From positions 2,418,001 through 2,482,000 of the forward strand of contig NZ_CP156688.1 in the NCBI RefSeq assembly GCF_040616545.1: 64,000 bases of DNA. Reading direction: 5' to 3'. The position numbers were made by a program, and so were the translations under genes. The notes below the pieces were generated by a model, which was given only the letters and a program-made list of their open reading frames with translations, was not told the DNA's origin and did no database searches. The stretch is from Akkermansia muciniphila (lineage in GTDB: Bacteria > Verrucomicrobiota > Verrucomicrobiia > Verrucomicrobiales > Akkermansiaceae). Below, in pieces: positions 1 to 64,000 of the stretch (positions within the stretch are counted from its first letter, which is position 1; each line of letters starts with the position of its first letter).

Positions 1-622
1 TTTCACTGATGAACAGGCCGCCGGCCAGGGGCGTATGGAAGGCGGAGGACATGCCGGAGGCCGCGGCGCAGGCTACAACCAGGCGCAGGCGCGGCGCGGA
101 GAGGTGGAAGAAGCGCCCCAGGGCGGACCCCACTACGGCGGCGGCCTGCACCAGCGGGCCTTCACGGCCTATGGAGGCGCCGGAGCCTACGGAGAAAACG
201 GCGGACAGGGAGCGCAGCAGGCTGGGCTTGGGGGGGACGTAGCCATTGCCCAGGGCCACGGCTTCCATGTATTCCGTGGCCTTGGCCGGGACAAAGCGGT
301 GCGTGAAGAGAAGGGTAAGGCCGGCCAGCAGGCCGCCCGCCGCCGGGACGAAGATGCACCACGCCCAGTCCTCACGGGCCATTTCCTGAAAGACCTGGAT
401 CTGCTTGTAGCTGGTGCGGCCCGTCAGGAGGTCCTGCACCAGCTCCACTCCCCATTCAAAGACAAGGGCCGTCAGCGCGCCTAGCGCGCCTACGACGACG
501 GCCCAGATGAAGATGACCTGCTTGTCCCCCAGCTTGACTTTTTCACGCAGGCTCAGCGCCATGCGGAGCCATGACCAGGAGATGTGCGTTTTTGCCGCAG
601 GCTCGTTCTTCTTGTCCGTCAT
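1..622 (-). CDS. ClC-family chloride channel/transporter, 5' part only
   Basis: The reading frame starts at the ATG at 622 and runs off the left edge, giving the first 207 residues. ClC proteins move chloride, often against protons, across the inner membrane. The diagnostic selectivity-filter motifs are visible: GSGAS at residues 146-150 followed by GREGP at 152-156. Two hydrophobic segments (about 37-56 and 88-106) precede them, as expected for the ClC fold. The start overlaps the stop of the upstream EIIA-like gene by four bases (ATGA), so the two are probably one translationally coupled operon. Some family members carry C-terminal CBS or TrkA domains, which cannot be judged here because the 3' end lies outside the window. 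Confidence 0.9.
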   Translation of the reverse strand, partial: MTDKKNEPAAKTHISWSWLRMALSLREKVKLGDKQVIFIWAVVVGALGALTALVFEWGVELVQDLLTGRTSYKQIQVFQEMAREDWAWCIFVPAAGGLLAGLTLLFTHRFVPAKATEYMEAVALGNGYVPPKPSLLRSLSAVFSVGSGASIGREGPLVQAAAVVGSALGRFFHLSAPRLRLVVACAAASGMSSAFHTPLAGGLFISE

Positions 623-1062
623 TGCAGGGCGTGTTGAAGGGACGCCAGCAGGCTGGCTTCATCTCCCGTCCATTCCCCGTTGGGGCCCAGAGGAGCGTTT
701 TTATGCCACCGCAGCAGCTTCTGCATGGTGGTCAGGTAGCCGGTCACCATGGCGGTGGGAACGCCCAGCATGACGATGAGATGGGCATGGCGGCCGTCGT
801 CCGGCCAGAGGATTCCTTCCGGGCTGAGGCCCACGGTAACCTGCATGGAATCCAGGGCGCTGGTGCGTCCGTGGGGGACGGCCAGCCCGTGGTCCAGGTA
901 GGTGGTTTGCGTTTCCTCGCGCAGGAGGACGGCATTCTTGATATGCCTTAGCTGGCGTTCGTCAAGGACTTCCGCCATGGAATCCGTCAAGGTTTCCAGA
1001 GCCTGTTCCTGAGTGGTTGAGGGCTGGAACGTGCGTACGTGAATTTGAAGATTGTCTGCCAC
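619..1062 (-). CDS. PTS EIIA (PtsN-like) domain protein
   Basis: Short soluble protein resembling the nitrogen-type PTS EIIA domain, which accepts a phosphate on a histidine. The candidate active-site histidine is in LAVPHGRT, at residue 64 if translation starts at the GTG at 1062 (147 aa). The family pattern of an N-terminal 'H-x-LAVPH' strand and a C-terminal helix before the end is present. The start is uncertain: the frame stays open to 1227, but the extra N-terminus looks like untranslated sequence and no strong ribosome site decides it. It ends inside the ClC start codon. EIIA domains are found fused or adjacent to ion transporters and may regulate them; a role in controlling the ClC partner is inference. 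Confidence 0.75.
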   Translation of the reverse strand: MADNLQIHVRTFQPSTTQEQALETLTDSMAEVLDERQLRHIKNAVLLREETQTTYLDHGLAVPHGRTSALDSMQVTVGLSPEGILWPDDGRHAHLIVMLGVPTAMVTGYLTTMQKLLRWHKNAPLGPNGEWTGDEASLLASLQHALQ

Positions 1063-1278
1063 CGGATCTGCTAAAGGCTTTTGACTTTTAATTCTATGAA
1101 GGGAACCCTGATTATCAAGGAAATTCTGGTCTGCGGACGGGGAAGGGCGCTTTCCCGGAGAATTGGGGGCGGGGAAAATGGGGGAGGCCCTTTCAGGCGT
1201 GGCCGTTTTGCCCCAAGCGTGGCGCAACGGCCTGTTTTTAGGCTTTCTCTTCCGCGGGAATGAAGCTACCCTGCCGCC

Positions 1279-1818
1279 ATGATGCAGGATTCAGAGGTCA
1301 TCAAACTCGTCAAACCCGTTCCGTCCGACCGCCTGGCCACCCAGGTGCTGGTGATGTGGTATAATACGGTGCGCCCCAGGTGGAAGAAGCCCCTGGACTT
1401 ATCCATTACCGCCTTCTTTGTGCTGATGACGCTGTACTCCTTTTCCCTGCGTCCGCTGCCCATCTTTGCATGGCTCTCCCTTGCCGGGGCGCTGATGGCG
1501 ATCATCCTGTCCTGGTTCTACGTTCCCTTCCTGGCGAAGGCCGCTCTGGCCGCCAACAAGAAGGTGCCCATGTACCACCAGGAGAAGGATTACGTTTTTC
1601 ATGAGGATTACCTGACCTTTTCCAGCAAGGGCGTTGAGCCCATGAACATTCCCTACGACCGCTTCACCACCCTGTGCAGGACGCGCCACGCCCTGCTGTT
1701 CCTGTTTGGAAAAAAGCTGGTGCTGTGGCTGCCGATTCAGCTCATGAGCAAGGAAGAGCTGGCAAGCATCCTGAGCAGGTTCCGGAACCACGGCGTGGAA
1801 GTGCGGGATATTTCCTGA
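1279..1818 (+). CDS. YcxB-like membrane protein
   Basis: A 179-residue protein with two adjacent membrane helices (about residues 42-60 and 63-83) followed by a cytoplasmic beta-rich C-terminal domain. The sequence around YHQEKDYVFHEDYLTFSS and the following IPYDRFTTLCRT is typical of the YcxB-like C-terminal domain, whose function is unknown. The ATG at 1279 is the first in frame. It is transcribed divergently from the EIIA/ClC pair, with about 215 bases between them, and is followed by a NUDIX gene on the same strand about 100 bases downstream. No catalytic residues are evident. Confidence 0.7.
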   Translation: MMQDSEVIKLVKPVPSDRLATQVLVMWYNTVRPRWKKPLDLSITAFFVLMTLYSFSLRPLPIFAWLSLAGALMAIILSWFYVPFLAKAALAANKKVPMYHQEKDYVFHEDYLTFSSKGVEPMNIPYDRFTTLCRTRHALLFLFGKKLVLWLPIQLMSKEELASILSRFRNHGVEVRDIS

Positions 1819-1916
1819 GGCGGCAAGCCGTTCATGGCTGTTCCGGAACAGTCGCAAATTTGCCGTTTCCGCGCCTTTTTTATTGAGCGCGGGGTCAAAA
1901 CGGGTAGGGTATTTCC

Positions 1917-2537
1917 ATGTCACGTTACCATGGAGAACAGGTTCTGGTGGTGCCCCGCGCCGCCTTTGAGGAGGCGGGGTATTTCCAGGGCCACCGGGAA
2001 GGCGGAGAAAAGTATCTGAATGCGTTCATGAAGCCGGGAGTATCCTCCTTCATGGACCGGGAAGCGGCGGAAAACGACCCTTCCCACAAGCAGATCATCG
2101 CCTACGCCATTTTCTGCCACCAGGGCCGCATTCTGCATTACACGCGCGGCGGCTCCGGCGGGGAGGCCCGCCTGCATGACAAGGGTTCCATCGGCATCGG
2201 CGGCCATATCAACCCGGTGGACCGCCAGTCCGGCCATGACGACGTTTCAACCTACCTGGCCGGAGTGGAGCGTGAAATCCGGGAGGAACTGGTCATTGAC
2301 GGCGGCTGCACCCAGCGGGTGCTCGGCGTGATCAATGACGATTCCAATGACGTGGGCGCCGTGCATCTGGGAATCGTCCACCTGTTTGAGCTGGATACGG
2401 ACCAGGTGCGCGCGAATGAAGCCGCTCTGGCCAATCTCCGCTTTGTGGCTCCGGAGGAGTTATCCGGGAACCTGTTTGACAAGCTGGAAACCTGGTCCCA
2501 GCTTGCGCTGGAATTGTTTAAAAACCGGGAATCCTGA
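1917..2537 (+). CDS. NUDIX-domain hydrolase-like protein
   Basis: A 206-residue protein with a NUDIX fold. A glycine-rich strand (SIGIGGHINP) leads into a long helix containing REIREEL, the REUxEE core of the NUDIX box that binds the metal-pyrophosphate. The spacing between the first glycine and the helix is longer than in canonical boxes (an insertion around DRQSGHDDVST), so the substrate is not predictable. NUDIX enzymes cleave nucleoside diphosphates linked to another moiety. The protein is probably cytoplasmic; no signal peptide is present. It converges on the SGNH/PEP-CTERM gene downstream. Confidence 0.75.
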   Translation: MSRYHGEQVLVVPRAAFEEAGYFQGHREGGEKYLNAFMKPGVSSFMDREAAENDPSHKQIIAYAIFCHQGRILHYTRGGSGGEARLHDKGSIGIGGHINPVDRQSGHDDVSTYLAGVEREIREELVIDGGCTQRVLGVINDDSNDVGAVHLGIVHLFELDTDQVRANEAALANLRFVAPEELSGNLFDKLETWSQLALELFKNRES

Positions 2538-2609
2538 GGGTTCCCGCCTCATGGAGAGCCGGTGAGGGCGGCAATGCCCCCCCTCCCATGCCGGCCATGG
2601 CTGTCAACA

Positions 2610-2645
2610 GGAAGCCCCCGCAGGCGTTGTGCCGCGGAGGCTTCC
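2610..2645 (-). terminator. Hairpin between convergent genes
   Basis: Two 12-base arms (2610-2621 and 2634-2645) pair with one mismatch around a 12-base loop. It lies just past the 3' end of the minus-strand SGNH gene and after the NUDIX gene, where a terminator is expected. There is no clean T tract on either side, so termination is inferred from position only. Confidence 0.4.
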
Positions 2646-2680
2646 CTCGTCCATCAGGGCCTGAAGAAAACAAAGGGCCG

Positions 2681-5600
2681 TTAATGGAACATTTTTCTGC
2701 GCCGCCGCCACAGCAGGGCGGCCAGCCCGGCCAAACCCAGGGAGGCGCTGCCCGGTTCCGGAACCTGGGCGAAAACCATGGCGGAATTGGCCTGGGGGTC
2801 CGTGGACATGGCCGCATCATGCAGAACGCCGTTATTCAGGAATTTGATGTTGTCCAGACTGGCGGGAATTTCCGTCAGGGAAAGGGTGTAATTGCTGGCG
2901 CCCGTGATGTCCACGATGACCATGTCCGCGGTAAGCCCCTGAAGCGTGAAGGAGGCATGTTCCCCCAGAATGAGCGTGGTCAGGCCGGAAACTCCGTTCA
3001 GGACCAGGCCGCTTCCGGCCTCAATGGTCACGGTGAGAGCTCCGCCCAGGGAATCCAGTGCGGTATGGGCATGGTTGACCGCGGAAACGTGCGTGAAATC
3101 CGTCAGGGATGCCCGGAAATGCTCCACGGTCACGTGGTCCAGCACCAGGGTTCTGGTGCCGCTCACATTCGTGCCGCCGCTGATGGTGCCGGCATACTTG
3201 TCAAAACCGTACGCGGTGGTGCCGGAAGAAAGGTCCTGGATGCGCACGACGGAGTTTCCCGTAACCGTGCCGCCGGAGCCGCCTCCGGAGATGTTTCCCC
3301 AGACGTTCCCGTTGCGGAGCGTGGCGGAGTTCCCGGACACGGTGACGGACGTATTCCCCTGCACGCTCCCGCCGGAGCCCCCGGCGTAAATATTCCCCCT
3401 GACCGTGCCGCCTGTAACGCGCACATTGCTTCCCTGCAGGATGGCGCCTCCCTTGCCTGCGCCGTAAACGGAGCCGTTGATGACGCCGCCCGTAACGGTG
3501 GCGTTGGACCCGCCGTAAATGGAGCCTGTCAGGCCGCCGCCCATCACGTCTCCGTTGACGGTTCCTCCGTTCATGTAAACGCTGGCGGTTCCGCCAATGG
3601 TTGTGGCGGCGTTTTTGGCATTGGCATAAATACCGCCCATGATCTGGCTGGAGAAGGTGCCGGAGTTAACCACAATATCCACATTCCCCTTGATGTCCGC
3701 GGCATAGGAGCCCACCACGGAGGAGGAATTCGTGCTGGTGAAGGTGCCGAACGCGGCGTTTTCCGCGGAGAATTCCAGATAGACATTTCCCGTGACGCCG
3801 GCGCTGTTCACGGCGCCGAAGACGGTGCTACCGCCCGTGGCGGCGTCCGTGAAGCGCAGGCCGGCATTTCCGTTAAGCGTGCCGGAGGCTCCATGGGCCG
3901 CGTACCAGGAGGAAGCCTGTCCCTCGTTGGCGATAGTCAGCCGGACGTCTCCCGTATAATTCCCGCTGTTAGCATAAATATACGTGGCGTTTCCGGAGGC
4001 GATCGTGACGCCCACGGAGTTTCCGGCGGTACCGGCGGAGGAATCCGCCGCGGCGCGCGCATTGAAGGTGCCGGAACAGTTCTGGTTGGAGGCGGTGTGG
4101 GTGAAACCCGTTTCCGGCCAGGTCATATTGCCTTCCGGAGCGCCTCCGGCGCCGCTGTTGTCCGCTCCGGCGGAGATGAAGGCGTTTTCCTCATTGGCCA
4201 GGCCGGAGGAAGAGGGAGCATAAGACCCCGTCCCGTCCATGGCCAGGTCCTTCAGGATGGCGCTGCCGCTGCCGTCATACCGGATGGTGACGCCGTTGCA
4301 GCCGGAACCGGAGGTGACGGAAAGCGCCTCCCCGATCAGCATGTCACCCAGCCAGACGTAATAGCCGCCTTTCAGCCCTTCCAGTTCATTGCCCGTGACG
4401 TACGCCAGGCGCAGGTTTTCCGTATTGGCGGACATGTCCAGGGAATACAGGATGGCATCCCCCCATTTGATATAAGCCTCATTAATGTTGAGCGTGCCGT
4501 AAAAGGAGCCGTTCCCCAGGCTTACGCTGAACTGGTCCGTGGTGTTCCAGCCGTTTGCCTCACCGTCACCCAGAACCAGATTGAAATCAAAGGTAAAGCC
4601 GTTTTTCAGGCTGGTCCCCTCCGTCCATGTCCGGGAAATGGAGCTTGTTCCCGCCTGGCCCAGGCTGATGCCTTCCGCGCCCGCGGCAACGTTGGAGAGG
4701 GAAAACCCCGCATTCGCCAGATCCTGCACTCCGGACCATGCGGGCATTCCTCCGCCCTGGTGGAAATTGACGGCCATTTCCCCGGCGTCACGGCGCAGTT
4801 GTCCGGCGGAGCGGCCCGCATAGCCCAGGGCTTTGGCGATGTTGCCTGCCATGAGCAGGTCTCCCTGGGCGTTGGGATGGAGTCCGTCCGCCGCGGGATT
4901 GTTGAACATGGACCGCACGCCGTAGAACGGCGTGGAGGAGGCCACGTCAATGAGGCCCCTGTTGACGTCAATGACCGTGACGCCCGGTTTGGACTGCCCC
5001 CAGGACTTCAGGGAGGCATTGTAAGTCTCCACCGCCTGGTGGGTGGCGTCCGAATTGCCGTTGGAATGCTGGGTCCAGCAGGGAATGGTGAGAACGATGA
5101 CATTCGCATCGCTGTTGGCGGCGTGCATGGTGTCCACGATGGCGTCCATGTCTCCCAGAAGATCCCGGGTAACGGTGTCAATGCGGTCGCCCAGGGTGGC
5201 GTTGTTCCCGTCAGACAGAAGATCGTTGGTGCCGATCATCACGAAAAAAGTATCCGGAGTATCCGTTCCCGTGAAAGTCTGCCCCTGGTAGGCTGCACCG
5301 TTTGCCTTGGTATCTGAAAGTCCCAGCCAGTTGGAGATGTTGGAGCCGTCAAACCTGCTCCCGTTTTTCCTGCCGGATATTTCCCAGGCCCTTGCGCTTG
5401 CCTGGGAAGAATGTTCGTTATTGAAGGACTGCCCGCCATAGGACGTTCCGGGCGTAACCCCTCCGGAATAATTTCCGGTTTTCACGCCTTCCGCGTTGCA
5501 GGAAATGCCGTTGTCCGCAAATATCTTGTGAAGGGCCCAGCGGTAGGAGCCGCCGTTCATGCCGTGGGTGATGGAATCCCCCACGTACATGACGTTTCCC

Positions 5601-5686
5601 AGGTCCGTTCCGGCAGGGGCGCCGGTGGCGGAGGGGATGGCCGCCAGCAGGAAGGCAAGCAGGGAGAGGGGGAGCCTGGTTTTCAT
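2681..5686 (-). CDS. Exported SGNH/GDSL hydrolase with Gly-rich beta-helix-like region and PEP-CTERM tail
   Basis: A 1001-residue secreted protein. Residues 1-22 are a signal peptide. An SGNH esterase domain follows with all blocks visible: GDSITHG (Ser38), GTND (Asn154) and DGLH (Asp267/His270). Members deacetylate or de-esterify sugars, fitting removal of O-acetyl groups from mucin glycans (inference). A middle region around 300-480 looks beta-sandwich-like. About residues 540-850 are Gly/Ser/Thr-rich, with recurring units such as NGSVYGAGKGG and RGNIYAGGSGG typical of beta-helical surface proteins. The end, VPEPGS followed by a hydrophobic stretch and RRRRK, is a PEP-CTERM sorting signal. 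ATG at 5686 directly precedes the signal peptide. The same strand carries another PEP-CTERM gene upstream. Confidence 0.85.
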   Translation of the reverse strand: MKTRLPLSLLAFLLAAIPSATGAPAGTDLGNVMYVGDSITHGMNGGSYRWALHKIFADNGISCNAEGVKTGNYSGGVTPGTSYGGQSFNNEHSSQASARAWEISGRKNGSRFDGSNISNWLGLSDTKANGAAYQGQTFTGTDTPDTFFVMIGTNDLLSDGNNATLGDRIDTVTRDLLGDMDAIVDTMHAANSDANVIVLTIPCWTQHSNGNSDATHQAVETYNASLKSWGQSKPGVTVIDVNRGLIDVASSTPFYGVRSMFNNPAADGLHPNAQGDLLMAGNIAKALGYAGRSAGQLRRDAGEMAVNFHQGGGMPAWSGVQDLANAGFSLSNVAAGAEGISLGQAGTSSISRTWTEGTSLKNGFTFDFNLVLGDGEANGWNTTDQFSVSLGNGSFYGTLNINEAYIKWGDAILYSLDMSANTENLRLAYVTGNELEGLKGGYYVWLGDMLIGEALSVTSGSGCNGVTIRYDGSGSAILKDLAMDGTGSYAPSSSGLANEENAFISAGADNSGAGGAPEGNMTWPETGFTHTASNQNCSGTFNARAAADSSAGTAGNSVGVTIASGNATYIYANSGNYTGDVRLTIANEGQASSWYAAHGASGTLNGNAGLRFTDAATGGSTVFGAVNSAGVTGNVYLEFSAENAAFGTFTSTNSSSVVGSYAADIKGNVDIVVNSGTFSSQIMGGIYANAKNAATTIGGTASVYMNGGTVNGDVMGGGLTGSIYGGSNATVTGGVINGSVYGAGKGGAILQGSNVRVTGGTVRGNIYAGGSGGSVQGNTSVTVSGNSATLRNGNVWGNISGGGSGGTVTGNSVVRIQDLSSGTTAYGFDKYAGTISGGTNVSGTRTLVLDHVTVEHFRASLTDFTHVSAVNHAHTALDSLGGALTVTIEAGSGLVLNGVSGLTTLILGEHASFTLQGLTADMVIVDITGASNYTLSLTEIPASLDNIKFLNNGVLHDAAMSTDPQANSAMVFAQVPEPGSASLGLAGLAALLWRRRRKMFH

Positions 5687-5732
5687 GAAGGCAAATAAAG
5701 AATAATAAACAAGTGTTTGAAAAAAGGGTAAA

Positions 5733-5768
5733 TGAAAACGGCCATCCCTGAATGGAGCGGGATGGCCG
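5733..5768 (-). terminator. Rho-independent terminator of the PEP-CTERM lectin-like gene
   Basis: A perfect 10-bp stem (5739-5748 with 5759-5768) and 10-base loop. Read on the minus strand it is followed by TTTT. It sits directly after the gene ending at 5784 and separates it from the next PEP-CTERM gene. Confidence 0.75.
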
Positions 5769-5783
5769 TGCCGGGGAAAAGGG

Positions 5784-6557
5784 CTAGGCCCTGCGGCGGC
5801 GGATCATCAGCATGCCCAGGCCCAGGATACCGAAAGAGGCGGCAGCCGGTTCCGGAACGGCGTTCAGGGCGTATTCCTTCATCTGGTCTTCCGTCAACGC
5901 CCCCAGGTACAGGTCAAAATTGCCCAGAGTATATTCCCCCGTGACGCTGTTCGGGGCGCTCCAGGTGCTTCCGGAAGCGTCCTTGGCGGAGAAATTGATC
6001 TGGTTTATGGAGACGCTGCCGAATTTGACGCCGGAACCGCTGAGGGAGGCTACGGTAGCCAGCGTGGAGGTATCATTGCCCAGCATGGCGGAAATGGTGA
6101 CATTTCCGTCATTGTAAGTATAGAACAGGGTAAGGGGCTGGTCAGGGGAATAACCGGAAAGCGTCTGCGTTTTCCAGGGGGAGGAAGCAGCAGTCCCCCC
6201 ATTGTAGTTAAAACCTCCCGCGCACAGGGTGAGGTCTCCGGAATCTGTGAGCCGAAAGCCTATTCCTTCCAGATTCTTGTAATTGGAGGTGGTGTTATAG
6301 GTAAACAGCAGGCCTGTATCCGTTCCCGGAGTGACGGACAGGTTGGAAACAGTCAGCGCCATCGTCCACGGGGTGGCTCCGCTGCCGGTATGCACGGGCA
6401 CCGTGGCGGGAGAGGAAACATTCAGCGTATCTCCATTGCTTCCGTCATAGATGGTGTAATCCTTTGAATAAACTGGATCCAGGCCATTGATGGAAGCGCC
6501 GAAGGACAGACTGCCTCCCAGCACGGCGAGCAGGAGGGACAGGTATTTGGTCTTCAT
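5784..6557 (-). CDS. PEP-CTERM protein with lectin-like domain
   Basis: A 257-residue exported protein. The ATG at 6557 begins a clear signal peptide (MKTKYLSLLLAVLGGSLSFG); an open extension upstream to 6734 lacks one and is rejected. The body is beta-rich and resembles a LamG/concanavalin A-like fold (alternating strands, NYKNLEGIGFRLTDSGD, late Trp-containing strand), suggesting carbohydrate or surface binding rather than catalysis; this is inference. The C-terminus, VPEPAA then a hydrophobic segment then RRRRA, is a PEP-CTERM tail recognised by an exosortase-type system. Two 15-bp palindromes lie upstream (see operator entries) and a strong terminator follows. Confidence 0.75.
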   Translation of the reverse strand: MKTKYLSLLLAVLGGSLSFGASINGLDPVYSKDYTIYDGSNGDTLNVSSPATVPVHTGSGATPWTMALTVSNLSVTPGTDTGLLFTYNTTSNYKNLEGIGFRLTDSGDLTLCAGGFNYNGGTAASSPWKTQTLSGYSPDQPLTLFYTYNDGNVTISAMLGNDTSTLATVASLSGSGVKFGSVSINQINFSAKDASGSTWSAPNSVTGEYTLGNFDLYLGALTEDQMKEYALNAVPEPAAASFGILGLGMLMIRRRRA

Positions 6558-6617
6558 ATTGATTGCTGTAGCAAGGTTAGGGAAATATTCTCGCGCAAGA
6601 GAACGTCCGTTTTTTAT

Positions 6618-6633
6618 CGGATTCCTAATCCGC
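6618..6633. promoter_or_regulatory. Palindromic operator candidate, copy 1
   Basis: CGGATTCCTAATCCGC contains the palindrome CGGATT-3-AATCCG. It lies about 60 bases upstream of the PEP-CTERM start at 6557. An exact inverse copy occurs at 6782-6797. Confidence 0.4.
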
Positions 6634-6781
6634 TTGTGCCTCCACCCCGTGCAAGCGTGGATAAAGTCCAGAGAATCATACTGAAAGGGATGGTGATGAA
6701 AAGACCAGTTCCTTGAAATCCTGATGAAAATCAATATTTTATGATAAACAATGCATTCAACGTTAATATTTTTAATTGTTG

Positions 6782-6797
6782 GCGGATTAGGAATCCG
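6782..6797. promoter_or_regulatory. Palindromic operator candidate, copy 2
   Basis: Exact reverse complement of the site at 6618-6633, 164 bases away. The repeated 15-bp dyad suggests a dimeric regulator binding twice, possibly with looping. The surrounding 6558-7236 stretch has no convincing gene; apart from these sites and the hairpin at 7159-7189 I see nothing in it. Confidence 0.4.
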
Positions 6798-7158
6798 GCA
6801 GGACGTTGAGAATCAGTCGTAAAAGCAGGAGCAGCATCGGCTTGTTGGTAATGATGGAATAGAAAAACCAGAGATTATTAATTCCTGAAAAACACAGCGG
6901 AATTCTCCACCGGCATGTTGATGGTGAACGAATTTGATTTGAACCTATTCCCAGATTGCTTCCGCTCTCCGAAACCCGGAGCATAAAAGGGAAGCCGGGG
7001 GAGGTTCCATGTCCTCCGGATCATGAGGCGGCGCAGGTAAGAGGATAATCCATTGAGCTTTCCGTTCCAGCCTCATGAATCCCTTCCGCCGGGACAGGGA
7101 AAGCGGGCAGGCAGGGAGTGGATTGAAGGGCGTCCGTTGTCCGCTGCACGAAAAGCAA

Positions 7159-7189
7159 ATTCCCCGGCAAGTTGTACTTGCCGGGGAAT
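7159..7189 (-). terminator. Terminator hairpin after the RND pump operon
   Basis: A perfect 13-bp stem (7159-7171 with 7177-7189) and a five-base loop. On the minus strand the stem is followed by TTTGCTTTT. It lies about 50 bases past the stop of the outer-membrane lipoprotein gene at 7237. Confidence 0.7.
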
Positions 7190-7236
7190 GGAAAAAACAG
7201 TCAAGGAAACTCCCGATTTGAAGGGAGCCGCGTTTT

Positions 7237-8670
7237 TTATCGCTTGGGCGGCCCGTCCATGATAGCCTTGTGGCTCATGTTCCAGCCGCCGCCCAGGGCC
7301 GTGTACAGGGAAACCAGCGTACTGGCGTGCTGATAGTAGTACTGGGAAAGCTGGATCTGTGCGGGATACAGGTTCTGCTGGGCGTACAGCACTTCAATGT
7401 AGTTGGAAAGGCCCGTGCGGTAGCGTTCAAAGGAGAGCGTCACGGCCGTATGGTAGGCTTCCACGGCTTCAGACTGGGTGGACGTGATTACGCGGAGCTT
7501 GGCCCGCTGGATCAGCGTGCTGGAGACTTCCGCCAGGGCGTTCAGCACCGTCTGCTCATAGTCGTTGCTGGCTGCCAGGAATTCGGCCTTGGCCGCTTTC
7601 TCGGAGGCCGTCAGCTTGCCCGCCTGGAAGAGGGGGCCGGTCAGGTTGGCTCCCAGCCCCCAGCCGCTGCGGCGCCCCTGCACGTGGCTCAGGTCGGCGG
7701 AGGCGAGGCCGCCCGCCGCCGTCAGGGAGATGGTCGGGAAGTAGTTGGCAATGGCTACGCCCACTTCCGCATTGGCTGCGCGCAACTGGTATTCCTTCTG
7801 GCGCACGTCCGGCCTTCTGGACAGGATGTAGGCGGGAATGCCGGCGGGAACCTGGATGTTATAGGCAATATCCCGAAGGCTGCCGGAACGGCGGATATGG
7901 CCGGGAGTACGCCCGGCCAGGACGGAAACGGTGTTTTCCAGATTGGCGATCTGGGCCTGGATGGCGGGAATCTGGGCCTGGGAGGAGGAGAGCGCCGCCT
8001 TGGCGGAGGCCACCTGGAGCCTGTCCCCCACCTGGCCTTCAAGCTGTTCGTCAAACAGCCGGAGGGATTCGGAATAGGACTCTACGGATTTCTGCAAGAT
8101 GGCAAGCTGCTCGTCCAGCTGGAGAAGCTGGAGGTAGGAATCCGCCACCTGGCGGAGCAGGGAGAGCATGAGCGCGCGCTGGCCTTCTTCGGAAGCCAGG
8201 TAATCCGCACGGGCCGCTTCCGTCATCCGGCGCGTCCTGCCCCAGATGTCCAGTTCCCAGGAGATGCCGCCGTCAATCGTGCCGGGCGTCAGGGTATTGC
8301 CGCCGGTCTGGATGATGTTGCCGTTGGTGTAGTTGGCCCCCTTGCTCAGGGTGCCGGAATAATCAGCCCACGGGAAGAGCGGGGCTTCCGTGATGGTGAT
8401 ATACTGGCGGGCCTTTTCCACACGGGCCATGGTGGCCTTCAGGTCGCGGTTGTTGTTGTAAGTGTCCGTCAGGAGGTCCTGGAGATCCTTGTTCTTGAAG
8501 ACTTTCCACCAGGGCAGGTCCGCAATGGATTCCGTGGATGCGGGGGCCCCTCTGAATGCGGTGGGCATGGGCATGTCCACCGGCTTGAAGTCGGGACCCA
8601 TCATGCAGGAGGAAGCCGTGATGGCCGTCCCCAGCAGAATGGCGCGCGTGATGTATTGATTCGGTCGCAT
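7237..8670 (-). CDS. Outer-membrane efflux lipoprotein (NodT/OprM family)
   Basis: A 477-residue TolC-like exit duct for the adjacent RND pump. The N-terminus has a lipoprotein signal with the acylated cysteine at residue 22 (TASSC). The body shows the two repeated efflux domains of OprM-type proteins, rich in long amphipathic helices with ARADYLASEEGQRALMLSLL and later YRTGLSNYIEVLYAQQNLY, the latter very characteristic. The length matches the family (460-490). It is the last gene of a three-gene operon reading adaptor, permease, duct; 41 bases separate it from the permease. It may also serve the second RND pump at 43.5-47.8 kb, which lacks its own duct. Confidence 0.92.
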   Translation of the reverse strand: MRPNQYITRAILLGTAITASSCMMGPDFKPVDMPMPTAFRGAPASTESIADLPWWKVFKNKDLQDLLTDTYNNNRDLKATMARVEKARQYITITEAPLFPWADYSGTLSKGANYTNGNIIQTGGNTLTPGTIDGGISWELDIWGRTRRMTEAARADYLASEEGQRALMLSLLRQVADSYLQLLQLDEQLAILQKSVESYSESLRLFDEQLEGQVGDRLQVASAKAALSSSQAQIPAIQAQIANLENTVSVLAGRTPGHIRRSGSLRDIAYNIQVPAGIPAYILSRRPDVRQKEYQLRAANAEVGVAIANYFPTISLTAAGGLASADLSHVQGRRSGWGLGANLTGPLFQAGKLTASEKAAKAEFLAASNDYEQTVLNALAEVSSTLIQRAKLRVITSTQSEAVEAYHTAVTLSFERYRTGLSNYIEVLYAQQNLYPAQIQLSQYYYQHASTLVSLYTALGGGWNMSHKAIMDGPPKR

Positions 8671-8711
8671 AATGGCGTTTTGTCTGTTTTTAAATGGTTT
8701 CAGGGCTGTTT

Positions 8712-11700
8712 TTATCCTTTCAGGGATTCGTGGGCCTCATGGAACAGGTGCTTGCGGGCAATGATTTCATCCGGATCCTCCGTTTCCACGGTCTTCCGGG
8801 CGATGCGGACGCGGAAGAGCTTCATGATGAAGTAGAAGGAGCAGGGAATCAGGAACACGCCCACCACCGTCGCCATCGTCATCCCGGCAATCACCACAAT
8901 CCCGATGATATTGCGGGAGTAGGCGCCGGAACCGGAGGCCAGGGCCAGCGGAACGCAGCCCAGGATGAAGGCGAAGGAGGTCATCAGGATGGGACGCAGG
9001 CGGATTCTGGCGGCGGAAAGCGTGGCTTCCATCAGCGTCTTGCCGCGTTCCATTTCAATGACGGCGAATTCCACGATCAGAATGGCGTTCTTGGCCGCCA
9101 GGCCGATGAGCATCACCAGGCCGATCTGCGCGTACAGGTTCAATTCATAACCGAACCAGTACAGGCCCAGGAACGCCCCCAGCGCCGCAATGGGCACCGT
9201 CATGAAGATGCTGAGCGGCAGGGACCACCGTTCATACAGGGCCGCCAGGATCAGGAAGACGAAGATGGAGGAGAGCATGAAGATCTGCACGATGCCGATG
9301 CCGTTCTGAATCTTCTGTTCCTGATAGCTCATGTCCGCATAGCTGTAGCCCATGTCTGTGGGCATGCTGGCTTCAAAGGTCTGTTCCAGCGCCTCCATGG
9401 CCTGGGAGTTGGAGTAGCCCTGGGCCGGGGTGACCATCAGCTTGGAGGAATTGTACAGGTTCTGGCGCAGCAGGAATTCCGGCCCCTTGATGTCCGTGAT
9501 CTTCACGAGGGTGGAGAGGGGGACGGAGCTGCCCGAGTCGTTCTTCACATAGAAGTTCTTGAGCATGTCCGTTCCGGTGCGGTCGCTGCCCTGCGCCTGG
9601 ATGTACACCTGCCATTGCTGGCCGTACAGGGTGATGTAGTTGATGAACAGAGAGCCCATGTAGGCCTGGAGCAGGTTGTTGGCTTCACTGATGCTGACGC
9701 CCAGCGTGGCGCACTTTTCTTCATCCAGCCGCACGTCCTTCTGTTCCACGGCGAAGGACATCACGCTGCGCACGCCGCCGTTTTTCTGCGGGTTAAAGAT
9801 CGGGAGTTTGCTTGCTTCCTTGACAAAGATGTCCGTCTGTTCAGCCAGGTATTCCGTGCCCTTGCCGTCGCGGTCTTCCAGCATGAAGGTGACGCCGTTG
9901 GCGGAACCCACCCCTGCGATGGCCGGGGGCTGGAAGCACATGGTGATGCCTTCGGAAACCTTGGTGCTCAGCAGCCCGTTGAGCTGGGCGGTGACCGCCT
10001 TGGCGCTCTGGTCCGGATTGGGGCGTTCCTCCCATGGCTTGAGCATGACGAAGAAGAAGGCGTTGTTCGTGCTCTGCACCCCGGTCAGCAGGCTGAACCC
10101 GGAGATGGCGATCACGTCTTTCACGTTCGGATTCTGGCGGATGAGGTCGGAGACCTTGTCCGAGGCGGCCGTCGTCAACTGCAGGGAGCGGGCTTCCGGC
10201 ATGATGAGGGCCGCGAACAGGTAGCCCTGGTCTTCGTCCGGCAGGAAGCCGTTGGGGATTTGCTTGGCTACGGGCAGGATGGCGTACGCGATCAGGGCCA
10301 GGAGCGGGATGGAGATGATGAGCTTGCGGGTCAGGAAGTGGCACACCTTGGTGTACCCGCTGGCCGTGGCGTCATAACCGCGGTTGAAAATGCGGTAGAA
10401 GAATTTCAGCGGGCCTCTCTTGTTCGGGTCCTTGGGCTTCAGCAGGATGGCGGAGAGGGCCGGGGAAAGCGTCAGCGCGTTGAACGCGGAGATCAGCATG
10501 GAAATGGCAATGGTGACGGCGAACTGCTGGAACAGCGTGCCCGTAATGCCCGGCAGGAGCAGGGAGGGGAGGAACACTGCCGCCAGCACCAGGGCAATGG
10601 CGATGACGGGACCGGACACTTCCTCCATGGCGGCGAAGGCCGCCTGGCGTGGAGTCAGTCCGCGTTCCATGTGGGATTCCACGGCTTCCACCACCACAAT
10701 GGCGTCATCCACCACCAAGCCGATGGCCAGCACCATGCCCATCAGACAGATGGTGTTCAGGGTGAAGCCCAGAAGCGGGAACAGCGCAAAGGTGGCGATG
10801 ATGGAGACCGGCACGGCAATGGCCGGAATCAGCGTGGCGCGCCAGCCCTGGAGGAAGACGAATACCACCAGCACCACCAGCAGCAGGGCTTCCACCAGCG
10901 TGTGCTCGATTTCCTCAATGGAAGCGCGCACGGCCAGCGTGGTGTCCAGCGTCAGGTTGTACTCCATCCCGGCGGGGAAGCTGCGGGCGCGGTCTTCAAA
11001 AAGCTTGACCAGGGCGTCCACCGTATTGATGGCGTTGGAGCCGGGGGCGGCGTACACGGCGATGGCGCCGGAATCCCTGCCGTTGTACTTACTGGATACG
11101 TTGTAGGTCTGGGAACCCAGCTCCACCTTGGCGATGTCTTTCAGGTAAAGGAGCTTGTTCCCGTCCGCGCGGATGATGATGTTTCCGAACTCTTCCGCCG
11201 TCTGGAGGCGCCCCTTGGTCTGGATGCTGTACGTGAATTCCGTTCCGGGAGGGGCCGGTTCCGCGCCGATCTGGCCGCCGGGAATCACGGTGTTCTGCGC
11301 CCGGATGGCGGACTGGACTTCTCCCACGGAGATGTTCTGCGCGGCCATCTTCGTGGTGTCCAGCCAGATGCGCATGGCGTAGCGTCCTGCGCCGAAGACC
11401 TGCACGTCACCCACGCCGGGAACGCGTTTCACGGGGTCCACCAGGCTCACGTACGCGTAGTTGCTCAGGAAGATGGCGTTCAGGCTGTCGTCCGGAGAAA
11501 ACAGGTTGATCACGGCCAGCGGGCTGCCGGTGGACTGGGTGATGGTGATGCCCATCTGGGACACTTCCGCGGGAATCTGCGCGGTGGCCTGCCCGTAGCG
11601 CATGTAGGCCAGCGTCTGGTCCATGTTGGGGTCCGTGCCCACTTCAAAGACGATGCTCAGGGAGCAGATGCCGTTGTTGGCATTGGTGGAGGTCATGTAG

Positions 11701-11927
11701 TCCATCCCGATGACGCCGGAAATGGACTGTTCAATGGGGGAAGCCACGGAATTGGCCACGGTCTCCGCATTGGCGCCCGGATAGGTCGCCTGCATCTTGA
11801 TGGTGGGCGGAACGATGTTCGGGTACTGCTCCACGGGGAGCCCCATCAGGGCCAGGCCGCCGAGCAGGATCATCACGATCGAGATGACGATGGCGATGGT
11901 CGGGTGTTTGATGAAGAAGCTGGACAT
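8712..11927 (-). CDS. RND efflux permease (AcrB/HAE1 family)
   Basis: A 1071-residue inner-membrane drug/proton antiporter. It has the standard RND layout of a first helix, a large periplasmic loop, six helices, and the same again. The proton-relay aspartate pair is visible in GLVVDDAIVVVE, with the FLQGWRATLIPAIAVP segment just before it. The periplasmic part includes GVGDVQVFGAGRYAMRIWLD, typical of AcrB-type proteins. The gene sits 68 bases after the adaptor gene and 41 before the duct gene. The C-terminus is extended by about 20 charged residues. The substrate cannot be read from sequence. Confidence 0.95.
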   Translation of the reverse strand: MSSFFIKHPTIAIVISIVMILLGGLALMGLPVEQYPNIVPPTIKMQATYPGANAETVANSVASPIEQSISGVIGMDYMTSTNANNGICSLSIVFEVGTDPNMDQTLAYMRYGQATAQIPAEVSQMGITITQSTGSPLAVINLFSPDDSLNAIFLSNYAYVSLVDPVKRVPGVGDVQVFGAGRYAMRIWLDTTKMAAQNISVGEVQSAIRAQNTVIPGGQIGAEPAPPGTEFTYSIQTKGRLQTAEEFGNIIIRADGNKLLYLKDIAKVELGSQTYNVSSKYNGRDSGAIAVYAAPGSNAINTVDALVKLFEDRARSFPAGMEYNLTLDTTLAVRASIEEIEHTLVEALLLVVLVVFVFLQGWRATLIPAIAVPVSIIATFALFPLLGFTLNTICLMGMVLAIGLVVDDAIVVVEAVESHMERGLTPRQAAFAAMEEVSGPVIAIALVLAAVFLPSLLLPGITGTLFQQFAVTIAISMLISAFNALTLSPALSAILLKPKDPNKRGPLKFFYRIFNRGYDATASGYTKVCHFLTRKLIISIPLLALIAYAILPVAKQIPNGFLPDEDQGYLFAALIMPEARSLQLTTAASDKVSDLIRQNPNVKDVIAISGFSLLTGVQSTNNAFFFVMLKPWEERPNPDQSAKAVTAQLNGLLSTKVSEGITMCFQPPAIAGVGSANGVTFMLEDRDGKGTEYLAEQTDIFVKEASKLPIFNPQKNGGVRSVMSFAVEQKDVRLDEEKCATLGVSISEANNLLQAYMGSLFINYITLYGQQWQVYIQAQGSDRTGTDMLKNFYVKNDSGSSVPLSTLVKITDIKGPEFLLRQNLYNSSKLMVTPAQGYSNSQAMEALEQTFEASMPTDMGYSYADMSYQEQKIQNGIGIVQIFMLSSIFVFLILAALYERWSLPLSIFMTVPIAALGAFLGLYWFGYELNLYAQIGLVMLIGLAAKNAILIVEFAVIEMERGKTLMEATLSAARIRLRPILMTSFAFILGCVPLALASGSGAYSRNIIGIVVIAGMTMATVVGVFLIPCSFYFIMKLFRVRIARKTVETEDPDEIIARKHLFHEAHESLKG

Positions 11928-11995
11928 GGTGTTAAATCATGAAAGTGCGCGGGAAAGGCGGGGAAGGGGTACGGGACTTCCCCGGAAAGGGGTGG

Positions 11996-13255
11996 TTATT
12001 TGGCGGCCGGCTGGGCTTCGTCATGCTTCATGCCTTCAGGCGTCTTGGCCTTCTCAAAGGACTGGGCGCCCACGGAAGGAAGAACGGGCTGGGAAACCAC
12101 GGGCTTGTAGGGCAGGGGCTTCACGGGCTCCTGTCCCTGGACCTTGGCCGCCTGCATGATACCTTCCACCACGATGGGGCTGTCCTTCGTGAAGGTGGAG
12201 TGCGGCATGGGAACGATGTTGACCACCTGCATGCCGTCAACGACGGGGCCGAGGTTTACCACCTGCATGTGGGGGATGTTCTTGTCATCCAGGTAAATGA
12301 TGAACTTGGCGCTCTGGGCGGCCAGGATGGCGCGCGGGGGCACCAGCGTGGCGTTTTCCAGCGTCTTCACCGTGGCGCGGACGCGGACGAACATGCCGGG
12401 CCGCAGCGTCAGGTTCGGGTTGGGGATGTGGCCTACGATGTTGATCGTGCCGGTCTGGGCGTCCACGTTTCTGTCAATGGCTACGGGCTCGCCCTGCATG
12501 GGGAATTCCGTGCCGTTGGCCAGGATCACGTCAAACTTGAGGTGCTTCTGCTTGGTCAGGTTGCTGTCCATGGAGTTCAGGAAATCCTGTTCACTCACGG
12601 AGAAGTCCACGCGGATGGGGTCAATGGCGGAAATGGTGGTCAGCGGGTTGGGGCTGGAGGGCGTCAGCAGGTTGCCGATGGAAGGGGTGGCGAGGCCCGC
12701 CAGGCCGGAAATGGGGGCCGTGATGGTGGTGAATTTAAGATTGATTTTCGCTTCATCCACCTGGGCCTTGGCCGTGGCGATGGCGGCTTCCGTCTCCTGG
12801 ACCTGCTGCAGGGCGTCGTCCAGCTGCTTGCGGCTGACGGAACCGGTCTTCACCAGCGGCGTGTAGCGGTCCACATCCAGCTTGTACTTCTTCAGCGTGG
12901 CTTCATATTGTTCCAGGCGCCCCTGGGCCTGGTCCAGCGTCGCCTGGAACGGGCGGGGGTCAATCTGGAAAAGTACCTGGCCTTTTTTGACGTAGGCGCC
13001 GTCCTTGTAATCCTTGGAAAGAAGGTAGCCCGTCACCTGGGAGCGGATTTCAGCATCTTCCGTGCCGCGCAGGGTACCCACCCATTCCTGCCTGATGGGA
13101 ACATCCTTGGTCACCAGCTTGGTTACCTGCACTTCGGGAACGAGCGACGGCATCTGGCCTGCGGCGTCCTTTTTTCCTTCACAGGACGTTAAAATCATCA
13201 CCGGAGAGCACAGGAGCAGGGTTGTGGCGGCAATCGTCAAAGGCTTGTTGTACAT
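11996..13255 (-). CDS. RND efflux periplasmic adaptor (AcrA/MexA family)
   Basis: A 419-residue membrane-fusion protein joining the permease and the outer-membrane duct. A lipoprotein signal ends at Cys25 (ILTSC). A barrel-sandwich (lipoyl-like) half-motif GAYVKKGQVLFQIDPRPFQATL, an alpha-hairpin (about residues 105-170) and a second lipoyl half with a beta-barrel follow in the usual order. The C-terminal ~35 residues are Pro/Lys-rich and probably disordered. It is the first gene of the pump operon. The ~220-base AT-rich stretch upstream (13256-13480) presumably carries the promoter; no regulator gene is adjacent. Confidence 0.93.
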   Translation of the reverse strand: MYNKPLTIAATTLLLCSPVMILTSCEGKKDAAGQMPSLVPEVQVTKLVTKDVPIRQEWVGTLRGTEDAEIRSQVTGYLLSKDYKDGAYVKKGQVLFQIDPRPFQATLDQAQGRLEQYEATLKKYKLDVDRYTPLVKTGSVSRKQLDDALQQVQETEAAIATAKAQVDEAKINLKFTTITAPISGLAGLATPSIGNLLTPSSPNPLTTISAIDPIRVDFSVSEQDFLNSMDSNLTKQKHLKFDVILANGTEFPMQGEPVAIDRNVDAQTGTINIVGHIPNPNLTLRPGMFVRVRATVKTLENATLVPPRAILAAQSAKFIIYLDDKNIPHMQVVNLGPVVDGMQVVNIVPMPHSTFTKDSPIVVEGIMQAAKVQGQEPVKPLPYKPVVSQPVLPSVGAQSFEKAKTPEGMKHDEAQPAAK

Positions 13256-13480
13256 AAATGAAATGCGGTTGGTTGCAACTGGTGCCGGAAGATGCGGCAG
13301 AGCAGGCGAATTTTGCTTCTTTTTCTCATAAAGTCAACGCAAAGATGTGTTCTGCTATTCGTGAAATATCCGTAACATGTGCATATTGAACGGATAATTT
13401 AATTGAACAAATGTATAATATGTTGACTGCGGAATGTGTCTGCCGCGGCAGCCGCTTTCCGGGCGTCTGCACGCCTGCGG

Positions 13481-15625
13481 TCAGGAGGACAGCCGCCTTT
13501 TGCGGAGCATGGCGTCCATGGACGGTTTTCTGCCCATGAACTCAGTGAACTGCTGCATGGGCGGGACCGTATATCCTTTCTCCAGAATGGCTTTCCGGAA
13601 TTTTCCTGCGGTCTCCCTGTCCGGTCCTCCCGCGCGTTCAAAGGCTTCAAAAATGTCCTTGTCCAGCACTTCCGCCCAGCGGTACGCAAAGTAAAAGGAG
13701 GCATAGCCCGCGGGAGAGGAAAACAAATGACGGGCCGTGCGCAGCTTGCCGGTACGTTTGAAATCCTTGAAATAATCCATATCTCCGGCTACGGCGACGT
13801 CCACGCCGTCAAGGGGGCCGGCGGCGAAGCGCTCCGGCTCCAGATGCACGGCCAGGTCCGTTTTAGCGTACAGGAGCTGGCCCGCCAGGGTGATGGCGGG
13901 CGTGTTGCCGCGGGAAGCTTCCAGGGCGCGCAGCATATCCTCCGGAATGGGGAGCCCCGTTTTCTCATGGCGCGCGAAGCTTTTCAGCACGTCCGGATGC
14001 CAGCACCAGTTCTCCATGAACTGGGAGGGGACTTCCACAAAATCCCTCGGTACGCTGGTGCCGGCCAGGGAGGGGATGGAGACCCTGGTGAACATCAGGT
14101 GGAGCAAATGGCCGAATTCATGGAACAAAATCCTGGCTTCCTGATGGGAAAGAAGCGGTGCGGCGTCTCCCGCAGGCGGCTGGATATTAAGGCAGACCAT
14201 GCCCAGGCGGGGCTTGCCCGGGTTCTCTCGCGTGGACGGGCTCCCCGTATCCAGGGCGTTCATCCATGCTCCGGCCCTTTTGCTGCTGCGGGAAAAAAGG
14301 TCCAGGTAAAAAGACCCCAGGCGGTTGCCCTTTTCATCATCTATGGTGAAGAAACGGACGTCCGGATTCCAGAGCTCCACGGCTCCGGCGCCCTTCCCGG
14401 CGGGAACCTCCGCCACCCGGATGCCGTACAACTGTTCCGCCAGGGAAAACAGGCCTTTCATGACACGGGGGAGGGGGAAGTAACGGCGCAGTTCTTCCGG
14501 GTCCAGCCGGAACTGCTCCTTTGCCTGAAGGCTGGCGTAATACGCCATGTCCCAGGGATTCAGGCGGGCGTTTTCCTGTTCCGTAAGACGGGCCTTCAGG
14601 CGGCGCAGGGTTTCCATTTCACGGAAAAAGGGGGCTTTTACCTTGTCCAGCAGCTCATTCACGAACTTCATGGCGTTCTCTCCGTTCCCCGCCATGCTCT
14701 CCCGCAGGGCATAAGCCGGATACGTTCCATACCCGCACAAATGCGCCTTTTCAGCACGCAGGGCAAGAATGTCGCGGATGACCGGCTCCGTGTCACAGGC
14801 CCCAGTGGCGACGGTCTGGAAATGCTCCCACAGCTCCTTCCGGCATTCCTCACGGCGCGCCTTCTCCATCACGCGGGCCGCGGCCGCGGAATCCAGGGTA
14901 AAGGTCCAGCCCGGGCCGGAGTGGCCGGGATTCCGTTTTTTGAACTCATCCTGCGCCTGTTGAAGAGCTGTCCGGTCTATCCCTTCCAGCAGGGAGGCGT
15001 CCTGCACCGTCCATGACCACGCTTTCCGCGCATCCATGTACAGGTTATTGAAACGCTGGGTAGCGAGGGCAAGTTCCCGGTCAATGGCTTCAAGCCGGGC
15101 GCGCCGGTCCGGGGGAAGGTCCGCCCCGTTGTCCCGGAAGCTCTGCATGGTGAGCTCCATGTACCGTTTCTGTTCAGGGTCCAGGTTAGCCGTCCGCAGC
15201 CGGGATTCCGCGGTTTTCAGGACGTTCCACAGGGCCTGGTTCTTGGTGATGGAGGAAAGGAAGGCGGAGACGCGGGGAGCGGCGGAATCCATGGCCTTGC
15301 GGAGTTCCGCGCTGTCGCACAGGCTTTTCAGGACGTAAGCCTTGCGCATGCCTTCCAGCAGGGGGGCATTGCTATTTTCCAGCGCCTGGAAGGTATTCTC
15401 ATAAGTCATCTCTTCCGGCCGGAGGCGGCTGATCCGGTCCACGGCGGCTTGCGTGAGGCGCATGGCTTCCCGGATATCCGGTTCCAGGCGGTCGGGCGTC
15501 AGAAGGCTCCAGCGGATGGGGCGGGAATTGTCCAGAAAAGGATGGCCGGAGGAAGACGCCGGAAAGGGCAGGGAACAGAAAAGAAAAAGAATCAGGGGGA
15601 GAAAATAATGCCGCAGAGACCGCAT
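13481..15625 (-). CDS. M3-family zinc metallopeptidase (oligopeptidase), exported
   Basis: A 714-residue thimet-type oligopeptidase/dipeptidyl carboxypeptidase. The zinc motif HEFGHLLH lies at about residues 499-506, with a downstream glutamate in the following helix (DFVEVPSQFMENW) as in the M3 clan. An N-terminal hydrophobic segment (residues 8-25) followed by small residues indicates a signal peptide, so the enzyme probably acts in the periplasm on short peptides. Length fits Dcp/OpdA (about 680-715). It is a single gene; the next gene downstream on the strand is the RND adaptor 225 bases away. Confidence 0.9.
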   Translation of the reverse strand: MRSLRHYFLPLILFLFCSLPFPASSSGHPFLDNSRPIRWSLLTPDRLEPDIREAMRLTQAAVDRISRLRPEEMTYENTFQALENSNAPLLEGMRKAYVLKSLCDSAELRKAMDSAAPRVSAFLSSITKNQALWNVLKTAESRLRTANLDPEQKRYMELTMQSFRDNGADLPPDRRARLEAIDRELALATQRFNNLYMDARKAWSWTVQDASLLEGIDRTALQQAQDEFKKRNPGHSGPGWTFTLDSAAAARVMEKARREECRKELWEHFQTVATGACDTEPVIRDILALRAEKAHLCGYGTYPAYALRESMAGNGENAMKFVNELLDKVKAPFFREMETLRRLKARLTEQENARLNPWDMAYYASLQAKEQFRLDPEELRRYFPLPRVMKGLFSLAEQLYGIRVAEVPAGKGAGAVELWNPDVRFFTIDDEKGNRLGSFYLDLFSRSSKRAGAWMNALDTGSPSTRENPGKPRLGMVCLNIQPPAGDAAPLLSHQEARILFHEFGHLLHLMFTRVSIPSLAGTSVPRDFVEVPSQFMENWCWHPDVLKSFARHEKTGLPIPEDMLRALEASRGNTPAITLAGQLLYAKTDLAVHLEPERFAAGPLDGVDVAVAGDMDYFKDFKRTGKLRTARHLFSSPAGYASFYFAYRWAEVLDKDIFEAFERAGGPDRETAGKFRKAILEKGYTVPPMQQFTEFMGRKPSMDAMLRKRRLSS

Positions 15626-15745
15626 GGGGGTATCCTAACGGAAGCGCCGCACTCCTTCAAGCTTCATGCTTTTCGTGTCTGCATCAGGGAAAAAACGGGG
15701 CCCCGGTCTTGAATGGAACCGTATTTGCATGTATGAACAAAGGCG

Positions 15746-17380
15746 ATGTCCACCAAAATCTTTCTCTACGATACCACGTTGCGCGACGGCGCACAGAGTG
15801 AAGACGTCAATCTGAGCGCGACGGACAAGGTCCGCATCGCCCGGCAGTTGGATTATCTGGGTATGGACTACATTGAGGGGGGCTGGCCCGGCGCCAACCC
15901 GGTGGAGACGGAATTTTTCAAGGCCATGAAGGACGTGGAACTCAGGAAAGCGAAGCTTGCCGCCTTCGGCAGCACGCACCATCCCGCCCACACTCCGGAG
16001 ACGGACCCTACGCTGAACGCCCTGGTTTCCTGCGGCGCCCGGGTGGCCGCCATCTTCGGCAAATCCTGCCCCCGCCATGTGGAAGTGGCGCTGGGCATCT
16101 CCCGGGAGCGGAATCTGGAAATCATCGGCAATTCCATCTCCTACCTTAAAAAGAATCTGGAAGAAGCCTTTTTTGATGCGGAGCACTTTTTTGACGGTTT
16201 CAAGCGGGACCCGGAATACGCTCTGGCCGTGCTCCGCGCCGCCCATGAGCACGGAGCGGACTGCCTGGTCCTGTGTGATACCAACGGAGGCGCCATGCCG
16301 GAGGAAATCGGCGCCATCATCCGGACGGTCCGTGAACGCCTGCCGCAGGCCTCCCTGGGCATTCACGCCCACAATGACTGTGAACTGGCCGTCGCCAACA
16401 GCCTGGCCGCCGTCAGAAACGGAGCCATTCAGGTGCAGGGGACTGTGAACGGTATCGGGGAGCGCTGCGGAAACGCCAACCTGTGCTCCGTCATTCCCAA
16501 CCTTCAGGTGAAGATGGAAGGCTTTTCCTGCCTCAGCGACGCCTCTCTGACGCGGCTCAAATCGACCGCCGCCTTCGTTTCGGAAGTCTCCAACCTGGCT
16601 CCCTTCCGCCGGCAGCCCTTTGTGGGGAACGCCGCCTTCGCCCACAAGGGGGGCGTGCACGTGAGCGCCATTATGAAGGACTCCGCCCTGTACGAGCACA
16701 TTGACCCCTCCCTGGTGGGGAACGCCCAGCGCGTGCTGATGACGGAGCAGGGCGGCAAGAGCAACATCCTCTCCCTGTCCCGCACCTTAGGCTTTGAACT
16801 GGAAAAGGGAGACCCCCTGCTGGACGTGCTCTCCGCCGCCGTGAAAAAAAACGCCGCGCTGGGATATGACTATGTGGCCGCTCCGGCCAGCGCGGAACTG
16901 CTCTTCCTGCGGCACATGCCGGACAGCGCCCTGAAGCCGTACTTCAACATCCTGCGCACCGTGGTTCTTACCTCCCGCCATGAAATGGATCCGGACATGA
17001 TGGTGGAAGCCTCCCTCAAGCTGGACGTCCACGGCAACGTGGAGCATACCGCCGCCGGCGGCTTCGGCCCCGTGCATGCGCTGGACCGCGCCTTGCGCCG
17101 CGCCCTGACGCGCTGGTACCCGGAACTGGAGCAAATGCACCTGATCGACTACAAGGTGCGCGTGCTCTCCCCCACCCGGACGAACATTCCGGACGCGGCG
17201 GAAGAAAACGGCACCGGCTCCAATGTCCGCGTGCTCATTGAATCCTCGGACGGCGTCGCTACCTGGACTACGGTGGGCGTCTCCTACAACATCATTGAGG
17301 CCAGCCTGGAAGCCCTGGCGGACGCCGTCACGTACAAGCTCTACAAGACGGAGCAGGCCAGATGGCGCGCGGAATGCTGA
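15746..17380 (+). CDS. cimA: Citramalate synthase-type acyltransferase
   Basis: A 544-residue member of the isopropylmalate/homocitrate synthase family. The N-terminal TIM barrel begins with DTTLRDGAQSE, whose aspartate and arginine bind metal and the keto acid, and contains HAHNDCELA, the conserved metal-binding histidine pair. A C-terminal LeuA-type dimerisation/allosteric domain covers about residues 400-544. The architecture and the VNLSATDKVRIARQLD helix match CimA, which condenses pyruvate and acetyl-CoA to citramalate for isoleucine synthesis, rather than LeuA. The GTN (Asn-bearing) region is intact. A leuA-like role cannot be excluded without alignment. It is divergent from the M3 peptidase gene. 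Confidence 0.85.
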   Translation: MSTKIFLYDTTLRDGAQSEDVNLSATDKVRIARQLDYLGMDYIEGGWPGANPVETEFFKAMKDVELRKAKLAAFGSTHHPAHTPETDPTLNALVSCGARVAAIFGKSCPRHVEVALGISRERNLEIIGNSISYLKKNLEEAFFDAEHFFDGFKRDPEYALAVLRAAHEHGADCLVLCDTNGGAMPEEIGAIIRTVRERLPQASLGIHAHNDCELAVANSLAAVRNGAIQVQGTVNGIGERCGNANLCSVIPNLQVKMEGFSCLSDASLTRLKSTAAFVSEVSNLAPFRRQPFVGNAAFAHKGGVHVSAIMKDSALYEHIDPSLVGNAQRVLMTEQGGKSNILSLSRTLGFELEKGDPLLDVLSAAVKKNAALGYDYVAAPASAELLFLRHMPDSALKPYFNILRTVVLTSRHEMDPDMMVEASLKLDVHGNVEHTAAGGFGPVHALDRALRRALTRWYPELEQMHLIDYKVRVLSPTRTNIPDAAEENGTGSNVRVLIESSDGVATWTTVGVSYNIIEASLEALADAVTYKLYKTEQARWRAEC

Positions 17381-17994
17381 TGGACGGCGCGTCCTCCAGG
17401 GAGCTGAAAGCCGTTTTGATATTGGTGCTTGGATAAATTCTTTGAAAGGTTTTCCGTATTAAGGAGGCTGTCTCTTTTCCAGAAACGAGGTAAGAATTTC
17501 TCCCATGGAAAAGAGTGAAAAGGTTATTAGAAAGAAGTAATTACATTGTTTTCTATTGTTTCCGTTATGGAAGATAATATGTTATTTCTAAACATATAGT
17601 TACATCTTCTTATCCAATAAATATCATAGAAAGAATCAAATGAAAGCGATGAACAGCCTCCTGCACTGGCGCGTTTAGGCACTCAACCGGCCGAATACTT
17701 CACCAACATCAGCCGAGGATGCAGGGAATTGAGGATTCATTCATCCAGTTCTATGAATGCCATAAACGGCCTTAAGAGTTGGAAAGACCTGCCCTCCATG
17801 CATAAGACATCCTCAAACAACATCGCTCTAAGCTAACCAAGCCTTCTGGAGTGGTTGCTCCATACTTGCAAAAGAATACTGTCATATTGAACAGCTCTTG
17901 AAACTGGATAAACATATATAAGGTTTACTAACCTGTCGTTCATTTTAAGGTTCTTTATCTGCTTAGATATATTCTTATTCGCCATAAAACTATT
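17381..17994. other. Mosaic intergenic spacer, possible mobile-element relic
   Basis: About 610 bases without a convincing gene. It is AT-rich, except for an island at about 17640-17860 of nearer 50% GC. The island holds a 68-codon open stretch (17630-17833, plus frame) with no start codon at its head and no recognised similarity. A 10-bp inverted pair, AGGAGGCTGT at 17462-17471 and its complement at 17653-17662, brackets 181 bases. A second perfect 10-bp inverted repeat (CTCTTTTCCA ... TGGAAAAGAG) spans about 17473-17516. These look like remains of an insertion but no transposase can be named. Confidence 0.35.
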
Positions 17995-18321
17995 TTAACG
18001 TAGTTTTTTCATCAACATTTTAAATACGCCCTTCACAGCCAGGTAAATATAAAAAATAAATGTATGAATAAACCCCCATGAGCATCCATAGTCCAAAATT
18101 AAAGGAATGCCCGCGATGTCATTAAGACTTTTATAAGCCGGCAGGGAAAATGCTATGCAGATGCTCACACCTCCTACCAGAGGAATCCATGATGCATTAG
18201 TCTTTCTTAAGATATATCTTTTGATAAAAATAATCCAATTATAAATGATAACTAAAGTCCCTATGAGAATTAGAAACCAAAATAATGATTGATATATTAT
18301 ATTGTAAATCATAGTTAACAT
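17995..18321 (-). CDS. Small membrane protein, probable Rhs immunity protein
   Basis: A 108-residue protein with three predicted membrane helices (about residues 8-32, 47-63 and 84-103) and a basic C-terminus. I do not recognise a family. Its ATG at 18321 overlaps the TAA of the giant Rhs gene by one base (TAATG), so translation is coupled. The coding sequence is much more AT-rich than the rest of the window, as is the 3' tip of the Rhs gene. A small gene directly behind an Rhs toxin tip is the standard place for the cognate immunity protein; that role is inference from position. A membrane-located immunity protein would suggest the toxin acts at or through the envelope. Confidence 0.65.
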   Translation of the reverse strand: MLTMIYNIIYQSLFWFLILIGTLVIIYNWIIFIKRYILRKTNASWIPLVGGVSICIAFSLPAYKSLNDIAGIPLILDYGCSWGFIHTFIFYIYLAVKGVFKMLMKKLR

Positions 18322-21300
18322 TAGTTTTTTGGAGGGGTGTAAATTCTTTGTTTAGCAGGAAGAAGTCGTTTGAAGAATCCATCAAGTCCTTTACCAGTAG
18401 GACACGAAAGAGAGCTTTTAGGAACCACATAGCTTCTTACGTTCCATACAGGTGCAAATAGATTTTTCAAACCTGGCTGCCATTTTCCGGACCACATATA
18501 ATTCCATACGGTTGGAGTGCCTTCCATTACCCATGAATTTGGGGTTAGATCCGATCCCCATCGTGAGACTGTTGTCACTTCAATCTCAGTAGATTCAACT
18601 AATACTTTTGGGCAACATTTTGTCGCCGGCGTAGTAAAAGCCTTAGCTCCTAAAGCTACTTCTGCACCAGCAGCAATGCTATTTGCCGCTTCCGTTGGAA
18701 CTCCTACAGATTCAGCGCCTTGAACTATGGCTTTATAAGTCATTGTCGAATCAAATTCGCCGGTAATAATCACACGAATACCTGTACTTGCCACATCACT
18801 CCCATGGACAAACAGAACTACTCCTCCAGCTGTTGTTACAGGTTCGGGGGTAAAAATGCCAATTGCTCCTGCAGTTGCTTCAAATCCTCCTCCAACTACT
18901 TGTAATACCCCTGTTGCTCTATTGACAACCTTGTATTCTCTGTCTATTTTTTTAATTTTTTCAACAGTCAGTGTTGCTGTACGCTTAGTTCCCTGCCATA
19001 CTAAATTGGCATTGTGTTTGGTGCCATCTATCCACCACTGTAAATCACGGCCAAGATAATCTTGGTTTTTAATTCCATTATTTTTAACAAAAACAAACAA
19101 ATTTGCACCTGCTTCTTCTGTAAGTGGATCACGGCTGATCCATCTTCCATCGAGTGGGTTGAGATGGCGGTAATTATAATAAATTAGACCCATTTCTTCG
19201 TCCATATACTCACAGGAGAAACGGAATTTATTATTTTGAGCTATTTTCCCATGTGCTGTCAGAGTGTCTCCAAAGGGTGCATACTCATAGCGGCCTCTTC
19301 TCTCTGCATCATCTCCAAAGATAGAAGTGACATTCTTGAGCACATCATGCATGAAGTAGAGATGCTCGTCTTGTTTTGCTGCATTTTTCCATTGCGTCAT
19401 CAATATGCGCGTGGCTGTTGGTTCGGTGGGATCCCACAGATAGCTCTTTTCCAACATGGGCTGGGAGTGCATTAAATCCAGCTGAGCTATTTGCAGGTAG
19501 TCACGGTATAGGTAATAAAGGTGGCTGACGGTACTTCCGTTGATAGTCACTTTTTTGCTGAAACGACGTCCCATATAGTCATAACCGCAGGCAATAATGG
19601 TACGTCCATCTTTACTGGTAAACCGGACAGGGCGATCATGGGCGTCGTAAGAAACATTCCAGATTCCCGTTGAAGTTTTGATCGTGATCTGATTGCCGTC
19701 GGCATCATAGACGGGGTCAAAAAATTGTTGTTCCGGAGTGGAGGAGGAAGAGTTGAGAGGGGAGTTAATGATGTTTGTGTATTGATTAAGAGGATTGACT
19801 CTGTAGGAGATTTCTTTTTGCAGTTCACGGGCAGTTTTACGGTTGCCGATGTTGTCGTAGGAGTATATAAAGCTTCCTCCTCTGCTGGTACGGTCTTTGA
19901 CCAGCTCGCTGCGGTCATTGTAGGTAAAATCTCGGATTGTTGCCAGTAAGTCTTTATCCCAAGAGTCCTGTCGTTGGGTGGGGCGCATCAGACCATCATA
20001 GTTGTACTCATGGAAGGCCGCTAATTCACCATCCGCTCCCTTCTTGTAACCGATGGCAGTCACGAGATTTAGTTCGGGATGATAGGTGTTTTGGCGGACC
20101 ATGCCGTTGGGGTAAGTAAGATGGTTAAGAAAGCCGCTGGTTGGATCATACTGCCACGTGAAGGGAGACTCCAGGCCTTCCAGATTCATCCCGATGATGG
20201 CACCTTTGGAGTCATAGTCAAGATGGGAGTACTGGATGGTTTGGGTTCCGAGCATCAGGCGATAGCCTTCCGAACGTCCCATGGCATCGTATTCTTCCTG
20301 GAGGCAGCTCTCTACTGTCCCAAAGGAAGTCTCTTGGGTCATGCGGCCATAATTGTCATAAGAAAGTTCCTTTAATCCAGAGGCGTCCCGGATGGAGGTT
20401 ATTTGTCCCAGGTGGTTATAAGTAAACTCCCATCCAGCAGTAGCATCATTATGATAGACGGAGACGAGTTCCCCGGTGAGAGGAGCATAGGCGTAGGTGG
20501 TAACGACCCCTCTCGCCTTGGTCAGCGTCTCTAGACGGTTGAGGCCGTCGTAGGTTTTGGAGATACAGGACCCGTCGGCATAGGTCTTGTTCAATTCCAA
20601 CCCCGTAGCTTCGTCATAGAGCCAGGTGGTGGTATCCCCGTCGGTACGGCCGGAAGGATCGGTGGTAATGTCGCCTTCGTCTGCTCGGAAGGTAGTCAAC
20701 GTTACCATATGATCGGCTTCGTCGTAAGTGAAACAGGCCGGCTGGATGGCAGTGCCGTACGCGGCAGTTTTTCTGCCGCGTACGTCGTAGGAATAGCAGG
20801 CAGTACCTCCCCAGGCATCGGTGATGCGGGCCACGGCATCGCAGCAAGGCTGGTACCTGGTGGCCGTCAGATTGCCGGCTGCGTCCGTACTTTTGACGGG
20901 ACGTCCGGCAAGGTCGGTTTCAATCGTCGTGATATTGCCTCTGGAGTCGGTCTGTTTTAGAATCATGCCCGCGGAAGTGTAGGACCGGTTCTGTGAAGAA
21001 TGAATGCCTGCGTGGCTGGTTTGACTAACGGTGAATCCGTCAATGATGCGAGTTTCGGCTACTACACTGGAAGTGGGTATGCTGCTAAATTGTATGCGTT
21101 GGGTAGCAGCAGTGTATTCCGTCCAGTGGATGCTCCGTTGTCCGTAGATATCCGTCGCGATCGTTTTCTCTTCCAAAATGGGACTTAGCTGCGAAACCAT
21201 ATTTTCTATGTGTTGAATAAGGGGTAGTCCTTGTTCATTGTGATTAGTAGATGTCTCTATTTGATAAATACCGTCTTCGCCAGCTCGATAGTATGTGATA

Positions 21301-24300
21301 CTTTTCGAGATTTGATTTTTAGTAGGATCATCTGGATAAAGCTCGTCTAGAAGAGTGGCCTGCTTCAAAGGGATTCCAAGCTCACTGTAAGTAATAACGG
21401 TGGGCGCCATATTATCTATTTGGATACGTGTAAGCTGTCTTTTGTCATTATAAGTATTCTTAGTAGCGATGAATTTCCCAAGACTATTTGGTTGTTCTTT
21501 CCGTATAGGTTGGTTGAAACCATTAGTTAAAGAGCGGGAGAGAATTACCCCTTTGGATAGGGTGGTGGTCAGGATACCTTCCCCGGTTAGTTCCAGTCGG
21601 GTCTCCGTTTCGCGCTGGCCGGTTCCTCCTTGCCAGAGAATAGTGCCATCGTAGTACTTTCTGGTAATCAAAGTGGCTCCGGAAGGAGTAATCACAGTAG
21701 TAGTGAGCCGATCCTCACTATAATGGGTCCGTGTCACACGTCCCAGTATGTCTATAGAAGAAACGACCGTTCCAAGATCGTCATACTCTGTCCTTTCCAC
21801 TGTAGTCATGGACCCCACGTCGCGGCGCGTGGCAATCGTCCTTCCCGCCGCATCATAGCTGTAGGAAGTAATTGTTTCTGGAGTGGTCTCAGTAGCTGAG
21901 CGGATGGTTTCCACCAGCTGCTTGGCTGAATTGTAGCCGTAGCTGGTTGTGATGCCGTCTTCGTCGGTTTCCCTCAACGGCCCGCAGCACATCCATTCCG
22001 TCGTGCTGCTTCTGCCGTTGCCTTTGGTGGCCTTGATCAAGTTGAGTTCCGCATCATATTCGTAGTCTTCCGATGAGACCAGAGACCATTCTTTCCCGGT
22101 ATGAACATACTGTTCGTTTCTGGTGGCCGTACCGTTTTCAGCGATGTATTGCACATTTCTAGTACTTTGTCCCGGAATGATGCTTCCATTGGCCTGAATG
22201 GTAGTTGTTAATTTGTGGATGGCCCGGTAGTCCGTAGTGGCTTCATAACTGTAGACGGTCTGCACGCCAGCGATACTCTGAAGAAGTTTCTTTCTCCCCC
22301 GGGCATAGGGGTATTCGGCTTCTTCCCCATAAGTCTCCTCCACGCGCGTATGGACCTGGTCGGAGCCCAAAGCGGCTTCTCTCACCGTAGTGCGGTTGAC
22401 TTGCGGTGTATCTTCATACGTGTAGGTGCGCTTAAGAAGCTCCGTTTCTTCCCCGTTTTCGGCAATGACCACTTCGGTTTCCGTGGCGGGTCTGAAGTCG
22501 TTAAAGCGCAGGTCGGCATATGTCGTGCGAGTTCCCTTTTCACCTCCTCCCGCCCAAGGAGTAGCTTCCAGCGTCACCCGCCCCTGCTCGTCATACTCAT
22601 AGCGCGTATAACCGCCGTCGGGCTTGAGTTCCAGAGACACCCGGAACTGGTCGTTGTAGGTGTAAAGCGTTGTTTGTTGGCTGGGGGTATTGTAGCCTTC
22701 CGTCCGGCTCAAGGTCAGCCAGCCTCCCTCGGTATTCTTCTTGACCGTCCGGGTACAGGAAGAAGGAGTTTTCTCATTGATCCTGCGTTTATTATCAATC
22801 ATTTCCCACTTCCCGTCAGGCAGTAGGTTTCTTTCTATCGTATGTATGAGTCGCTCGTCACCCTCGCCTTGAATGATGGTTACATGGCTGCCCTCTACTC
22901 TCCGCTCCGTATGGAAGATAGGCATGCCTTCCCTCTGCTCGGCGATGTGCATCACGTTGACTCCATTTTCCACACTCGTCTGATACCTGACCGTTTTATA
23001 AGGAGTTCCAGTTCCAATAAAGCTACCGGATATCTTCTGTACCTGATCTGGAGTATACCATTGAAGGATAAGTCTGCCGTCTTCCGGTACGGCTTGAAGA
23101 AGACCCTCGTACTGGGACCAGATGCTTTGCACGGCTCCGGTGGCTGGATGGCGGTTGACCTGAAGTTTTTGAGCATAGTCCTCCGCCGTGGTTTCTACGC
23201 CGCAAGAAGAGATTAAAGAGACGACCTTTCCGGTGGCGGCCGAGAAACGCAGGATGCGTCCGTTGCTCTGGACCATGTCCAGATAGGTAGGTTCCCCCTC
23301 GGTACAGGGGGATTTGTCTTCGTTAAGCAGCCGGACTCTGTAATTAAGCTTGCGGGAATTTCCGGAAACGGGAGCCTCCGCACTGCCTTCAACCGCCTGG
23401 AAGGAGATGGAACTCCCAGTGGGACGCCTGACGCTTAACCGGCGTGTTTGAGAATTCCAGTCACAGGTCCACTCCAGGGGATGCTTGTAGCGAAGCCCAA
23501 TAGAACCCTTAGATAGGGAGCGGAAGCTGAAGGAGGCAAAAAAGTTGGTGTTGCCGCCTCCCGAACCTTCCCCGTCCACCTCGAGCATGCCCTGGCAATC
23601 ATCGGCTTCATCAGGATTGCCGCCGAAGGGATGGCTACCGGCGGAATTTGCTCCTCCATTCTTGTCGCAACTGGTTTGATCAGTTTCTTCATCACATTCA
23701 CAGGAACAGGGGCATGGACATCCCTCCTCTTCCGGGGCACTGGAAGAGGAGGAAAGAGAACTGGAACTGCTGCTGGAAGAGGAGCTGGAGCTCGAAGAAC
23801 TCGATGAACTGGACGAGGACCAGGAAGAACTGCTTGACGAGGAGGAGCTGTTTGAAGAACTCGAACTGCTGGAGGACGACGAGCTGGAAGACGGAGCGCT
23901 GCTGGAGGAAGATGAAGAAGAGCTGGAGCTGCTGGATAGAGATGAACTGGAAGAAGAATCCGGAAGCTCGGGAACCCAGGAACTCTGCTGGGAGCTGGAA
24001 GACGAGCTGCTGGAGGAGGAAGAGCTGGAACTGCTGGAAGAAGAACTGGAGCTGCTACTTGACCTGGGGTCAAACTCAAAGGAATCTCCTCCCCCTGCCG
24101 AGGAACTGCTAGACGAGTTCCCCTCCTCCTCTTCCTGGTACAGGTTGACCAGCGTCAGCACCGTTTCTCCCTGCTTGCCGGGAGGCATCGTCTCCTCTGA
24201 AAGGTAATAGTCCAGGTCGGGCTCTCCTTCCTTGTCGCACATTAAGGCAATGCAGAACTCTTCTTCCGACCCCAAGGAAGGCTGGTATTGATGGACGATG

Positions 24301-24629
24301 TGGCACCAGTAATAGCCCTGTTCGAAATGAAGCTGGCGGCAGAGAGGGGTGGAAGAGCCGGCCTCCGTGGCAAGTTCCAGCTCCTTGGCGGGGATGGAAA
24401 GGGAAATGGAGGAGCGGGCATGAAGGTGGAGAAAACAGGTGGAGGGAGCCATGACCTTAAGGTATCCGAACCATTCGTGGCGGGAGGGGGAGGAAGCGGT
24501 CCGTTTGGGAACGAGAACGGGAGCGGTGAGGCCGTTGACCAGGAAGTTTCCCTGGGGCTGTCCGTTGGGGTACATGGGAATGAAGGGGTAGACGGTGTCC
24601 ATGGCACCGATATCGAAAGTGTTGTTCAT
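18321..24629 (-). CDS. Giant Rhs/YD-repeat polymorphic toxin
   Basis: About 2102 residues. The N-terminal ~170 residues form a compact domain without signal peptide or PAAR motif. Then come a ~125-residue poly-Ser linker (encoded at about 23750-24100 with mixed Ser codons) and a Cys cluster (EEEGCPCPCSCECDEE). A long YD-repeat region follows (many units like YDGLNRLETLTKA), forming the Rhs cocoon. The Rhs core ends with YEYAPFGDTLTAHG and GRWISRDPLTEEAG. The last ~240 residues are a variable tip with hydrophobic helices and a Trp-rich end (SRWGSDLTPNSWVMEG, SGKWQPGLKNLFAP), presumably the toxin; I cannot name its family. The ATG at 24629 is preferred, though a TTG at 24653 with GGGG upstream is possible. 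Its stop overlaps the immunity candidate. Confidence 0.88.
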   Translation of the reverse strand: MNNTFDIGAMDTVYPFIPMYPNGQPQGNFLVNGLTAPVLVPKRTASSPSRHEWFGYLKVMAPSTCFLHLHARSSISLSIPAKELELATEAGSSTPLCRQLHFEQGYYWCHIVHQYQPSLGSEEEFCIALMCDKEGEPDLDYYLSEETMPPGKQGETVLTLVNLYQEEEEGNSSSSSSAGGGDSFEFDPRSSSSSSSSSSSSSSSSSSSSSSSSQQSSWVPELPDSSSSSSLSSSSSSSSSSSSSAPSSSSSSSSSSSSSNSSSSSSSSSWSSSSSSSSSSSSSSSSSSSSSLSSSSSAPEEEGCPCPCSCECDEETDQTSCDKNGGANSAGSHPFGGNPDEADDCQGMLEVDGEGSGGGNTNFFASFSFRSLSKGSIGLRYKHPLEWTCDWNSQTRRLSVRRPTGSSISFQAVEGSAEAPVSGNSRKLNYRVRLLNEDKSPCTEGEPTYLDMVQSNGRILRFSAATGKVVSLISSCGVETTAEDYAQKLQVNRHPATGAVQSIWSQYEGLLQAVPEDGRLILQWYTPDQVQKISGSFIGTGTPYKTVRYQTSVENGVNVMHIAEQREGMPIFHTERRVEGSHVTIIQGEGDERLIHTIERNLLPDGKWEMIDNKRRINEKTPSSCTRTVKKNTEGGWLTLSRTEGYNTPSQQTTLYTYNDQFRVSLELKPDGGYTRYEYDEQGRVTLEATPWAGGGEKGTRTTYADLRFNDFRPATETEVVIAENGEETELLKRTYTYEDTPQVNRTTVREAALGSDQVHTRVEETYGEEAEYPYARGRKKLLQSIAGVQTVYSYEATTDYRAIHKLTTTIQANGSIIPGQSTRNVQYIAENGTATRNEQYVHTGKEWSLVSSEDYEYDAELNLIKATKGNGRSSTTEWMCCGPLRETDEDGITTSYGYNSAKQLVETIRSATETTPETITSYSYDAAGRTIATRRDVGSMTTVERTEYDDLGTVVSSIDILGRVTRTHYSEDRLTTTVITPSGATLITRKYYDGTILWQGGTGQRETETRLELTGEGILTTTLSKGVILSRSLTNGFNQPIRKEQPNSLGKFIATKNTYNDKRQLTRIQIDNMAPTVITYSELGIPLKQATLLDELYPDDPTKNQISKSITYYRAGEDGIYQIETSTNHNEQGLPLIQHIENMVSQLSPILEEKTIATDIYGQRSIHWTEYTAATQRIQFSSIPTSSVVAETRIIDGFTVSQTSHAGIHSSQNRSYTSAGMILKQTDSRGNITTIETDLAGRPVKSTDAAGNLTATRYQPCCDAVARITDAWGGTACYSYDVRGRKTAAYGTAIQPACFTYDEADHMVTLTTFRADEGDITTDPSGRTDGDTTTWLYDEATGLELNKTYADGSCISKTYDGLNRLETLTKARGVVTTYAYAPLTGELVSVYHNDATAGWEFTYNHLGQITSIRDASGLKELSYDNYGRMTQETSFGTVESCLQEEYDAMGRSEGYRLMLGTQTIQYSHLDYDSKGAIIGMNLEGLESPFTWQYDPTSGFLNHLTYPNGMVRQNTYHPELNLVTAIGYKKGADGELAAFHEYNYDGLMRPTQRQDSWDKDLLATIRDFTYNDRSELVKDRTSRGGSFIYSYDNIGNRKTARELQKEISYRVNPLNQYTNIINSPLNSSSSTPEQQFFDPVYDADGNQITIKTSTGIWNVSYDAHDRPVRFTSKDGRTIIACGYDYMGRRFSKKVTINGSTVSHLYYLYRDYLQIAQLDLMHSQPMLEKSYLWDPTEPTATRILMTQWKNAAKQDEHLYFMHDVLKNVTSIFGDDAERRGRYEYAPFGDTLTAHGKIAQNNKFRFSCEYMDEEMGLIYYNYRHLNPLDGRWISRDPLTEEAGANLFVFVKNNGIKNQDYLGRDLQWWIDGTKHNANLVWQGTKRTATLTVEKIKKIDREYKVVNRATGVLQVVGGGFEATAGAIGIFTPEPVTTAGGVVLFVHGSDVASTGIRVIITGEFDSTMTYKAIVQGAESVGVPTEAANSIAAGAEVALGAKAFTTPATKCCPKVLVESTEIEVTTVSRWGSDLTPNSWVMEGTPTVWNYMWSGKWQPGLKNLFAPVWNVRSYVVPKSSLSCPTGKGLDGFFKRLLPAKQRIYTPPKN

Positions 24630-24937
24630 GGTAATGAAATGGTGTTTGTTCAATGGTTGCCCCTACCATGAAACAAAAACTACCAGTGTAAACACGCCGC
24701 GAACGTTATCTCTAAATATTAAAGTTTATGGGGGAAAATTTGACTCTTTTTCAATCACTTCCGATCGAAATTTGGATATTTGAAAAGAGGTATAAATGAG
24801 GAAACATGGTGAATGAAAGAGGGAGATAAAAATTTGTTGAAAGAGAAAACCCGGGATTTCATGGCAATAAATCATTGACCCGCCGGGAGGGAAGCTCTAT
24901 CCTGAAAGCCTCATTCAACCGGAGGAAGATTACAGCC

Positions 24938-25150
24938 GTGGAGGACGATATTATTTGCACAGAAAAAATCATTGCGGAACGCAAGACGTTCTTTCTTGAT
25001 CTTAAACAGAATGCGCGCGGCAAAGTGGTGCGTATTACGGAAAAGGTGAGTTCCAACCGGGACCGGATCATGGTTCCCGCGGAAATTCTGGATGATTTCA
25101 TCGCCGCTCTCCAGGATATCCGGGAAACGCTGAAGCAGCAGGGGGAATAA
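24938..25150 (+). CDS. PUR-domain (DUF3276-like) nucleic-acid-binding protein
   Basis: About 70 residues. The stretch ERKTFFLDLKQNARGKVVRI followed by RDRIMVPAEILDDF is the PUR repeat signature found in small bacterial Pur-alpha-like proteins that bind single-stranded DNA or RNA. The GTG at 24938 is chosen because GGAGGAAG lies about ten bases upstream and the domain begins immediately afterwards; the frame is open further upstream to a TTG at 24875. It is a single cistron, transcribed divergently from the Rhs gene and followed by two terminator hairpins. Role inferred: RNA or ssDNA binding, targets unknown. Confidence 0.7.
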   Translation: MEDDIICTEKIIAERKTFFLDLKQNARGKVVRITEKVSSNRDRIMVPAEILDDFIAALQDIRETLKQQGE

Positions 25151-25175
25151 TCCCCCCTGTCTTTTCTTCTTTTTA
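25139..25175 (+). terminator. Terminator hairpin overlapping the PUR gene stop
   Basis: CAGGGGGA at 25139-25146 pairs with TCCCCCCTG at 25151-25159, followed by a T-rich tract (TCTTTTCTTCTTTTT). The stop codon lies in the loop. Confidence 0.6.
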
Positions 25176-25181
25176 ACGCTG

Positions 25182-25207
25182 GCGGGGCTGTGGTTGTCCC
25201 GCTTTTT
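25182..25207 (+). terminator. Second terminator-like hairpin
   Basis: GCGGG at 25182-25186 pairs with CCCGC at 25198-25202, directly followed by TTTTT. It could back up the preceding terminator. Confidence 0.5.
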
Positions 25208-25399
25208 CGCGGTATCCGGATGGCTGGGAATCCGGCAGGCAAAAAGTCGTATTGTCTGAATTAGGCGTTGTCAAAAATAAAAAAGGGAGTATTTTTGCTT
25301 CCCGGTTTTGCCGTCCCCCTATCTCTGTATTCCGGCGCATGCTGCGTTCCGGAGGCACGGGGGCGGAATGTTTATGGCAACCACTAGTATTTCAGACAC

Positions 25400-26476
25400 A
25401 TGACGACACAACAGGAATTGACTCCGGAGCTGATACGGGCCGCGCTGACCACAGTTAAATTCCCGGGTTTCAGCCGCGACATCGTATCCTTCGGGCTGGT
25501 GAAGAAGATCGACATTGACGCTGAAAACAACGTCACGATTGATTTGGTGATTGAGAGCAAGAATGCGGATATCCCACGTTACATTTTTGAAGGCGTTCAC
25601 GGCGTAATGAAGCATCTGCCCGGCGTAAAGCATTGTGACGTCAATATTGAACACAAAGCTCCGGAAACTAAAAAGGGAGTCAATGACGACCCCTCCACCT
25701 GGAAATCCTCCGTTCCCGGCGCCAGGCACGTGATCGCCGTTGCCTCCGGCAAGGGCGGGGTGGGCAAATCCACCGTTTCCGCAAACCTGGCGGTGGCCCT
25801 GAGCAAGCTGGGCTATTCCGTGGGCCTGGTGGACCTGGATATTTACGGCCCCTCCATGTCCCTGATGTTCGGCACCAAGGAACGGCCCGGAGCCAATGAG
25901 AATGACGAGTTCCTGCCCGTCACGGCGCATGGCGTAAAACTGCTCTCCATGGGGCTGCTGATCAATGAGGCTGATCCCGTGGCCGTGCGCGGCCCTCTGG
26001 CTACCCGCTACGTGCAGCAGTTCCTGCGCAATGTGGAGTGGGGCGGCGTTGATTTCCTGATTCTGGACCTGCCTCCCGGTACGGGGGACATTCAGTTGAC
26101 CATTGTGCAGACGGCCGAACTGGACGGCGTGGTGGTGGTAACCACCCCGCAGGAGGTCGCGCTGATTGACGCCCGCAAGGCCATAGGCCTCTTTGAACGG
26201 GTGAAGACCCCCATTCTGGGTGTGATTGAAAACATGAGTTATTTCCAGTGCCCCTCCGACGGCAAGATTTACCACATCTTTGGCGAAGGCGGGGGCGAAC
26301 GGGAGGCGGCCAAGCTGGGCGTTCCCCTGCTCGGCAAGATTCCGCTGGATATTTCCACCCGCGCCGGGGGGGACGAAGGCCGTCCCGTGGCCCTGGAAGA
26401 CCCTGAAAAGAACCCGGTTTCCGCCGCGTTCCGCCAGGTGGCTGAACAATGCGCCCGCGTGGTGCTTGACCGCTGA
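25400..26476 (+). CDS. Mrp/NBP35-family P-loop ATPase (Fe-S cluster carrier)
   Basis: A 358-residue cytoplasmic protein. An N-terminal MIP18-like (DUF59) domain of about 90 residues is followed by the deviant P-loop SGKGGVGKST at 116-125, the VDLDIYGPS switch, and the LPPGTGDIQLT motif, all typical of Mrp/ApbC, which deliver Fe-S clusters to target enzymes. One feature is atypical: the usual C-terminal CPxC cluster-binding pair reads CPSD (Cys284, Asp287), so the second cysteine is absent. The cluster may be bound differently or the protein may have another role. ATG at 25400 is the first in frame. A MATE gene follows after two strong hairpins. Confidence 0.88.
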   Translation: MTTQQELTPELIRAALTTVKFPGFSRDIVSFGLVKKIDIDAENNVTIDLVIESKNADIPRYIFEGVHGVMKHLPGVKHCDVNIEHKAPETKKGVNDDPSTWKSSVPGARHVIAVASGKGGVGKSTVSANLAVALSKLGYSVGLVDLDIYGPSMSLMFGTKERPGANENDEFLPVTAHGVKLLSMGLLINEADPVAVRGPLATRYVQQFLRNVEWGGVDFLILDLPPGTGDIQLTIVQTAELDGVVVVTTPQEVALIDARKAIGLFERVKTPILGVIENMSYFQCPSDGKIYHIFGEGGGEREAAKLGVPLLGKIPLDISTRAGGDEGRPVALEDPEKNPVSAAFRQVAEQCARVVLDR

Positions 26477-26480
26477 ATGC

Positions 26481-26560
26481 CCGGACGGGGCAGGAGGCCC
26501 CGGTCCGGTTGACACCCTTAACCTTAAAGCCGGGTTGGAGCCTGCCGCTCCGGTCCGGCT
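26481..26560 (+). promoter_or_regulatory. Two strong hairpins between mrp-like and MATE genes
   Basis: Hairpin 1 (26481-26508) has CCGGAC/GTCCGG outer arms and GGGGC/GCCCC inner arms. Hairpin 2 (26528-26560) has AGCCGG/CCGGCT outer and GGAGC/GCTCC inner arms with a symmetric three-base internal loop. Neither is followed by a long T run. They could end the mrp transcript or form a structured leader for the transporter; I matched them to no known riboswitch. Confidence 0.4.
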
Positions 26561-26599
26561 TGTTTGCCGGAATATTACGGCTCCTTGAAGGAGGAACGC

Positions 26600-27994
26600 A
26601 TGGAAGGAAAGAAAGAAATGAATAAGACGTGGAATTTGAAGGAGATGAAGAAACTGATACCGCTGGCCCTCCCGGTGCTGGTGGTCAACCTCTCCATTGT
26701 GGGCATGGGGGCGGTGGACGCCATTGTAGCCGGGCGCGCCGGCGTGACGGACATGGCCGCCGTGGCGCTGGGGTCTTCCGTGTACCTGCCTGTGGCGCTG
26801 TTCGCCTGCGGCGTGCTGATGATCATCGGCCCCGTGATTGCCAACATGCGGGGGAAAAGCCATGAAAGCCGCGTGGGCTACATGACCAACCACGGCCTGT
26901 GGCTGGCGCTGATGCTCAGCCTGGTTTCCATGCCGGTCATTTATGTGTTGAGAAACGTGTTCGGCTGGATTTCCGATGACGTCGCCATGTGCCAGATGGC
27001 TTCCGCCTACATGTTCGCCATCATGTGGGGGCTTCCCGCCAACCTGGGATTTGTGGCCCTCAAGAGCCTGAATGAAGGCTCCAACATGACCCGGCCCGCC
27101 ATGTACGTGGGGTTGTGCGGCCTGCTGCTCAACATTCCGCTGAACTACATCTTCGTCTTCGGCCTGTACGGGTTTCCCCGCATGGGCGGCGCGGGGTGCG
27201 GTGCGGCCACGGCAGTCATTTTCTATATTGAATTCCTGCTGATGTTTTTGCTGGTTTACCTTAATCCCAAGCACAGGCCGTACCGCAGGCACATCGTTTC
27301 CTGGCGGCGCCCCACGCCTTCCGTCATCACCCACCTGATGCGGCTCGGCGTGCCGATCGGCGTTTCCCAGTTGTGCGAGGTGATGCTCTTCTGCGCGGCC
27401 GCGCTGGTGCTGGCCCCCCTGGGAGAAACGCAGGTGGCGAGCCACCAGATCGCCGGGAACGTGGGCGGCCTGGTCTTCATGCTACCGCTCTCCGTAGGGC
27501 TGGCGGCCTCCATCCGCGTAGCGTACCACCACGGCAGGAAGGACCTGGCGGGCACCAAATCCGCCGTCCTGTCCTCTTATGTGCTGGTGATGACCATCTG
27601 CCTGTGCACGTTTGGCGGCATCACCCTGTTCCGGGAGCAGATCGTTCACCTGTATAATGACTCGGAACTGATTGTCAGCACGGCTTCCGTCCTGCTGATT
27701 CTGGCGGCCGCCTACCAGCTTCCGGACTGCCTGCAAGTGCTCTCCGTCGGCGTGCTCAGGGGATTCCGGGACACGGCTTCCATCACCATTATCACCTTCT
27801 TCTCCTACTGGATTGTCGGCTTCCCGGTGTGTTACATCCTGGCCCGTACGGACTGGATTGTCCCGGCCATGGGCGCGCGCGGCATCTGGACGGGATTCAT
27901 CATCGGCTTGTCCGTGGCGGCGGTGCTCCTGCTCTGGCGCGTAAGGCGCACCACCCGGCGGGAATTCGCCCTGATGAGGCAGGAAGGGGAATAG
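26600..27994 (+). CDS. MATE-family multidrug/metabolite antiporter
   Basis: A 464-residue inner-membrane protein with twelve hydrophobic segments in two homologous halves. The first helix ALPVLVVNLSIVGMGAVDAI and the GALGAD-like positions, as well as LGVPIGVSQLCEVMLF at the start of the second half, are typical of the NorM/DinF branch. These export cationic drugs or metabolites using Na+ or H+. ATG at 26600 is chosen because GGAGG lies five bases upstream; the frame is open a further 12 codons. Transcription ends at a hairpin at 28018. The substrate cannot be inferred. Confidence 0.92.
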   Translation: MEGKKEMNKTWNLKEMKKLIPLALPVLVVNLSIVGMGAVDAIVAGRAGVTDMAAVALGSSVYLPVALFACGVLMIIGPVIANMRGKSHESRVGYMTNHGLWLALMLSLVSMPVIYVLRNVFGWISDDVAMCQMASAYMFAIMWGLPANLGFVALKSLNEGSNMTRPAMYVGLCGLLLNIPLNYIFVFGLYGFPRMGGAGCGAATAVIFYIEFLLMFLLVYLNPKHRPYRRHIVSWRRPTPSVITHLMRLGVPIGVSQLCEVMLFCAAALVLAPLGETQVASHQIAGNVGGLVFMLPLSVGLAASIRVAYHHGRKDLAGTKSAVLSSYVLVMTICLCTFGGITLFREQIVHLYNDSELIVSTASVLLILAAAYQLPDCLQVLSVGVLRGFRDTASITIITFFSYWIVGFPVCYILARTDWIVPAMGARGIWTGFIIGLSVAAVLLLWRVRRTTRREFALMRQEGE

Positions 27995-28017
27995 CCCGGG
28001 AAGGAAAACAGTGTTCC

Positions 28018-28055
28018 ATCAGGAAGGGGTAATTCCCTTCCTGATTCTGTTTTTC
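28018..28055 (+). terminator. Terminator of the MATE gene, overlapping the opposite gene's end
   Basis: A perfect 11-bp stem (28018-28028 with 28035-28045), six-base loop, then TCTGTTTTTC. The left arm overlaps the last codons of the minus-strand PH gene that converges here. Confidence 0.75.
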
Positions 28056-28618
28056 AGCAGGTCTGCAACTTCTCCTGGTTGCGGTACGTCATTAATAATG
28101 AAGTTCCTGCGCCTGCTGTATCCCAGAATGAGATGGCCTGTGCCATCCCTGTTCAATTTCTGGTGCACGTATTTCAATTTATGGATGGGATAGGTCCGCA
28201 CTGTTTCCGTGATGAACAGAGTGTTGGGCTTGATGATGGTGATCAGCCGCCGGTTTGTCACGGCATAGAGGCTGTTCCTTCTGCGCGGACGTTCCAGCCA
28301 CGGGGACGCCAGAAAGTTAATTAAGAAAATCAGGAGGACATAGGAGACGGGAAGTGATACCAGGAGCAGAAACAGGAACGCCAGGCCTGAGTGTGACCAT
28401 ACCCATCTTATTCCGGTAATGAACACGGCCAGTAGCATGCAGCCTTGCAGCAGCCGTTTTACGACGGTCCAGGTCCAGAGGCGTTCTTCCGGATGTGCCA
28501 TCCACAAGATTTCCTCTCCCGGCTGAAGCTTGCTGGACAGAATTTTTTCCGGGGAATGGATGGGGCGGGGATGGCGGCTCACGGCAGGATTGTATACAGA
28601 AAGAGGAGGAGCCGTCAA
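28019..28618 (-). CDS. Bacterial PH-domain membrane protein
   Basis: Up to 199 residues. LQPGEEILWMAHPEE near residue 33 is the opening strand typical of bPH2-type domains. Two membrane helices (about residues 57-72 and 78-103) follow, then the YAVTNRRLITI strand, a hallmark of bacterial PH (YdbT-like) proteins. Function is unknown; such domains sit on the cytoplasmic membrane face. The start is unclear: the frame opens with a TTG at 28618, and a GTG at 28579 would also keep the whole domain. Neither has a good ribosome site. It converges with the MATE gene and the two ends nearly touch. Confidence 0.7.
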   Translation of the reverse strand: MTAPPLSVYNPAVSRHPRPIHSPEKILSSKLQPGEEILWMAHPEERLWTWTVVKRLLQGCMLLAVFITGIRWVWSHSGLAFLFLLLVSLPVSYVLLIFLINFLASPWLERPRRRNSLYAVTNRRLITIIKPNTLFITETVRTYPIHKLKYVHQKLNRDGTGHLILGYSRRRNFIINDVPQPGEVADLLKNRIRKGITPS

Positions 28619-28865
28619 ACAGCCTGTCAGTTAAGGCATTGATTCATTCGTGGAAGGAACTGCCGGAGGAGAACCGTGGAAAGGTGTGATTTCCATTTTT
28701 TGAAGGTTGAAGGCCGGGAAGCGGGGAGAACGTGAAAGGTTGCGCAGCGTTGGGCGGGATGAAGAATATTCTCCGGGGATGTTCGGCAAAGTCATTTTCC
28801 GCGGGTTGGAACGGTTTCAATAACAATATTCTGCCCCATATCTGGTCTTTTTCTGCCGTTTTCCC

Positions 28866-28893
28866 TTGTGGAGAAAAACAGTTCTTTTATACT
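28866..28893 (+). promoter_or_regulatory. Sigma-70-like promoter of the hexuronate operon
   Basis: TTGTGG (28866-28871) and TATACT (28888-28893) with a 16-base spacer, about 30 bases before the KDG kinase start. The rest of 28619-28865 shows nothing else I can name. Confidence 0.45.
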
Positions 28894-28924
28894 GAACGGA
28901 ATCCGTACCGTTTAAGATTTTTGT

Positions 28925-30019
28925 ATGTCGTTAATTATTAAATCAGAACAGGAATGCCGCTGGGACATCGCCTCCCTGGGTGAAGTAATGTTGAGACTGG
29001 ACCCCGGAGAGGGGCGCATCCATACCACCCGTTCCTTCCGCGTGTGCGAGGGCGGAGGGGAATACAACGTGGCCCGCGGGCTGAGGCGCTGCTTCAGGAT
29101 GCGCGGGACCATCGTCACCGCCATTTGCGACAACCCGGTGGGGCGTTTGCTGGAAGACTGCATGCTCCAGGGTGGCCTGGACCTGGATTACGTAGCCTGG
29201 AAGCCGTTTGACGGCATTGGCCGCGACTGCCGCGTAGGCTTGAATTTTACGGAGCGCGGCTATGGCGTGCGCGCCGCCGTGGGCTGTTCCGACCGAGGCC
29301 TGAGCGCCGCCTGCCAGATGAAGCCCGGAGAGGTGGACTGGGACGCCCTGTTCGGCAGGCACGGCGTGCGCTGGTTCCATACCGGCGGAATTTACGCGGG
29401 CCTTTCGGAGACGACCAGCGCCGTGGTGCTGGAAGCCGTGCAGGCCGCCCGCAGGCACGGGACCGTCGTTTCCTACGACTTGAATTACCGTCCCTCCTTG
29501 TGGAAGAGCATCGGGGGGCAGGCCCGCGCGCAGGAGGTGAACCGGGCCATCGCGCCCTTTGTGGACGTGATGATCGGCAATGAGGAAGACTTCCAGGCTT
29601 CCCTGGGGCTCTCCATTGAAGGGAGCACGGAGGATTTTTCCCATATTGACCAGAACTCCTACCGGCAGATGATCCGCCGCGCCGTGAAGGAGTTCGGCTT
29701 CAAGGCCGCGGCTACCACGCTGCGCGTGGCCCGTACGGCTACGCTGAACGACTGGGCGGCCATGTTGTATTACGACGGCGAATTTTATGATTCCATCTCC
29801 TTCCCGAATCTGGAAATCCTGGACCGCGTGGGCGGCGGGGATTCCTTTGCCTCCGGCCTGATTTACGGACTGATGTCCGGCAAGGGCCCGCAATACGCCG
29901 TGAACTGCGGCTGCGCCCACGGCGCGCTGGCCATGACCACTCCGGGGGATACCTCCACGGCCACGCTTGCGGAAGTGGAAAAAGTGATGAAGGGCGGAAC
30001 CGCCCGCGTGGACCGTTAA
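28925..30019 (+). CDS. kdgK: 2-keto-3-deoxygluconate kinase (PfkB family)
   Basis: A 364-residue sugar kinase of the ribokinase/PfkB fold. The second PfkB signature, DRVGGGDSFASGL at about residues 299-311, carries the catalytic aspartate, and the N-terminal GGGEYNVARGL matches the substrate-binding region of KDG kinases. It phosphorylates 2-keto-3-deoxygluconate to KDPG using ATP in the cytoplasm. It opens a five-gene operon whose other products make KDG from glucuronate and split KDPG, which supports this substrate over fructose or ribose. The gap to the next gene is 19 bases. At the C-terminus it is slightly longer than typical KdgK (310-340). Confidence 0.88.
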   Translation: MSLIIKSEQECRWDIASLGEVMLRLDPGEGRIHTTRSFRVCEGGGEYNVARGLRRCFRMRGTIVTAICDNPVGRLLEDCMLQGGLDLDYVAWKPFDGIGRDCRVGLNFTERGYGVRAAVGCSDRGLSAACQMKPGEVDWDALFGRHGVRWFHTGGIYAGLSETTSAVVLEAVQAARRHGTVVSYDLNYRPSLWKSIGGQARAQEVNRAIAPFVDVMIGNEEDFQASLGLSIEGSTEDFSHIDQNSYRQMIRRAVKEFGFKAAATTLRVARTATLNDWAAMLYYDGEFYDSISFPNLEILDRVGGGDSFASGLIYGLMSGKGPQYAVNCGCAHGALAMTTPGDTSTATLAEVEKVMKGGTARVDR

Positions 30020-30038
30020 CCCTTCAATTCTTCCTGAC

Positions 30039-32039
30039 ATGATTGAAAGCTGGAGATGGTATGGTCCAAGCGACCCGGTGACGTTGAGGGGCATTCGCCA
30101 GGCCGGAGCCGCGGGCATCGTGACGGCCCTGCATGAAGTGAAGTGCGGTGAACTCTGGACGCGGGAGGCGGTGGCCGAACGCGCGCGGATGGTTGAAGAG
30201 GCCGGGATGAAATGGGTGGTGGCGGAAAGCATCGCGGTCCATGAAGACATCAAGACGCGTTCCGGGAACTGGAAGCATTACCTGGAGGTTTACAAGCAAA
30301 GCCTCCGCAACCTGGCCTCGGAAGGCGTGAAGGTGGTGTGCTACAATTTCATGCCCGTGCTGGACTGGACGCGTTCCGACCTGGCTTTTCCGTTGGAGGA
30401 CGGCAGCAGCGTGCTGAAGTATGACGCCGTCCGCGTGGCCGCCTTTGACCTGTTTATTCTGGAAAGGGCAGGGGCCGCGGACGATTATCCGCCGGAAACG
30501 GTGGCGCACGCCCGCGAACTTTTCCAGTCCATGGACGGGGACGCCCGCAAGGCGCTGGCGGATTCCATCCTGCTGGGGCTCCCTGGCACGGTGGACGACC
30601 TGACGCCGGAGCAGTTCCGGAAAATGCTCCAACGCTACGAAGGCATTGACGATGCTCAATTGCGCCGGAACCTGTACCTCTTTCTGAATGAAATCATGCC
30701 CGTGTGCGAAGAAACGGGCATCCGCATGGCCATCCACCCGGACGATCCGCCGCGGCCCATCTTCGGCCTTCCCCGCATCATGAGCGATGAGGAGGACATG
30801 CGCCGGCTGGTGCGGGAGGTTCCCTCCATGCATTCCGGCTTCACGCTCTGCACCGGCTCTCTGGGCGGCCTGTACTCCAACGCGCCGCACCTGCTGATGG
30901 AGGAGTTTGCGGACAGGGTGTATTTCGCCCATTTCCGCAATACGGTATTTGACGCGGACCATGAAAGCTTCCGGGAATCCGGTTCCCACCTTTGCGGCCA
31001 TACGGACATGGCCTATGCCATGCAGTGCCTGCTGGACGAGGAAGCCCGGCGCAAGACCGCGGGATGGCCGGAATGGCGCATTCCGGTGCGCCCGGACCAC
31101 GGCAAGCTGATGGACATTGACCTGGAGAAGAATTGCTACGCCGGGTATTCCTACGGTGGCCGCGTGATCGGCCTGGCGGAACTGCGCGGCCTGGCGATGG
31201 GGCTTCAATCCTTCCGCCCCTTGGCGGGAAAAACCGCCGTCGTGACGGGAGCCGCAGGCGTGCTTTGCTCCGTGATGGCCCGGGACCTGCTGAAGGCCGG
31301 GGCCAGTGTGGTGCTTCTGGGCCGTACCCGTTCCAAACTGGAAGAGCTCCAGCGGACGCTGGCGGGGGACGGGCTGGGCCGCACGCTGGTGCTGGCCGCG
31401 GACGTGCTGGACAAGGCCGCTCTGGAACAGGCCTGTTCCCGTGTGAAAGAAGCGTGGGGAAGGCTGGATATTCTGGTGAACGGCGCGGGAGGCAACGATC
31501 CGCGCGGAACCAGTCCGGCGGAGCAGTGCACGCCGGACACTCCGGCGGACCAAGGCTTCTTCGGCATGGACATGGAGGGCTTTGAATACGTGAACCGCCT
31601 CAACATGATCGGCACCATTCTGCCTTCCCAGGTCTTCGGGGAACTGCTGGCTGCTTCCGGCGGGTGCATCGTCAACATCTCCTCCATGGCCGCCTTCCAG
31701 CCTCTGACCAAGGTAGGCGCGTACGGGGCCGCCAAGGCCGCGGTGGACAACTTCACCAAGTGGCTCGCCACGCACCTGGCCCCGCTGGGCGTCCGCGTGA
31801 ACGCGATTGCGCCCGGCTTTTTCATCACGGAGCAGAACCGCTTCCTGATGATGGAGAAGGACGGCGCAACCCCCACGGCGCGCGGGAAAAAGGTGCTGGC
31901 CAAGACGCCCATGCACCGTTTCGGTGAGCCGGAGGATCTCTGCGGCGCGCTCCGCTTCCTGGTCTCTCCCTCCGCCTCCTTCGTAACGGGCGTCATCATT
32001 CCCGTGGACGGGGGCTTTCTGGCCTATTCCGGAGTATAA
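30039..32039 (+). CDS. Fused mannonate dehydratase (UxuA) and SDR-type mannonate/fructuronate oxidoreductase
   Basis: A 666-residue bifunctional protein. Residues 1 to about 388 are a UxuA-type mannonate dehydratase, with the metal-binding patterns MAIHPDDPPRPIFGLPRI, CTGSLGG and YFAHFRN; this part makes KDG from D-mannonate. Residues about 392-666 are a short-chain dehydrogenase with the nucleotide-binding TGAAGVLC, NISSM (catalytic Ser) and YGAAK (catalytic Tyr-Lys). SDR enzymes of this subgroup reduce fructuronate to mannonate, replacing UxuB. The join is direct, without an obvious linker, and there is no frameshift. One chain thus carries two consecutive steps of glucuronate catabolism. 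The next gene starts 18 bases downstream. Confidence 0.9.
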   Translation: MIESWRWYGPSDPVTLRGIRQAGAAGIVTALHEVKCGELWTREAVAERARMVEEAGMKWVVAESIAVHEDIKTRSGNWKHYLEVYKQSLRNLASEGVKVVCYNFMPVLDWTRSDLAFPLEDGSSVLKYDAVRVAAFDLFILERAGAADDYPPETVAHARELFQSMDGDARKALADSILLGLPGTVDDLTPEQFRKMLQRYEGIDDAQLRRNLYLFLNEIMPVCEETGIRMAIHPDDPPRPIFGLPRIMSDEEDMRRLVREVPSMHSGFTLCTGSLGGLYSNAPHLLMEEFADRVYFAHFRNTVFDADHESFRESGSHLCGHTDMAYAMQCLLDEEARRKTAGWPEWRIPVRPDHGKLMDIDLEKNCYAGYSYGGRVIGLAELRGLAMGLQSFRPLAGKTAVVTGAAGVLCSVMARDLLKAGASVVLLGRTRSKLEELQRTLAGDGLGRTLVLAADVLDKAALEQACSRVKEAWGRLDILVNGAGGNDPRGTSPAEQCTPDTPADQGFFGMDMEGFEYVNRLNMIGTILPSQVFGELLAASGGCIVNISSMAAFQPLTKVGAYGAAKAAVDNFTKWLATHLAPLGVRVNAIAPGFFITEQNRFLMMEKDGATPTARGKKVLAKTPMHRFGEPEDLCGALRFLVSPSASFVTGVIIPVDGGFLAYSGV

Positions 32040-32057
32040 CCGCCAACGCTTGCCGCC

Positions 32058-33455
32058 ATGTTTATCAACGACGATTTCCTGCTGGACACCCCCCAGGCGA
32101 AGACGCTTTTCCATGAGTACGCGGAGGGGCAGCCGATCATTGACTACCATTCCCACCTGGACCCCGCCGCCATTGCGGACAACCGCCAGTTCTCCAACAT
32201 CGCCCAGCTCTGGCTGGACGGGGACCATTACAAATGGCGCGCCATGAGGACGAACGGGATTCCGGAACGCCTCTGTTCCGGAGACGCTCCGGACCGGGAG
32301 AAGTATGACGCCTGGGCGGCTACGGTGCCGCGCCTGCTGCGCAACCCCCTGTACCACTGGACGCATCTGGAACTGCGGCGCCCGTTCGGCATTTCCGGCA
32401 TTCTGTTCAGTCCGGAGACGGCGGACGAGGTGTGGAAGAAAACCTCCTCCATGCTTCAGTCCGGAAAAATGGGCGCACTGGACATCCTGAAAAGGATGAA
32501 CGTGGAAACCGTCTGCACCACGGACGATCCCTGCGACGATCTCTCCGCCCACCGCAGGCATGCCGCTTCCGGGGATTCCGTCAAGTTGCTTCCCACCTTC
32601 CGCCCGGACAAGGCGCGCGCCGTCCATCAGGGCAGCGCATGGCGGGAATGGGTGGGCCGCCTGGAACAGGCCTCCGGCATGGAAATACGTGATTTAGCCG
32701 GTTTCCGGAAGGCGCTTGCCTCCAGGCATGACTTTTTTGCGCAGCACGGCTGCAAGCTCTCGGACCACTCCCTGGAAGCGTTTGACGGGGAAAGCCTGTC
32801 CGGGGAAGAAGCCGCGGCCCTGTTCGCCTCCGCCCTTCAGGGCGGTGACATCGCCTCCGGGGATGCCGCCCGTTTCTCCAATTACCTGATGGACTTCTTC
32901 GCGGAGCTGGATTCCGGTAAAAACTGGGTGCGCCAGCTTCATGTGGGCGCCCTCAGGAACCCGAACGGAGCTGCCCTGCGGGACCTGGGGCCGGATACGG
33001 GATTTGACGCCATTGCGGATTTCACCTACATCGCCCCGCTCGCGCGCCTGCTGGACCGTTCCGCTCAAAAGGGAACCCTGCCGCGCACCATCCTGTACAA
33101 TCTCAATCCGCGGGACAACGCCGCCCTGGCCGTGCTCTGCGGCAGTTTCCAGGACGGCGTCACGGCCGGAAAAATGCAGTACGGAGCCGCCTGGTGGTTC
33201 CTGGACCAGATGGACGGCATGACCCTCCATCTGGAAACCCTCAGCCAGCTCGGGATGCTCTCCCGCTTCGTGGGCATGCTGACGGACAGCCGCAGCCTGT
33301 TGAGCTACACGCGGCATGAATACTTCCGCCGCATCCTGTGCCGCATCCTTGGGCGTGACATGGCCCGGGGCCTGGTTCCGGACGATATGGAGATGATAGG
33401 CTCCATGGTGGCGGACATCTCCTACCGCAACGCCAAACAATATTTCAACTTTTAA
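32058..33455 (+). CDS. uxaC: Glucuronate (uronate) isomerase
   Basis: A 465-residue enzyme of the amidohydrolase superfamily converting glucuronate to fructuronate (and galacturonate to tagaturonate). Diagnostic features are the N-terminal metal motif DYHSHLDP, the TDDPCDDL segment around residue 155 and a long C-terminal region ending in ISYRNAKQYFNF, which is nearly invariant in UxaC. Length fits the family (about 470). It lies third in the hexuronate operon, just three bases before the aldolase gene. The context supports glucuronate as main substrate, since no altronate pathway gene is present. Confidence 0.95.
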   Translation: MFINDDFLLDTPQAKTLFHEYAEGQPIIDYHSHLDPAAIADNRQFSNIAQLWLDGDHYKWRAMRTNGIPERLCSGDAPDREKYDAWAATVPRLLRNPLYHWTHLELRRPFGISGILFSPETADEVWKKTSSMLQSGKMGALDILKRMNVETVCTTDDPCDDLSAHRRHAASGDSVKLLPTFRPDKARAVHQGSAWREWVGRLEQASGMEIRDLAGFRKALASRHDFFAQHGCKLSDHSLEAFDGESLSGEEAAALFASALQGGDIASGDAARFSNYLMDFFAELDSGKNWVRQLHVGALRNPNGAALRDLGPDTGFDAIADFTYIAPLARLLDRSAQKGTLPRTILYNLNPRDNAALAVLCGSFQDGVTAGKMQYGAAWWFLDQMDGMTLHLETLSQLGMLSRFVGMLTDSRSLLSYTRHEYFRRILCRILGRDMARGLVPDDMEMIGSMVADISYRNAKQYFNF

Positions 33456-33458
33456 ACC

Positions 33459-34103
33459 ATGAAGACACTGCTGGAAAAATTATCCGCCATCAAGCTTGTC
33501 CCCGTCGTCGTCATCCATGACGCGGACAAGGCCGTACCCCTTGCCAAAGCCTTGCTGGACAACGGCTGCGGCTGCATGGAAATCACGTTCAGAACGCCCG
33601 CCGCCGCGGAATCCATTGCCCGCATTTCCCGGGAAGTTCCCGGAATGCTGGTGGGCGCGGGAACCCTGCTGACGCCGGAACAGGCGGAGGCCGCCCGCCG
33701 GGCCGGGGCTTCCTTCGGCGTGGCTCCCGGCTTTGATCCCCAGGTGGTGAAGGCTGCCGTGGGGAGGGATTTCCTGTTTGTCCCGGGCGTCTCCACCGCC
33801 TCGGAAATGAGCCAGGCCCTTTCCCTGGGCTGCCTGTTCCAGAAGTTTTTCCCGGCGGAGGCCGCGGGCGGCGTCAGGATGCTTAAATCCCTGCTGGCCG
33901 CGTTCCGCCATACGGGCGTGCGCATCATGCCCACGGGGGGCATCAACGCGGGCAACATCGGCTCCTGGCTGGAAATCCCGGAAGTGGCCGCCTGCGGCGG
34001 TTCCTGGATTTGCGAATCTCCCCTCATTGAGGCCGGGGACTGGGAGGAAATAGGCAGGCGCACGCGGGAAGCCCTGAAGGCCTTGCAGACCAGCTCCATC
34101 TAA
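33459..34103 (+). CDS. eda: KDPG aldolase (2-dehydro-3-deoxy-phosphogluconate aldolase)
   Basis: A 214-residue class I aldolase cleaving KDPG to pyruvate and glyceraldehyde 3-phosphate. The Schiff-base lysine lies in FQKFFPAEAAGG near residue 130, with the phosphate-binding MPTGGINAGN further on and GAGTLLTPEQA before. Length matches Eda (about 210). It follows uxaC after three bases and is followed by the transporter gene after 19, so it is part of the same transcript and completes the pathway from glucuronate to central metabolism. Confidence 0.95.
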   Translation: MKTLLEKLSAIKLVPVVVIHDADKAVPLAKALLDNGCGCMEITFRTPAAAESIARISREVPGMLVGAGTLLTPEQAEAARRAGASFGVAPGFDPQVVKAAVGRDFLFVPGVSTASEMSQALSLGCLFQKFFPAEAAGGVRMLKSLLAAFRHTGVRIMPTGGINAGNIGSWLEIPEVAACGGSWICESPLIEAGDWEEIGRRTREALKALQTSSI

Positions 34104-34122
34104 CCACCAACTGCGTTTACCT

Positions 34123-35403
34123 ATGCTCCAGGAACAACCCAGGCAGGACTCCTTCCGGTGGATGATTCTCTTCATGCTCTTTGCAGCGACGACAATCAAC
34201 TACCTGGACCGCCAGATTCTCTCCATCCTGAAACCCATTCTGGATCATGAACTGGGCTGGACGGACGCCCAGTACGGCATGATCATGTCCATCTTCCAGG
34301 CTTCCTATGCGGTGGGCCTGACCATGTTCGGGTGGATTATCGACAAATACGGCGCGAGGATGGGCTTTGCCATTTCCATCATCTGGTGGAGCGTGGGCGC
34401 GCTTTCCCATGCCTTTGCCGTAGGCGTCAAATCCATGGGCCTCAGCCGCGTTATTCTGGGCCTGGGGGAAGGCGGCAACTTCCCGGCAAGCATCAAGACG
34501 GTGACCAACTGGTTCTCCTCCGGGGAACGCGTGTTCGCCACCACCCTGTTCAATTCCGGCGCGAACGTGGGGGCGCTGGTGGCTCCGGCCACCATCCCGT
34601 TCATTGCCGCCGCGTGGGGGTGGCAGTCCGCTTTCATTGCCGCCGGCGTGCTCGGCTTTATCTGGGTGGTGTTCTGGCTCCGGATGCCTAAAAATCCGCG
34701 CGTGAAGCTGGCGGAGGAATCCGCCGCCCTGGCGCAGGCGGAAAAGGAGGAAGCCAGGGCCTCCATCCCGTGGAGGAAATTGCTGGCTTACAGGCAATCC
34801 TGGAGCCTCATCCTCGTGCGCTTCCTGACGGACCCCATCTGGTGGTTCTTCCTCTTCTGGCTGCCTGATTTCTTCAGCAAGCACTTTGGCTATAACATCA
34901 AGGAATCCGCCCTCCCGCTGATTGTCATTTACGCCCTGGTGACCGTACTGAGCATTCTGGGGGGCACCCTGACCAAATTCCTGGCAAACCGCGGGTGGAG
35001 CCTGAACAAGGTCAGGAAAATCTCCATGCTCATCTTTGCCTGCTGCGTGGTTCCCGTGATCTTCGTCCAGTACTTTGACATGTGGACCATCGTAGCCGTA
35101 TTGGGGCTGGCGGGAGGCGCGCACCAGGCGTGGTCCGCCAGCGTGTACACGCTGGGTTCCGATATGTTCCCGAAGTCGGACGTGGCGTCCATCACCGGCC
35201 TTTCCGGCATGGCGGGGCAGATCGGCAGCGTGCTGTTCCAGACGGCGGTGGGCCTGACCCTGTCCTGGTTCGCCGCGCAGGGCAATGCCTCCCATGGGTA
35301 CGACATCATCTTCATGGTCTGCGGAAGCGCCTACCTGGCGGCATTCGTCATCTTCAGCCTGATCATCCCCAACATCAAGATGGTGGCTCCCGGAGAAAAC
35401 TGA
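34123..35403 (+). CDS. MFS hexuronate transporter (ExuT-like)
   Basis: A 426-residue major-facilitator protein of the anion:cation symporter branch with twelve membrane segments. The N-terminal NYLDRQILSILKP and the MFGWIIDKYGARMGFA loop motif between helices 2 and 3 are typical of ExuT/GudP-like sugar-acid transporters. It probably takes up glucuronate with protons. It closes the hexuronate operon; after it, 35404-35552 contains two small hairpins (about 35421-35453 and 35457-35472) without T tracts. Confidence 0.9.
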   Translation: MLQEQPRQDSFRWMILFMLFAATTINYLDRQILSILKPILDHELGWTDAQYGMIMSIFQASYAVGLTMFGWIIDKYGARMGFAISIIWWSVGALSHAFAVGVKSMGLSRVILGLGEGGNFPASIKTVTNWFSSGERVFATTLFNSGANVGALVAPATIPFIAAAWGWQSAFIAAGVLGFIWVVFWLRMPKNPRVKLAEESAALAQAEKEEARASIPWRKLLAYRQSWSLILVRFLTDPIWWFFLFWLPDFFSKHFGYNIKESALPLIVIYALVTVLSILGGTLTKFLANRGWSLNKVRKISMLIFACCVVPVIFVQYFDMWTIVAVLGLAGGAHQAWSASVYTLGSDMFPKSDVASITGLSGMAGQIGSVLFQTAVGLTLSWFAAQGNASHGYDIIFMVCGSAYLAAFVIFSLIIPNIKMVAPGEN

Positions 35404-35552
35404 TCTTTCAGGGCATTTTCTTTCCACGGGATGGATACGGCGTCCCGGAAAGTGAACATGCCCGGAGGCATGGCGGAGCGTGAATCCGGGGCCTTCCGGA
35501 GATGTAATGACGGCGTGCGGGAAATGAATCCCCACGCCATCATTATTGAATT

Positions 35553-36257
35553 ATGTCTATTACAGTTACCACTCCGGAAGGCCGGAACGTTGAATTCAAG
35601 GACCAGCGGGGGCCGACCTGCGGCCTTTACGCCCTCTCCTTTGTCCTGGAATATCTTTATGATATTAAAATCCCCGCCACGGCAGACGGGGACAAAACCA
35701 GGGAATCCCTGAGAAGCAGATTTAAAAAGGACGGGAAAACCGTTATTGGAGAATTATATGAAGCTACTCCGGCCATGGCGGATTATATCAAGACTCTGGA
35801 GGCCGCCAAAATCAATTGCCAGTCTGTTCCATGTGACGTCACCGCCATCATTGAAACGCTGAATGGCGGAGGCCTCTGCATGATTCCTTTCTGCGTGGAC
35901 GCCTCCGGCAACCCCGATAATTCAGGAATTCACGCTCATTGGTGTGTTGTGCAGAAGAATGTGGCCCATGCGTCCATGAAATTGGCGGACACCTTCCATT
36001 GGGGCGCAAAATTCCTATTTGACCTGGATGTTTTGCAAACCAGCAATAACGCCATTCAGGACGTGCCGGAATCCTGGTGGGGCAAAGACAAGGACAGCAC
36101 CGCCCTGGAGTATTATTCCTGTGACTCGGAACAGAGCACGACGGCCGTTGATTCCCTAGGGGCAACCCATCAGCTCAAGCCCGGTTCCGTCAAGAAAATT
36201 CCGGCAACCGCCCTCAGCCAGAAGCTGGCTGGACAGATGCTGGTTTTTACCAAGTAG
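35553..36257 (+). CDS. Papain-fold-like (C39-like) cysteine peptidase candidate
   Basis: A 234-residue protein I do not recognise as a named bacterial family. QRGPTCGLYALSF (Gln18, Cys23) has the spacing of the oxyanion Gln and nucleophile Cys in papain-like and C39-like peptidases, and IHAHWCVVQ (His127/His129) fits the catalytic histidine strand. The CGLYAL context also recalls the actin-maturation protease group, but this is pattern-level resemblance only. There is no signal peptide or membrane segment, so it is probably cytoplasmic or delivered by another route. It sits 149 bases after the hexuronate operon and is probably its own unit, ending at a strong bidirectional hairpin. Confidence 0.6.
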   Translation: MSITVTTPEGRNVEFKDQRGPTCGLYALSFVLEYLYDIKIPATADGDKTRESLRSRFKKDGKTVIGELYEATPAMADYIKTLEAAKINCQSVPCDVTAIIETLNGGGLCMIPFCVDASGNPDNSGIHAHWCVVQKNVAHASMKLADTFHWGAKFLFDLDVLQTSNNAIQDVPESWWGKDKDSTALEYYSCDSEQSTTAVDSLGATHQLKPGSVKKIPATALSQKLAGQMLVFTK

Positions 36258-36304
36258 GTTAGCGCCGCAGCGGATGGATTTTCAGGAATCCGTAAACGGA
36301 AAAC

Positions 36305-36334
36305 GGGCGGTCCCTTTCATGTAGGGGACCGCCC
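36305..36334. terminator. Bidirectional terminator between convergent genes
   Basis: A perfect 10-bp GC-rich stem (36305-36314 with 36325-36334). On the minus strand it is followed by TTTTCCGTTT, serving the carboxyltransferase gene; on the plus strand the tail is weaker (GTGGTTTTA). Confidence 0.7.
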
Positions 36335-36367
36335 GCAAGTGGTTTTATCCGGATGTTCCGGAGATTT

Positions 36368-37888
36368 TTAGCCGACGCGTTCCACCTTTACGGAGTGGGC
36401 CTGGCCGTTGATGACGATGGTCAGGTCACGGGAGCCGGAGGGGCCGCTTACCTGGGCGGTGATGCCGTTATCAATGACGGTCATGGACGGCGCAGTTGCG
36501 GGTGCCGGGGCGGGAGCGGTATTCACCTGCACGGGGGCTTCTTCCTTCGGTTCCGGCTTCTTGTAGAAGTCTTCCACCTGCTGCGGGAACATGGCGTAAA
36601 TCACGCAGTGTTCGTCGTCCGTGGGAAGTCCCTTTTCCGCAAGCTTCTTGCGCAGGTCTTCCATGCCGGGCTTGATCAGGTCCGCCGGGCGGCAGGTGAT
36701 CGGTTCCTTGCCCATCTTTTCCGCGCAGAGCTTCTGCACTTCCGGGTCTACCGGGGCCGGGGTGCGGCCGTAGTAGCCCAGGGCGATGTCCGCCGCCTGG
36801 GGCGTGATGTTCTTCCAGCGGCCGAACTTGACGTTCAGCATGGACTGCACGCCCACAATCTGGGAGGTGGGGGTGACCAGCGGAATCCAGCCCAGGGCCT
36901 TGCGGACCACGGGGATTTCCGCGAACACTTCTTCAAACTTGTCTTCCATGCCCTGTTCCTTGAGCTGGGTGCGGAAGTTGGAGAGCATACCGCCGGGCAC
37001 CTGGTAGCGGAGCGTGTCGGAGTCCACCACCTCGTTGCGGTGGGAGGTGAACTTGCCCAGGCTTTCATAGACGGGCTTGAGCATTTCGGAAACTTCAATC
37101 AGCTTGTCCGTATCGTAATCCGGCTTGCGGGGATTGCCGTTCAGCAGGGCGAGCATGCGCAGGCAGTCCGGCTGGCCCGTGCCGTTGGCGAAGGGGGAGA
37201 TGGAAACGTCGCAGGCGTCCACCCCGGCGTCAATGGCGCTGAGGTAAGTGGAGGCGCCGAGGCCCGCGGTGTCATGCGTGTGGATCCAGACGGGGATGTT
37301 CAGGTCCTTCTTCAGGGCGCTCACCAGTTCATGGGTGACATACGGGGGAATGAGGCCGGCCATGTCCTTGATGACGATGGCGTCCGCCCCCATGTCCGCC
37401 AGTTCGCGGCCCATGTCCACGAAGCTCTGCGTGGTGTGCACGGGGGAGGTGGTGTAGCAGATGGTGCCGTGGGCCTGGGCTCCGGCCTTCTTGGCGGCGC
37501 GGATGGAGGTTTCCATGTTGCGCGGATCGTTCACGCAGTCGAAAATGCGGAAGATGTTCATGCCGTGCTTGGCGCTCATGGCCACGAAGGCTTCCACCAC
37601 GTCGTCCGCGTAGTTGGTGTAGCCCACGATGTTCTGGCCGCGCAGGAGCATCATGTGCGGCGTCTTGGGGGCGGCCTTCTTCAGGGCGTCCAGGCGGTCA
37701 AAGGGCCACTCCTTCAGGAAGCGCAGTCCGGCGTCAATAGTGGCGCCGCCCCAGGTTTCCAGGGCGCTGAAGCCCATGGAGTCCAGAATGGGGGCGATGG
37801 GCAGCATGTCTTCCGTCTTCATGCGGGTAGCTGCCAGGGACTGGTGCCCGTCGCGCAGAACGGTGCAATTGAATGTAACAGGATTCAT
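36368..37888 (-). CDS. Biotin-dependent carboxyltransferase subunit (OadA / PycB / transcarboxylase 5S-like)
   Basis: A 506-residue protein with an HMGL-type TIM barrel beginning TVLRDGHQSLAATRM, and a PYC/OADA conserved domain (KFTSHRNEVVDSDTLRYQVP). These bind a divalent metal and move CO2 between carboxybiotin and pyruvate/oxaloacetate. A Pro/Ala linker (about residues 455-470) leads to ~35 residues that resemble the start of a biotinyl domain region, but no AMKM biotin-attachment motif is present, so the biotin carrier must be a separate protein. This fits a multi-subunit oxaloacetate decarboxylase or methylmalonyl-CoA transcarboxylase in propionate formation (inference, supported by meaB at 58.7 kb). 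No partner subunit is adjacent. Confidence 0.88.
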   Translation of the reverse strand: MNPVTFNCTVLRDGHQSLAATRMKTEDMLPIAPILDSMGFSALETWGGATIDAGLRFLKEWPFDRLDALKKAAPKTPHMMLLRGQNIVGYTNYADDVVEAFVAMSAKHGMNIFRIFDCVNDPRNMETSIRAAKKAGAQAHGTICYTTSPVHTTQSFVDMGRELADMGADAIVIKDMAGLIPPYVTHELVSALKKDLNIPVWIHTHDTAGLGASTYLSAIDAGVDACDVSISPFANGTGQPDCLRMLALLNGNPRKPDYDTDKLIEVSEMLKPVYESLGKFTSHRNEVVDSDTLRYQVPGGMLSNFRTQLKEQGMEDKFEEVFAEIPVVRKALGWIPLVTPTSQIVGVQSMLNVKFGRWKNITPQAADIALGYYGRTPAPVDPEVQKLCAEKMGKEPITCRPADLIKPGMEDLRKKLAEKGLPTDDEHCVIYAMFPQQVEDFYKKPEPKEEAPVQVNTAPAPAPATAPSMTVIDNGITAQVSGPSGSRDLTIVINGQAHSVKVERVG

Positions 37889-37994
37889 TATTTAGTTAAC
37901 TATTGTTAAAAATTGAAGAGGTGGCTTCTTGAGGTTGATTTTCTCACAGCCTCCCTTTCAGGTCAAGCGTACAACAGCGGATTCACCGGAAGAA

Positions 37995-39449
37995 CTACTG
38001 GACCGGAGCCATGAGCCGCGCCAGGTTGCAGAGCATCTTGAAGCCCAGGGATTTGTTGTTGTAATCCTCCAGGGATTCTCTTTTGGAGGAGGAAAAATCC
38101 TTCTCCAGCATGGCTTTCACCTCCGCGCAGGCGGAGGGGGAATGGAGGACGGCCGTGATTTCAAAATTCAGGGCCAGGGAACGGTTGTCCAGGTTGGCGG
38201 TGCCCACGGTGGCTATGTCGTCGTCCATCAGGATCACCTTCTGGTGCAGGAACCCCTTCTGGTAGGCCCAGACCTGGATGCCGTACGTATCCAGATCCCG
38301 CAGGAAGGTGAAGGAGGAGAGCTTCACCAGGATATGATCCGCCCGCTCCGGGCGCAGGATGCGCACGTCCACATTCCGCAGGGCGGCGGCCTGGAGGGCG
38401 GCCATGACCCCTTCGTCCGGAACGAAATAGGGGGTGGAGATCCAGAGCCTTTCCCGGGCTCTGTTCGCCAGGGCGATGATCGCGGTTTTCCAGGCGGGAA
38501 TGACGTCTGCGGGGCCGGAGGGCAGGATGAGCACGGTTTCATCCTCCCGCTGGGGAGTGATCTCCCAGCAGAGGCGGGGAAGGGAGGAGGGGCCGCATTT
38601 CAGCATGGCCCAGTTCCAGTCTTCCAGAAAGCTGATCTGCGTCTGCTGGACGGAAGGCCCCTCAAGCTGGACAAACGTGTCCCGCCAGTAGCCCAGAGCC
38701 CCCTTGCCCAGATACTCCCGCCCGATGTTCATGCCGCCGATGAAGGCGGTGGTCCCGTCCACCACCACCAGCTTGCGGTGGTTGCGGAAGTTCAGCCGCA
38801 GGATGTTGCTCAGGAAATGGCGTTTCCCGTTGAAAGGCTCAATATTCACTCCTGCCCTGCGCAGGGCGGAAATGTAGCCGGGGGGGAGTTTGTGGGAACC
38901 GATTTCATCATACAGCACGTAAATGCGGATGCCGTCCCTGGCGCGTTCAATCAGCAGGTCTTTCAGGTTCTGCCCTACGGAATCATTCTTGATGATGAAG
39001 AATTCAATCAGAATGTAATGCTCCGCCTTTAGAATAGCGTCGTAAATGCGCGGGAAGGCGTGGTCCGCGTCAATAAGCAGGCGGCAGGAATTGCCGCGGC
39101 AGACGGGCAGGCGCACGATGTTGGAAAGCGTGTGCATGATCTTTCCGGCCGTATCGGAAGCATGGACGGCATACGGAGCCATGCAGTTCGTGATTTTGTC
39201 CGTCAGTTCCCCCCATGTGGATTCGGGGTCCGTCTGTTTCCGCCGCGTTTCCACATACCCGCTGAACCTCCGGCGCCCCAGGATCAGGTAAAAGGGAACC
39301 GCTATGTACGGAAAGGCCAGCAGGGAGATGAGCCACGCGATGGTTCCCTGCGGCGTGCGCGTGTGGAGCAGGGCCGGAATGAGGCAGAAGGCGCCTGCAA
39401 TGTGGCAGAGGGCGGCAAATCCCAAATATGGCTCTTCAGGGATGATCAT
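37995..39449 (-). CDS. cls: Cardiolipin synthase (phospholipase D family)
   Basis: A 484-residue membrane enzyme joining two phosphatidylglycerol molecules into cardiolipin. Two HKD motifs are visible: NHRKLVVVDG and LHQKVILMDDD, each followed by the usual asparagine-containing strand (GGMNIG and GTANLDNR). Two N-terminal membrane helices precede the first PLD domain, as in ClsA. The frame is open to 39749, but the extra ~100 residues overlap the thyA region and are unlike the family; the ATG at 39449 gives the usual length of about 480. It is divergent from thyA, with about 130 bases between the starts. Confidence 0.93.
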   Translation of the reverse strand: MIIPEEPYLGFAALCHIAGAFCLIPALLHTRTPQGTIAWLISLLAFPYIAVPFYLILGRRRFSGYVETRRKQTDPESTWGELTDKITNCMAPYAVHASDTAGKIMHTLSNIVRLPVCRGNSCRLLIDADHAFPRIYDAILKAEHYILIEFFIIKNDSVGQNLKDLLIERARDGIRIYVLYDEIGSHKLPPGYISALRRAGVNIEPFNGKRHFLSNILRLNFRNHRKLVVVDGTTAFIGGMNIGREYLGKGALGYWRDTFVQLEGPSVQQTQISFLEDWNWAMLKCGPSSLPRLCWEITPQREDETVLILPSGPADVIPAWKTAIIALANRARERLWISTPYFVPDEGVMAALQAAALRNVDVRILRPERADHILVKLSSFTFLRDLDTYGIQVWAYQKGFLHQKVILMDDDIATVGTANLDNRSLALNFEITAVLHSPSACAEVKAMLEKDFSSSKRESLEDYNNKSLGFKMLCNLARLMAPVQ

Positions 39450-39582
39450 GGAAAGGAAACCGGAAAAAATAGGGAAGGAGGAAACAGTGAAAAGGCTGGC
39501 TTTTGAGGCTGGAGATGATACTAAAGTGGCGCATGCTCGTATTATCACGGGTCCAGTAATTAGAAAAGCGTAATTTAAGGGG

Positions 39583-40398
39583 ATGAAGCAGTATTTGGCA
39601 CTTTTGGAGGATGTTCTGACCAACGGGATGGGGCGGGAAGACCGCACCGGAACGGGCACCATCGGCGTGTTCGGGCGGCAGAGCAGGTATGACCTGCGCG
39701 ACGGATTCCCATGCCTGACCACCAAGAAGCTCCACCTGCGCTCCATCATTTACGAACTGCTCTGGTTCCTGAAAGGGGAGACCAACATCAAGTTCCTGAA
39801 AGACAACGGCGTCAGCATCTGGGATGAATGGGCTGACGAGAACGGGGAACTGGGGCCCGTATACGGCGCGCAATGGCGCTGCTGGCCGGGGAACGACGGC
39901 AAGCCCATTGACCAGATTGCCAGGCTGATTGACGGTCTTAAGAACAATCCGTGGTCCCGGCGCCACATCGTCAGCGCGTGGAACGTGGCCCTGGTGAATG
40001 ACATGGCGCTCCCTCCGTGTCATTCCCTGTTCCAGTTTTGCGTGATTCCCGCCCAGCCGGGGGAAGAGAAGCACGGGCTTTCCCTCCAGCTTTACCAGCG
40101 CAGCGCGGACCTCTTCCTGGGGGTGCCGTTCAACATAGCCTCCTACGCTTTGCTTTTGCTCATGGTGGCGCAGGTATGCGGGTATGAGGCGCGGGAATTC
40201 ATCCATACCTTCGGGGACCTGCACCTGTACCGGAACCATCTGGACCAGGCGCGGGAACAGCTCTCCCGCACGCCGCGCCCCCTGCCGGTCATGAAACTCA
40301 ACCCGGAGGTGAAAACCATTGACGGGTTCCGGTATGAAGATTTTGAACTCGTGGGGTACGATCCCCTGCCGCACATCAAGGCGCCCATTTCCGTTTAA
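39583..40398 (+). CDS. thyA: Thymidylate synthase
   Basis: A 271-residue cytoplasmic enzyme methylating dUMP to dTMP with methylenetetrahydrofolate. The active-site cysteine is Cys146 in [10 protein letters not shown]. Other invariant parts are DRTGTGT, the [14 protein letters not shown] segment, [20 protein letters not shown] and the final HLYRNH region. Length fits the family (264 in E. coli), apart from a short insertion near [13 protein letters not shown]. The dihydrofolate it produces is recycled by the folA gene 21 bases downstream, a classic operon. Confidence 0.97.
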
Positions 40399-40419
40399 CC
40401 TTCCATCCTTTCATTCATC

Positions 40420-40890
40420 ATGTCCCAGCCCGTCACCTACACAGGAGTGGTCGCCATGGCTCCCGGCCGCGGCATCGGCTACCGGGGAACTTTGCCCTGG
40501 CACCTGCCGGACGATCTCAAGACCTTCAAGCGCATCACGACGGGCCATCCCGTGCTGATGGGCCGCAAGACCTATGAGAGCATCGGTAGGCCCCTCCCCG
40601 GCAGGCAGAACATCGTGCTGACCCGTGACCCAGCCTGGACGGCGGAAGGGGTGCAGGTGATCCATTCCGTGGAGGAACTGGAACGTCTGGAACTGATGGA
40701 CCCGGAGGTGATGGTCATCGGCGGGGCGGAAATCTTTTCCCTGATGATGCCGTTCATGTCCCGCATGTGGGTTTCCAAAGTGAAGGAGGAATATCCGGCG
40801 GACACCTTTCTCCCCCCGTTTGAGGACAAGCTGAAGCACGGTTCCCTGAAGGAACGGTTTGAAGGCTTTGACCTGTTTCTTTATGAGTGA
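40420..40890 (+). CDS. folA: Dihydrofolate reductase
   Basis: A 156-residue enzyme reducing dihydrofolate to tetrahydrofolate with NADPH. The N-terminal GRGIGYRGTLPWHLPDDL loop, with the conserved LPW..P..L and the acidic active-site aspartate, MGRKTYESIGRPLPGR, and IGGAEIFSLMM are all standard DHFR segments. Coupled to thyA upstream. The 40891-40984 stretch after it holds only a short GCGCGG-AAAA-CCGCGC hairpin (40960-40975) near the convergent fucosidase end. Confidence 0.96.
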   Translation: MSQPVTYTGVVAMAPGRGIGYRGTLPWHLPDDLKTFKRITTGHPVLMGRKTYESIGRPLPGRQNIVLTRDPAWTAEGVQVIHSVEELERLELMDPEVMVIGGAEIFSLMMPFMSRMWVSKVKEEYPADTFLPPFEDKLKHGSLKERFEGFDLFLYE

Positions 40891-40984
40891 GGAGCCTGTT
40901 TGCGGCGTTTAACCAACAGGGCGGCCGTGGGCCGTCCTTGCCGGAGGAATAATGGAGCTGCGCGGAAAACCGCGCCTGCACTGT

Positions 40985-43348
40985 TCATTTCCCTGCCGTG
41001 TTCGGGTAAGGCGGTTGAAAGCTTATATGTACCTTGTCTCCCGTTTTCAGGACCATGTCCTTCTTCTTGCCCTGATGCATGAAACGGAATTTACCCGGGC
41101 GCGAGGCCGTTGCTGCGGCCGTGATGCGGCCGTTTTTCCATGACAGGTCAACGGTAAGGCCCCCGCGGGTACGGAGCCCCGTAGCGGAACCCTCCGCCCA
41201 TGAGTCCGCCAAGGCCGGAGCAAGCAGGATCACGCGGTAGCCGTTCTGCTCAATCTGGCTCTGAACCAGGCACTGGGCCAGGCCGGATGTCATGCCGAAG
41301 TTTCCGTCAATCTGGTAGGGCGGATGCATGTCGAACAGGTTGGGATTAATGTATTGCTTCAGCAGCGTGTAGATGCGTTCCTCCGCGTCGTTGCCGCAGC
41401 CGAGCGTGGCGTACATGTTGATCAGCCACGCCGTGCTCCAGCCGGTGCGTATGCCGCTTTTTCCGGCAAAGCGGCGGCGGTAGTCGGCTGACGCCCTGAC
41501 GGCGGCGGCATATTTGGGGGTGTTGAGAACGTCCCATTCATTGCCGGGAAAGAGGCCGTAAAGATGGCTGATATGGCGGTGCCCCTTCTGGGCTTCCTCA
41601 AAAGGTTCCTGCCATTCCATGATGCGGCCGTCTTTTCCGATGGCCGGCTGGGGGATACGGGGCAGGAACTGGCGTGCTCTGGCCAGCGTGGGCGTGCTGA
41701 CTCCCAGCTCCCGGCACGCAAGGATGTAATGGCGCAGGGATTCCCGGCCCAGCAGAAGGTCATGGGAACATCCGTTGGAGATGGAAAGGGAAACTTTTTT
41801 TCCGGTTTCGTCCTGGACTCTGAAGACGTTTTCCGGAGAGGTGGCGGGGCCGGAAATGTAGCGGCCCTTCTTGTCCTTCTGGAACCAGGACATGATGAAC
41901 CGGGCATTGGACTCCAGAAGGGGAAGGCATTTTCTCAGGAATTCCCTGTCTCCCGTAAATCGGTAGCTGTCCATCAGGTGGGCGCAGGCCCATGCGCCGT
42001 TCATCAGGCTGGAAGCGGATTCCGGGGCGCTGCCGGAAAAGTAGGTGTTCTTCCAGCAGTCCACATTGTGCGCAAAGCAAAAACCGTCAAGTTTCAGAAA
42101 GCGGGCGAATTGTTCCCCGGAAGGCTGGAGGCTCAGCACAAAATCAAGGAAAGGGCGGTGGTACTCCCCGAGTCCGGTGACGTCCGTAGGCCACTGGTTC
42201 ATCTGGCAGTTGATGTTCAGAAAGAAACACCCCCTCCAGGCGGCGTTGAGCTCTGGATTCCACAGCCCCTGCAAGCCGCAGGGCAATGCTCCGGGGCGTG
42301 TGTTGGCGAGGATGCAGTAGCGGCCGAACTGGAAGAGCTGTTCAACCAGGTCCGGGTCTTTGCCTCCTTGCTTGACCAGTTCGATGCGTTCGGGAGTGGT
42401 TTTCCCTGCAATTCCTGCGGGAGTGTCCCCGATGTCCACCTGGCAGCGCATCATGCGTTCTGAAAAATAGCTGGCCGTTTCCTGTTCAAGCTTCTTCCAG
42501 CCGGCCTTGGAGGCTGCCTCCAGGATGTTCCGGTTAAGGGCTTCGAGATCGTTTTTCAGGGGTGTATCCGGCTTCCGGCTGTTGTAATCTGTCTTGGTGG
42601 AGGAGAGAACGAGTAATTCTCTGCAATGGTCCGCCTTGAAAACGCCGTTATCCATGGAGCCTTTCCCGTCCAGAACCTGCACCTGGACGGTATTCTCAAA
42701 ACGGGTTCCCCCGTTATGCCCCTGGCCCCGGAGCGTCCAGCCGTCTTTGGAGGGGGTGATGACGGATTTTTTATCCGGGTGGCGCAAGGTGAGGGTAAGG
42801 GTGCAGCCGCCGGGCCGGGAGCAGGTCACGCGGTAGGCGATGCAGTCCGTGCGCGGGGCGGCAATCAGTTCCGTCTTCAGCGCTCCGTCCGAAAAACGGA
42901 CGTCCATCCGGGCCTTTCCATGCTTCATATCCAGCTTTCTGGAAAAAGAGGTGGAAGGCGGGAGATCCTGCCAATGGACATCAAGCAGCCCTCCCTGCTG
43001 GTAACTGCCGGAGACGGGCTGGTTCATGTGTATTTTTTTACGGAAGGTTTCTTCCGCCTTTTTATAATCCCCCCGGGCGCATAATTCCCTGGCCTCCTTC
43101 AGGGCTTCTGCGGCTCCCTCCCTGGGTTTGACCGGCTGCTTGGCAAAAATGCTTTCTTCATTGAGGACGAGAATTTCCGAGGGAAACTCTCCATAGGAGA
43201 GGGCTCCCAGCCTGCCGTTGCCCACGCCGTAGCCCTGCGTCCATATTTTCGCGGGTTCCCGGGCCGTGACTTCCATGGGGGCCGGGGCGGCGGAGACCTG
43301 GATGGCTGTTGGAACCAGGGCGATCAGGCTGGACAGAATCCATTTCAT
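40985..43348 (-). CDS. Exported GH95 alpha-L-fucosidase/galactosidase-type glycoside hydrolase
   Basis: A 787-residue enzyme. The ATG at 43348 directly precedes a signal peptide (residues 1-21); an open extension to 43450 does not. The family order is present: N-terminal beta-sandwich with WTQGYGVGNGRLGALSYGE, a linker, and an (alpha/alpha)6 barrel. Catalytic candidates are the asparagines in FFLNINCQMNQWP (about residue 378), the glutamate in TSPENVF (about 504) and the aspartate in YQIDGNFG (about 682), matching the Asn-Glu-Asp set of GH95. The helix after TSPE reads SNGCSHDLLLGRESL, unlike the usual 'MDxQII' pattern. GH95 enzymes remove alpha-1,2-fucose from mucin glycans. It is a single gene. 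Confidence 0.93.
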   Translation of the reverse strand: MKWILSSLIALVPTAIQVSAAPAPMEVTAREPAKIWTQGYGVGNGRLGALSYGEFPSEILVLNEESIFAKQPVKPREGAAEALKEARELCARGDYKKAEETFRKKIHMNQPVSGSYQQGGLLDVHWQDLPPSTSFSRKLDMKHGKARMDVRFSDGALKTELIAAPRTDCIAYRVTCSRPGGCTLTLTLRHPDKKSVITPSKDGWTLRGQGHNGGTRFENTVQVQVLDGKGSMDNGVFKADHCRELLVLSSTKTDYNSRKPDTPLKNDLEALNRNILEAASKAGWKKLEQETASYFSERMMRCQVDIGDTPAGIAGKTTPERIELVKQGGKDPDLVEQLFQFGRYCILANTRPGALPCGLQGLWNPELNAAWRGCFFLNINCQMNQWPTDVTGLGEYHRPFLDFVLSLQPSGEQFARFLKLDGFCFAHNVDCWKNTYFSGSAPESASSLMNGAWACAHLMDSYRFTGDREFLRKCLPLLESNARFIMSWFQKDKKGRYISGPATSPENVFRVQDETGKKVSLSISNGCSHDLLLGRESLRHYILACRELGVSTPTLARARQFLPRIPQPAIGKDGRIMEWQEPFEEAQKGHRHISHLYGLFPGNEWDVLNTPKYAAAVRASADYRRRFAGKSGIRTGWSTAWLINMYATLGCGNDAEERIYTLLKQYINPNLFDMHPPYQIDGNFGMTSGLAQCLVQSQIEQNGYRVILLAPALADSWAEGSATGLRTRGGLTVDLSWKNGRITAAATASRPGKFRFMHQGKKKDMVLKTGDKVHISFQPPYPNTAGK

Positions 43349-43483
43349 GGTTAAACATATTAATTCTGAAAGACAGGCAGGCAAGATAATAAGACCGGCA
43401 TTCCTTCTCCGGATGCGGGGCAATCCTGCTGATTTTATGCGTGGTGTCATGGAAACGGTAGTTCATGCGGGCATAACTACCGG

Positions 43484-43519
43484 AAAAAAAGGGACGGAGC
43501 GGGCTGGCCGCTCCGTCCC
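43484..43519 (-). terminator. Strong terminator of the MarR-RND operon
   Basis: A perfect 12-bp stem (43491-43502 with 43508-43519), five-base loop, and on the minus strand a run of seven T. It lies 25 bases after the permease stop. Confidence 0.88.
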
Positions 43520-43544
43520 CGGATGAGAAATTCCTGCGGTTCCG

Positions 43545-46500
43545 TCAATCCGCTTTACGGGTGAACAGGGCCTTCACCCATTCACGGTAGCGCTGGAACA
43601 TGGCGTACAGCGCCGGAATGAACAGGATGCCCACCAGCGTGGCGAGAATCATGCCGTAGAAGGTGGAGATGCCGATGGCCTTGCGGCTGGCCGCGCCCGC
43701 TCCGGAGGCAATGACCATGGGGAACACCCCGATGATGAAGGAAATGGCCGTCATCATCACGGCGCGGAAACGCTGCCGGGCCCCTTCCAGGGCCGCCTCC
43801 TGGATAGGCACGCCGCGCTCCCGCTCCATCTTGGAGAACTCCACCATCAGGATGGCGTTCTTCCCGGCCAGGCCCACCAGCATCACCAGCCCAAGCTGGG
43901 CGTAAATGCTCAGGGGCGTGTTGCAGATGATCAGGCCGAGCAGGGCGCCCAGCAAGGCCACGGAGACGGAGACGATGACGGAAATGGGCACCGTCCAGCT
44001 CTCATACTGCGCCACCAGGAACAGGTAGCCGAAGAGCAGGGCCATGCCCATCAGCAGCACGATCTTGCCGTCATTCTGGCGTTCCTGATAGCTCATGTCC
44101 GTCCAGGTGATGGAATAATTCTCCGGCAGCGGAAGGGCCTCAATCTGGTTCATCAGCTCTCCGCTGCTGACGCCGGGCCTGGCCTGGGCGGTCACTTCCG
44201 CAGACATGAGCTGGTTGAAGCGGGATATCTGCCGCGGTCCGACCATGTAGGACAAGGTGGCTACGGAGCTGATCGGCACCATCTGGCCCTGGTCGTTCTG
44301 GATGTAGGTGTTCATGATGTCGTTGATGCTGGTGCGGTCCTCCGCCGCGGACTGCATCTTCACCTTGAACGTGTAGCCGATCAGGTTGAAATCATTAATG
44401 TACATGGAGGCCAGCTTGCTCTGAAGCGTCGTGAAAATGCGGTTCACGGGCACGTGCATGCTCTGCGCTTTTTCACGGTCAATGTTCAGGAAAAGCTGGG
44501 GCGTGTTCGCCTCATACGCGCTGCGGGCGAACATGGTGCCGGGGAGCTTGTTGATCTTGTCCAGCAGGTCGTTCGTCACGCGTTCCAGGTCCTTGGGCGT
44601 TTCCTCCCCGCTGGCCTGGAGCATGAAGGAGACGCCGCCCGTCAGGCCCAGCCCCATGATGGCGGGGGGGCTGAACACGGTGGCCTTGGCCGCCGGAATC
44701 TCATCGCACAGGATGGAGGCCTTCTGCATGATGGAATCCAGGGAAAGCTCCGGAGTCTTGCGTTTGTCCCAGGGGTCAAGCTGGGCGATGCACATGCCCA
44801 GGTTCTCCCCGTTGCCGCCCATGAAGCTGAACCCGGAAGTGGAGGAAACCTGGCGCACGCCGGGAATGCTCATGAGCTTCTGTTCCGCGCTGCGCATGGC
44901 CTGTTCCGTGCGGCCCAGCGTGGCGCCCGGCGCCAGCTGGATGTCGCAGAAAACGGTGCCTTTGTCTTCCGGGGGGAGGAAGGACTTGGGAACGGTCTCA
45001 AACAGCTTCCAGTTGCCGACCAGGACGGCGGCCAGCAGAATCAGCGTGAGCCAGGCGCGGCGCACCATGATGCCGGCGCATTTGATATAGCTCTTGCGCG
45101 CCCATTCCAGCGTGGCGTTGAAGGGGCGGAAGGGGCTGAACCTGCTCTGCTTCTTCTTTTTCTTCTTCAGCAGCAGCACGCACAGGGCGGGGCTGAGCGT
45201 CAGGGAATTGATGGCGGAAAGGCACAGGGCCACGCACATGGTCACGGAGAACTGCATGTAAATGTTCCCCACCATGCCGCCGAAGAAGGCGATGGGCACG
45301 TAAATGGCCACTGTCACCAGCGTGGTGGCGATGATGGCCCCCGTGATCTGGTGCATGCTCTTCTTCGTAGCCTCCTCCGGGGACAGGTCCTCCGTCTCCA
45401 GAATGCGCATGGTATTCTCCACCACAATGATGCCGTCGTCCACCAGGGAGCCGATCACCAGAATCAGGCCGAACATGGTCAGCACGTTGATGGAAAAGCC
45501 CAGAGGCAGCAGGATGGCGAAGGTGCCGATCAGGGAGACGGGAATGGCGAGCGCCGGAATAAGGGTGGCGCGCCAGTCCTGAAGGAACACGTACGTGATG
45601 CCCACCACCAGGATCAGGGCGATGATGAGCGTTTCCACGATTTCCGCCATGGTGGCGGAGATATACTGCGTGGGGTCGTAGCTGACGACGTAGCTCACGC
45701 CGTCCGGGAAGCGTTCCTGCAACTTCACCAAGGTATCCTTCACGCCGTTCATGGCTTCCAGGGCATTGGCGTCGTCCAGGCGGTATACGGCCATGTTCAC
45801 GGAATCCTCCCCGTTGTTGCGGCTGCTGCCCGTGTAGGTTTCCGCTCCCAGCTCAATGCGGGCGATGTCGTCCAGCCGGGTGACGTGGCCGTCCTGCCCG
45901 GTGCGGACGATGATCTTGCTGAACTCCTCCACGGTTTGAAGCCGTCCGGTGACGTTCACCTTATACTGGATGAAATTGTTTTCCCCTTCCGAGCCGATGG
46001 ACCCGGCGGCGGCCTGCACGTTCTGCGCCTTGATGGCGTTGGATACGTCCTCCGGCGTAATGTTCAGGGCGGACATGCGCAGGGCGTCCAGCCAGATGCG
46101 CATGCTGTAATTCTTTTCCGGCATCAGGTTGACGGCGGAGATGCCCGGCACGCGGGCAATCTCATCCTTCACCCTGGACTTGACGAAGTTGTTCAGCTCC
46201 AGGGAGCTCATGCTGGTGGACCGGAAGGCGAAGAACCCCAGGATGTCCGAGGAGCGCTTCCGTATCTTGATGCCCTGGTCCGTTACCTCCTTGGGCAGCT
46301 TGTACTCCACCCGCTTCAAGGCGTTCTGGACGTTCACCATGTTGATGTCCGAGTCCGTGCCGCTCTTGAACGTCAGGGAAAGGGAATAACCGCCGGTGTT
46401 GTCAGACTTGGAGGAGAAATAAAGCAGGTTCTCCAGCCCGTTGAGTTCTTCCTCAATGGGGGAGGCCAGCGTCTCCATCACCACCTGGGCGCTCGCACCC

Positions 46501-46652
46501 GTGTAGGTGGCCTGCACGTTGATGCTGGTGGGGGCGATTTCCGGATACTCCGCAATGGGCAGCTGCTTCAGGCAGATGCCGCCCGCCAGAATCATCAGGA
46601 TGGCGATGACGATGGCGAATTTGGGGCGTTTGATAAACAGGTCCGCAATCAT
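43545..46652 (-). CDS. RND efflux permease, second copy (HAE1 family)
   Basis: A 1035-residue proton-driven multidrug permease. The relay aspartates are in IGSLVDDGIIVVENTM, the second-half TM motif in LVGLAGKNAILMVEFSKMERERG, and the first helix in PKFAIVIAILMILAGGICL. Length fits AcrB/MexB (about 1040). It differs substantially from the 8.7-11.9 kb permease, so it is not a recent duplicate. It follows the adaptor gene after seven bases in an operon headed by a MarR regulator. No outer-membrane duct gene is present here, so it probably borrows one. Confidence 0.95.
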   Translation of the reverse strand: MIADLFIKRPKFAIVIAILMILAGGICLKQLPIAEYPEIAPTSINVQATYTGASAQVVMETLASPIEEELNGLENLLYFSSKSDNTGGYSLSLTFKSGTDSDINMVNVQNALKRVEYKLPKEVTDQGIKIRKRSSDILGFFAFRSTSMSSLELNNFVKSRVKDEIARVPGISAVNLMPEKNYSMRIWLDALRMSALNITPEDVSNAIKAQNVQAAAGSIGSEGENNFIQYKVNVTGRLQTVEEFSKIIVRTGQDGHVTRLDDIARIELGAETYTGSSRNNGEDSVNMAVYRLDDANALEAMNGVKDTLVKLQERFPDGVSYVVSYDPTQYISATMAEIVETLIIALILVVGITYVFLQDWRATLIPALAIPVSLIGTFAILLPLGFSINVLTMFGLILVIGSLVDDGIIVVENTMRILETEDLSPEEATKKSMHQITGAIIATTLVTVAIYVPIAFFGGMVGNIYMQFSVTMCVALCLSAINSLTLSPALCVLLLKKKKKKQSRFSPFRPFNATLEWARKSYIKCAGIMVRRAWLTLILLAAVLVGNWKLFETVPKSFLPPEDKGTVFCDIQLAPGATLGRTEQAMRSAEQKLMSIPGVRQVSSTSGFSFMGGNGENLGMCIAQLDPWDKRKTPELSLDSIMQKASILCDEIPAAKATVFSPPAIMGLGLTGGVSFMLQASGEETPKDLERVTNDLLDKINKLPGTMFARSAYEANTPQLFLNIDREKAQSMHVPVNRIFTTLQSKLASMYINDFNLIGYTFKVKMQSAAEDRTSINDIMNTYIQNDQGQMVPISSVATLSYMVGPRQISRFNQLMSAEVTAQARPGVSSGELMNQIEALPLPENYSITWTDMSYQERQNDGKIVLLMGMALLFGYLFLVAQYESWTVPISVIVSVSVALLGALLGLIICNTPLSIYAQLGLVMLVGLAGKNAILMVEFSKMERERGVPIQEAALEGARQRFRAVMMTAISFIIGVFPMVIASGAGAASRKAIGISTFYGMILATLVGILFIPALYAMFQRYREWVKALFTRKAD

Positions 46653-46659
46653 GGAAGAA

Positions 46660-47793
46660 TCAGTTTTGAGCGGAATACACCGGATTCACCTTGGCGCCGG
46701 GGCGCACCTTGTGCATGCCGTCGATGATGATGACTTCCCCTTCCTTCACGCCGGAGCTGAAGCACTGTTCATTATTGACCGTATTGCCCAGCGTGACGTC
46801 GCGGCGTTCCACCACGCCCTGGTCATTCACCACGTAAACGTAGCTCTTGTAGGCGTCATGCATCACGGAGGAAATGTTGGCCGCCGGGAAGCGGTCCACA
46901 TTCTTCTTGGAAAGATTCACCGTGACCACGCCGCCGGGCGTCAGCACGTCTTCCGGATTGGGGAACTTGGCCCAGACGTTCAGGGTGTCCGTAGTCGGCT
47001 GGACGGTATTGTCCGTCATGAAAACGGTGCCCGGCTGGTCGTACGCCTTGCCGTTGGCAAGGTTGACGGACACCAGGGCCTCCTTCTTCATCTTCTCCTG
47101 GGTGCCGAACAGGGAAAGGAAATCGCGTTCGCTGATGGGGAACTTCACGTACACCTCGTCAATGCCCGTGATGGTCACCAGGGAACCGGAGGTGGGAGTG
47201 ATGTAGTTGCCCGTGGAAAAAGTGACGCGGCCCGTGCGGCCTGTGATGGGAGCCGTGAGCTTGGTGTAATTAAGGTCGTCCTTCGCTACCGTGATGGCGG
47301 CGTCTGCGGACTGTATCTCCGCTTCCAGGGCGTGCATGGTGCTCTTGGCGTTTTCCACCGTATCCATGGAAACGGACTTGGAGGCCAGCAACTTGTTATA
47401 GCGTTCAAAGCTGTTCCTGGCGTAAAGCAGCTTGGCTTCCAGCTGGGCCTTCTTGGCTACCGCTTCCTCCACGGCCGCCTTGTAGCGCGTGTCTTCTATC
47501 TCGAAAAGGAGGTCTCCCTTCTTCACCACCTTGCCTTCCCGGAAACGGGTGGCGACGATGTTGCCGGAAACGCGGGGCTGTACGGTCACCCGGTCAATGG
47601 ACTCCACCTGGCCGATGTACTTTTTGTTCACCGCGCTGTCGATGGCGGTCGCTTTCTCGACAAGTACGGTGCTCGGCTTGGCAACTTTTCCCGGGGCGCC
47701 CTGGGAGTAACCCGGCGTCAGGAGGGAAAAAAGCAGGCCGGAGGCGGCCAGCAGGCGGAGGGGAACCTTCCGTTCATGCGTGTATTTTTTCAT
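46660..47793 (-). CDS. RND efflux periplasmic adaptor, second copy
   Basis: A 377-residue membrane-fusion protein. Residues 1-30 include a basic start and a hydrophobic stretch ending GYSQG, a signal peptide or anchor without a lipobox cysteine, unlike the other adaptor in this window. It has the usual lipoyl half-motif (REGKVVKKGDLLFEIED), an alpha-hairpin around residues 100-160, and the second lipoyl half (LTAPITGRTGRVTFSTGNY). It lies between the regulator (six bases upstream) and the permease (seven bases downstream). Confidence 0.93.
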   Translation of the reverse strand: MKKYTHERKVPLRLLAASGLLFSLLTPGYSQGAPGKVAKPSTVLVEKATAIDSAVNKKYIGQVESIDRVTVQPRVSGNIVATRFREGKVVKKGDLLFEIEDTRYKAAVEEAVAKKAQLEAKLLYARNSFERYNKLLASKSVSMDTVENAKSTMHALEAEIQSADAAITVAKDDLNYTKLTAPITGRTGRVTFSTGNYITPTSGSLVTITGIDEVYVKFPISERDFLSLFGTQEKMKKEALVSVNLANGKAYDQPGTVFMTDNTVQPTTDTLNVWAKFPNPEDVLTPGGVVTVNLSKKNVDRFPAANISSVMHDAYKSYVYVVNDQGVVERRDVTLGNTVNNEQCFSSGVKEGEVIIIDGMHKVRPGAKVNPVYSAQN

Positions 47794-47799
47794 ATGGCG

Positions 47800-48270
47800 T
47801 TATTGATGGTAAACGTGGTTGTAAAGGGTATTCAGCGTGCGGCAGAAATTTTCCCTGTCCTCCTCCGTCAGGATGCTGAACAGGGACTCCAGCCGTTTCT
47901 TCATGCCGTTGCGGAGCTGGTGGAACTTGGATTCCCCTTCCTCGGAAAGGCGGATGCACAGGGAGCGCCTGTCCCGCGGATTCTCCTTGCGGTCAAACAG
48001 GCCTTTCTTCACCATGCTGTCCACCAGCAGGGAGGTGGAGGGGACGCTCATGCGGAGATGGTGGGCCAGCGTTTTCAGGGGAATGCCTTCATGGCGGTCC
48101 GTCATCAGCCGGTTCAGGGCTCCTAGGGCTTCCATCTGGCGGACGGAAAGCCCCATGATCTTCTGGTAGTGGTTCTGGTCCACTTCATTCAAATTATCCC
48201 TTTTAAACTGATAGAGAATGGTTTCAAATTTATGAACGGAAGTGGTGATATCCACGGCAGGTTGAAGCAT
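47800..48270 (-). CDS. MarR-family transcriptional regulator
   Basis: A 156-residue winged-helix repressor. The helix-turn-helix spans about residues 65-95 (TLAHHLRMSVPSTSLLVDSM) and the wing carries KKGLFDRKENPRDRRSLCIR, with the DxRS/R element typical of MarR. MarR proteins usually repress their own operon and release DNA on binding phenolic or lipophilic compounds, which would induce the two pump genes behind it. Three 10-bp-phased TGTYAA repeats lie immediately upstream of its start. First gene of the operon. Confidence 0.92.
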   Translation of the reverse strand: MLQPAVDITTSVHKFETILYQFKRDNLNEVDQNHYQKIMGLSVRQMEALGALNRLMTDRHEGIPLKTLAHHLRMSVPSTSLLVDSMVKKGLFDRKENPRDRRSLCIRLSEEGESKFHQLRNGMKKRLESLFSILTEEDRENFCRTLNTLYNHVYHQ

Positions 48271-48280
48271 GTGGCTGTTA

Positions 48281-48310
48281 TGTCAAAACTTGTTAACTGT
48301 TGTCAAACTA
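48281..48310 (-). promoter_or_regulatory. Phased repeats in the marR promoter, probable operator
   Basis: Three consecutive decamers, TGTCAAAACT, TGTTAACTGT and TGTCAAACTA, share TGTYAA at exactly 10-base spacing. On the minus strand they include two TTGACA hexamers that could be -35 elements. They lie 11 bases upstream of the marR start. The remainder of 48311-48502 before the tRNA is AT-rich and shows nothing further. Confidence 0.5.
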
Positions 48311-48502
48311 AAACAAATAATGTTGAGGATTTGTTACTGTTTTTTAATAATCGGGAAAATGAAAGCTCCTATTCCATTACCATACAAACCGCCGGCAGTT
48401 GCGAAAGTTGCAAAAAAAGTCTTTTTCTCTTGTCACTGGAGATAAAGGCATGTATAAGCATCCCCGTCCTCGCCGCAAGGCACGGACAGCATCCAAGGTC
48501 AG

Positions 48503-48580
48503 GGAGCGGTAGCTCAGTTCGGTTAGAGCGCCAGCCTGTCACGCTGGAGGTCGCGGGTTCGAGCCCCGTCCGCTTCGCCA
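48503..48580 (+). tRNA. tRNA-Asp (GTC)
   Basis: A full cloverleaf can be folded: acceptor GGAGCGG with CCGCTTC (one G-T pair), anticodon arm CCAGC-CTGTCAC-GCTGG with anticodon GTC, T-arm GCGGG-TTCGAGC-CCCGT, discriminator G and encoded CCA (78 bases in all). Confidence 0.97.
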
Positions 48581-48596
48581 CCTTGTTCAAGAGAAT

Positions 48597-48619
48597 AGCC
48601 GCCTCCGGGCGGCTTTTTT
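48597..48619 (+). terminator. Terminator of tRNA-Asp
   Basis: AGCCGCC (48597-48603) pairs with GGCGGCT (48608-48614) around TCCG, followed by a run of six T. Confidence 0.9.
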
Positions 48620-49070
48620 GTGCCCGGGGCTATCCGGTTCACTGGAATTTGTCCGTTCCACCATTTTTTCCCAGAGCGCGTCCGGCTGGGAGTGAAGGCC
48701 TTCCCGATCTTCACATGAAAAACAATCCACGGCATGTAGAGGACATGTTCACTTTTTCATTACGGTCAGGAATTTGTAAGGAGCAAGGGGCCCTTGCTCC
48801 AGCAGCACGGCCATCAGGAATCACGGGGAGGGGACAATACCCGCGGTTTGCATAAAAGGCATCCAGATGGGAGCGGAGGTTTGGTTAGCGCCTCTTTCAG
48901 ATTCACTCACCCCGCAGGCTTCAAGCTTTGCTTTCCGTCCAACCGGGCGTGCCCGGTTTCCCGGTCTTCGCGTGAAATGCTCCTTTCTTTTCCTTTCGGA
49001 AAAATCACTCCTTCCCGCGGAGCAGGGGACCATGCTTGATTTCACAACTCCCTTCCTGCATGATGCCCGC
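48620..49070. other. Spacer upstream of pyrC with palindrome and short repeats
   Basis: About 450 bases without a supported gene. It holds a 21-base palindrome at 48780-48800 (GGAGCAAGGG, one base, CCCTTGCTCC) and two related stretches, CCCGATCTTCACATGAAA (about 48703) and CCCGGTCTTCGCGTGAAA (about 48960), matching at 15 of 18 positions. Either could be a regulator site for pyrC. Nothing else is evident. Confidence 0.4.
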
Positions 49071-50072
49071 ATGATTTTGGAACTGCACTCCCCGCTGGAC
49101 ATGCACCTTCACCTCAGGGACGGCGATATGCTGAAACTGGTCGCTCCCCTGAGTTCCGCCTCCTTTGCCGGGGCGGTCATCATGCCCAACCTGGTTCCCC
49201 CCGTGGCGGACGCGGATGCGGTGCAGGCCTACCGCCGGCGTGTGGTGGACGCGTGCGGAGGCGACGTCTTCCAGCCGTACATGACGGCCTTCTTCCGCTC
49301 CTACACGGAAGGGGAGCTGGCCCGGCTCAGGGAACTGGTCTTCGGCATCAAGCTGTACCCGGCGGGAGCCACCACGAACAGTGATGGAGGCGTGAAGGCC
49401 ATGAAGGATGCGGAAGCCACCATGTCCATCATGCAGGAAATGGGCATTCCGCTGCTGGTGCACGGTGAAAGCCACGGATTCGTGATGGACCGGGAAGCCG
49501 AATTCCTGGACGTTTACCGGGACCTGGCCGCGCGCTTCCCCAGGCTGACCATCTGCATGGAGCACATCACCACCGCGTCCGCCGTGCAGCTGCTGGATGA
49601 ATTTGAAAACCTGACGGCCACGGTAACCCTCCAGCACCTGCTCATCACGCTGGACGATGTGGCCGGGGGCATGCTCCGCCCCCATCTCTTCTGCAAGCCC
49701 ATCGCCAAAAGGCCGGAAGACCGGGAAGCCCTGCTGAAAGCGGCTCTCTCCGGGCACCCGCGCCTCATGTTCGGCAGCGACTCCGCCCCCCATCCCATCC
49801 ACGCCAAGGAAGCGTGTGGATGCGCCGCCGGCGTGTTCACCGCCCCCATTGCTTTGCCGCAACTGGCGGCCCTCTTTGAAAAGCATGATGCCCTGGACAA
49901 GCTTCAGGGGTTCGTTTCCGGCCATGCCTGCGCCGTGTACGGACTGACGCCGCCCGCCAAAACGGTGCGCCTGCAACGGAAGGAAATGCTGGTGCCAGAC
50001 GCCTATGAAGGGCACGCCCAGAAAGTGGTGCCGATGGATGCCGGAGACGTCATTCCCTGGAGCCTGATGTAA
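49071..50072 (+). CDS. pyrC: Dihydroorotase (class II, PyrC type)
   Basis: A 333-residue zinc enzyme converting carbamoyl-aspartate to dihydroorotate in pyrimidine synthesis. Metal ligands are visible: HLH at 12-14 in [11 protein letters not shown], Lys94 in [12 protein letters not shown] (the carboxylated lysine), HGE, EHITT, and the catalytic aspartate in GSDSAPHP. The ATG at 49071 gives the family's usual N-terminus; an ATG at 49032 with AGGGG close by is an alternative that adds 13 residues. First of four same-strand genes. Confidence 0.94.
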
Positions 50073-50163
50073 CGGGCTCTTCCGGCGGAAGATGACAGAA
50101 CGCATTTTCAGGAAACCGTCTTTATACTGGATATTCCGGACGATCCGGCTACAATCCCTGCTC

Positions 50164-50793
50164 ATGGATCGGATTCGCGTTTACACGGGTGGAGTAGCTT
50201 CCTGTAATGGTTATCTCTTCAAGACGAAGGATAACACTTACGTGGCGGTGGATGCTCCGTCCGGCTTCGCGGACTGGATATACTCCAAGAAACCCGATAT
50301 CATCATTACGGATCTGCTCATCACCCACCAGCACTTTGACCATGTGGAGGACGCCTGCCGCATGCGCCAGATCTTCGGCTGCCGCATTCATGCCGGACAG
50401 CCTTACAGTGAAGACCTGACGCTGGAAAAAATGGCGCGGGACGCCTGGGGTCTTCCCCTCAACGTTCAGCCGTTTGTGGTGGATGAAGTGCTTACGCAGA
50501 ACATTCACACGGCGGACTGGGGCGGCCTGCTGTGGCATCTGCACCAGGTGCCGGGGCACTCTCCGGACAGCATCGTTTACGACCTCCCGGATGAAGGAAT
50601 CATGTTCGCGGGGGACGTCATCTTTGCCGGTTCCATCGGGCGCACGGACCTTCCGGGCGGAAACCTGCGGCTGCTGAAGCAGGGCATTGAAACAAAAGTG
50701 CTCAACCAGCCCGCCACCACCAGGATTTTCCCGGGGCACGGCCCGTACACCACCGTGAAGAATGAACTGCTGACCAATCCGTTCATCTCCTGA
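50164..50793 (+). CDS. Metallo-beta-lactamase-fold hydrolase (glyoxalase II-like)
   Basis: A 209-residue cytoplasmic protein with the THQHFDHVED motif (His55, His57, Asp59, His60), a later VPGHSPDSI histidine, the MFAGDVIF aspartate and a final FPGHGP histidine: a complete binuclear metal site. The arrangement resembles glyoxalase II and related thioesterases, but the substrate cannot be fixed. ATG at 50164 is chosen as the point where the fold's first strand begins; an upstream start at 50092 would add an unrelated segment. A hairpin terminator follows. Confidence 0.88.
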   Translation: MDRIRVYTGGVASCNGYLFKTKDNTYVAVDAPSGFADWIYSKKPDIIITDLLITHQHFDHVEDACRMRQIFGCRIHAGQPYSEDLTLEKMARDAWGLPLNVQPFVVDEVLTQNIHTADWGGLLWHLHQVPGHSPDSIVYDLPDEGIMFAGDVIFAGSIGRTDLPGGNLRLLKQGIETKVLNQPATTRIFPGHGPYTTVKNELLTNPFIS

Positions 50794-50794
50794 C

Positions 50795-50836
50795 CACGGC
50801 TTCTGCGCCCGTTGCGCGGTGGCCGTGCTTTATTTT
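50795..50836 (+). terminator. Terminator hairpin after the MBL gene
   Basis: CACGGC (50795-50800) pairs with GCCGTG (50822-50827), with GCGC/GCGC inside, followed by CTTTATTTTT. Confidence 0.65.
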
Positions 50837-50855
50837 TAGCAAGCATACAAGATCA

Positions 50856-52058
50856 ATGTTATTTTCAGAATTAGGTTTATCGGAACCCGTCTTGAAGGCG
50901 GTGGAGAAATGCGGTTATGAACATCCCACCCCCATTCAGGAGCAGGCCATCCCCATCATTCTGGAAGGCCGGGACCTCATCGGAGCCTCCCAGACGGGAA
51001 CGGGAAAAACCGCAGCCTTTGCACTCCCCCTGCTGACCAAGCTGAAACCCATGGGCCAGCCCCAGATTCTGGTGCTGGAACCAACCCGCGAACTGGCGGA
51101 CCAGGTGGCGGAAGCCTTTGCCGAATACGGTGAATACACCGGCCTGAAAGTGGCCCTGCTGTACGGCGGCGTGGGCTACGGCAAGCAGACGGAAGACCTG
51201 AAAAACGGGGCGGACATCGTGGTGGCTACCCCCGGGCGCCTGGTGGACCACTTCTACCGCGGCACCATGCGCTTCGGAGAAGTCAAGGCCCTGGTGCTGG
51301 ATGAAGTGGACCGCATGCTGGACATGGGCTTCCTCCCCATTGTCCGTAAAATCATCAACCTCTGCCCGTGGGAGGGCAGGCAGACCCTCTTCTTCTCCGC
51401 CACCATGCCTCCGGTCATCGCCGGATTTGCCAAATGGTGCCTCACGGACCCGGCGGAAGTGGCCATCGCCCGCCGGGAAGTGGCCGCTACCATCAACCAC
51501 GCCATTTATCCGGTGGCCCTGGACCAGCGGGACGAACTGCTGCTGGGCCTCCTCAAGGGAACGGACTTCCATTCCGTCATGATCTTCACCCGCACCCGCA
51601 AGGAAGCGGACTCCGTATGCGGCATGCTGAAAACCAACGGCTACCGCGGGGAAGTGGCTGTCATGCACTCCGACATTCCCCAGAAGGAACGCATGGAAGC
51701 CCTCAAAGGCTTCAAGGGCGGTAAATATGACATTCTGGTGGCCACGGACGTGGCCGCGCGCGGCATTGACATCAGCGGCGTGACCCATGTCATCAACTAC
51801 CGTGTTCCGGAAAATGCGGAAGACTACGTGCACCGCATCGGCCGTACCGGCCGTGCCGAAGCCACGGGGGACGCCTTCACCATCATGACGGCGGATGAAG
51901 TGGACTTCGCCACGGCTGTGGAAAACTTCATCGGGAAGCCCATTGAACGCAAAAAACTGGACGGCTTCGACTACACGTACACCGCCCTGCTGGAAGACGA
52001 GCCCGTCAAATCCGTCCGCAAAGTCAAGCACGCGAGCCCCAAACGCCGCAGGCGCTAA
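50856..52058 (+). CDS. DEAD-box ATP-dependent RNA helicase (RhlE-like)
   Basis: A 400-residue two-domain RNA helicase. Q motif (YEHPTPIQEQAIP), motif I (ASQTGTGKT), PTRELADQ, TPGRL, motif II, SAT, and in domain 2 TDVAARGID and HRIGRTGR are all in order. Motif II reads DEVD instead of DEAD, which keeps both acidic residues. A short basic tail (KHASPKRRRR) may bind RNA. Such proteins remodel ribosomal and cold-shock RNAs. The next gene, ruvC, starts 42 bases downstream. Confidence 0.95.
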   Translation: MLFSELGLSEPVLKAVEKCGYEHPTPIQEQAIPIILEGRDLIGASQTGTGKTAAFALPLLTKLKPMGQPQILVLEPTRELADQVAEAFAEYGEYTGLKVALLYGGVGYGKQTEDLKNGADIVVATPGRLVDHFYRGTMRFGEVKALVLDEVDRMLDMGFLPIVRKIINLCPWEGRQTLFFSATMPPVIAGFAKWCLTDPAEVAIARREVAATINHAIYPVALDQRDELLLGLLKGTDFHSVMIFTRTRKEADSVCGMLKTNGYRGEVAVMHSDIPQKERMEALKGFKGGKYDILVATDVAARGIDISGVTHVINYRVPENAEDYVHRIGRTGRAEATGDAFTIMTADEVDFATAVENFIGKPIERKKLDGFDYTYTALLEDEPVKSVRKVKHASPKRRRR

Positions 52059-52100
52059 AGGGGGCGGACAAGGTCTCTCTGCGGGAATGACAATCATCCC

Positions 52101-52604
52101 ATGCGCATCCTTGCCATAGACCCGGCCATCCGCAACACGGGTTATGCCGTGGTGGAGGGAGACCATCGCCGGGCATGCGCGCTGGACTACGGCACGCTCT
52201 CCATTCCCCGTAGCGTGTCGCAATCAGGTTGCCTGCTCGCCATCAAACAGCATCTGGGCAACCTCATTGACAAATGGGAGCCGGATGAAATGGCGGTGGA
52301 ACGCATCATCTACGTCCAGTCCCACCAGACGGCCATCACCATGGGAGCGGCCAAGGCGGCCGTGGTCATTGCCGCGGCGGAAGCCGGACTGCGCATCATG
52401 GAATACTCCCCTAAAAGCGTGAAACTCTCCGTCGTAGGGCGGGGGGCCGCTCAAAAAGCACAGGTCGCCTTCATGGTGCGGGCCCTGTTGGAACTCCGGG
52501 AAACGCCGGAATCCGATGCCGCCGATGCCCTGGCAATCGGCCTAACCCACCTCTACTCTGCGGACCCCTTGAAGGCCCACATGATGGAGAGGAAATACAT
52601 TTAA
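52101..52604 (+). CDS. ruvC: Holliday-junction resolvase RuvC
   Basis: A 167-residue endonuclease that cuts Holliday junctions with RuvAB. The four catalytic acids are at Asp7 (AIDPAIRNTGY), Glu67 (AVERI), Asp139 and Asp142 (ESDAADALAIG), matching the family spacing. Length is typical (about 170). ruvA and ruvB are not adjacent. The gene ends just before a large palindromic element. Confidence 0.95.
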   Translation: MRILAIDPAIRNTGYAVVEGDHRRACALDYGTLSIPRSVSQSGCLLAIKQHLGNLIDKWEPDEMAVERIIYVQSHQTAITMGAAKAAVVIAAAEAGLRIMEYSPKSVKLSVVGRGAAQKAQVAFMVRALLELRETPESDAADALAIGLTHLYSADPLKAHMMERKYI

Positions 52605-52706
52605 CAGTGATGAGAGTTTAGAGATGAGAGATTAGATTTCAATTCGCGGACTGCAAGTCCGAATTTTTTCACTAAACTCTCATCTCTACTCTCTCATCAC
52701 TGATTC
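52605..52706. repeat. Long imperfect palindromic element
   Basis: Two ~31-base arms beginning CAGTGATGAGAG and ending CTCTCATCACTG match at about 27 positions. They enclose a second hairpin (AATTCGCGGACT / AGTCCGAATT) and a TTTTTT tract. Each arm itself contains a repeated GATGAGAG unit. It lies between convergent ruvC and the exported-protein gene, so it may act as a bidirectional terminator, or be a REP/MITE-like dispersed element. Confidence 0.6.
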
Positions 52707-52712
52707 AACCCC

Positions 52713-53234
52713 TCAGGGCTTGAACGTCCTTCCTTTTCCGTCCTGCCACGCCTTGAGCAGGGAGGCGTACATCTTGTTGAGCTGTTCCAGGGAAGACACG
52801 CGGAACTCGACGGTATTCGTATTCGGGTAAGCCTTCGCGACGGTGGTATCCGGGTCGATACTTCCTCCCGTCGCCCTGTTGACGGCGCCGGAACCGAGCT
52901 CCTTCGCCCGGTCGGTCACATTCTTGATGGCATTGATGCCTGAATTCTGCCCCAGCGTCTCCAGATAATAAAACTTGGTGGGCGTATTCCCCAGGGTAAT
53001 CAACGTCACTTCATACACCATGCAAGCGTTGTCCAGAATATACTTGTGCTGGGCCACCGCTACAATCCGGCTGAGATGTACCACAAATTGCCCTTCTGGA
53101 AAATTGCCAATCCAGAACTGGCTCTGGTTGTAATCATCCGTAGATTGAGTAGGGCCCCCCGTCTTGGACTGGGCGGAAAGCGGAGCCGTAGCACAAACGC
53201 AGAGCGCTAAAGCGGAAAGTAAAAAACGTTTCAT
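52713..53234 (-). CDS. Exported protein of unknown function
   Basis: A 173-residue protein with a clear signal peptide (residues 1-21, cleavage after PLSAQ or nearby). The mature part is mixed alpha/beta with FWIGNFPEGQFVVHLSRIVAVAQHKYIL and a YLETLGQNSG segment. I recognise no domain. It is a single gene facing the palindromic element, with an AT-rich 160-base promoter region between it and the divergent OLD-family gene. Confidence 0.75.
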   Translation of the reverse strand: MKRFLLSALALCVCATAPLSAQSKTGGPTQSTDDYNQSQFWIGNFPEGQFVVHLSRIVAVAQHKYILDNACMVYEVTLITLGNTPTKFYYLETLGQNSGINAIKNVTDRAKELGSGAVNRATGGSIDPDTTVAKAYPNTNTVEFRVSSLEQLNKMYASLLKAWQDGKGRTFKP

Positions 53235-53394
53235 GGTTCTATTTAATATTAATCGTCAACCTGTGGGAAGAAAAAACTGGACAATTTTTTCATGCTTTAT
53301 AAGCTGCAAAATATAGTTGGCTATTCTCTACCAGAATAACAAATATAAACTTTCTAGAGAAGATTTTTTAATATTAATGTAAACACGCTTTAAT

Positions 53395-55218
53395 ATGAAT
53401 ACGTATTTAAAATTTAATGGATACAAGTGTTTTTCAGGTGATGATGGATATGCAGAAGGATTTGAAATTATAAAATCTATCAATATTATTATTGGAGCGA
53501 ATAATTCAGGAAAATCTAGACTTATAGATTTCATTGAATCTCTACATAAAAATGGCAGTGATAAAAAATTAAAAAATTTGAAAATTTATAGGAAATTTTA
53601 TAGGGGGAAAAATGATATAGACCATCTTTTTCCTGGTTGGTCCGGAGGATGGGTAGATTATTGTAGACAACTTTTACCTCAGACTTATGAGGCAATTTAT
53701 TCACATGAAGGGAGAATAATAAGTTTTGATGGAACAGAAGAATTAATAAAGGATACTCTGGCCAGAAGATATTCTTGGAAAGAAGAGGAAATAGATAAAG
53801 CTGTTTTAGAAGTGAAAAAAAAATTGAGTGAATCTTCCGATTTTTTTCCAAATCGAAGAGATTTATGGCCCAGTGATAATTTTTTTAAAAGGATAGATGC
53901 TGAGAGAGATATAAAAAGAGAAAGGTCGGGTATTTGTGAAGATGGCTCAATAATTCCTCCCAAGTTGTTAAGTAATGGAACCGGGGCTACTGATATAATT
54001 CATAGATTTTTGCATCTTTCGGATGAAAAGTATCCAAGATTTATAATAACAGATTACTTATTAGATGCTGTAAATGAAATATTTCGACCTACAGGGTTGC
54101 AGTTTACAGAAATTTATCCTCAGCTCGACAAAGACAATTATTGGGAAATTTACCTTGGCCAAAAAGATAAAAATTTAATTCCTTTATCCGATTCTGGAAG
54201 TGGAATTAAAACTATTTTATTGGTTTTATTAAATTTAATTGCAATTCCTTGTTTAGAACAAAATTTAGAGAAAGATCTTTCTTCGTATACATTTGCTTTT
54301 GAAGAATTGGAAAATAATTTACATCCTACTTTATTAAGAAGTTTGTTGGTATACATAGAGAAGATGGCTTTATCTAAAAACGCTACTTTTTTCTTAACTA
54401 CTCATTCTAGTATTGTTTTAGATATTTTTAATGGAAACGATTCAGCTCAAATTATCCATGTTTGGAATGACGGTAAACAATCTACAGTACGAACGGTTTC
54501 TAAATATATGGATAATATTGAAGTCATTAATAATTTAGGAGCAAAGCCATCAGATTTATTACAAGCAAATGGTATTATATGGTTGGAAGGACCATCTGAT
54601 AGAATTTATATTAATAAATGGATAGAATTAATGAGTGATGGAGAACTTAAAGAATCGAGACATTATCAATGTGCATTTTATGGAGGAGCTCTTTTATCTC
54701 ATAGTAATTTTAATGATCCTAATATAAAAGATGATGAAAGAGTAAAAATGTTAAAAATAAATTATAATGCCATTCTGGTAGGAGATGGCGATAGATTTAA
54801 AGGTGGTCCCCAAATTATTAAAAATAGATTGTTGAAAGCTAAGGAAGAATTGGAATCTATGGGAGGTATAGTTTGGGTTACAGAGGCGAAAGAAATTGAA
54901 AATTATATTCCTGGTTCAATTCTCTCTAAAATTTTTAGAAAAGATGGTCTTCCGAGCCCAAGTAAAAATGAACCGTTTTCAAAAGTTAAGACATCACGAA
55001 ACAGAGTTATAGGTTATTTGCAAAAGCATGTGAAAGGGTTTGCTGAAAAAAATGATTTTGATAAAATTGATCTTGCAGAAAAAGTTATTGAATTAATGAG
55101 TCAAGATAATATGTCAGGTCGTTTTGATTGGTTTGACGAGATGGAAAGAATTTGTTCAAGAATAAGGAAATGGAATTCTCTACCTAATTTAGGTACCCCA
55201 ATACTTAAAATAGATTAA
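53395..55218 (+). CDS. OLD-family ATP-dependent endonuclease (AAA/SMC-like ATPase plus Toprim)
   Basis: A 607-residue protein. The N-terminal ABC/SMC-like ATPase has Walker A GANNSGKS (residues 34-41), a signature-like SDSGSGIK, Walker B FAFEELENNLHP and the switch histidine in TTHSS. The C-terminal Toprim domain has the glutamate in WLEGPSDR, the acidic pair in LVGDGDR and a late TEAKEIENY. This order matches stand-alone (class 1) OLD nucleases, implicated in anti-phage defence. No small partner gene of a Gabija or PARIS type is adjacent, so it is probably a single-gene system. It is very AT-rich compared with its neighbours, indicating recent transfer. Confidence 0.88.
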   Translation: MNTYLKFNGYKCFSGDDGYAEGFEIIKSINIIIGANNSGKSRLIDFIESLHKNGSDKKLKNLKIYRKFYRGKNDIDHLFPGWSGGWVDYCRQLLPQTYEAIYSHEGRIISFDGTEELIKDTLARRYSWKEEEIDKAVLEVKKKLSESSDFFPNRRDLWPSDNFFKRIDAERDIKRERSGICEDGSIIPPKLLSNGTGATDIIHRFLHLSDEKYPRFIITDYLLDAVNEIFRPTGLQFTEIYPQLDKDNYWEIYLGQKDKNLIPLSDSGSGIKTILLVLLNLIAIPCLEQNLEKDLSSYTFAFEELENNLHPTLLRSLLVYIEKMALSKNATFFLTTHSSIVLDIFNGNDSAQIIHVWNDGKQSTVRTVSKYMDNIEVINNLGAKPSDLLQANGIIWLEGPSDRIYINKWIELMSDGELKESRHYQCAFYGGALLSHSNFNDPNIKDDERVKMLKINYNAILVGDGDRFKGGPQIIKNRLLKAKEELESMGGIVWVTEAKEIENYIPGSILSKIFRKDGLPSPSKNEPFSKVKTSRNRVIGYLQKHVKGFAEKNDFDKIDLAEKVIELMSQDNMSGRFDWFDEMERICSRIRKWNSLPNLGTPILKID

Positions 55219-55391
55219 ATGAAGGTGAAATATTTGAAAATAAATATTAATATATTTCAAAAATTTATGTAGTCGCTATTATATATTCAAAGATAGTGGA
55301 AGTTGCCCATATCTAATTTTTACCATTTCTAATATTTTCTATAATGGTATAGAAATATGGCTAGGTTTGAAAGCAAAGATCAGAGATAGAT

Positions 55392-55650
55392 GATATGAGA
55401 ATTATAAAAAATATGTATCGTTCTAATGTAGTGGGAGGATAATCCAGAGAAAAGGGTTTGGAGCTGTATGAGGAGGAAATCGGTTTTTGGCTGCCCCAGT
55501 ACGATACGGACCATCTAGAATCCAGTCTGGAGCACCGGAGTTTGTACTTATAGGTGGATAGTTTCCTGGCAATTTTAAACTGGATTGGCTGCTGAAATTC
55601 AAGAAGGAAATATGTGATAGGAATGTTAGAGAATTTCTTTAATTTCCAGA
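55392..55650 (+). pseudogene. Decayed, internally deleted copy of rppH (NUDIX)
   Basis: No open frame, but three blocks match the intact rppH at 58213-58689 in order. (1) ATGTATCGTTCTAATGTAGT near 55413 matches the start of rppH (LYRPNVAG). (2) About 55468-55505 matches the NUDIX box end and LPSQYD region. (3) About 55525-55650 matches the C-terminus (SLDHREF..YRWIAPAEFKLEWLPEFKK), including an 18-of-20 run around TTCAAGAAGGA. Segments between the blocks are deleted and stop codons interrupt it. It is more AT-rich than rppH. The flanking 55219-55391 and 55651-55828 are AT-rich with no gene I can support. Confidence 0.8.
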
Positions 55651-55828
55651 TTAAAGAAAAGGAAAAAATAGTATTCCTTTAATGAATTTTTTGAATAATG
55701 ATTCATCCATTGATGTACTTAAAGGGTAATAATCATGGGATAGAGATGTAACGATTGAAGTATATTTACTAAAGCTGCAATCATGGGAGCTGGCACTAAA
55801 ACTTAGAAGAGCATTGTTGAGACATAAG

Positions 55829-55864
55829 AAAACCGCTTTTTCCAAATGCCGGGAAAAGCGGTTT
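55829..55864 (-). terminator. Terminator of the alkylsulfatase gene
   Basis: AAACCGCTTTTTCC-type arms at about 55829-55843 and 55851-55864 pair nearly perfectly. On the minus strand the stem is followed by TTTTCTTATG. It lies 23 bases past the gene end at 55887. Confidence 0.65.
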
Positions 55865-55886
55865 CATTAAAAAAGATAGTGGAAGG

Positions 55887-57875
55887 TTACGGTTCTATGA
55901 TGTTGAAGTTCCCATTGAACTTGTCCATGCATCCGATCAGCTCCTGGAATTTGTCCGCATTGCCTTCGATCTTGATCATGCCTTTGTCCAGGGCTTCCTT
56001 CAAGGGCACGGCCTGCATGGCAACGAGGGTGAAGTTGAGCTTGTCTCCGGTAATCACTGCGTCAGGGTGCTCCACCGGTTTTCCTTCGCGGTACATTAAT
56101 ACTTCATCCTCAAGCCAGAAGCCGTATGGTTTTCCGTTTTGATCTATCCAGTTGAATGCCAGTTTCTTCCCTTTGGATTTCTCGCTGTTCATGCTGATGC
56201 CCATGTAGTCAAACAGCATTTCCGGCGTCAGGTTGGACAGAATGTCCGTCGATACCAGGTTCAGGGGGTTTTTAAGCAGTCCGTTTCTCAGTTCGTAGGC
56301 ACCTACGAGAAATTCATTGCGCCAGGGCCCCGATTCAGCCTGATAGCCAAGCTGTTCAAGAGCGTCCGCCGCCAGATTTCTTGCCTTGCTGTTTTGCGGA
56401 TCGGCAAAAACCACGTGCTTTAACACCTCGGCCGTCCAGCGGTAGTCTCCCTTGTCAAAGGCTTTTTGGGCGTTGTCTATCATCTTGTCGGCCCCTCCCG
56501 CCAGTTCCACATAGCGCCTGGCCGCTTCCACGGGCGGCAGGGCATACAGGTTTGCCGGATTGCCGTCATACCAGCCCATGTACCGTTGGTAGATGGCTTT
56601 GGCGTTGTGGTTCAGCGTGCCGTAATAGCCCCGGAAGTACCATTGCTTGTCTATTTCCGGCGGCAGCTTGATCATTTCCGCAATTTCTACAGGCGTGTAC
56701 CCTTTATTAATCAGATTCAACGTCTGGTCGTGCATGTATTTGTAGCCGTTGCGTTCCTTGGCCAGGAACTGGTTGATGCGTTCTTTTCCCCATCTGGGCC
56801 AGTGGTGCTGCGCAAACAAAACTTCCGTTTTGTCTCCGTAACGCTGAATGGCTTCATCAAGCGCCTTCCACCAGTTGCTTGCGTCCCGCACCTTGGCTCC
56901 TCTCAGAGTGTAAAGGTTATGCATGGTATGGGTAGCGTCCTCCGCGCTGCAAAGCGCCTTGAATTGAGGGAGGTACATCAGCATTTCAGAGGGAGCTTCC
57001 GTCCCGGGAGCCATCATGAATTCCATTTCCACTCCGTCTATGGTGCGTGTTTCACCTGTTTTGGTGATGGTATCAGTGGGCGGAATGACTGTAACGGTTC
57101 CGCTGGAGCTGGCGGTTCCCAGGCCGGAGCCTACGGTACCTTCCGGCCCTTTATTAAAGGGCGCCGCATACATGTACGTAGAGCGCCTCCCCATGGCGTT
57201 GCCCGCATAAACGTTTTCGGAAACGGCTTCTTTCAGGAATCCTTCCGGCGCCAGTATCTGCGTTTTACCGGATTTGACGTCCTGCTCGGATGCCACTCCC
57301 TTGACTCCTCCAAAGTGGTCCACATGGGAGTGCGAATATACAACTGCCTTGACCGGGCGTTTTCCTGCCTTCGGCTGCTCCACTTCCTGATAGTAGAGGT
57401 CAAGTCCCGCTTTTGCGGTTTCTTCTGAAATGAGAGGATCAATGATAATGAGGCCTTCCTTCCCTTCAATAATAGTCATGTTTGAAAGATCGAACCCGCG
57501 AATCTGGTATACGCCGTCCATGACCTTGAACAGCCCGCTTTTGGCATTGAGCTGGGAGACGCGCCATAAACTCGGGTTCACCGTGTCAGGGGCCGGTTTA
57601 TCCTTGGTAAAGTCAAAGGAAGAGATGTCAAAGACCGTCCTCCCTTCCTTGTTTTTAATTTCCGGATCCTTGAGGGTTGCTATAAATCCCTTTTCCGCAT
57701 TCTGAAAGTCCTGTTGGTCATGTTCATCCAGGCCATGGGCGCGGAGAAAGTTCTTGTTATATTCAATAGTGTGGCTTGTCGCCTTTTTGGGCTCCTCTGC
57801 GCCATTGGCGCCCGGACCTCCCCATACAAGCATTGCCAGCAATATGGACGGAAAATAATTTATTGTTGTTTTCAT
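55887..57875 (-). CDS. Exported alkylsulfatase (SdsA1/BDS1 type, MBL fold)
   Basis: A 662-residue enzyme of the linear primary-alkylsulfatase family. Residues 1-26 are a signal peptide. The MBL motif HSHVDHFGG (His182, His184, Asp186, His187) and later QHHWPRWG histidine build the two-zinc site. A helical dimerisation domain around LPPVEAARRYVELAGGADK and a C-terminal SCP2-like domain (from about 545, for hydrophobic substrate) complete the family layout. The enzymes hydrolyse fatty-alcohol sulfates such as SDS to sulfate and alcohol. The natural substrate in gut mucus is unknown. It is a single gene, divergent from rppH. Confidence 0.92.
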   Translation of the reverse strand: MKTTINYFPSILLAMLVWGGPGANGAEEPKKATSHTIEYNKNFLRAHGLDEHDQQDFQNAEKGFIATLKDPEIKNKEGRTVFDISSFDFTKDKPAPDTVNPSLWRVSQLNAKSGLFKVMDGVYQIRGFDLSNMTIIEGKEGLIIIDPLISEETAKAGLDLYYQEVEQPKAGKRPVKAVVYSHSHVDHFGGVKGVASEQDVKSGKTQILAPEGFLKEAVSENVYAGNAMGRRSTYMYAAPFNKGPEGTVGSGLGTASSSGTVTVIPPTDTITKTGETRTIDGVEMEFMMAPGTEAPSEMLMYLPQFKALCSAEDATHTMHNLYTLRGAKVRDASNWWKALDEAIQRYGDKTEVLFAQHHWPRWGKERINQFLAKERNGYKYMHDQTLNLINKGYTPVEIAEMIKLPPEIDKQWYFRGYYGTLNHNAKAIYQRYMGWYDGNPANLYALPPVEAARRYVELAGGADKMIDNAQKAFDKGDYRWTAEVLKHVVFADPQNSKARNLAADALEQLGYQAESGPWRNEFLVGAYELRNGLLKNPLNLVSTDILSNLTPEMLFDYMGISMNSEKSKGKKLAFNWIDQNGKPYGFWLEDEVLMYREGKPVEHPDAVITGDKLNFTLVAMQAVPLKEALDKGMIKIEGNADKFQELIGCMDKFNGNFNIIEP

Positions 57876-58066
57876 GATCAGATTTTATTAACGGGACGTG
57901 AAAAGTAAAAAAGCGGCGAGTCCGCTGATTCACACTTTGTGAGAACAATAGACTTGATGCTAAAGAGCAGTGTTCGGAAAATGGCAGTATGTTACTATTT
58001 TGACTACCAGAGTTTTCCGGGTGGATAACAGGAAATGCCACCATTCGTGGGGCAGTTTTTGTTTTA

Positions 58067-58110
58067 TCCTCCTGACGGGTCGGGATTTACACCCGGAGCC
58101 ATTAGGAGGA
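58067..58110 (+). promoter_or_regulatory. Hairpin masking a ribosome-binding site upstream of rppH
   Basis: TCCTCCT (58067-58073) can pair with AGGAGGA (58104-58110), with CGGGT/ACCCG inside. The right arm is the ribosome site for the short ORF at 58120. This arrangement could control translation. No T run follows, so it is unlikely to be a terminator. Confidence 0.45.
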
Positions 58111-58119
58111 GAGAATAAA

Positions 58120-58206
58120 GTGTCTGCATTCGTGGCTTTTTACATCCCTGCATGCAAATTGATGGGGGAACATGGCTGGAAATGCCGGGGAAGTTGTGCT
58201 AGGTAA
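58120..58206 (+). CDS. Short leader ORF preceding rppH
   Basis: A 28-codon frame (VSAFVAFYIPACKLMGEHGW...) begins with GTG nine bases after GGAGGA, the best ribosome site in the neighbourhood, and stops six bases before the rppH ATG. rppH itself has only a weak site. Translation of the leader could therefore feed rppH. It encodes no recognised domain, and it may be spurious. Confidence 0.3.
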   Translation: MSAFVAFYIPACKLMGEHGWKCRGSCAR

Positions 58207-58212
58207 GAAGCC

Positions 58213-58689
58213 ATGGAAAGATTGTATCGTCCCAATGTGGCGGGGTTGATGGTCCGGAAGGACGGAAAGCTGCTGGTTTGCGAACGGTCCAGGCAGAAAG
58301 GGGCCTGGCAGTTTCCGCAGGGGGGAATTGATCCGGGGGAAACTGCCTTGGAGGCCGTAAAGAGGGAAGTACGGGAGGAGGTGGGGTTTCTGCCGTCCCA
58401 GTATGATATTGCAGAGTCCCGGGGAGGGTATCGTTACGATTATCCGCCGGAGGTGCTGGATTACGTCCGCGAGAAGCGGCAGCAGCCTTTTGTGGGCCAG
58501 GAGCAGGAGTATTTCCTGTGCCGTCTGCATGCGGACGCTCCGGAGCCCAGCCTGGACCACCGCGAGTTTTGCGCTTACAGGTGGATAGCTCCCGCCGAGT
58601 TCAAGCTGGAGTGGCTGCCGGAGTTCAAGAAGGAGGTGTACGCCAGGGTGCTGGCGGATTTCTTCAATGTCCGGGCACAGGATAGGTGA
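58213..58689 (+). CDS. rppH: RNA pyrophosphohydrolase (NUDIX)
   Basis: A 158-residue NUDIX enzyme that removes pyrophosphate from the 5' end of mRNAs, starting their decay, and may also cleave diadenosine polyphosphates. The complete NUDIX box GGIDPGETALEAVKREVREE (residues about 37-56) and the opening LYRPNVAGLMV, closing WIAPAEFKLEWLPEFKKEVY are typical of RppH. The last 26 bases overlap the 3' end of the convergent meaB gene. A decayed second copy lies at 55392-55650. Confidence 0.92.
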   Translation: MERLYRPNVAGLMVRKDGKLLVCERSRQKGAWQFPQGGIDPGETALEAVKREVREEVGFLPSQYDIAESRGGYRYDYPPEVLDYVREKRQQPFVGQEQEYFLCRLHADAPEPSLDHREFCAYRWIAPAEFKLEWLPEFKKEVYARVLADFFNVRAQDR

Positions 58690-59683
58690 AGTGGCTCAAC
58701 AGGTCGTGCGCGGCGGAGACGGGGTCCATCTTGTCTCCCGCCACCATGTTTTCCAGCACGGGCATGCGTGACGCCACGGCAGGATGCTGTTCAAAGGCGG
58801 TGAGCAGGGCTTCATGCACCAGGGCCTGAACCCATGAGAGGGACTGGTTCCGGCGGCGGTTGTACCAGAATCCGGATTCCTTCATGCTGTCCCGGAAGCG
58901 GAAGAGCGTTTCTTCAATGGTATCCAGTCCGCGCCCTTCCAGGGAGGAGCAGGTGAGGACGGAGGGCGTCCAGCCGGGGGTGGGGCTTTGCAGGTAGTGG
59001 AGCACCATTTTCAGTTCCTGGCAGTGGGCGGCCGCCCGCTGGCGGTTGTCGCCGTCATCCTTGGTGACCACCAGGATGTCCGCCAGCTCCATGATGCCGC
59101 GCTTGATGCCCTGCAGGTCGTCTCCGGCGCCGGTGATGAGCAGGAGCATGAAGATGTCAACCATGGAGCGCACCGTGGTTTCCGACTGTCCGACGCCGAC
59201 GGTTTCAATGAGGATGATGTCAAAGCCCGCGGCCTCGCACGCGATCATGGTTTCACGCGTTTTCCGGGCTACGCCGCCCAGGGAGCCGCCGGAGGGGGAA
59301 GGGCGGATGAAGGCGTTTTCCTCCCCGGAGAGTTCCTCCATGCGGGTTTTGTCCCCCATAATGGAGCCCCGGGAGACGGAAGAGGACGGGTCAATGGCCA
59401 GCACGGCCACCTTGAAGCCTTTTTTGCACAGGTAGGTGCCGAAGGCTTCAATGAAGGAGGATTTGCCCGCGCCCGGAACGCCCGTGATGCCGATGCGGAC
59501 GGCTTTGCCGGAGTGGGGCAGCAGTTTGGAGATGAGCTGCCGGGACGCTTCCTGGTCCCGGGCTGCATTGCTTTCTATCAGGGTGATGGCCCTCCCCAGC
59601 AGGGCGCGGTTTCCGGCCAGGACTCCCTGGGCCAGTTCTTCTACAGAGGGGCGGTGCGGACGTATCAATTTAGTGCTGCTCAT
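58664..59683 (-). CDS. meaB: Methylmalonyl-CoA mutase-associated GTPase MeaB/ArgK
   Basis: A 339-residue G-protein that loads and protects the B12 cofactor of methylmalonyl-CoA mutase. The P-loop GVPGAGKSSF, the DPSS switch region, ETVGVGQSE, and VTKDDGDN (NKxD-like base motif) are in the MeaB order. It fits the succinate-propionate route of Akkermansia-like bacteria. The mutase genes are not adjacent. It is the last gene after two GH20 genes (gap 16 bases), so it may be read through from them. Its 3' end overlaps rppH. Confidence 0.95.
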   Translation of the reverse strand: MSSTKLIRPHRPSVEELAQGVLAGNRALLGRAITLIESNAARDQEASRQLISKLLPHSGKAVRIGITGVPGAGKSSFIEAFGTYLCKKGFKVAVLAIDPSSSVSRGSIMGDKTRMEELSGEENAFIRPSPSGGSLGGVARKTRETMIACEAAGFDIILIETVGVGQSETTVRSMVDIFMLLLITGAGDDLQGIKRGIMELADILVVTKDDGDNRQRAAAHCQELKMVLHYLQSPTPGWTPSVLTCSSLEGRGLDTIEETLFRFRDSMKESGFWYNRRRNQSLSWVQALVHEALLTAFEQHPAVASRMPVLENMVAGDKMDPVSAAHDLLSHFTYPVPGH

Positions 59684-59699
59684 GAATAGAGAATGCGGA

Positions 59700-61178
59700 T
59701 TATTTGAAAGGGGGTTCGTTTTCCTTCGTGCGCTCCATGTCGTAGTTGAAGCGTTTGAGGATGAACTGGCGGTGGTCCTCCAGCTTGCGCTGGAAGTTTT
59801 CCCAGGACCGCACGTTCATCGGTGACCAGCCCGCTTCCGCAATGGCGCAGGCGCGCGGGTAGGTGCGGTAAAGCAGGTGGTTCAGGGTGGGGAGCTGCTC
59901 CGCCCACATGGTGGCCTGAACGCCGATGACGTGGTCCACTTCCTTTTCCGGCCTGCCGTAGGCGGGGTCCAGCTTGTAGCTTTGTTCCAGCGTGGTGGTG
60001 GGCATCCACCCCCGGTTGTCCTGACCGGGAATTTGCGGATAGTCCAGGTAGCAGTGCTCCCCGGCGGCGATGATGAGGGGAAGGCCCTGCTTCTTCGTTT
60101 CCGTAATGGTGGAGGGGGTCAGGCCCATGCGCCAGGTGAAGACGGTGTCTCCCTTGCGGTAGATGTTGGCCTGCGCCCACGGCTTTTCATACCATAGCTG
60201 CACGCGTTTGCCCCTGGCGGCCAGCATGGAGGCCATTTTCGCTTCAAATTCCTTCAGTTCCTCGTGGACGTCCTTCATTCCCTTCTGCTGGCGGTATTTG
60301 ACGCTGAGGGGGCATTTTTCCCAGGTTTTTTCCAGAGGGGCTTCATCGCCGCCCAGGTGGACGATGGGGGAGGGGAAGATGTCCTTGAGCTCGTCAAAGA
60401 CGGCGGCGTAGAATTTCCAGATTTCCGGTTTATGAGGGCACACCAGGTACAGGGTAACCCCTCCCGTGGTGCGGACCTTGGTGTCCGGGTCCGGGAAGCA
60501 GAAGAATTCCGGATACGCGGCGGCCAGCGCCTGGTTGTGTCCCGGCATGTCTATTTCAGGAATCACTTCAATGCCGCGTGCCGCGCAGTAGGCCACCAGG
60601 TCTTTCAGCTCCTGCTTGGTGTACATCCCTTCATGGGGAGTGCCGTTGCCGAAGCTTTCCGCCCGCTTGGAGGAGATACTTTTCAGCTTGGGGTAGCCGG
60701 GCACGGGCAGCCGCCAGCCCTGGTCATCCGTCAGGTGGAGCTGGAGCTTGTTGAATTTGTAGTAGGCCATCAGGTCCACGAATTTCTTCAGGTCCTTTAT
60801 GGGAATGAAATGGCGGGCCGGGTCCACCATCAGGCCGCGCCACGGGTAGCGGGGCTTGTCCCTGATGACGCCGCAGGGGATGCCCTCCGGGTGTGCGGCA
60901 AGCTGGTCCCGGAGCTGCTGGAGTGTGACGAGTCCGTAAATCCGGCCCTCCCTGCCGCCGGAAGAGAGGTGCGCGCCCTGCGGGGTGACGGTGAGCTGGT
61001 AGGCGTCCCTGCCCAGGGAGGGGGCGGCCTTGTCGGAAAGGAGCTTGAGCGTCCTGGCCGTTCCCTGGGCGAGGTCGGTCCCGGCGGGTTCCGGAATCAC
61101 GCTGTATGCCGCCTGCCGGGCGGCTGCCAGGTGTACGGAGAGCGCCGCGCAGGCCAGAATGTTGAGCAGTTTAAGCAT
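59700..61178 (-). CDS. Exported GH20 beta-N-acetylhexosaminidase, copy A
   Basis: A 492-residue secreted hexosaminidase. The ATG at 61178 precedes a signal peptide (residues 1-20). A GH20b-type N-terminal domain is followed by the TIM barrel with the catalytic Asp278-Glu279 pair in HLGGDEAP, plus PEIDMPGHNQA and LHLTDDQGWR. Retaining enzymes use the substrate acetamido group; they release GlcNAc or GalNAc from mucin glycans. Residues about 26-227 are nearly identical to copy B (about 14 differences), while the rest diverges. Probable operon B-A-meaB. Confidence 0.93.
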   Translation of the reverse strand: MLKLLNILACAALSVHLAAARQAAYSVIPEPAGTDLAQGTARTLKLLSDKAAPSLGRDAYQLTVTPQGAHLSSGGREGRIYGLVTLQQLRDQLAAHPEGIPCGVIRDKPRYPWRGLMVDPARHFIPIKDLKKFVDLMAYYKFNKLQLHLTDDQGWRLPVPGYPKLKSISSKRAESFGNGTPHEGMYTKQELKDLVAYCAARGIEVIPEIDMPGHNQALAAAYPEFFCFPDPDTKVRTTGGVTLYLVCPHKPEIWKFYAAVFDELKDIFPSPIVHLGGDEAPLEKTWEKCPLSVKYRQQKGMKDVHEELKEFEAKMASMLAARGKRVQLWYEKPWAQANIYRKGDTVFTWRMGLTPSTITETKKQGLPLIIAAGEHCYLDYPQIPGQDNRGWMPTTTLEQSYKLDPAYGRPEKEVDHVIGVQATMWAEQLPTLNHLLYRTYPRACAIAEAGWSPMNVRSWENFQRKLEDHRQFILKRFNYDMERTKENEPPFK

Positions 61179-61245
61179 CGGGGGCGTCTTTTTCGAAAAA
61201 TAGCTTATCATGGCAAGGTTCCTGTGGTAAGGAAAAATAGCGGAA

Positions 61246-62727
61246 TTACTTTTTGTTTTCCCAGGGGAAGGAAGGTTCGTTTTCCTTCGTGCGCTCCAGA
61301 TCGTAGTTGAAGCGTTTGAGGACAAAGACGCCGTGGTCCTTCACCTTCCGCTGGAAGTTTCCCCAGGAGCGGGCCTCCATGGGTGACCAGCCCGCTTCCG
61401 CAAGGGCCATCGCGCGCGGGTAAGTGCGGTAAAGGATGTGGTTCAGGCTGGGGAGGTGTTCCCCCCATATCGCCCCGTGCACGCCCTGGATGTGGTCCGC
61501 TTCCCGTCCGGTTTTGCCGAAGGCGGGGTCCAGTTCATAGCTTTTTTCCAGCGTGGTTGTCCTCATCCAGCCCCAGTTGTACTGGCCCTGCAACTGCGGG
61601 AAGTCCAAGTAGCAGTATTCATTGGAAGCCATGACCAGCTTCAGCCCGGCCTGTTTCGTCTTTTCCACGGCGCTGCGCGCCTGGTCCGCCCTCCATGCAT
61701 ACACCGTTTCCCCGGGGTGGTAGATGCCGGCGTTGCCCTCATACCAGAATTGCGGCGTCTGTCCGTTTTTGGCGAGAAGGGAGGTCATTTTGGCAAAGAA
61801 GGCCTTCATTTGTTCCTGCTCGTCCTTCAGGCCTGCCTTGGCGCGGGCTTCCCGGCACAGGGGGCATTTTTTCCATAGTTCCGTGGGGGCTTCGTCACCG
61901 CCCAGATGAACGGTGTTGGACGGAAAGATGTCCTTGACCTCCTTGAAGACGGCGGCATAGAATTTCCAGACTTCCGGCTTTTGCGGACAGACCAGCTCCT
62001 TGGTGTTGCCGGCGATGGTCCGCACTTTCATGTCTTTCTGGGGGAAGCAGAACAATTCAGGGTAGGCGGCGGCCAGCGCCTGGTTGTGTCCCGGCACGTC
62101 TATTTCAGGAAAGACTTCAATGCCGCGCGCCGCGCAGTAGGCCACCAGGTCTTTCAGTTCCTGCTTGGTGTACATCCCTTCGTGGGGCGTGCCGTCTCCA
62201 AAGCTTTCCGCCCGCTTGGAGGCAATGCTCTGCAACTTGGGGTAGCCGGGCACGGGCAGCCGCCAGCCCTGGTTGTCTGTCAGGTGCACGTGCAGCTTGT
62301 TGAATTTATAGTAGGCCATCAGGTCCACGAATTTCTTCAGGTCCTTCATGGGGATGAAGTGGCGGGCCGGGTCCACCATCAGGCCGCGCCACGGGTAGCG
62401 GGGCTTGTCCCTGATGACGCCGCAGGGGATGCCCTCCGGGTGTGCGGCAAGCTGGTCCCGGAGCTGCTGGAGCGTGACGAGTCCGTAAATCCGGCCCTCC
62501 CTGCCGCCGGAAGAGAGGTGCGCGCCCTGCGGGGTTACGGTGAGCTGGTAGGCATCCCTGCCCAGGGAGGGGGTGGCCTTGTCGGAAAGGAGCTTGAGCG
62601 TCTTGGCCGTTCCCTGGGTGAGGTCGGTCCCGGCGGGTTCCGGGATGATGCTGTATTTGTCCGCAGCCGCCACAGCAAGGGAGGGAGCCAGAAGTACTCC
62701 GGCCAATAGGGAAAAGAGCCTTGTCAT
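61246..62727 (-). CDS. Exported GH20 beta-N-acetylhexosaminidase, copy B
   Basis: A 493-residue secreted hexosaminidase, first gene of the GH20-GH20-meaB unit. Signal peptide at residues 1-22; TIM-barrel catalytic pair Asp278-Glu279 in VHLGGDEAP; PEIDVPGHNQA and VHLTDNQGWR as in the family. The active-site register equals copy A, with which it shares an almost identical first half. The 3' half, which carries part of the substrate pocket, differs (e.g. KCPLCREARAKAGLKDEQ against KCPLSVKYRQQKGMKDVH), suggesting different specificities. Copy A follows after 67 bases. Confidence 0.94.
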   Translation of the reverse strand: MTRLFSLLAGVLLAPSLAVAAADKYSIIPEPAGTDLTQGTAKTLKLLSDKATPSLGRDAYQLTVTPQGAHLSSGGREGRIYGLVTLQQLRDQLAAHPEGIPCGVIRDKPRYPWRGLMVDPARHFIPMKDLKKFVDLMAYYKFNKLHVHLTDNQGWRLPVPGYPKLQSIASKRAESFGDGTPHEGMYTKQELKDLVAYCAARGIEVFPEIDVPGHNQALAAAYPELFCFPQKDMKVRTIAGNTKELVCPQKPEVWKFYAAVFKEVKDIFPSNTVHLGGDEAPTELWKKCPLCREARAKAGLKDEQEQMKAFFAKMTSLLAKNGQTPQFWYEGNAGIYHPGETVYAWRADQARSAVEKTKQAGLKLVMASNEYCYLDFPQLQGQYNWGWMRTTTLEKSYELDPAFGKTGREADHIQGVHGAIWGEHLPSLNHILYRTYPRAMALAEAGWSPMEARSWGNFQRKVKDHGVFVLKRFNYDLERTKENEPSFPWENKK

Positions 62728-62896
62728 GGTTTAATATAACGCCATTACGGGTGAAAATCTGTCAAGAAATATCGCCTGTTCCCGTTCATGCCGGGCCGCA
62801 TTTCCGGTTTTCCGGGAATTACCGATGAAAAGAACGCGGTTTTAACGTCCCGGAATGAATGATTTTTTTCCCGGGCGGCCGCATGGTTTAAAAACC

Positions 62897-63052
62897 ATGA
62901 GTAAAATTAATATCATCAATGGAGCTCTTCTGGCATCCCGGAATGAATTGACCGGGCACAGCGGGAATGCGACGGAGCATATTACACAGGAGGAACGTGA
63001 ACGATGGAATGCCGGGCCGGGGCGGCCCGTCCGGGGAGCTGGCGGAAGGTAA
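62897..63052 (+). CDS. N-terminal piece of a frameshifted tail-like/BACON protein
   Basis: About 51 residues starting MSKINIINGALLASRNELTG and containing HITQEERERWNA, a helix pattern common before the body of phage-tail and adhesin proteins. The frame ends soon after a G-rich run (about 63012-63030). The +1 frame continues as the next entry, whose first conserved residues fit directly behind WNAG. I read the two as one gene with a frameshift, either real decay, a programmed slip, or a sequence error. Confidence 0.5.
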   Translation: MSKINIINGALLASRNELTGHSGNATEHITQEERERWNAGPGRPVRGAGGR

Positions 63053-63668
63053 AGTTCAAGCCGTCGTTGACAAAAGACTGTATGATGCAGGCGTCGTGAT
63101 CAAACGCATTTCTCCGGAGACTGTGGAAATTCCGGCTGAGGGCGGCAGGGTGGAATTTGCCATTGATACCAACATTCCCTTATCCGGCCGCAGGCTTGTG
63201 AGGGAAGGCTCTGATCCCACAGGCGCCTGTATTCCTCCCCATGCCGCTCTCGTTGAAGAAAAACCGGACCGCCTTGTTTTTTACGTGGAGCCCAATCCCT
63301 CCATTAAACGGATTGGGCTTAATTTTGAACTCTATGCCTGTGAGCCGGAAGCGGAACAGTACTTCAGCCTGGGCAAAGTCACCTGGCATCAGCACGGGAA
63401 GGAGGCCAATGGCTCCATCAACCCGGCTGTGATCAACGTACCTGCGGAAGGCGGAGAGTGTGAGCTGGAGGTCAAGTGTGACCATGAGTGGCATCTATTA
63501 ACGGGTGCCATGCCGGGATTTACGGTTACTCCCGCCAGCGGGTTGCCGGGTACTACTAAGGTGCATCTTGCCCCCTCCGGGACGGAGGAGGATTCCTTGC
63601 TGCGGCTCATCGTAACTGATGGGCAGGATGCCATTTGCGCATTTATTGCGACTATTGCCGGAGTCTGA
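62967..63668 (+). CDS. C-terminal part of a tail-like protein with two BACON-like domains
   Basis: Up to 233 residues in the frame that is +1 to the preceding piece. Internal starts also exist: a GTG at 62997 follows AGGAGG closely. After SGELAEGKVQAVVDKRLYDA come two similar beta-sandwich repeats, each opening with a strand of the type VEIPAEGGRVEFAIDTN and INVPAEGGECELEVKCD, the BACON (all-beta, carbohydrate-associated) pattern. No signal peptide is visible in either piece. It could be a phage-derived tail protein fragment or a surface protein. A bidirectional terminator follows. Confidence 0.6.
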   Translation: MRRSILHRRNVNDGMPGRGGPSGELAEGKVQAVVDKRLYDAGVVIKRISPETVEIPAEGGRVEFAIDTNIPLSGRRLVREGSDPTGACIPPHAALVEEKPDRLVFYVEPNPSIKRIGLNFELYACEPEAEQYFSLGKVTWHQHGKEANGSINPAVINVPAEGGECELEVKCDHEWHLLTGAMPGFTVTPASGLPGTTKVHLAPSGTEEDSLLRLIVTDGQDAICAFIATIAGV

Positions 63669-63710
63669 TACAAGCCCTCCAACCGAGCTCCCGCCAGGGG
63701 CAGGAGAAGA

Positions 63711-63743
63711 AAAAATCCCGCCTCCTTGGAGACGGGATTTTTA
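63711..63743. terminator. Bidirectional terminator between the BACON gene and tRNA-Gln
   Basis: AAATCCCG-C-CTCC pairs with GGAG-A-CGGGATTT with one mismatch. A runs on the left and T runs on the right provide tails on both strands. Confidence 0.8.
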
Positions 63744-63749
63744 TTAAAA

Positions 63750-63824
63750 TGGTAGCCCTATGAGGACTCGAACCCCAAAATACGGAACCAGAATCCGCTG
63801 TGTTACCGATTACACTATAGGGCT
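63750..63824 (-). tRNA. tRNA-Gln (CTG)
   Basis: On the minus strand: acceptor AGCCCTA with TAGGGCT, anticodon arm GCGGA-TTCTGGT-TCCGT giving anticodon CTG, T-arm TGGGG-TTCGAGT-CCTCA, discriminator A and an encoded CCA. 75 bases including CCA. Confidence 0.95.
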
Positions 63825-63917
63825 ATGTAACGGGCACCTTTCCGGTGCGGGCGAATTAAAGCGGAAGCGGCCATTCTTTGCAAGTTTTTTTTCACTCAAA
63901 TGTGTGGTTGACCGGAA

Positions 63918-63956
63918 AAAAATAATGCGGAAGGAAAAGGATTCGTGCGCCTTTTC
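63918..63956 (-). terminator. Terminator of the gene entering from the right edge
   Basis: GGAAAAGG-type arms (about 63932-63939 and 63949-63956) pair on the minus strand, followed by a T-rich run (ATTATTTTTTT). Confidence 0.6.
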
Positions 63957-63963
63957 CGCCGGG

Positions 63964-64000
63964 TCAGTCGGTCAGGGTCTGGAAGTAGGCTTCCACATGT
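63964..64000 (-). CDS. 3' end of an unidentified gene (right edge)
   Basis: The last codons read HVEAYFQTLTD then TGA. They are followed by a terminator hairpin in the same direction, which supports a true gene end. Too short to identify. Confidence 0.4.
   Translation of the reverse strand, partial: HVEAYFQTLTD

Follow-up and report, generated by a model that had tools for sequence, protein, structure and literature searches.

Akkermansia is a common gut commensal, and no description of its Rhs toxins was found in the literature searched. The window, i.e. the whole analysed stretch of 64,000 nucleotides from Akkermansia muciniphila, contains an Rhs gene whose C-terminal end was originally predicted to be a toxin tip of no recognised kind. 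The question raised by the locus is which part of this tip would be the toxin, what protects its owner and where in a competing cell it might act.

The Rhs gene and its tip

18321..24653, minus strand: Rhs gene with Ser-rich N-terminal linker, RHS repeats and Rhs-associated core (open reading frame, PF05593, TIGR03696)
19107..19148, minus strand: end-of-core motif GRWISRDPLTEEAG, read from the sequence and common to paralogues with other tips
18321..19043, minus strand: variable 240-aa tip with stop codon; unrelated tips are found at the same locus in two other genomes (G107 and G028)

The open reading frame encodes 2110 amino acids from the first TTG (24653) or 2102 from the ATG (24629), and the protein matches the Pfam and NCBIfam profiles PF05593 (E 4e-27) and TIGR03696 (E 2e-17), both above the cut-off. 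A poly-serine linker of more than 100 residues is found in the N-terminal part (23700-24120, minus strand). The core terminates in GRWISRDPLTEEAG...DYLG, after which the tip begins; its coding part (18324-19043) is 240 amino acids long, as the original prediction of about 240 residues behind a conserved core had it.

The predicted composition of the tip held in part. The two hydrophobic helices are present as segments, at tip residues 46-64 and 75-93, but their hydrophobicity is mild, with Kyte-Doolittle means of 1.41 and 1.51 that are under the usual threshold for a transmembrane (TM) segment. The end of the tip, described as Trp/Gly-rich over some 90 residues, contains six Trp among its final 87 residues (about 7%) but has an ordinary Gly content. 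A tip more AT-rich than the core is seen in third-position GC, which is about 0.5-0.7 through most of the core and 0.22-0.30 in the final 300 or so codons; the fall starts in the last approximately 70 core codons, ahead of the tip, and plain GC is therefore equal just upstream of the tip and inside it (0.43 in both).

Replacement of the tip at a fixed locus

17388..19126, no strand: cassette-like variable segment; DNA homology to G107 and G028 breaks at about these points
15746..17380, plus strand: citramalate/2-isopropylmalate-synthase-like flanking gene, a synteny anchor outside the system

A syntenic Rhs gene, about 71-89% identical in DNA where it could be matched, is present in G107 and G028, which represent two related species, and the C-terminus of the flanking gene is 98-99% identical beside an Rhs gene in both. 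Homology to these genomes ends at about window position 19126 and picks up again at about 17390-17425. Between the breaks G107 and G028 each carry an unrelated tip and immunity gene of their own, and the tip is thus not conserved as part of the core in the orthologues. The source genome has 13 Rhs-core matches, mostly with different tips, and the paralogous tips that were read are unrelated to the one at 18324-19043. In genome G038 a homologue of the putative toxin-immunity pair is found in a 382-aa partial-core reading frame behind another Rhs gene, i.e. as an orphan cassette. Recombination of orphan rhs cassettes into the main gene, and their use there, is possible in Salmonella (PMC3967940). 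Judged by the synteny break, the unlike paralogue tips and the orphan cassette, the tip is a replaced one, which agrees with the replacement that had been predicted.

Other tips and remnants were observed in the course of the comparison. The orthologous tip in G107 (L095:2247-2756, minus strand) matches Peptidase_M76 (E 8.5e-15) and has an HExxH motif; here a metalloprotease serves as the tip. In G028 the orthologous Rhs gene is followed by a tandem peptide repeat, IGNYRQLSAT (L096:480-1602, minus strand), with more than one readable frame. Two other Rhs tips of the source genome itself (G000; L057 and L062) appear by eye to be alpha/beta hydrolase-like (GTHSLGAA) and a JAB-like domain (HTHTDHDPNFSGAD). 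A third (L063, G000:C1:2231736-2234500) closes with an extended hydrophobic stretch rich in Gly and Ala; behind it lies a putative immunity gene whose product looks soluble, and a homologue of this immunity gene is present as an orphan in G038 (L069). In the window, the approximately 560 AT-rich bases from the 108-aa gene described below to the neighbouring gene (17425-17990) hold short open reading frames only, perhaps the remains of older cassettes.

An 87-aa domain linked to a membrane protein gene

18324..18584, minus strand: 87-aa Trp-rich putative toxin domain (VTTVSRWG...WVMEG...N...VVPKSSL...QRIYTP), also found after other pre-toxins, where the accompanying 3-TM immunity genes are homologous or different
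18319..18323, minus strand: TAATG overlap of the Rhs stop codon with the start codon (ATG) of the putative immunity gene
17995..18321, minus strand: 108-aa, very hydrophobic three-TM membrane protein with three hydrophobic peaks, putative cognate immunity protein (family A); homologues lie behind the toxin domain
18675..18923, minus strand: pre-toxin, entry-type module (tip residues 41-123), mildly hydrophobic and Gly-rich, with homology to other pre-toxin stretches

The gene of the 108-aa protein was not part of the region originally predicted. Its TAATG overlap with the Rhs gene makes translational coupling of the two likely, and a family A homologue is found immediately behind every close homologue of the 87-aa domain. 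The two occur together in L001/L002, L003/L010, L004 and L005/L011. In another family of the class (L018) the 87-aa domain (E 2e-17) and the immunity protein (E 5e-11) are found without the pre-toxin module, the pre-toxin of L018 not being convincingly related to that of the window (0.008). From this arrangement it appears that immunity specificity resides in the 87 residues. A search for the same tip behind other Rhs cores, suggested with the original prediction, found that the last 87 residues recur at the C-terminus of further Rhs proteins in Verrucomicrobiota. Since they alone track the immunity gene, the idea of the whole tip as toxin is narrowed: the last approximately 87 residues would be the toxin proper.

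The hydrophobic part of the tip has relatives of its own. Residues 41-123 are homologous (E 1e-11 in a pairwise test) to the stretch preceding an RNase A-like domain (PF18431) in a Rhizobium gene and on Pantoea plasmids; the Rhizobium gene sits between Hcp and VgrG genes, in a type VI secretion (T6SS) locus, and both toxins are followed by a CDI-type immunity gene unrelated to the 108-aa protein. The module is also present in the L006 Rhs protein, with another toxin and immunity gene. By these homologies the hydrophobic part of the tip is an exchangeable entry-type module common to other toxins. That the module is itself a pore former, with the 87-aa domain as a targeting or immunity-recognition element, is very unlikely: its two hydrophobic Gly-rich segments can be compared to some glycine-zipper toxins (PMC12744356), but the published glycine-zipper pattern is absent from the tip, the same module precedes bona fide RNase toxins, and L018 combines the 87-aa domain and the immunity family without it. 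The swaps in both directions, of the entry module with RNase A toxins and of the toxin with another pre-toxin, make this system well suited to telling entry domains apart from killing domains.

Orphan and diverged immunity genes

Of 388 genomes of the phylum, 16 have a match to the 108-aa family at E <= 0.01, the least significant of these matches probably being due to chance. The immunity proteins of the window and its close relatives are 45-48% identical and thus more diverged than the toxins (70-74%). Homologues without an adjoining toxin domain, i.e. orphan immunity genes, were observed in L078, L079, L080, L081, L082, L083 and L084. L078, from another Akkermansia, lies beside a decayed Rhs core and encodes a protein 87% identical to that of G038; a dN/dS of about 0.29 indicates that the gene is under purifying selection, and it would have been retained after loss of the toxin or gained alone.

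Because the pair co-occurs, exists as an orphan cassette and has its membrane gene alone as orphans, the tip domain and the 108-aa gene very likely constitute a toxin and its immunity gene, and the three-helix membrane protein very probably shields the cell that makes it. That the tip is instead a structural Rhs end without toxicity, or a decayed one, is highly improbable. The dN/dS of the 87-aa domain is about 0.1-0.2 among close relatives, with synonymous sites nearly saturated, and the linked membrane gene, the orphan cassette, the orphan immunity genes and the replacement at a fixed site all speak against it. A defined toxin-immunity pair together with orphan immunity genes would make strain-level antagonism in the gut directly testable.

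The distant members of the 87-aa domain (L008, L019 and L012/L013 of Pseudoalteromonas) retain a Trp, a (W)V.xG stretch, an Asn, a Pro and the terminal QR. This subfamily has a second set of three-TM immunity proteins (family B), to which no relatedness of family A was detected by sequence comparison; pairwise resemblance inside the second set is itself weak (E 0.015). The reading frame of L012/L013 runs off the contig end, with any Rhs context beyond view. Among 369 genomes of Gammaproteobacteria the domain was found in the already known Pseudoalteromonas only, and none was found in the viral contigs and phages searched. A plasmid-borne Rhs protein of Oscillatoria, the sole record among 72,556 found by queries from two subfamilies (E 1 and 0.02), is a probable, still more distant member. 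Three other matches were not retained: that of a large repeat protein (L020) was judged to be due to chance, L007 preserves no more than a decayed piece of the domain end, and a Bartonella match (H7) falls in an Rhs protein but near its N-terminus.

Family and structure searches

The tip gave no match in Pfam (2025 copy), NCBIfam (2026 copy) or PADLOC, and nothing credible was found in the sequence search of the PDB. For the 108-aa protein a match to WecA (TIGR02380, E 4e-4) was regarded as chance, with 20 bits against a cut-off of 326, as were its other matches in Pfam, NCBIfam and PADLOC, all sub-threshold. AlphaFold2 models of the 87-aa domain, built on shallow five-row alignments, are of low confidence (pLDDT 63 and 57); they are alpha/beta, with a weak strand-strand-helix-strand-strand topology. 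Foldseek searches with them against PDB and BFVD gave chance matches only, and the fold is therefore left unclaimed. A match to a structural domain, the result that would have told against a toxin, was thus found neither in Pfam and NCBIfam nor in the PDB sequence and Foldseek searches, and the original view that the tip belongs to no named toxin family was correct. Neither toxin nor immunity is covered by Pfam or NCBIfam, and the pair represents a new family, as yet without a name, within a familiar type of toxin-immunity system.

Proposed site of action

The only invariant polar residues of the 87-aa domain across seven homologues are N28, Q79 and R80; none of the His, Asp, Glu, Cys, Ser and Lys residues is invariant in this alignment. 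This speaks against the usual nuclease, deaminase, protease and ADP-ribosyltransferase chemistries, an argument that rests on seven to eight divergent sequences. The domain has a GRAVY of -0.39 and a net charge of +7, and no TM segment is seen in its hydrophobicity profile.

Membrane immunity, together with the lack of conserved catalytic residues and of a fold match, favours action at a membrane. Channel-forming antibacterial effectors have polytopic membrane immunity proteins in almost all cases (PMC12744356), and the CDI ionophores combine an entry domain and a toxin with a hydrophobic immunity protein (PMC11630599). On balance the toxin is thought to act on the inner membrane, so that the pair probably attacks the inner membrane of competing cells; that it does so specifically by depolarisation, the effect that Ntox25 and Tse5 have, is put forward with more reserve. 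The Rhs shell would carry the cargo and, if other Rhs proteins are a guide, release it near DYLG, and the entry-type module would help the cargo to reach or cross the inner membrane of the target cell. The terminal Trp-rich domain would then act at that membrane, most likely by depolarising it, while the co-translated three-helix protein would bind the toxin within the membrane and in this way protect the producer. Against this mechanism, the 87-aa domain is non-hydrophobic, has no TM helix and models as alpha/beta, unlike helical pore formers, and membrane immunity may instead block entry.

The latter point bears on the possibility that the 87-aa domain acts in the target cytosol, as a degenerate ADP-ribosyltransferase-like or RNA-directed enzyme, and that the membrane protein blocks entry through the inner membrane. 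Such entry-blocking immunity has been proposed for Imm-CdiI and Imm17 (PMC3482391), the entry-type module is common to RNase A-like toxins, which must reach the cytosol, and the weak modelled topology is compatible with an ADP-ribosyltransferase-like fold. Cytosolic action is nevertheless unlikely. The module-sharing RNase A-like toxins have unrelated CDI-type immunity and the membrane gene goes with the toxin domain rather than the entry module, both of which tell against a block of entry; the catalytic Arg and Glu that small ADP-ribosyltransferase toxins conserve are not found in the 87-aa alignment, the strand 1 Arg being Ser or His in relatives and an invariant Glu being absent.

Alternatively, the 87-aa domain might be an enzyme whose substrate is embedded in the membrane or linked to a lipid, such as a cell-wall lipid carrier or a phospholipid. 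This would also agree with membrane immunity in both subfamilies, with a soluble, basic, alpha/beta-like domain and with the invariance of N28, Q79 and R80; the immunity protein would shield the substrate or bind the toxin. This is rather unlikely, as a conserved nucleophile, acid or metal ligand is absent and no lipase or cell-wall enzyme family matched the 87-aa domain.

Returning to disruption of the inner membrane, it is tentatively proposed that these domains form one family, Trp-rich, about 87 residues long, non-catalytic, alpha/beta and inner-membrane-disrupting, with at least two subfamilies that each have their own, apparently unrelated three-TM immunity protein. One subfamily is found in Verrucomicrobiota, the other in Pseudoalteromonas and other Verrucomicrobiota, with a possible cyanobacterial relative. 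If true, this would be a new structural class of membrane-acting Rhs toxins.

Comparison with known systems

The helical CDI ionophores (E. coli CdiA type 10, e.g. EC93; PMC11630599) resemble the Akkermansia system in the entry plus toxin plan, the hydrophobic membrane immunity and the strong divergence. They are five-helix bundles, whereas the present domain is basic, Trp-rich and, in low-confidence models, alpha/beta; the membrane-spanning helical bundle is not found in the 87 amino acids, which lack a TM segment. Ntox25 (PF15530) of CdiA ionophores (PMC11630599) is likewise a small non-helical toxin behind an entry domain that can be exchanged, and its mechanism was not evident when it was first found. 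Ntox25 folds as a tapered beta-barrel, for comparison with which the models of the 87-aa domain are too weak. The PF15530 profile matched none of seven members of the 87-aa domain at E up to 10, and the FGPY motif of Ntox25 (PMC3482391) is absent from the alignment. Tox-WTIP is a small Trp-containing toxin at the ends of Rhs proteins, with two TM helices, RxxR and Wx[ST]IP (PMC3482391), all of which are absent from the 87-aa domain. Because it fails these tested features the Akkermansia domain is filed in none of the three groups; it may work in a similar manner.

The RNAse_A_bac (PF18431) effectors of Rhizobium and Pantoea have the pre-toxin module in common with the window but differ in toxin and immunity, and the PF18431 profile, which matches these effectors, gave no match to the tip. 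Tse5 (PMC10684867, PMC9637101), likened by description, is a pore-forming Rhs effector with a membrane-active tip, its C-terminal toxin being regarded as acting at the inner membrane; the 87-aa domain differs in being non-hydrophobic and without a TM helix.

The main and orphan rhs of Salmonella (PMC3967940; survey PMC3482391) share the conserved core, replaceable tip, adjacent immunity gene and orphan cassette, whereas the toxin and immunity domains of Akkermansia are outside named families. With RHS repeats and core, an exchanged C-terminal tip and a linked immunity gene, the locus has the sequence features of an Rhs polymorphic toxin system with a putatively toxic tip.
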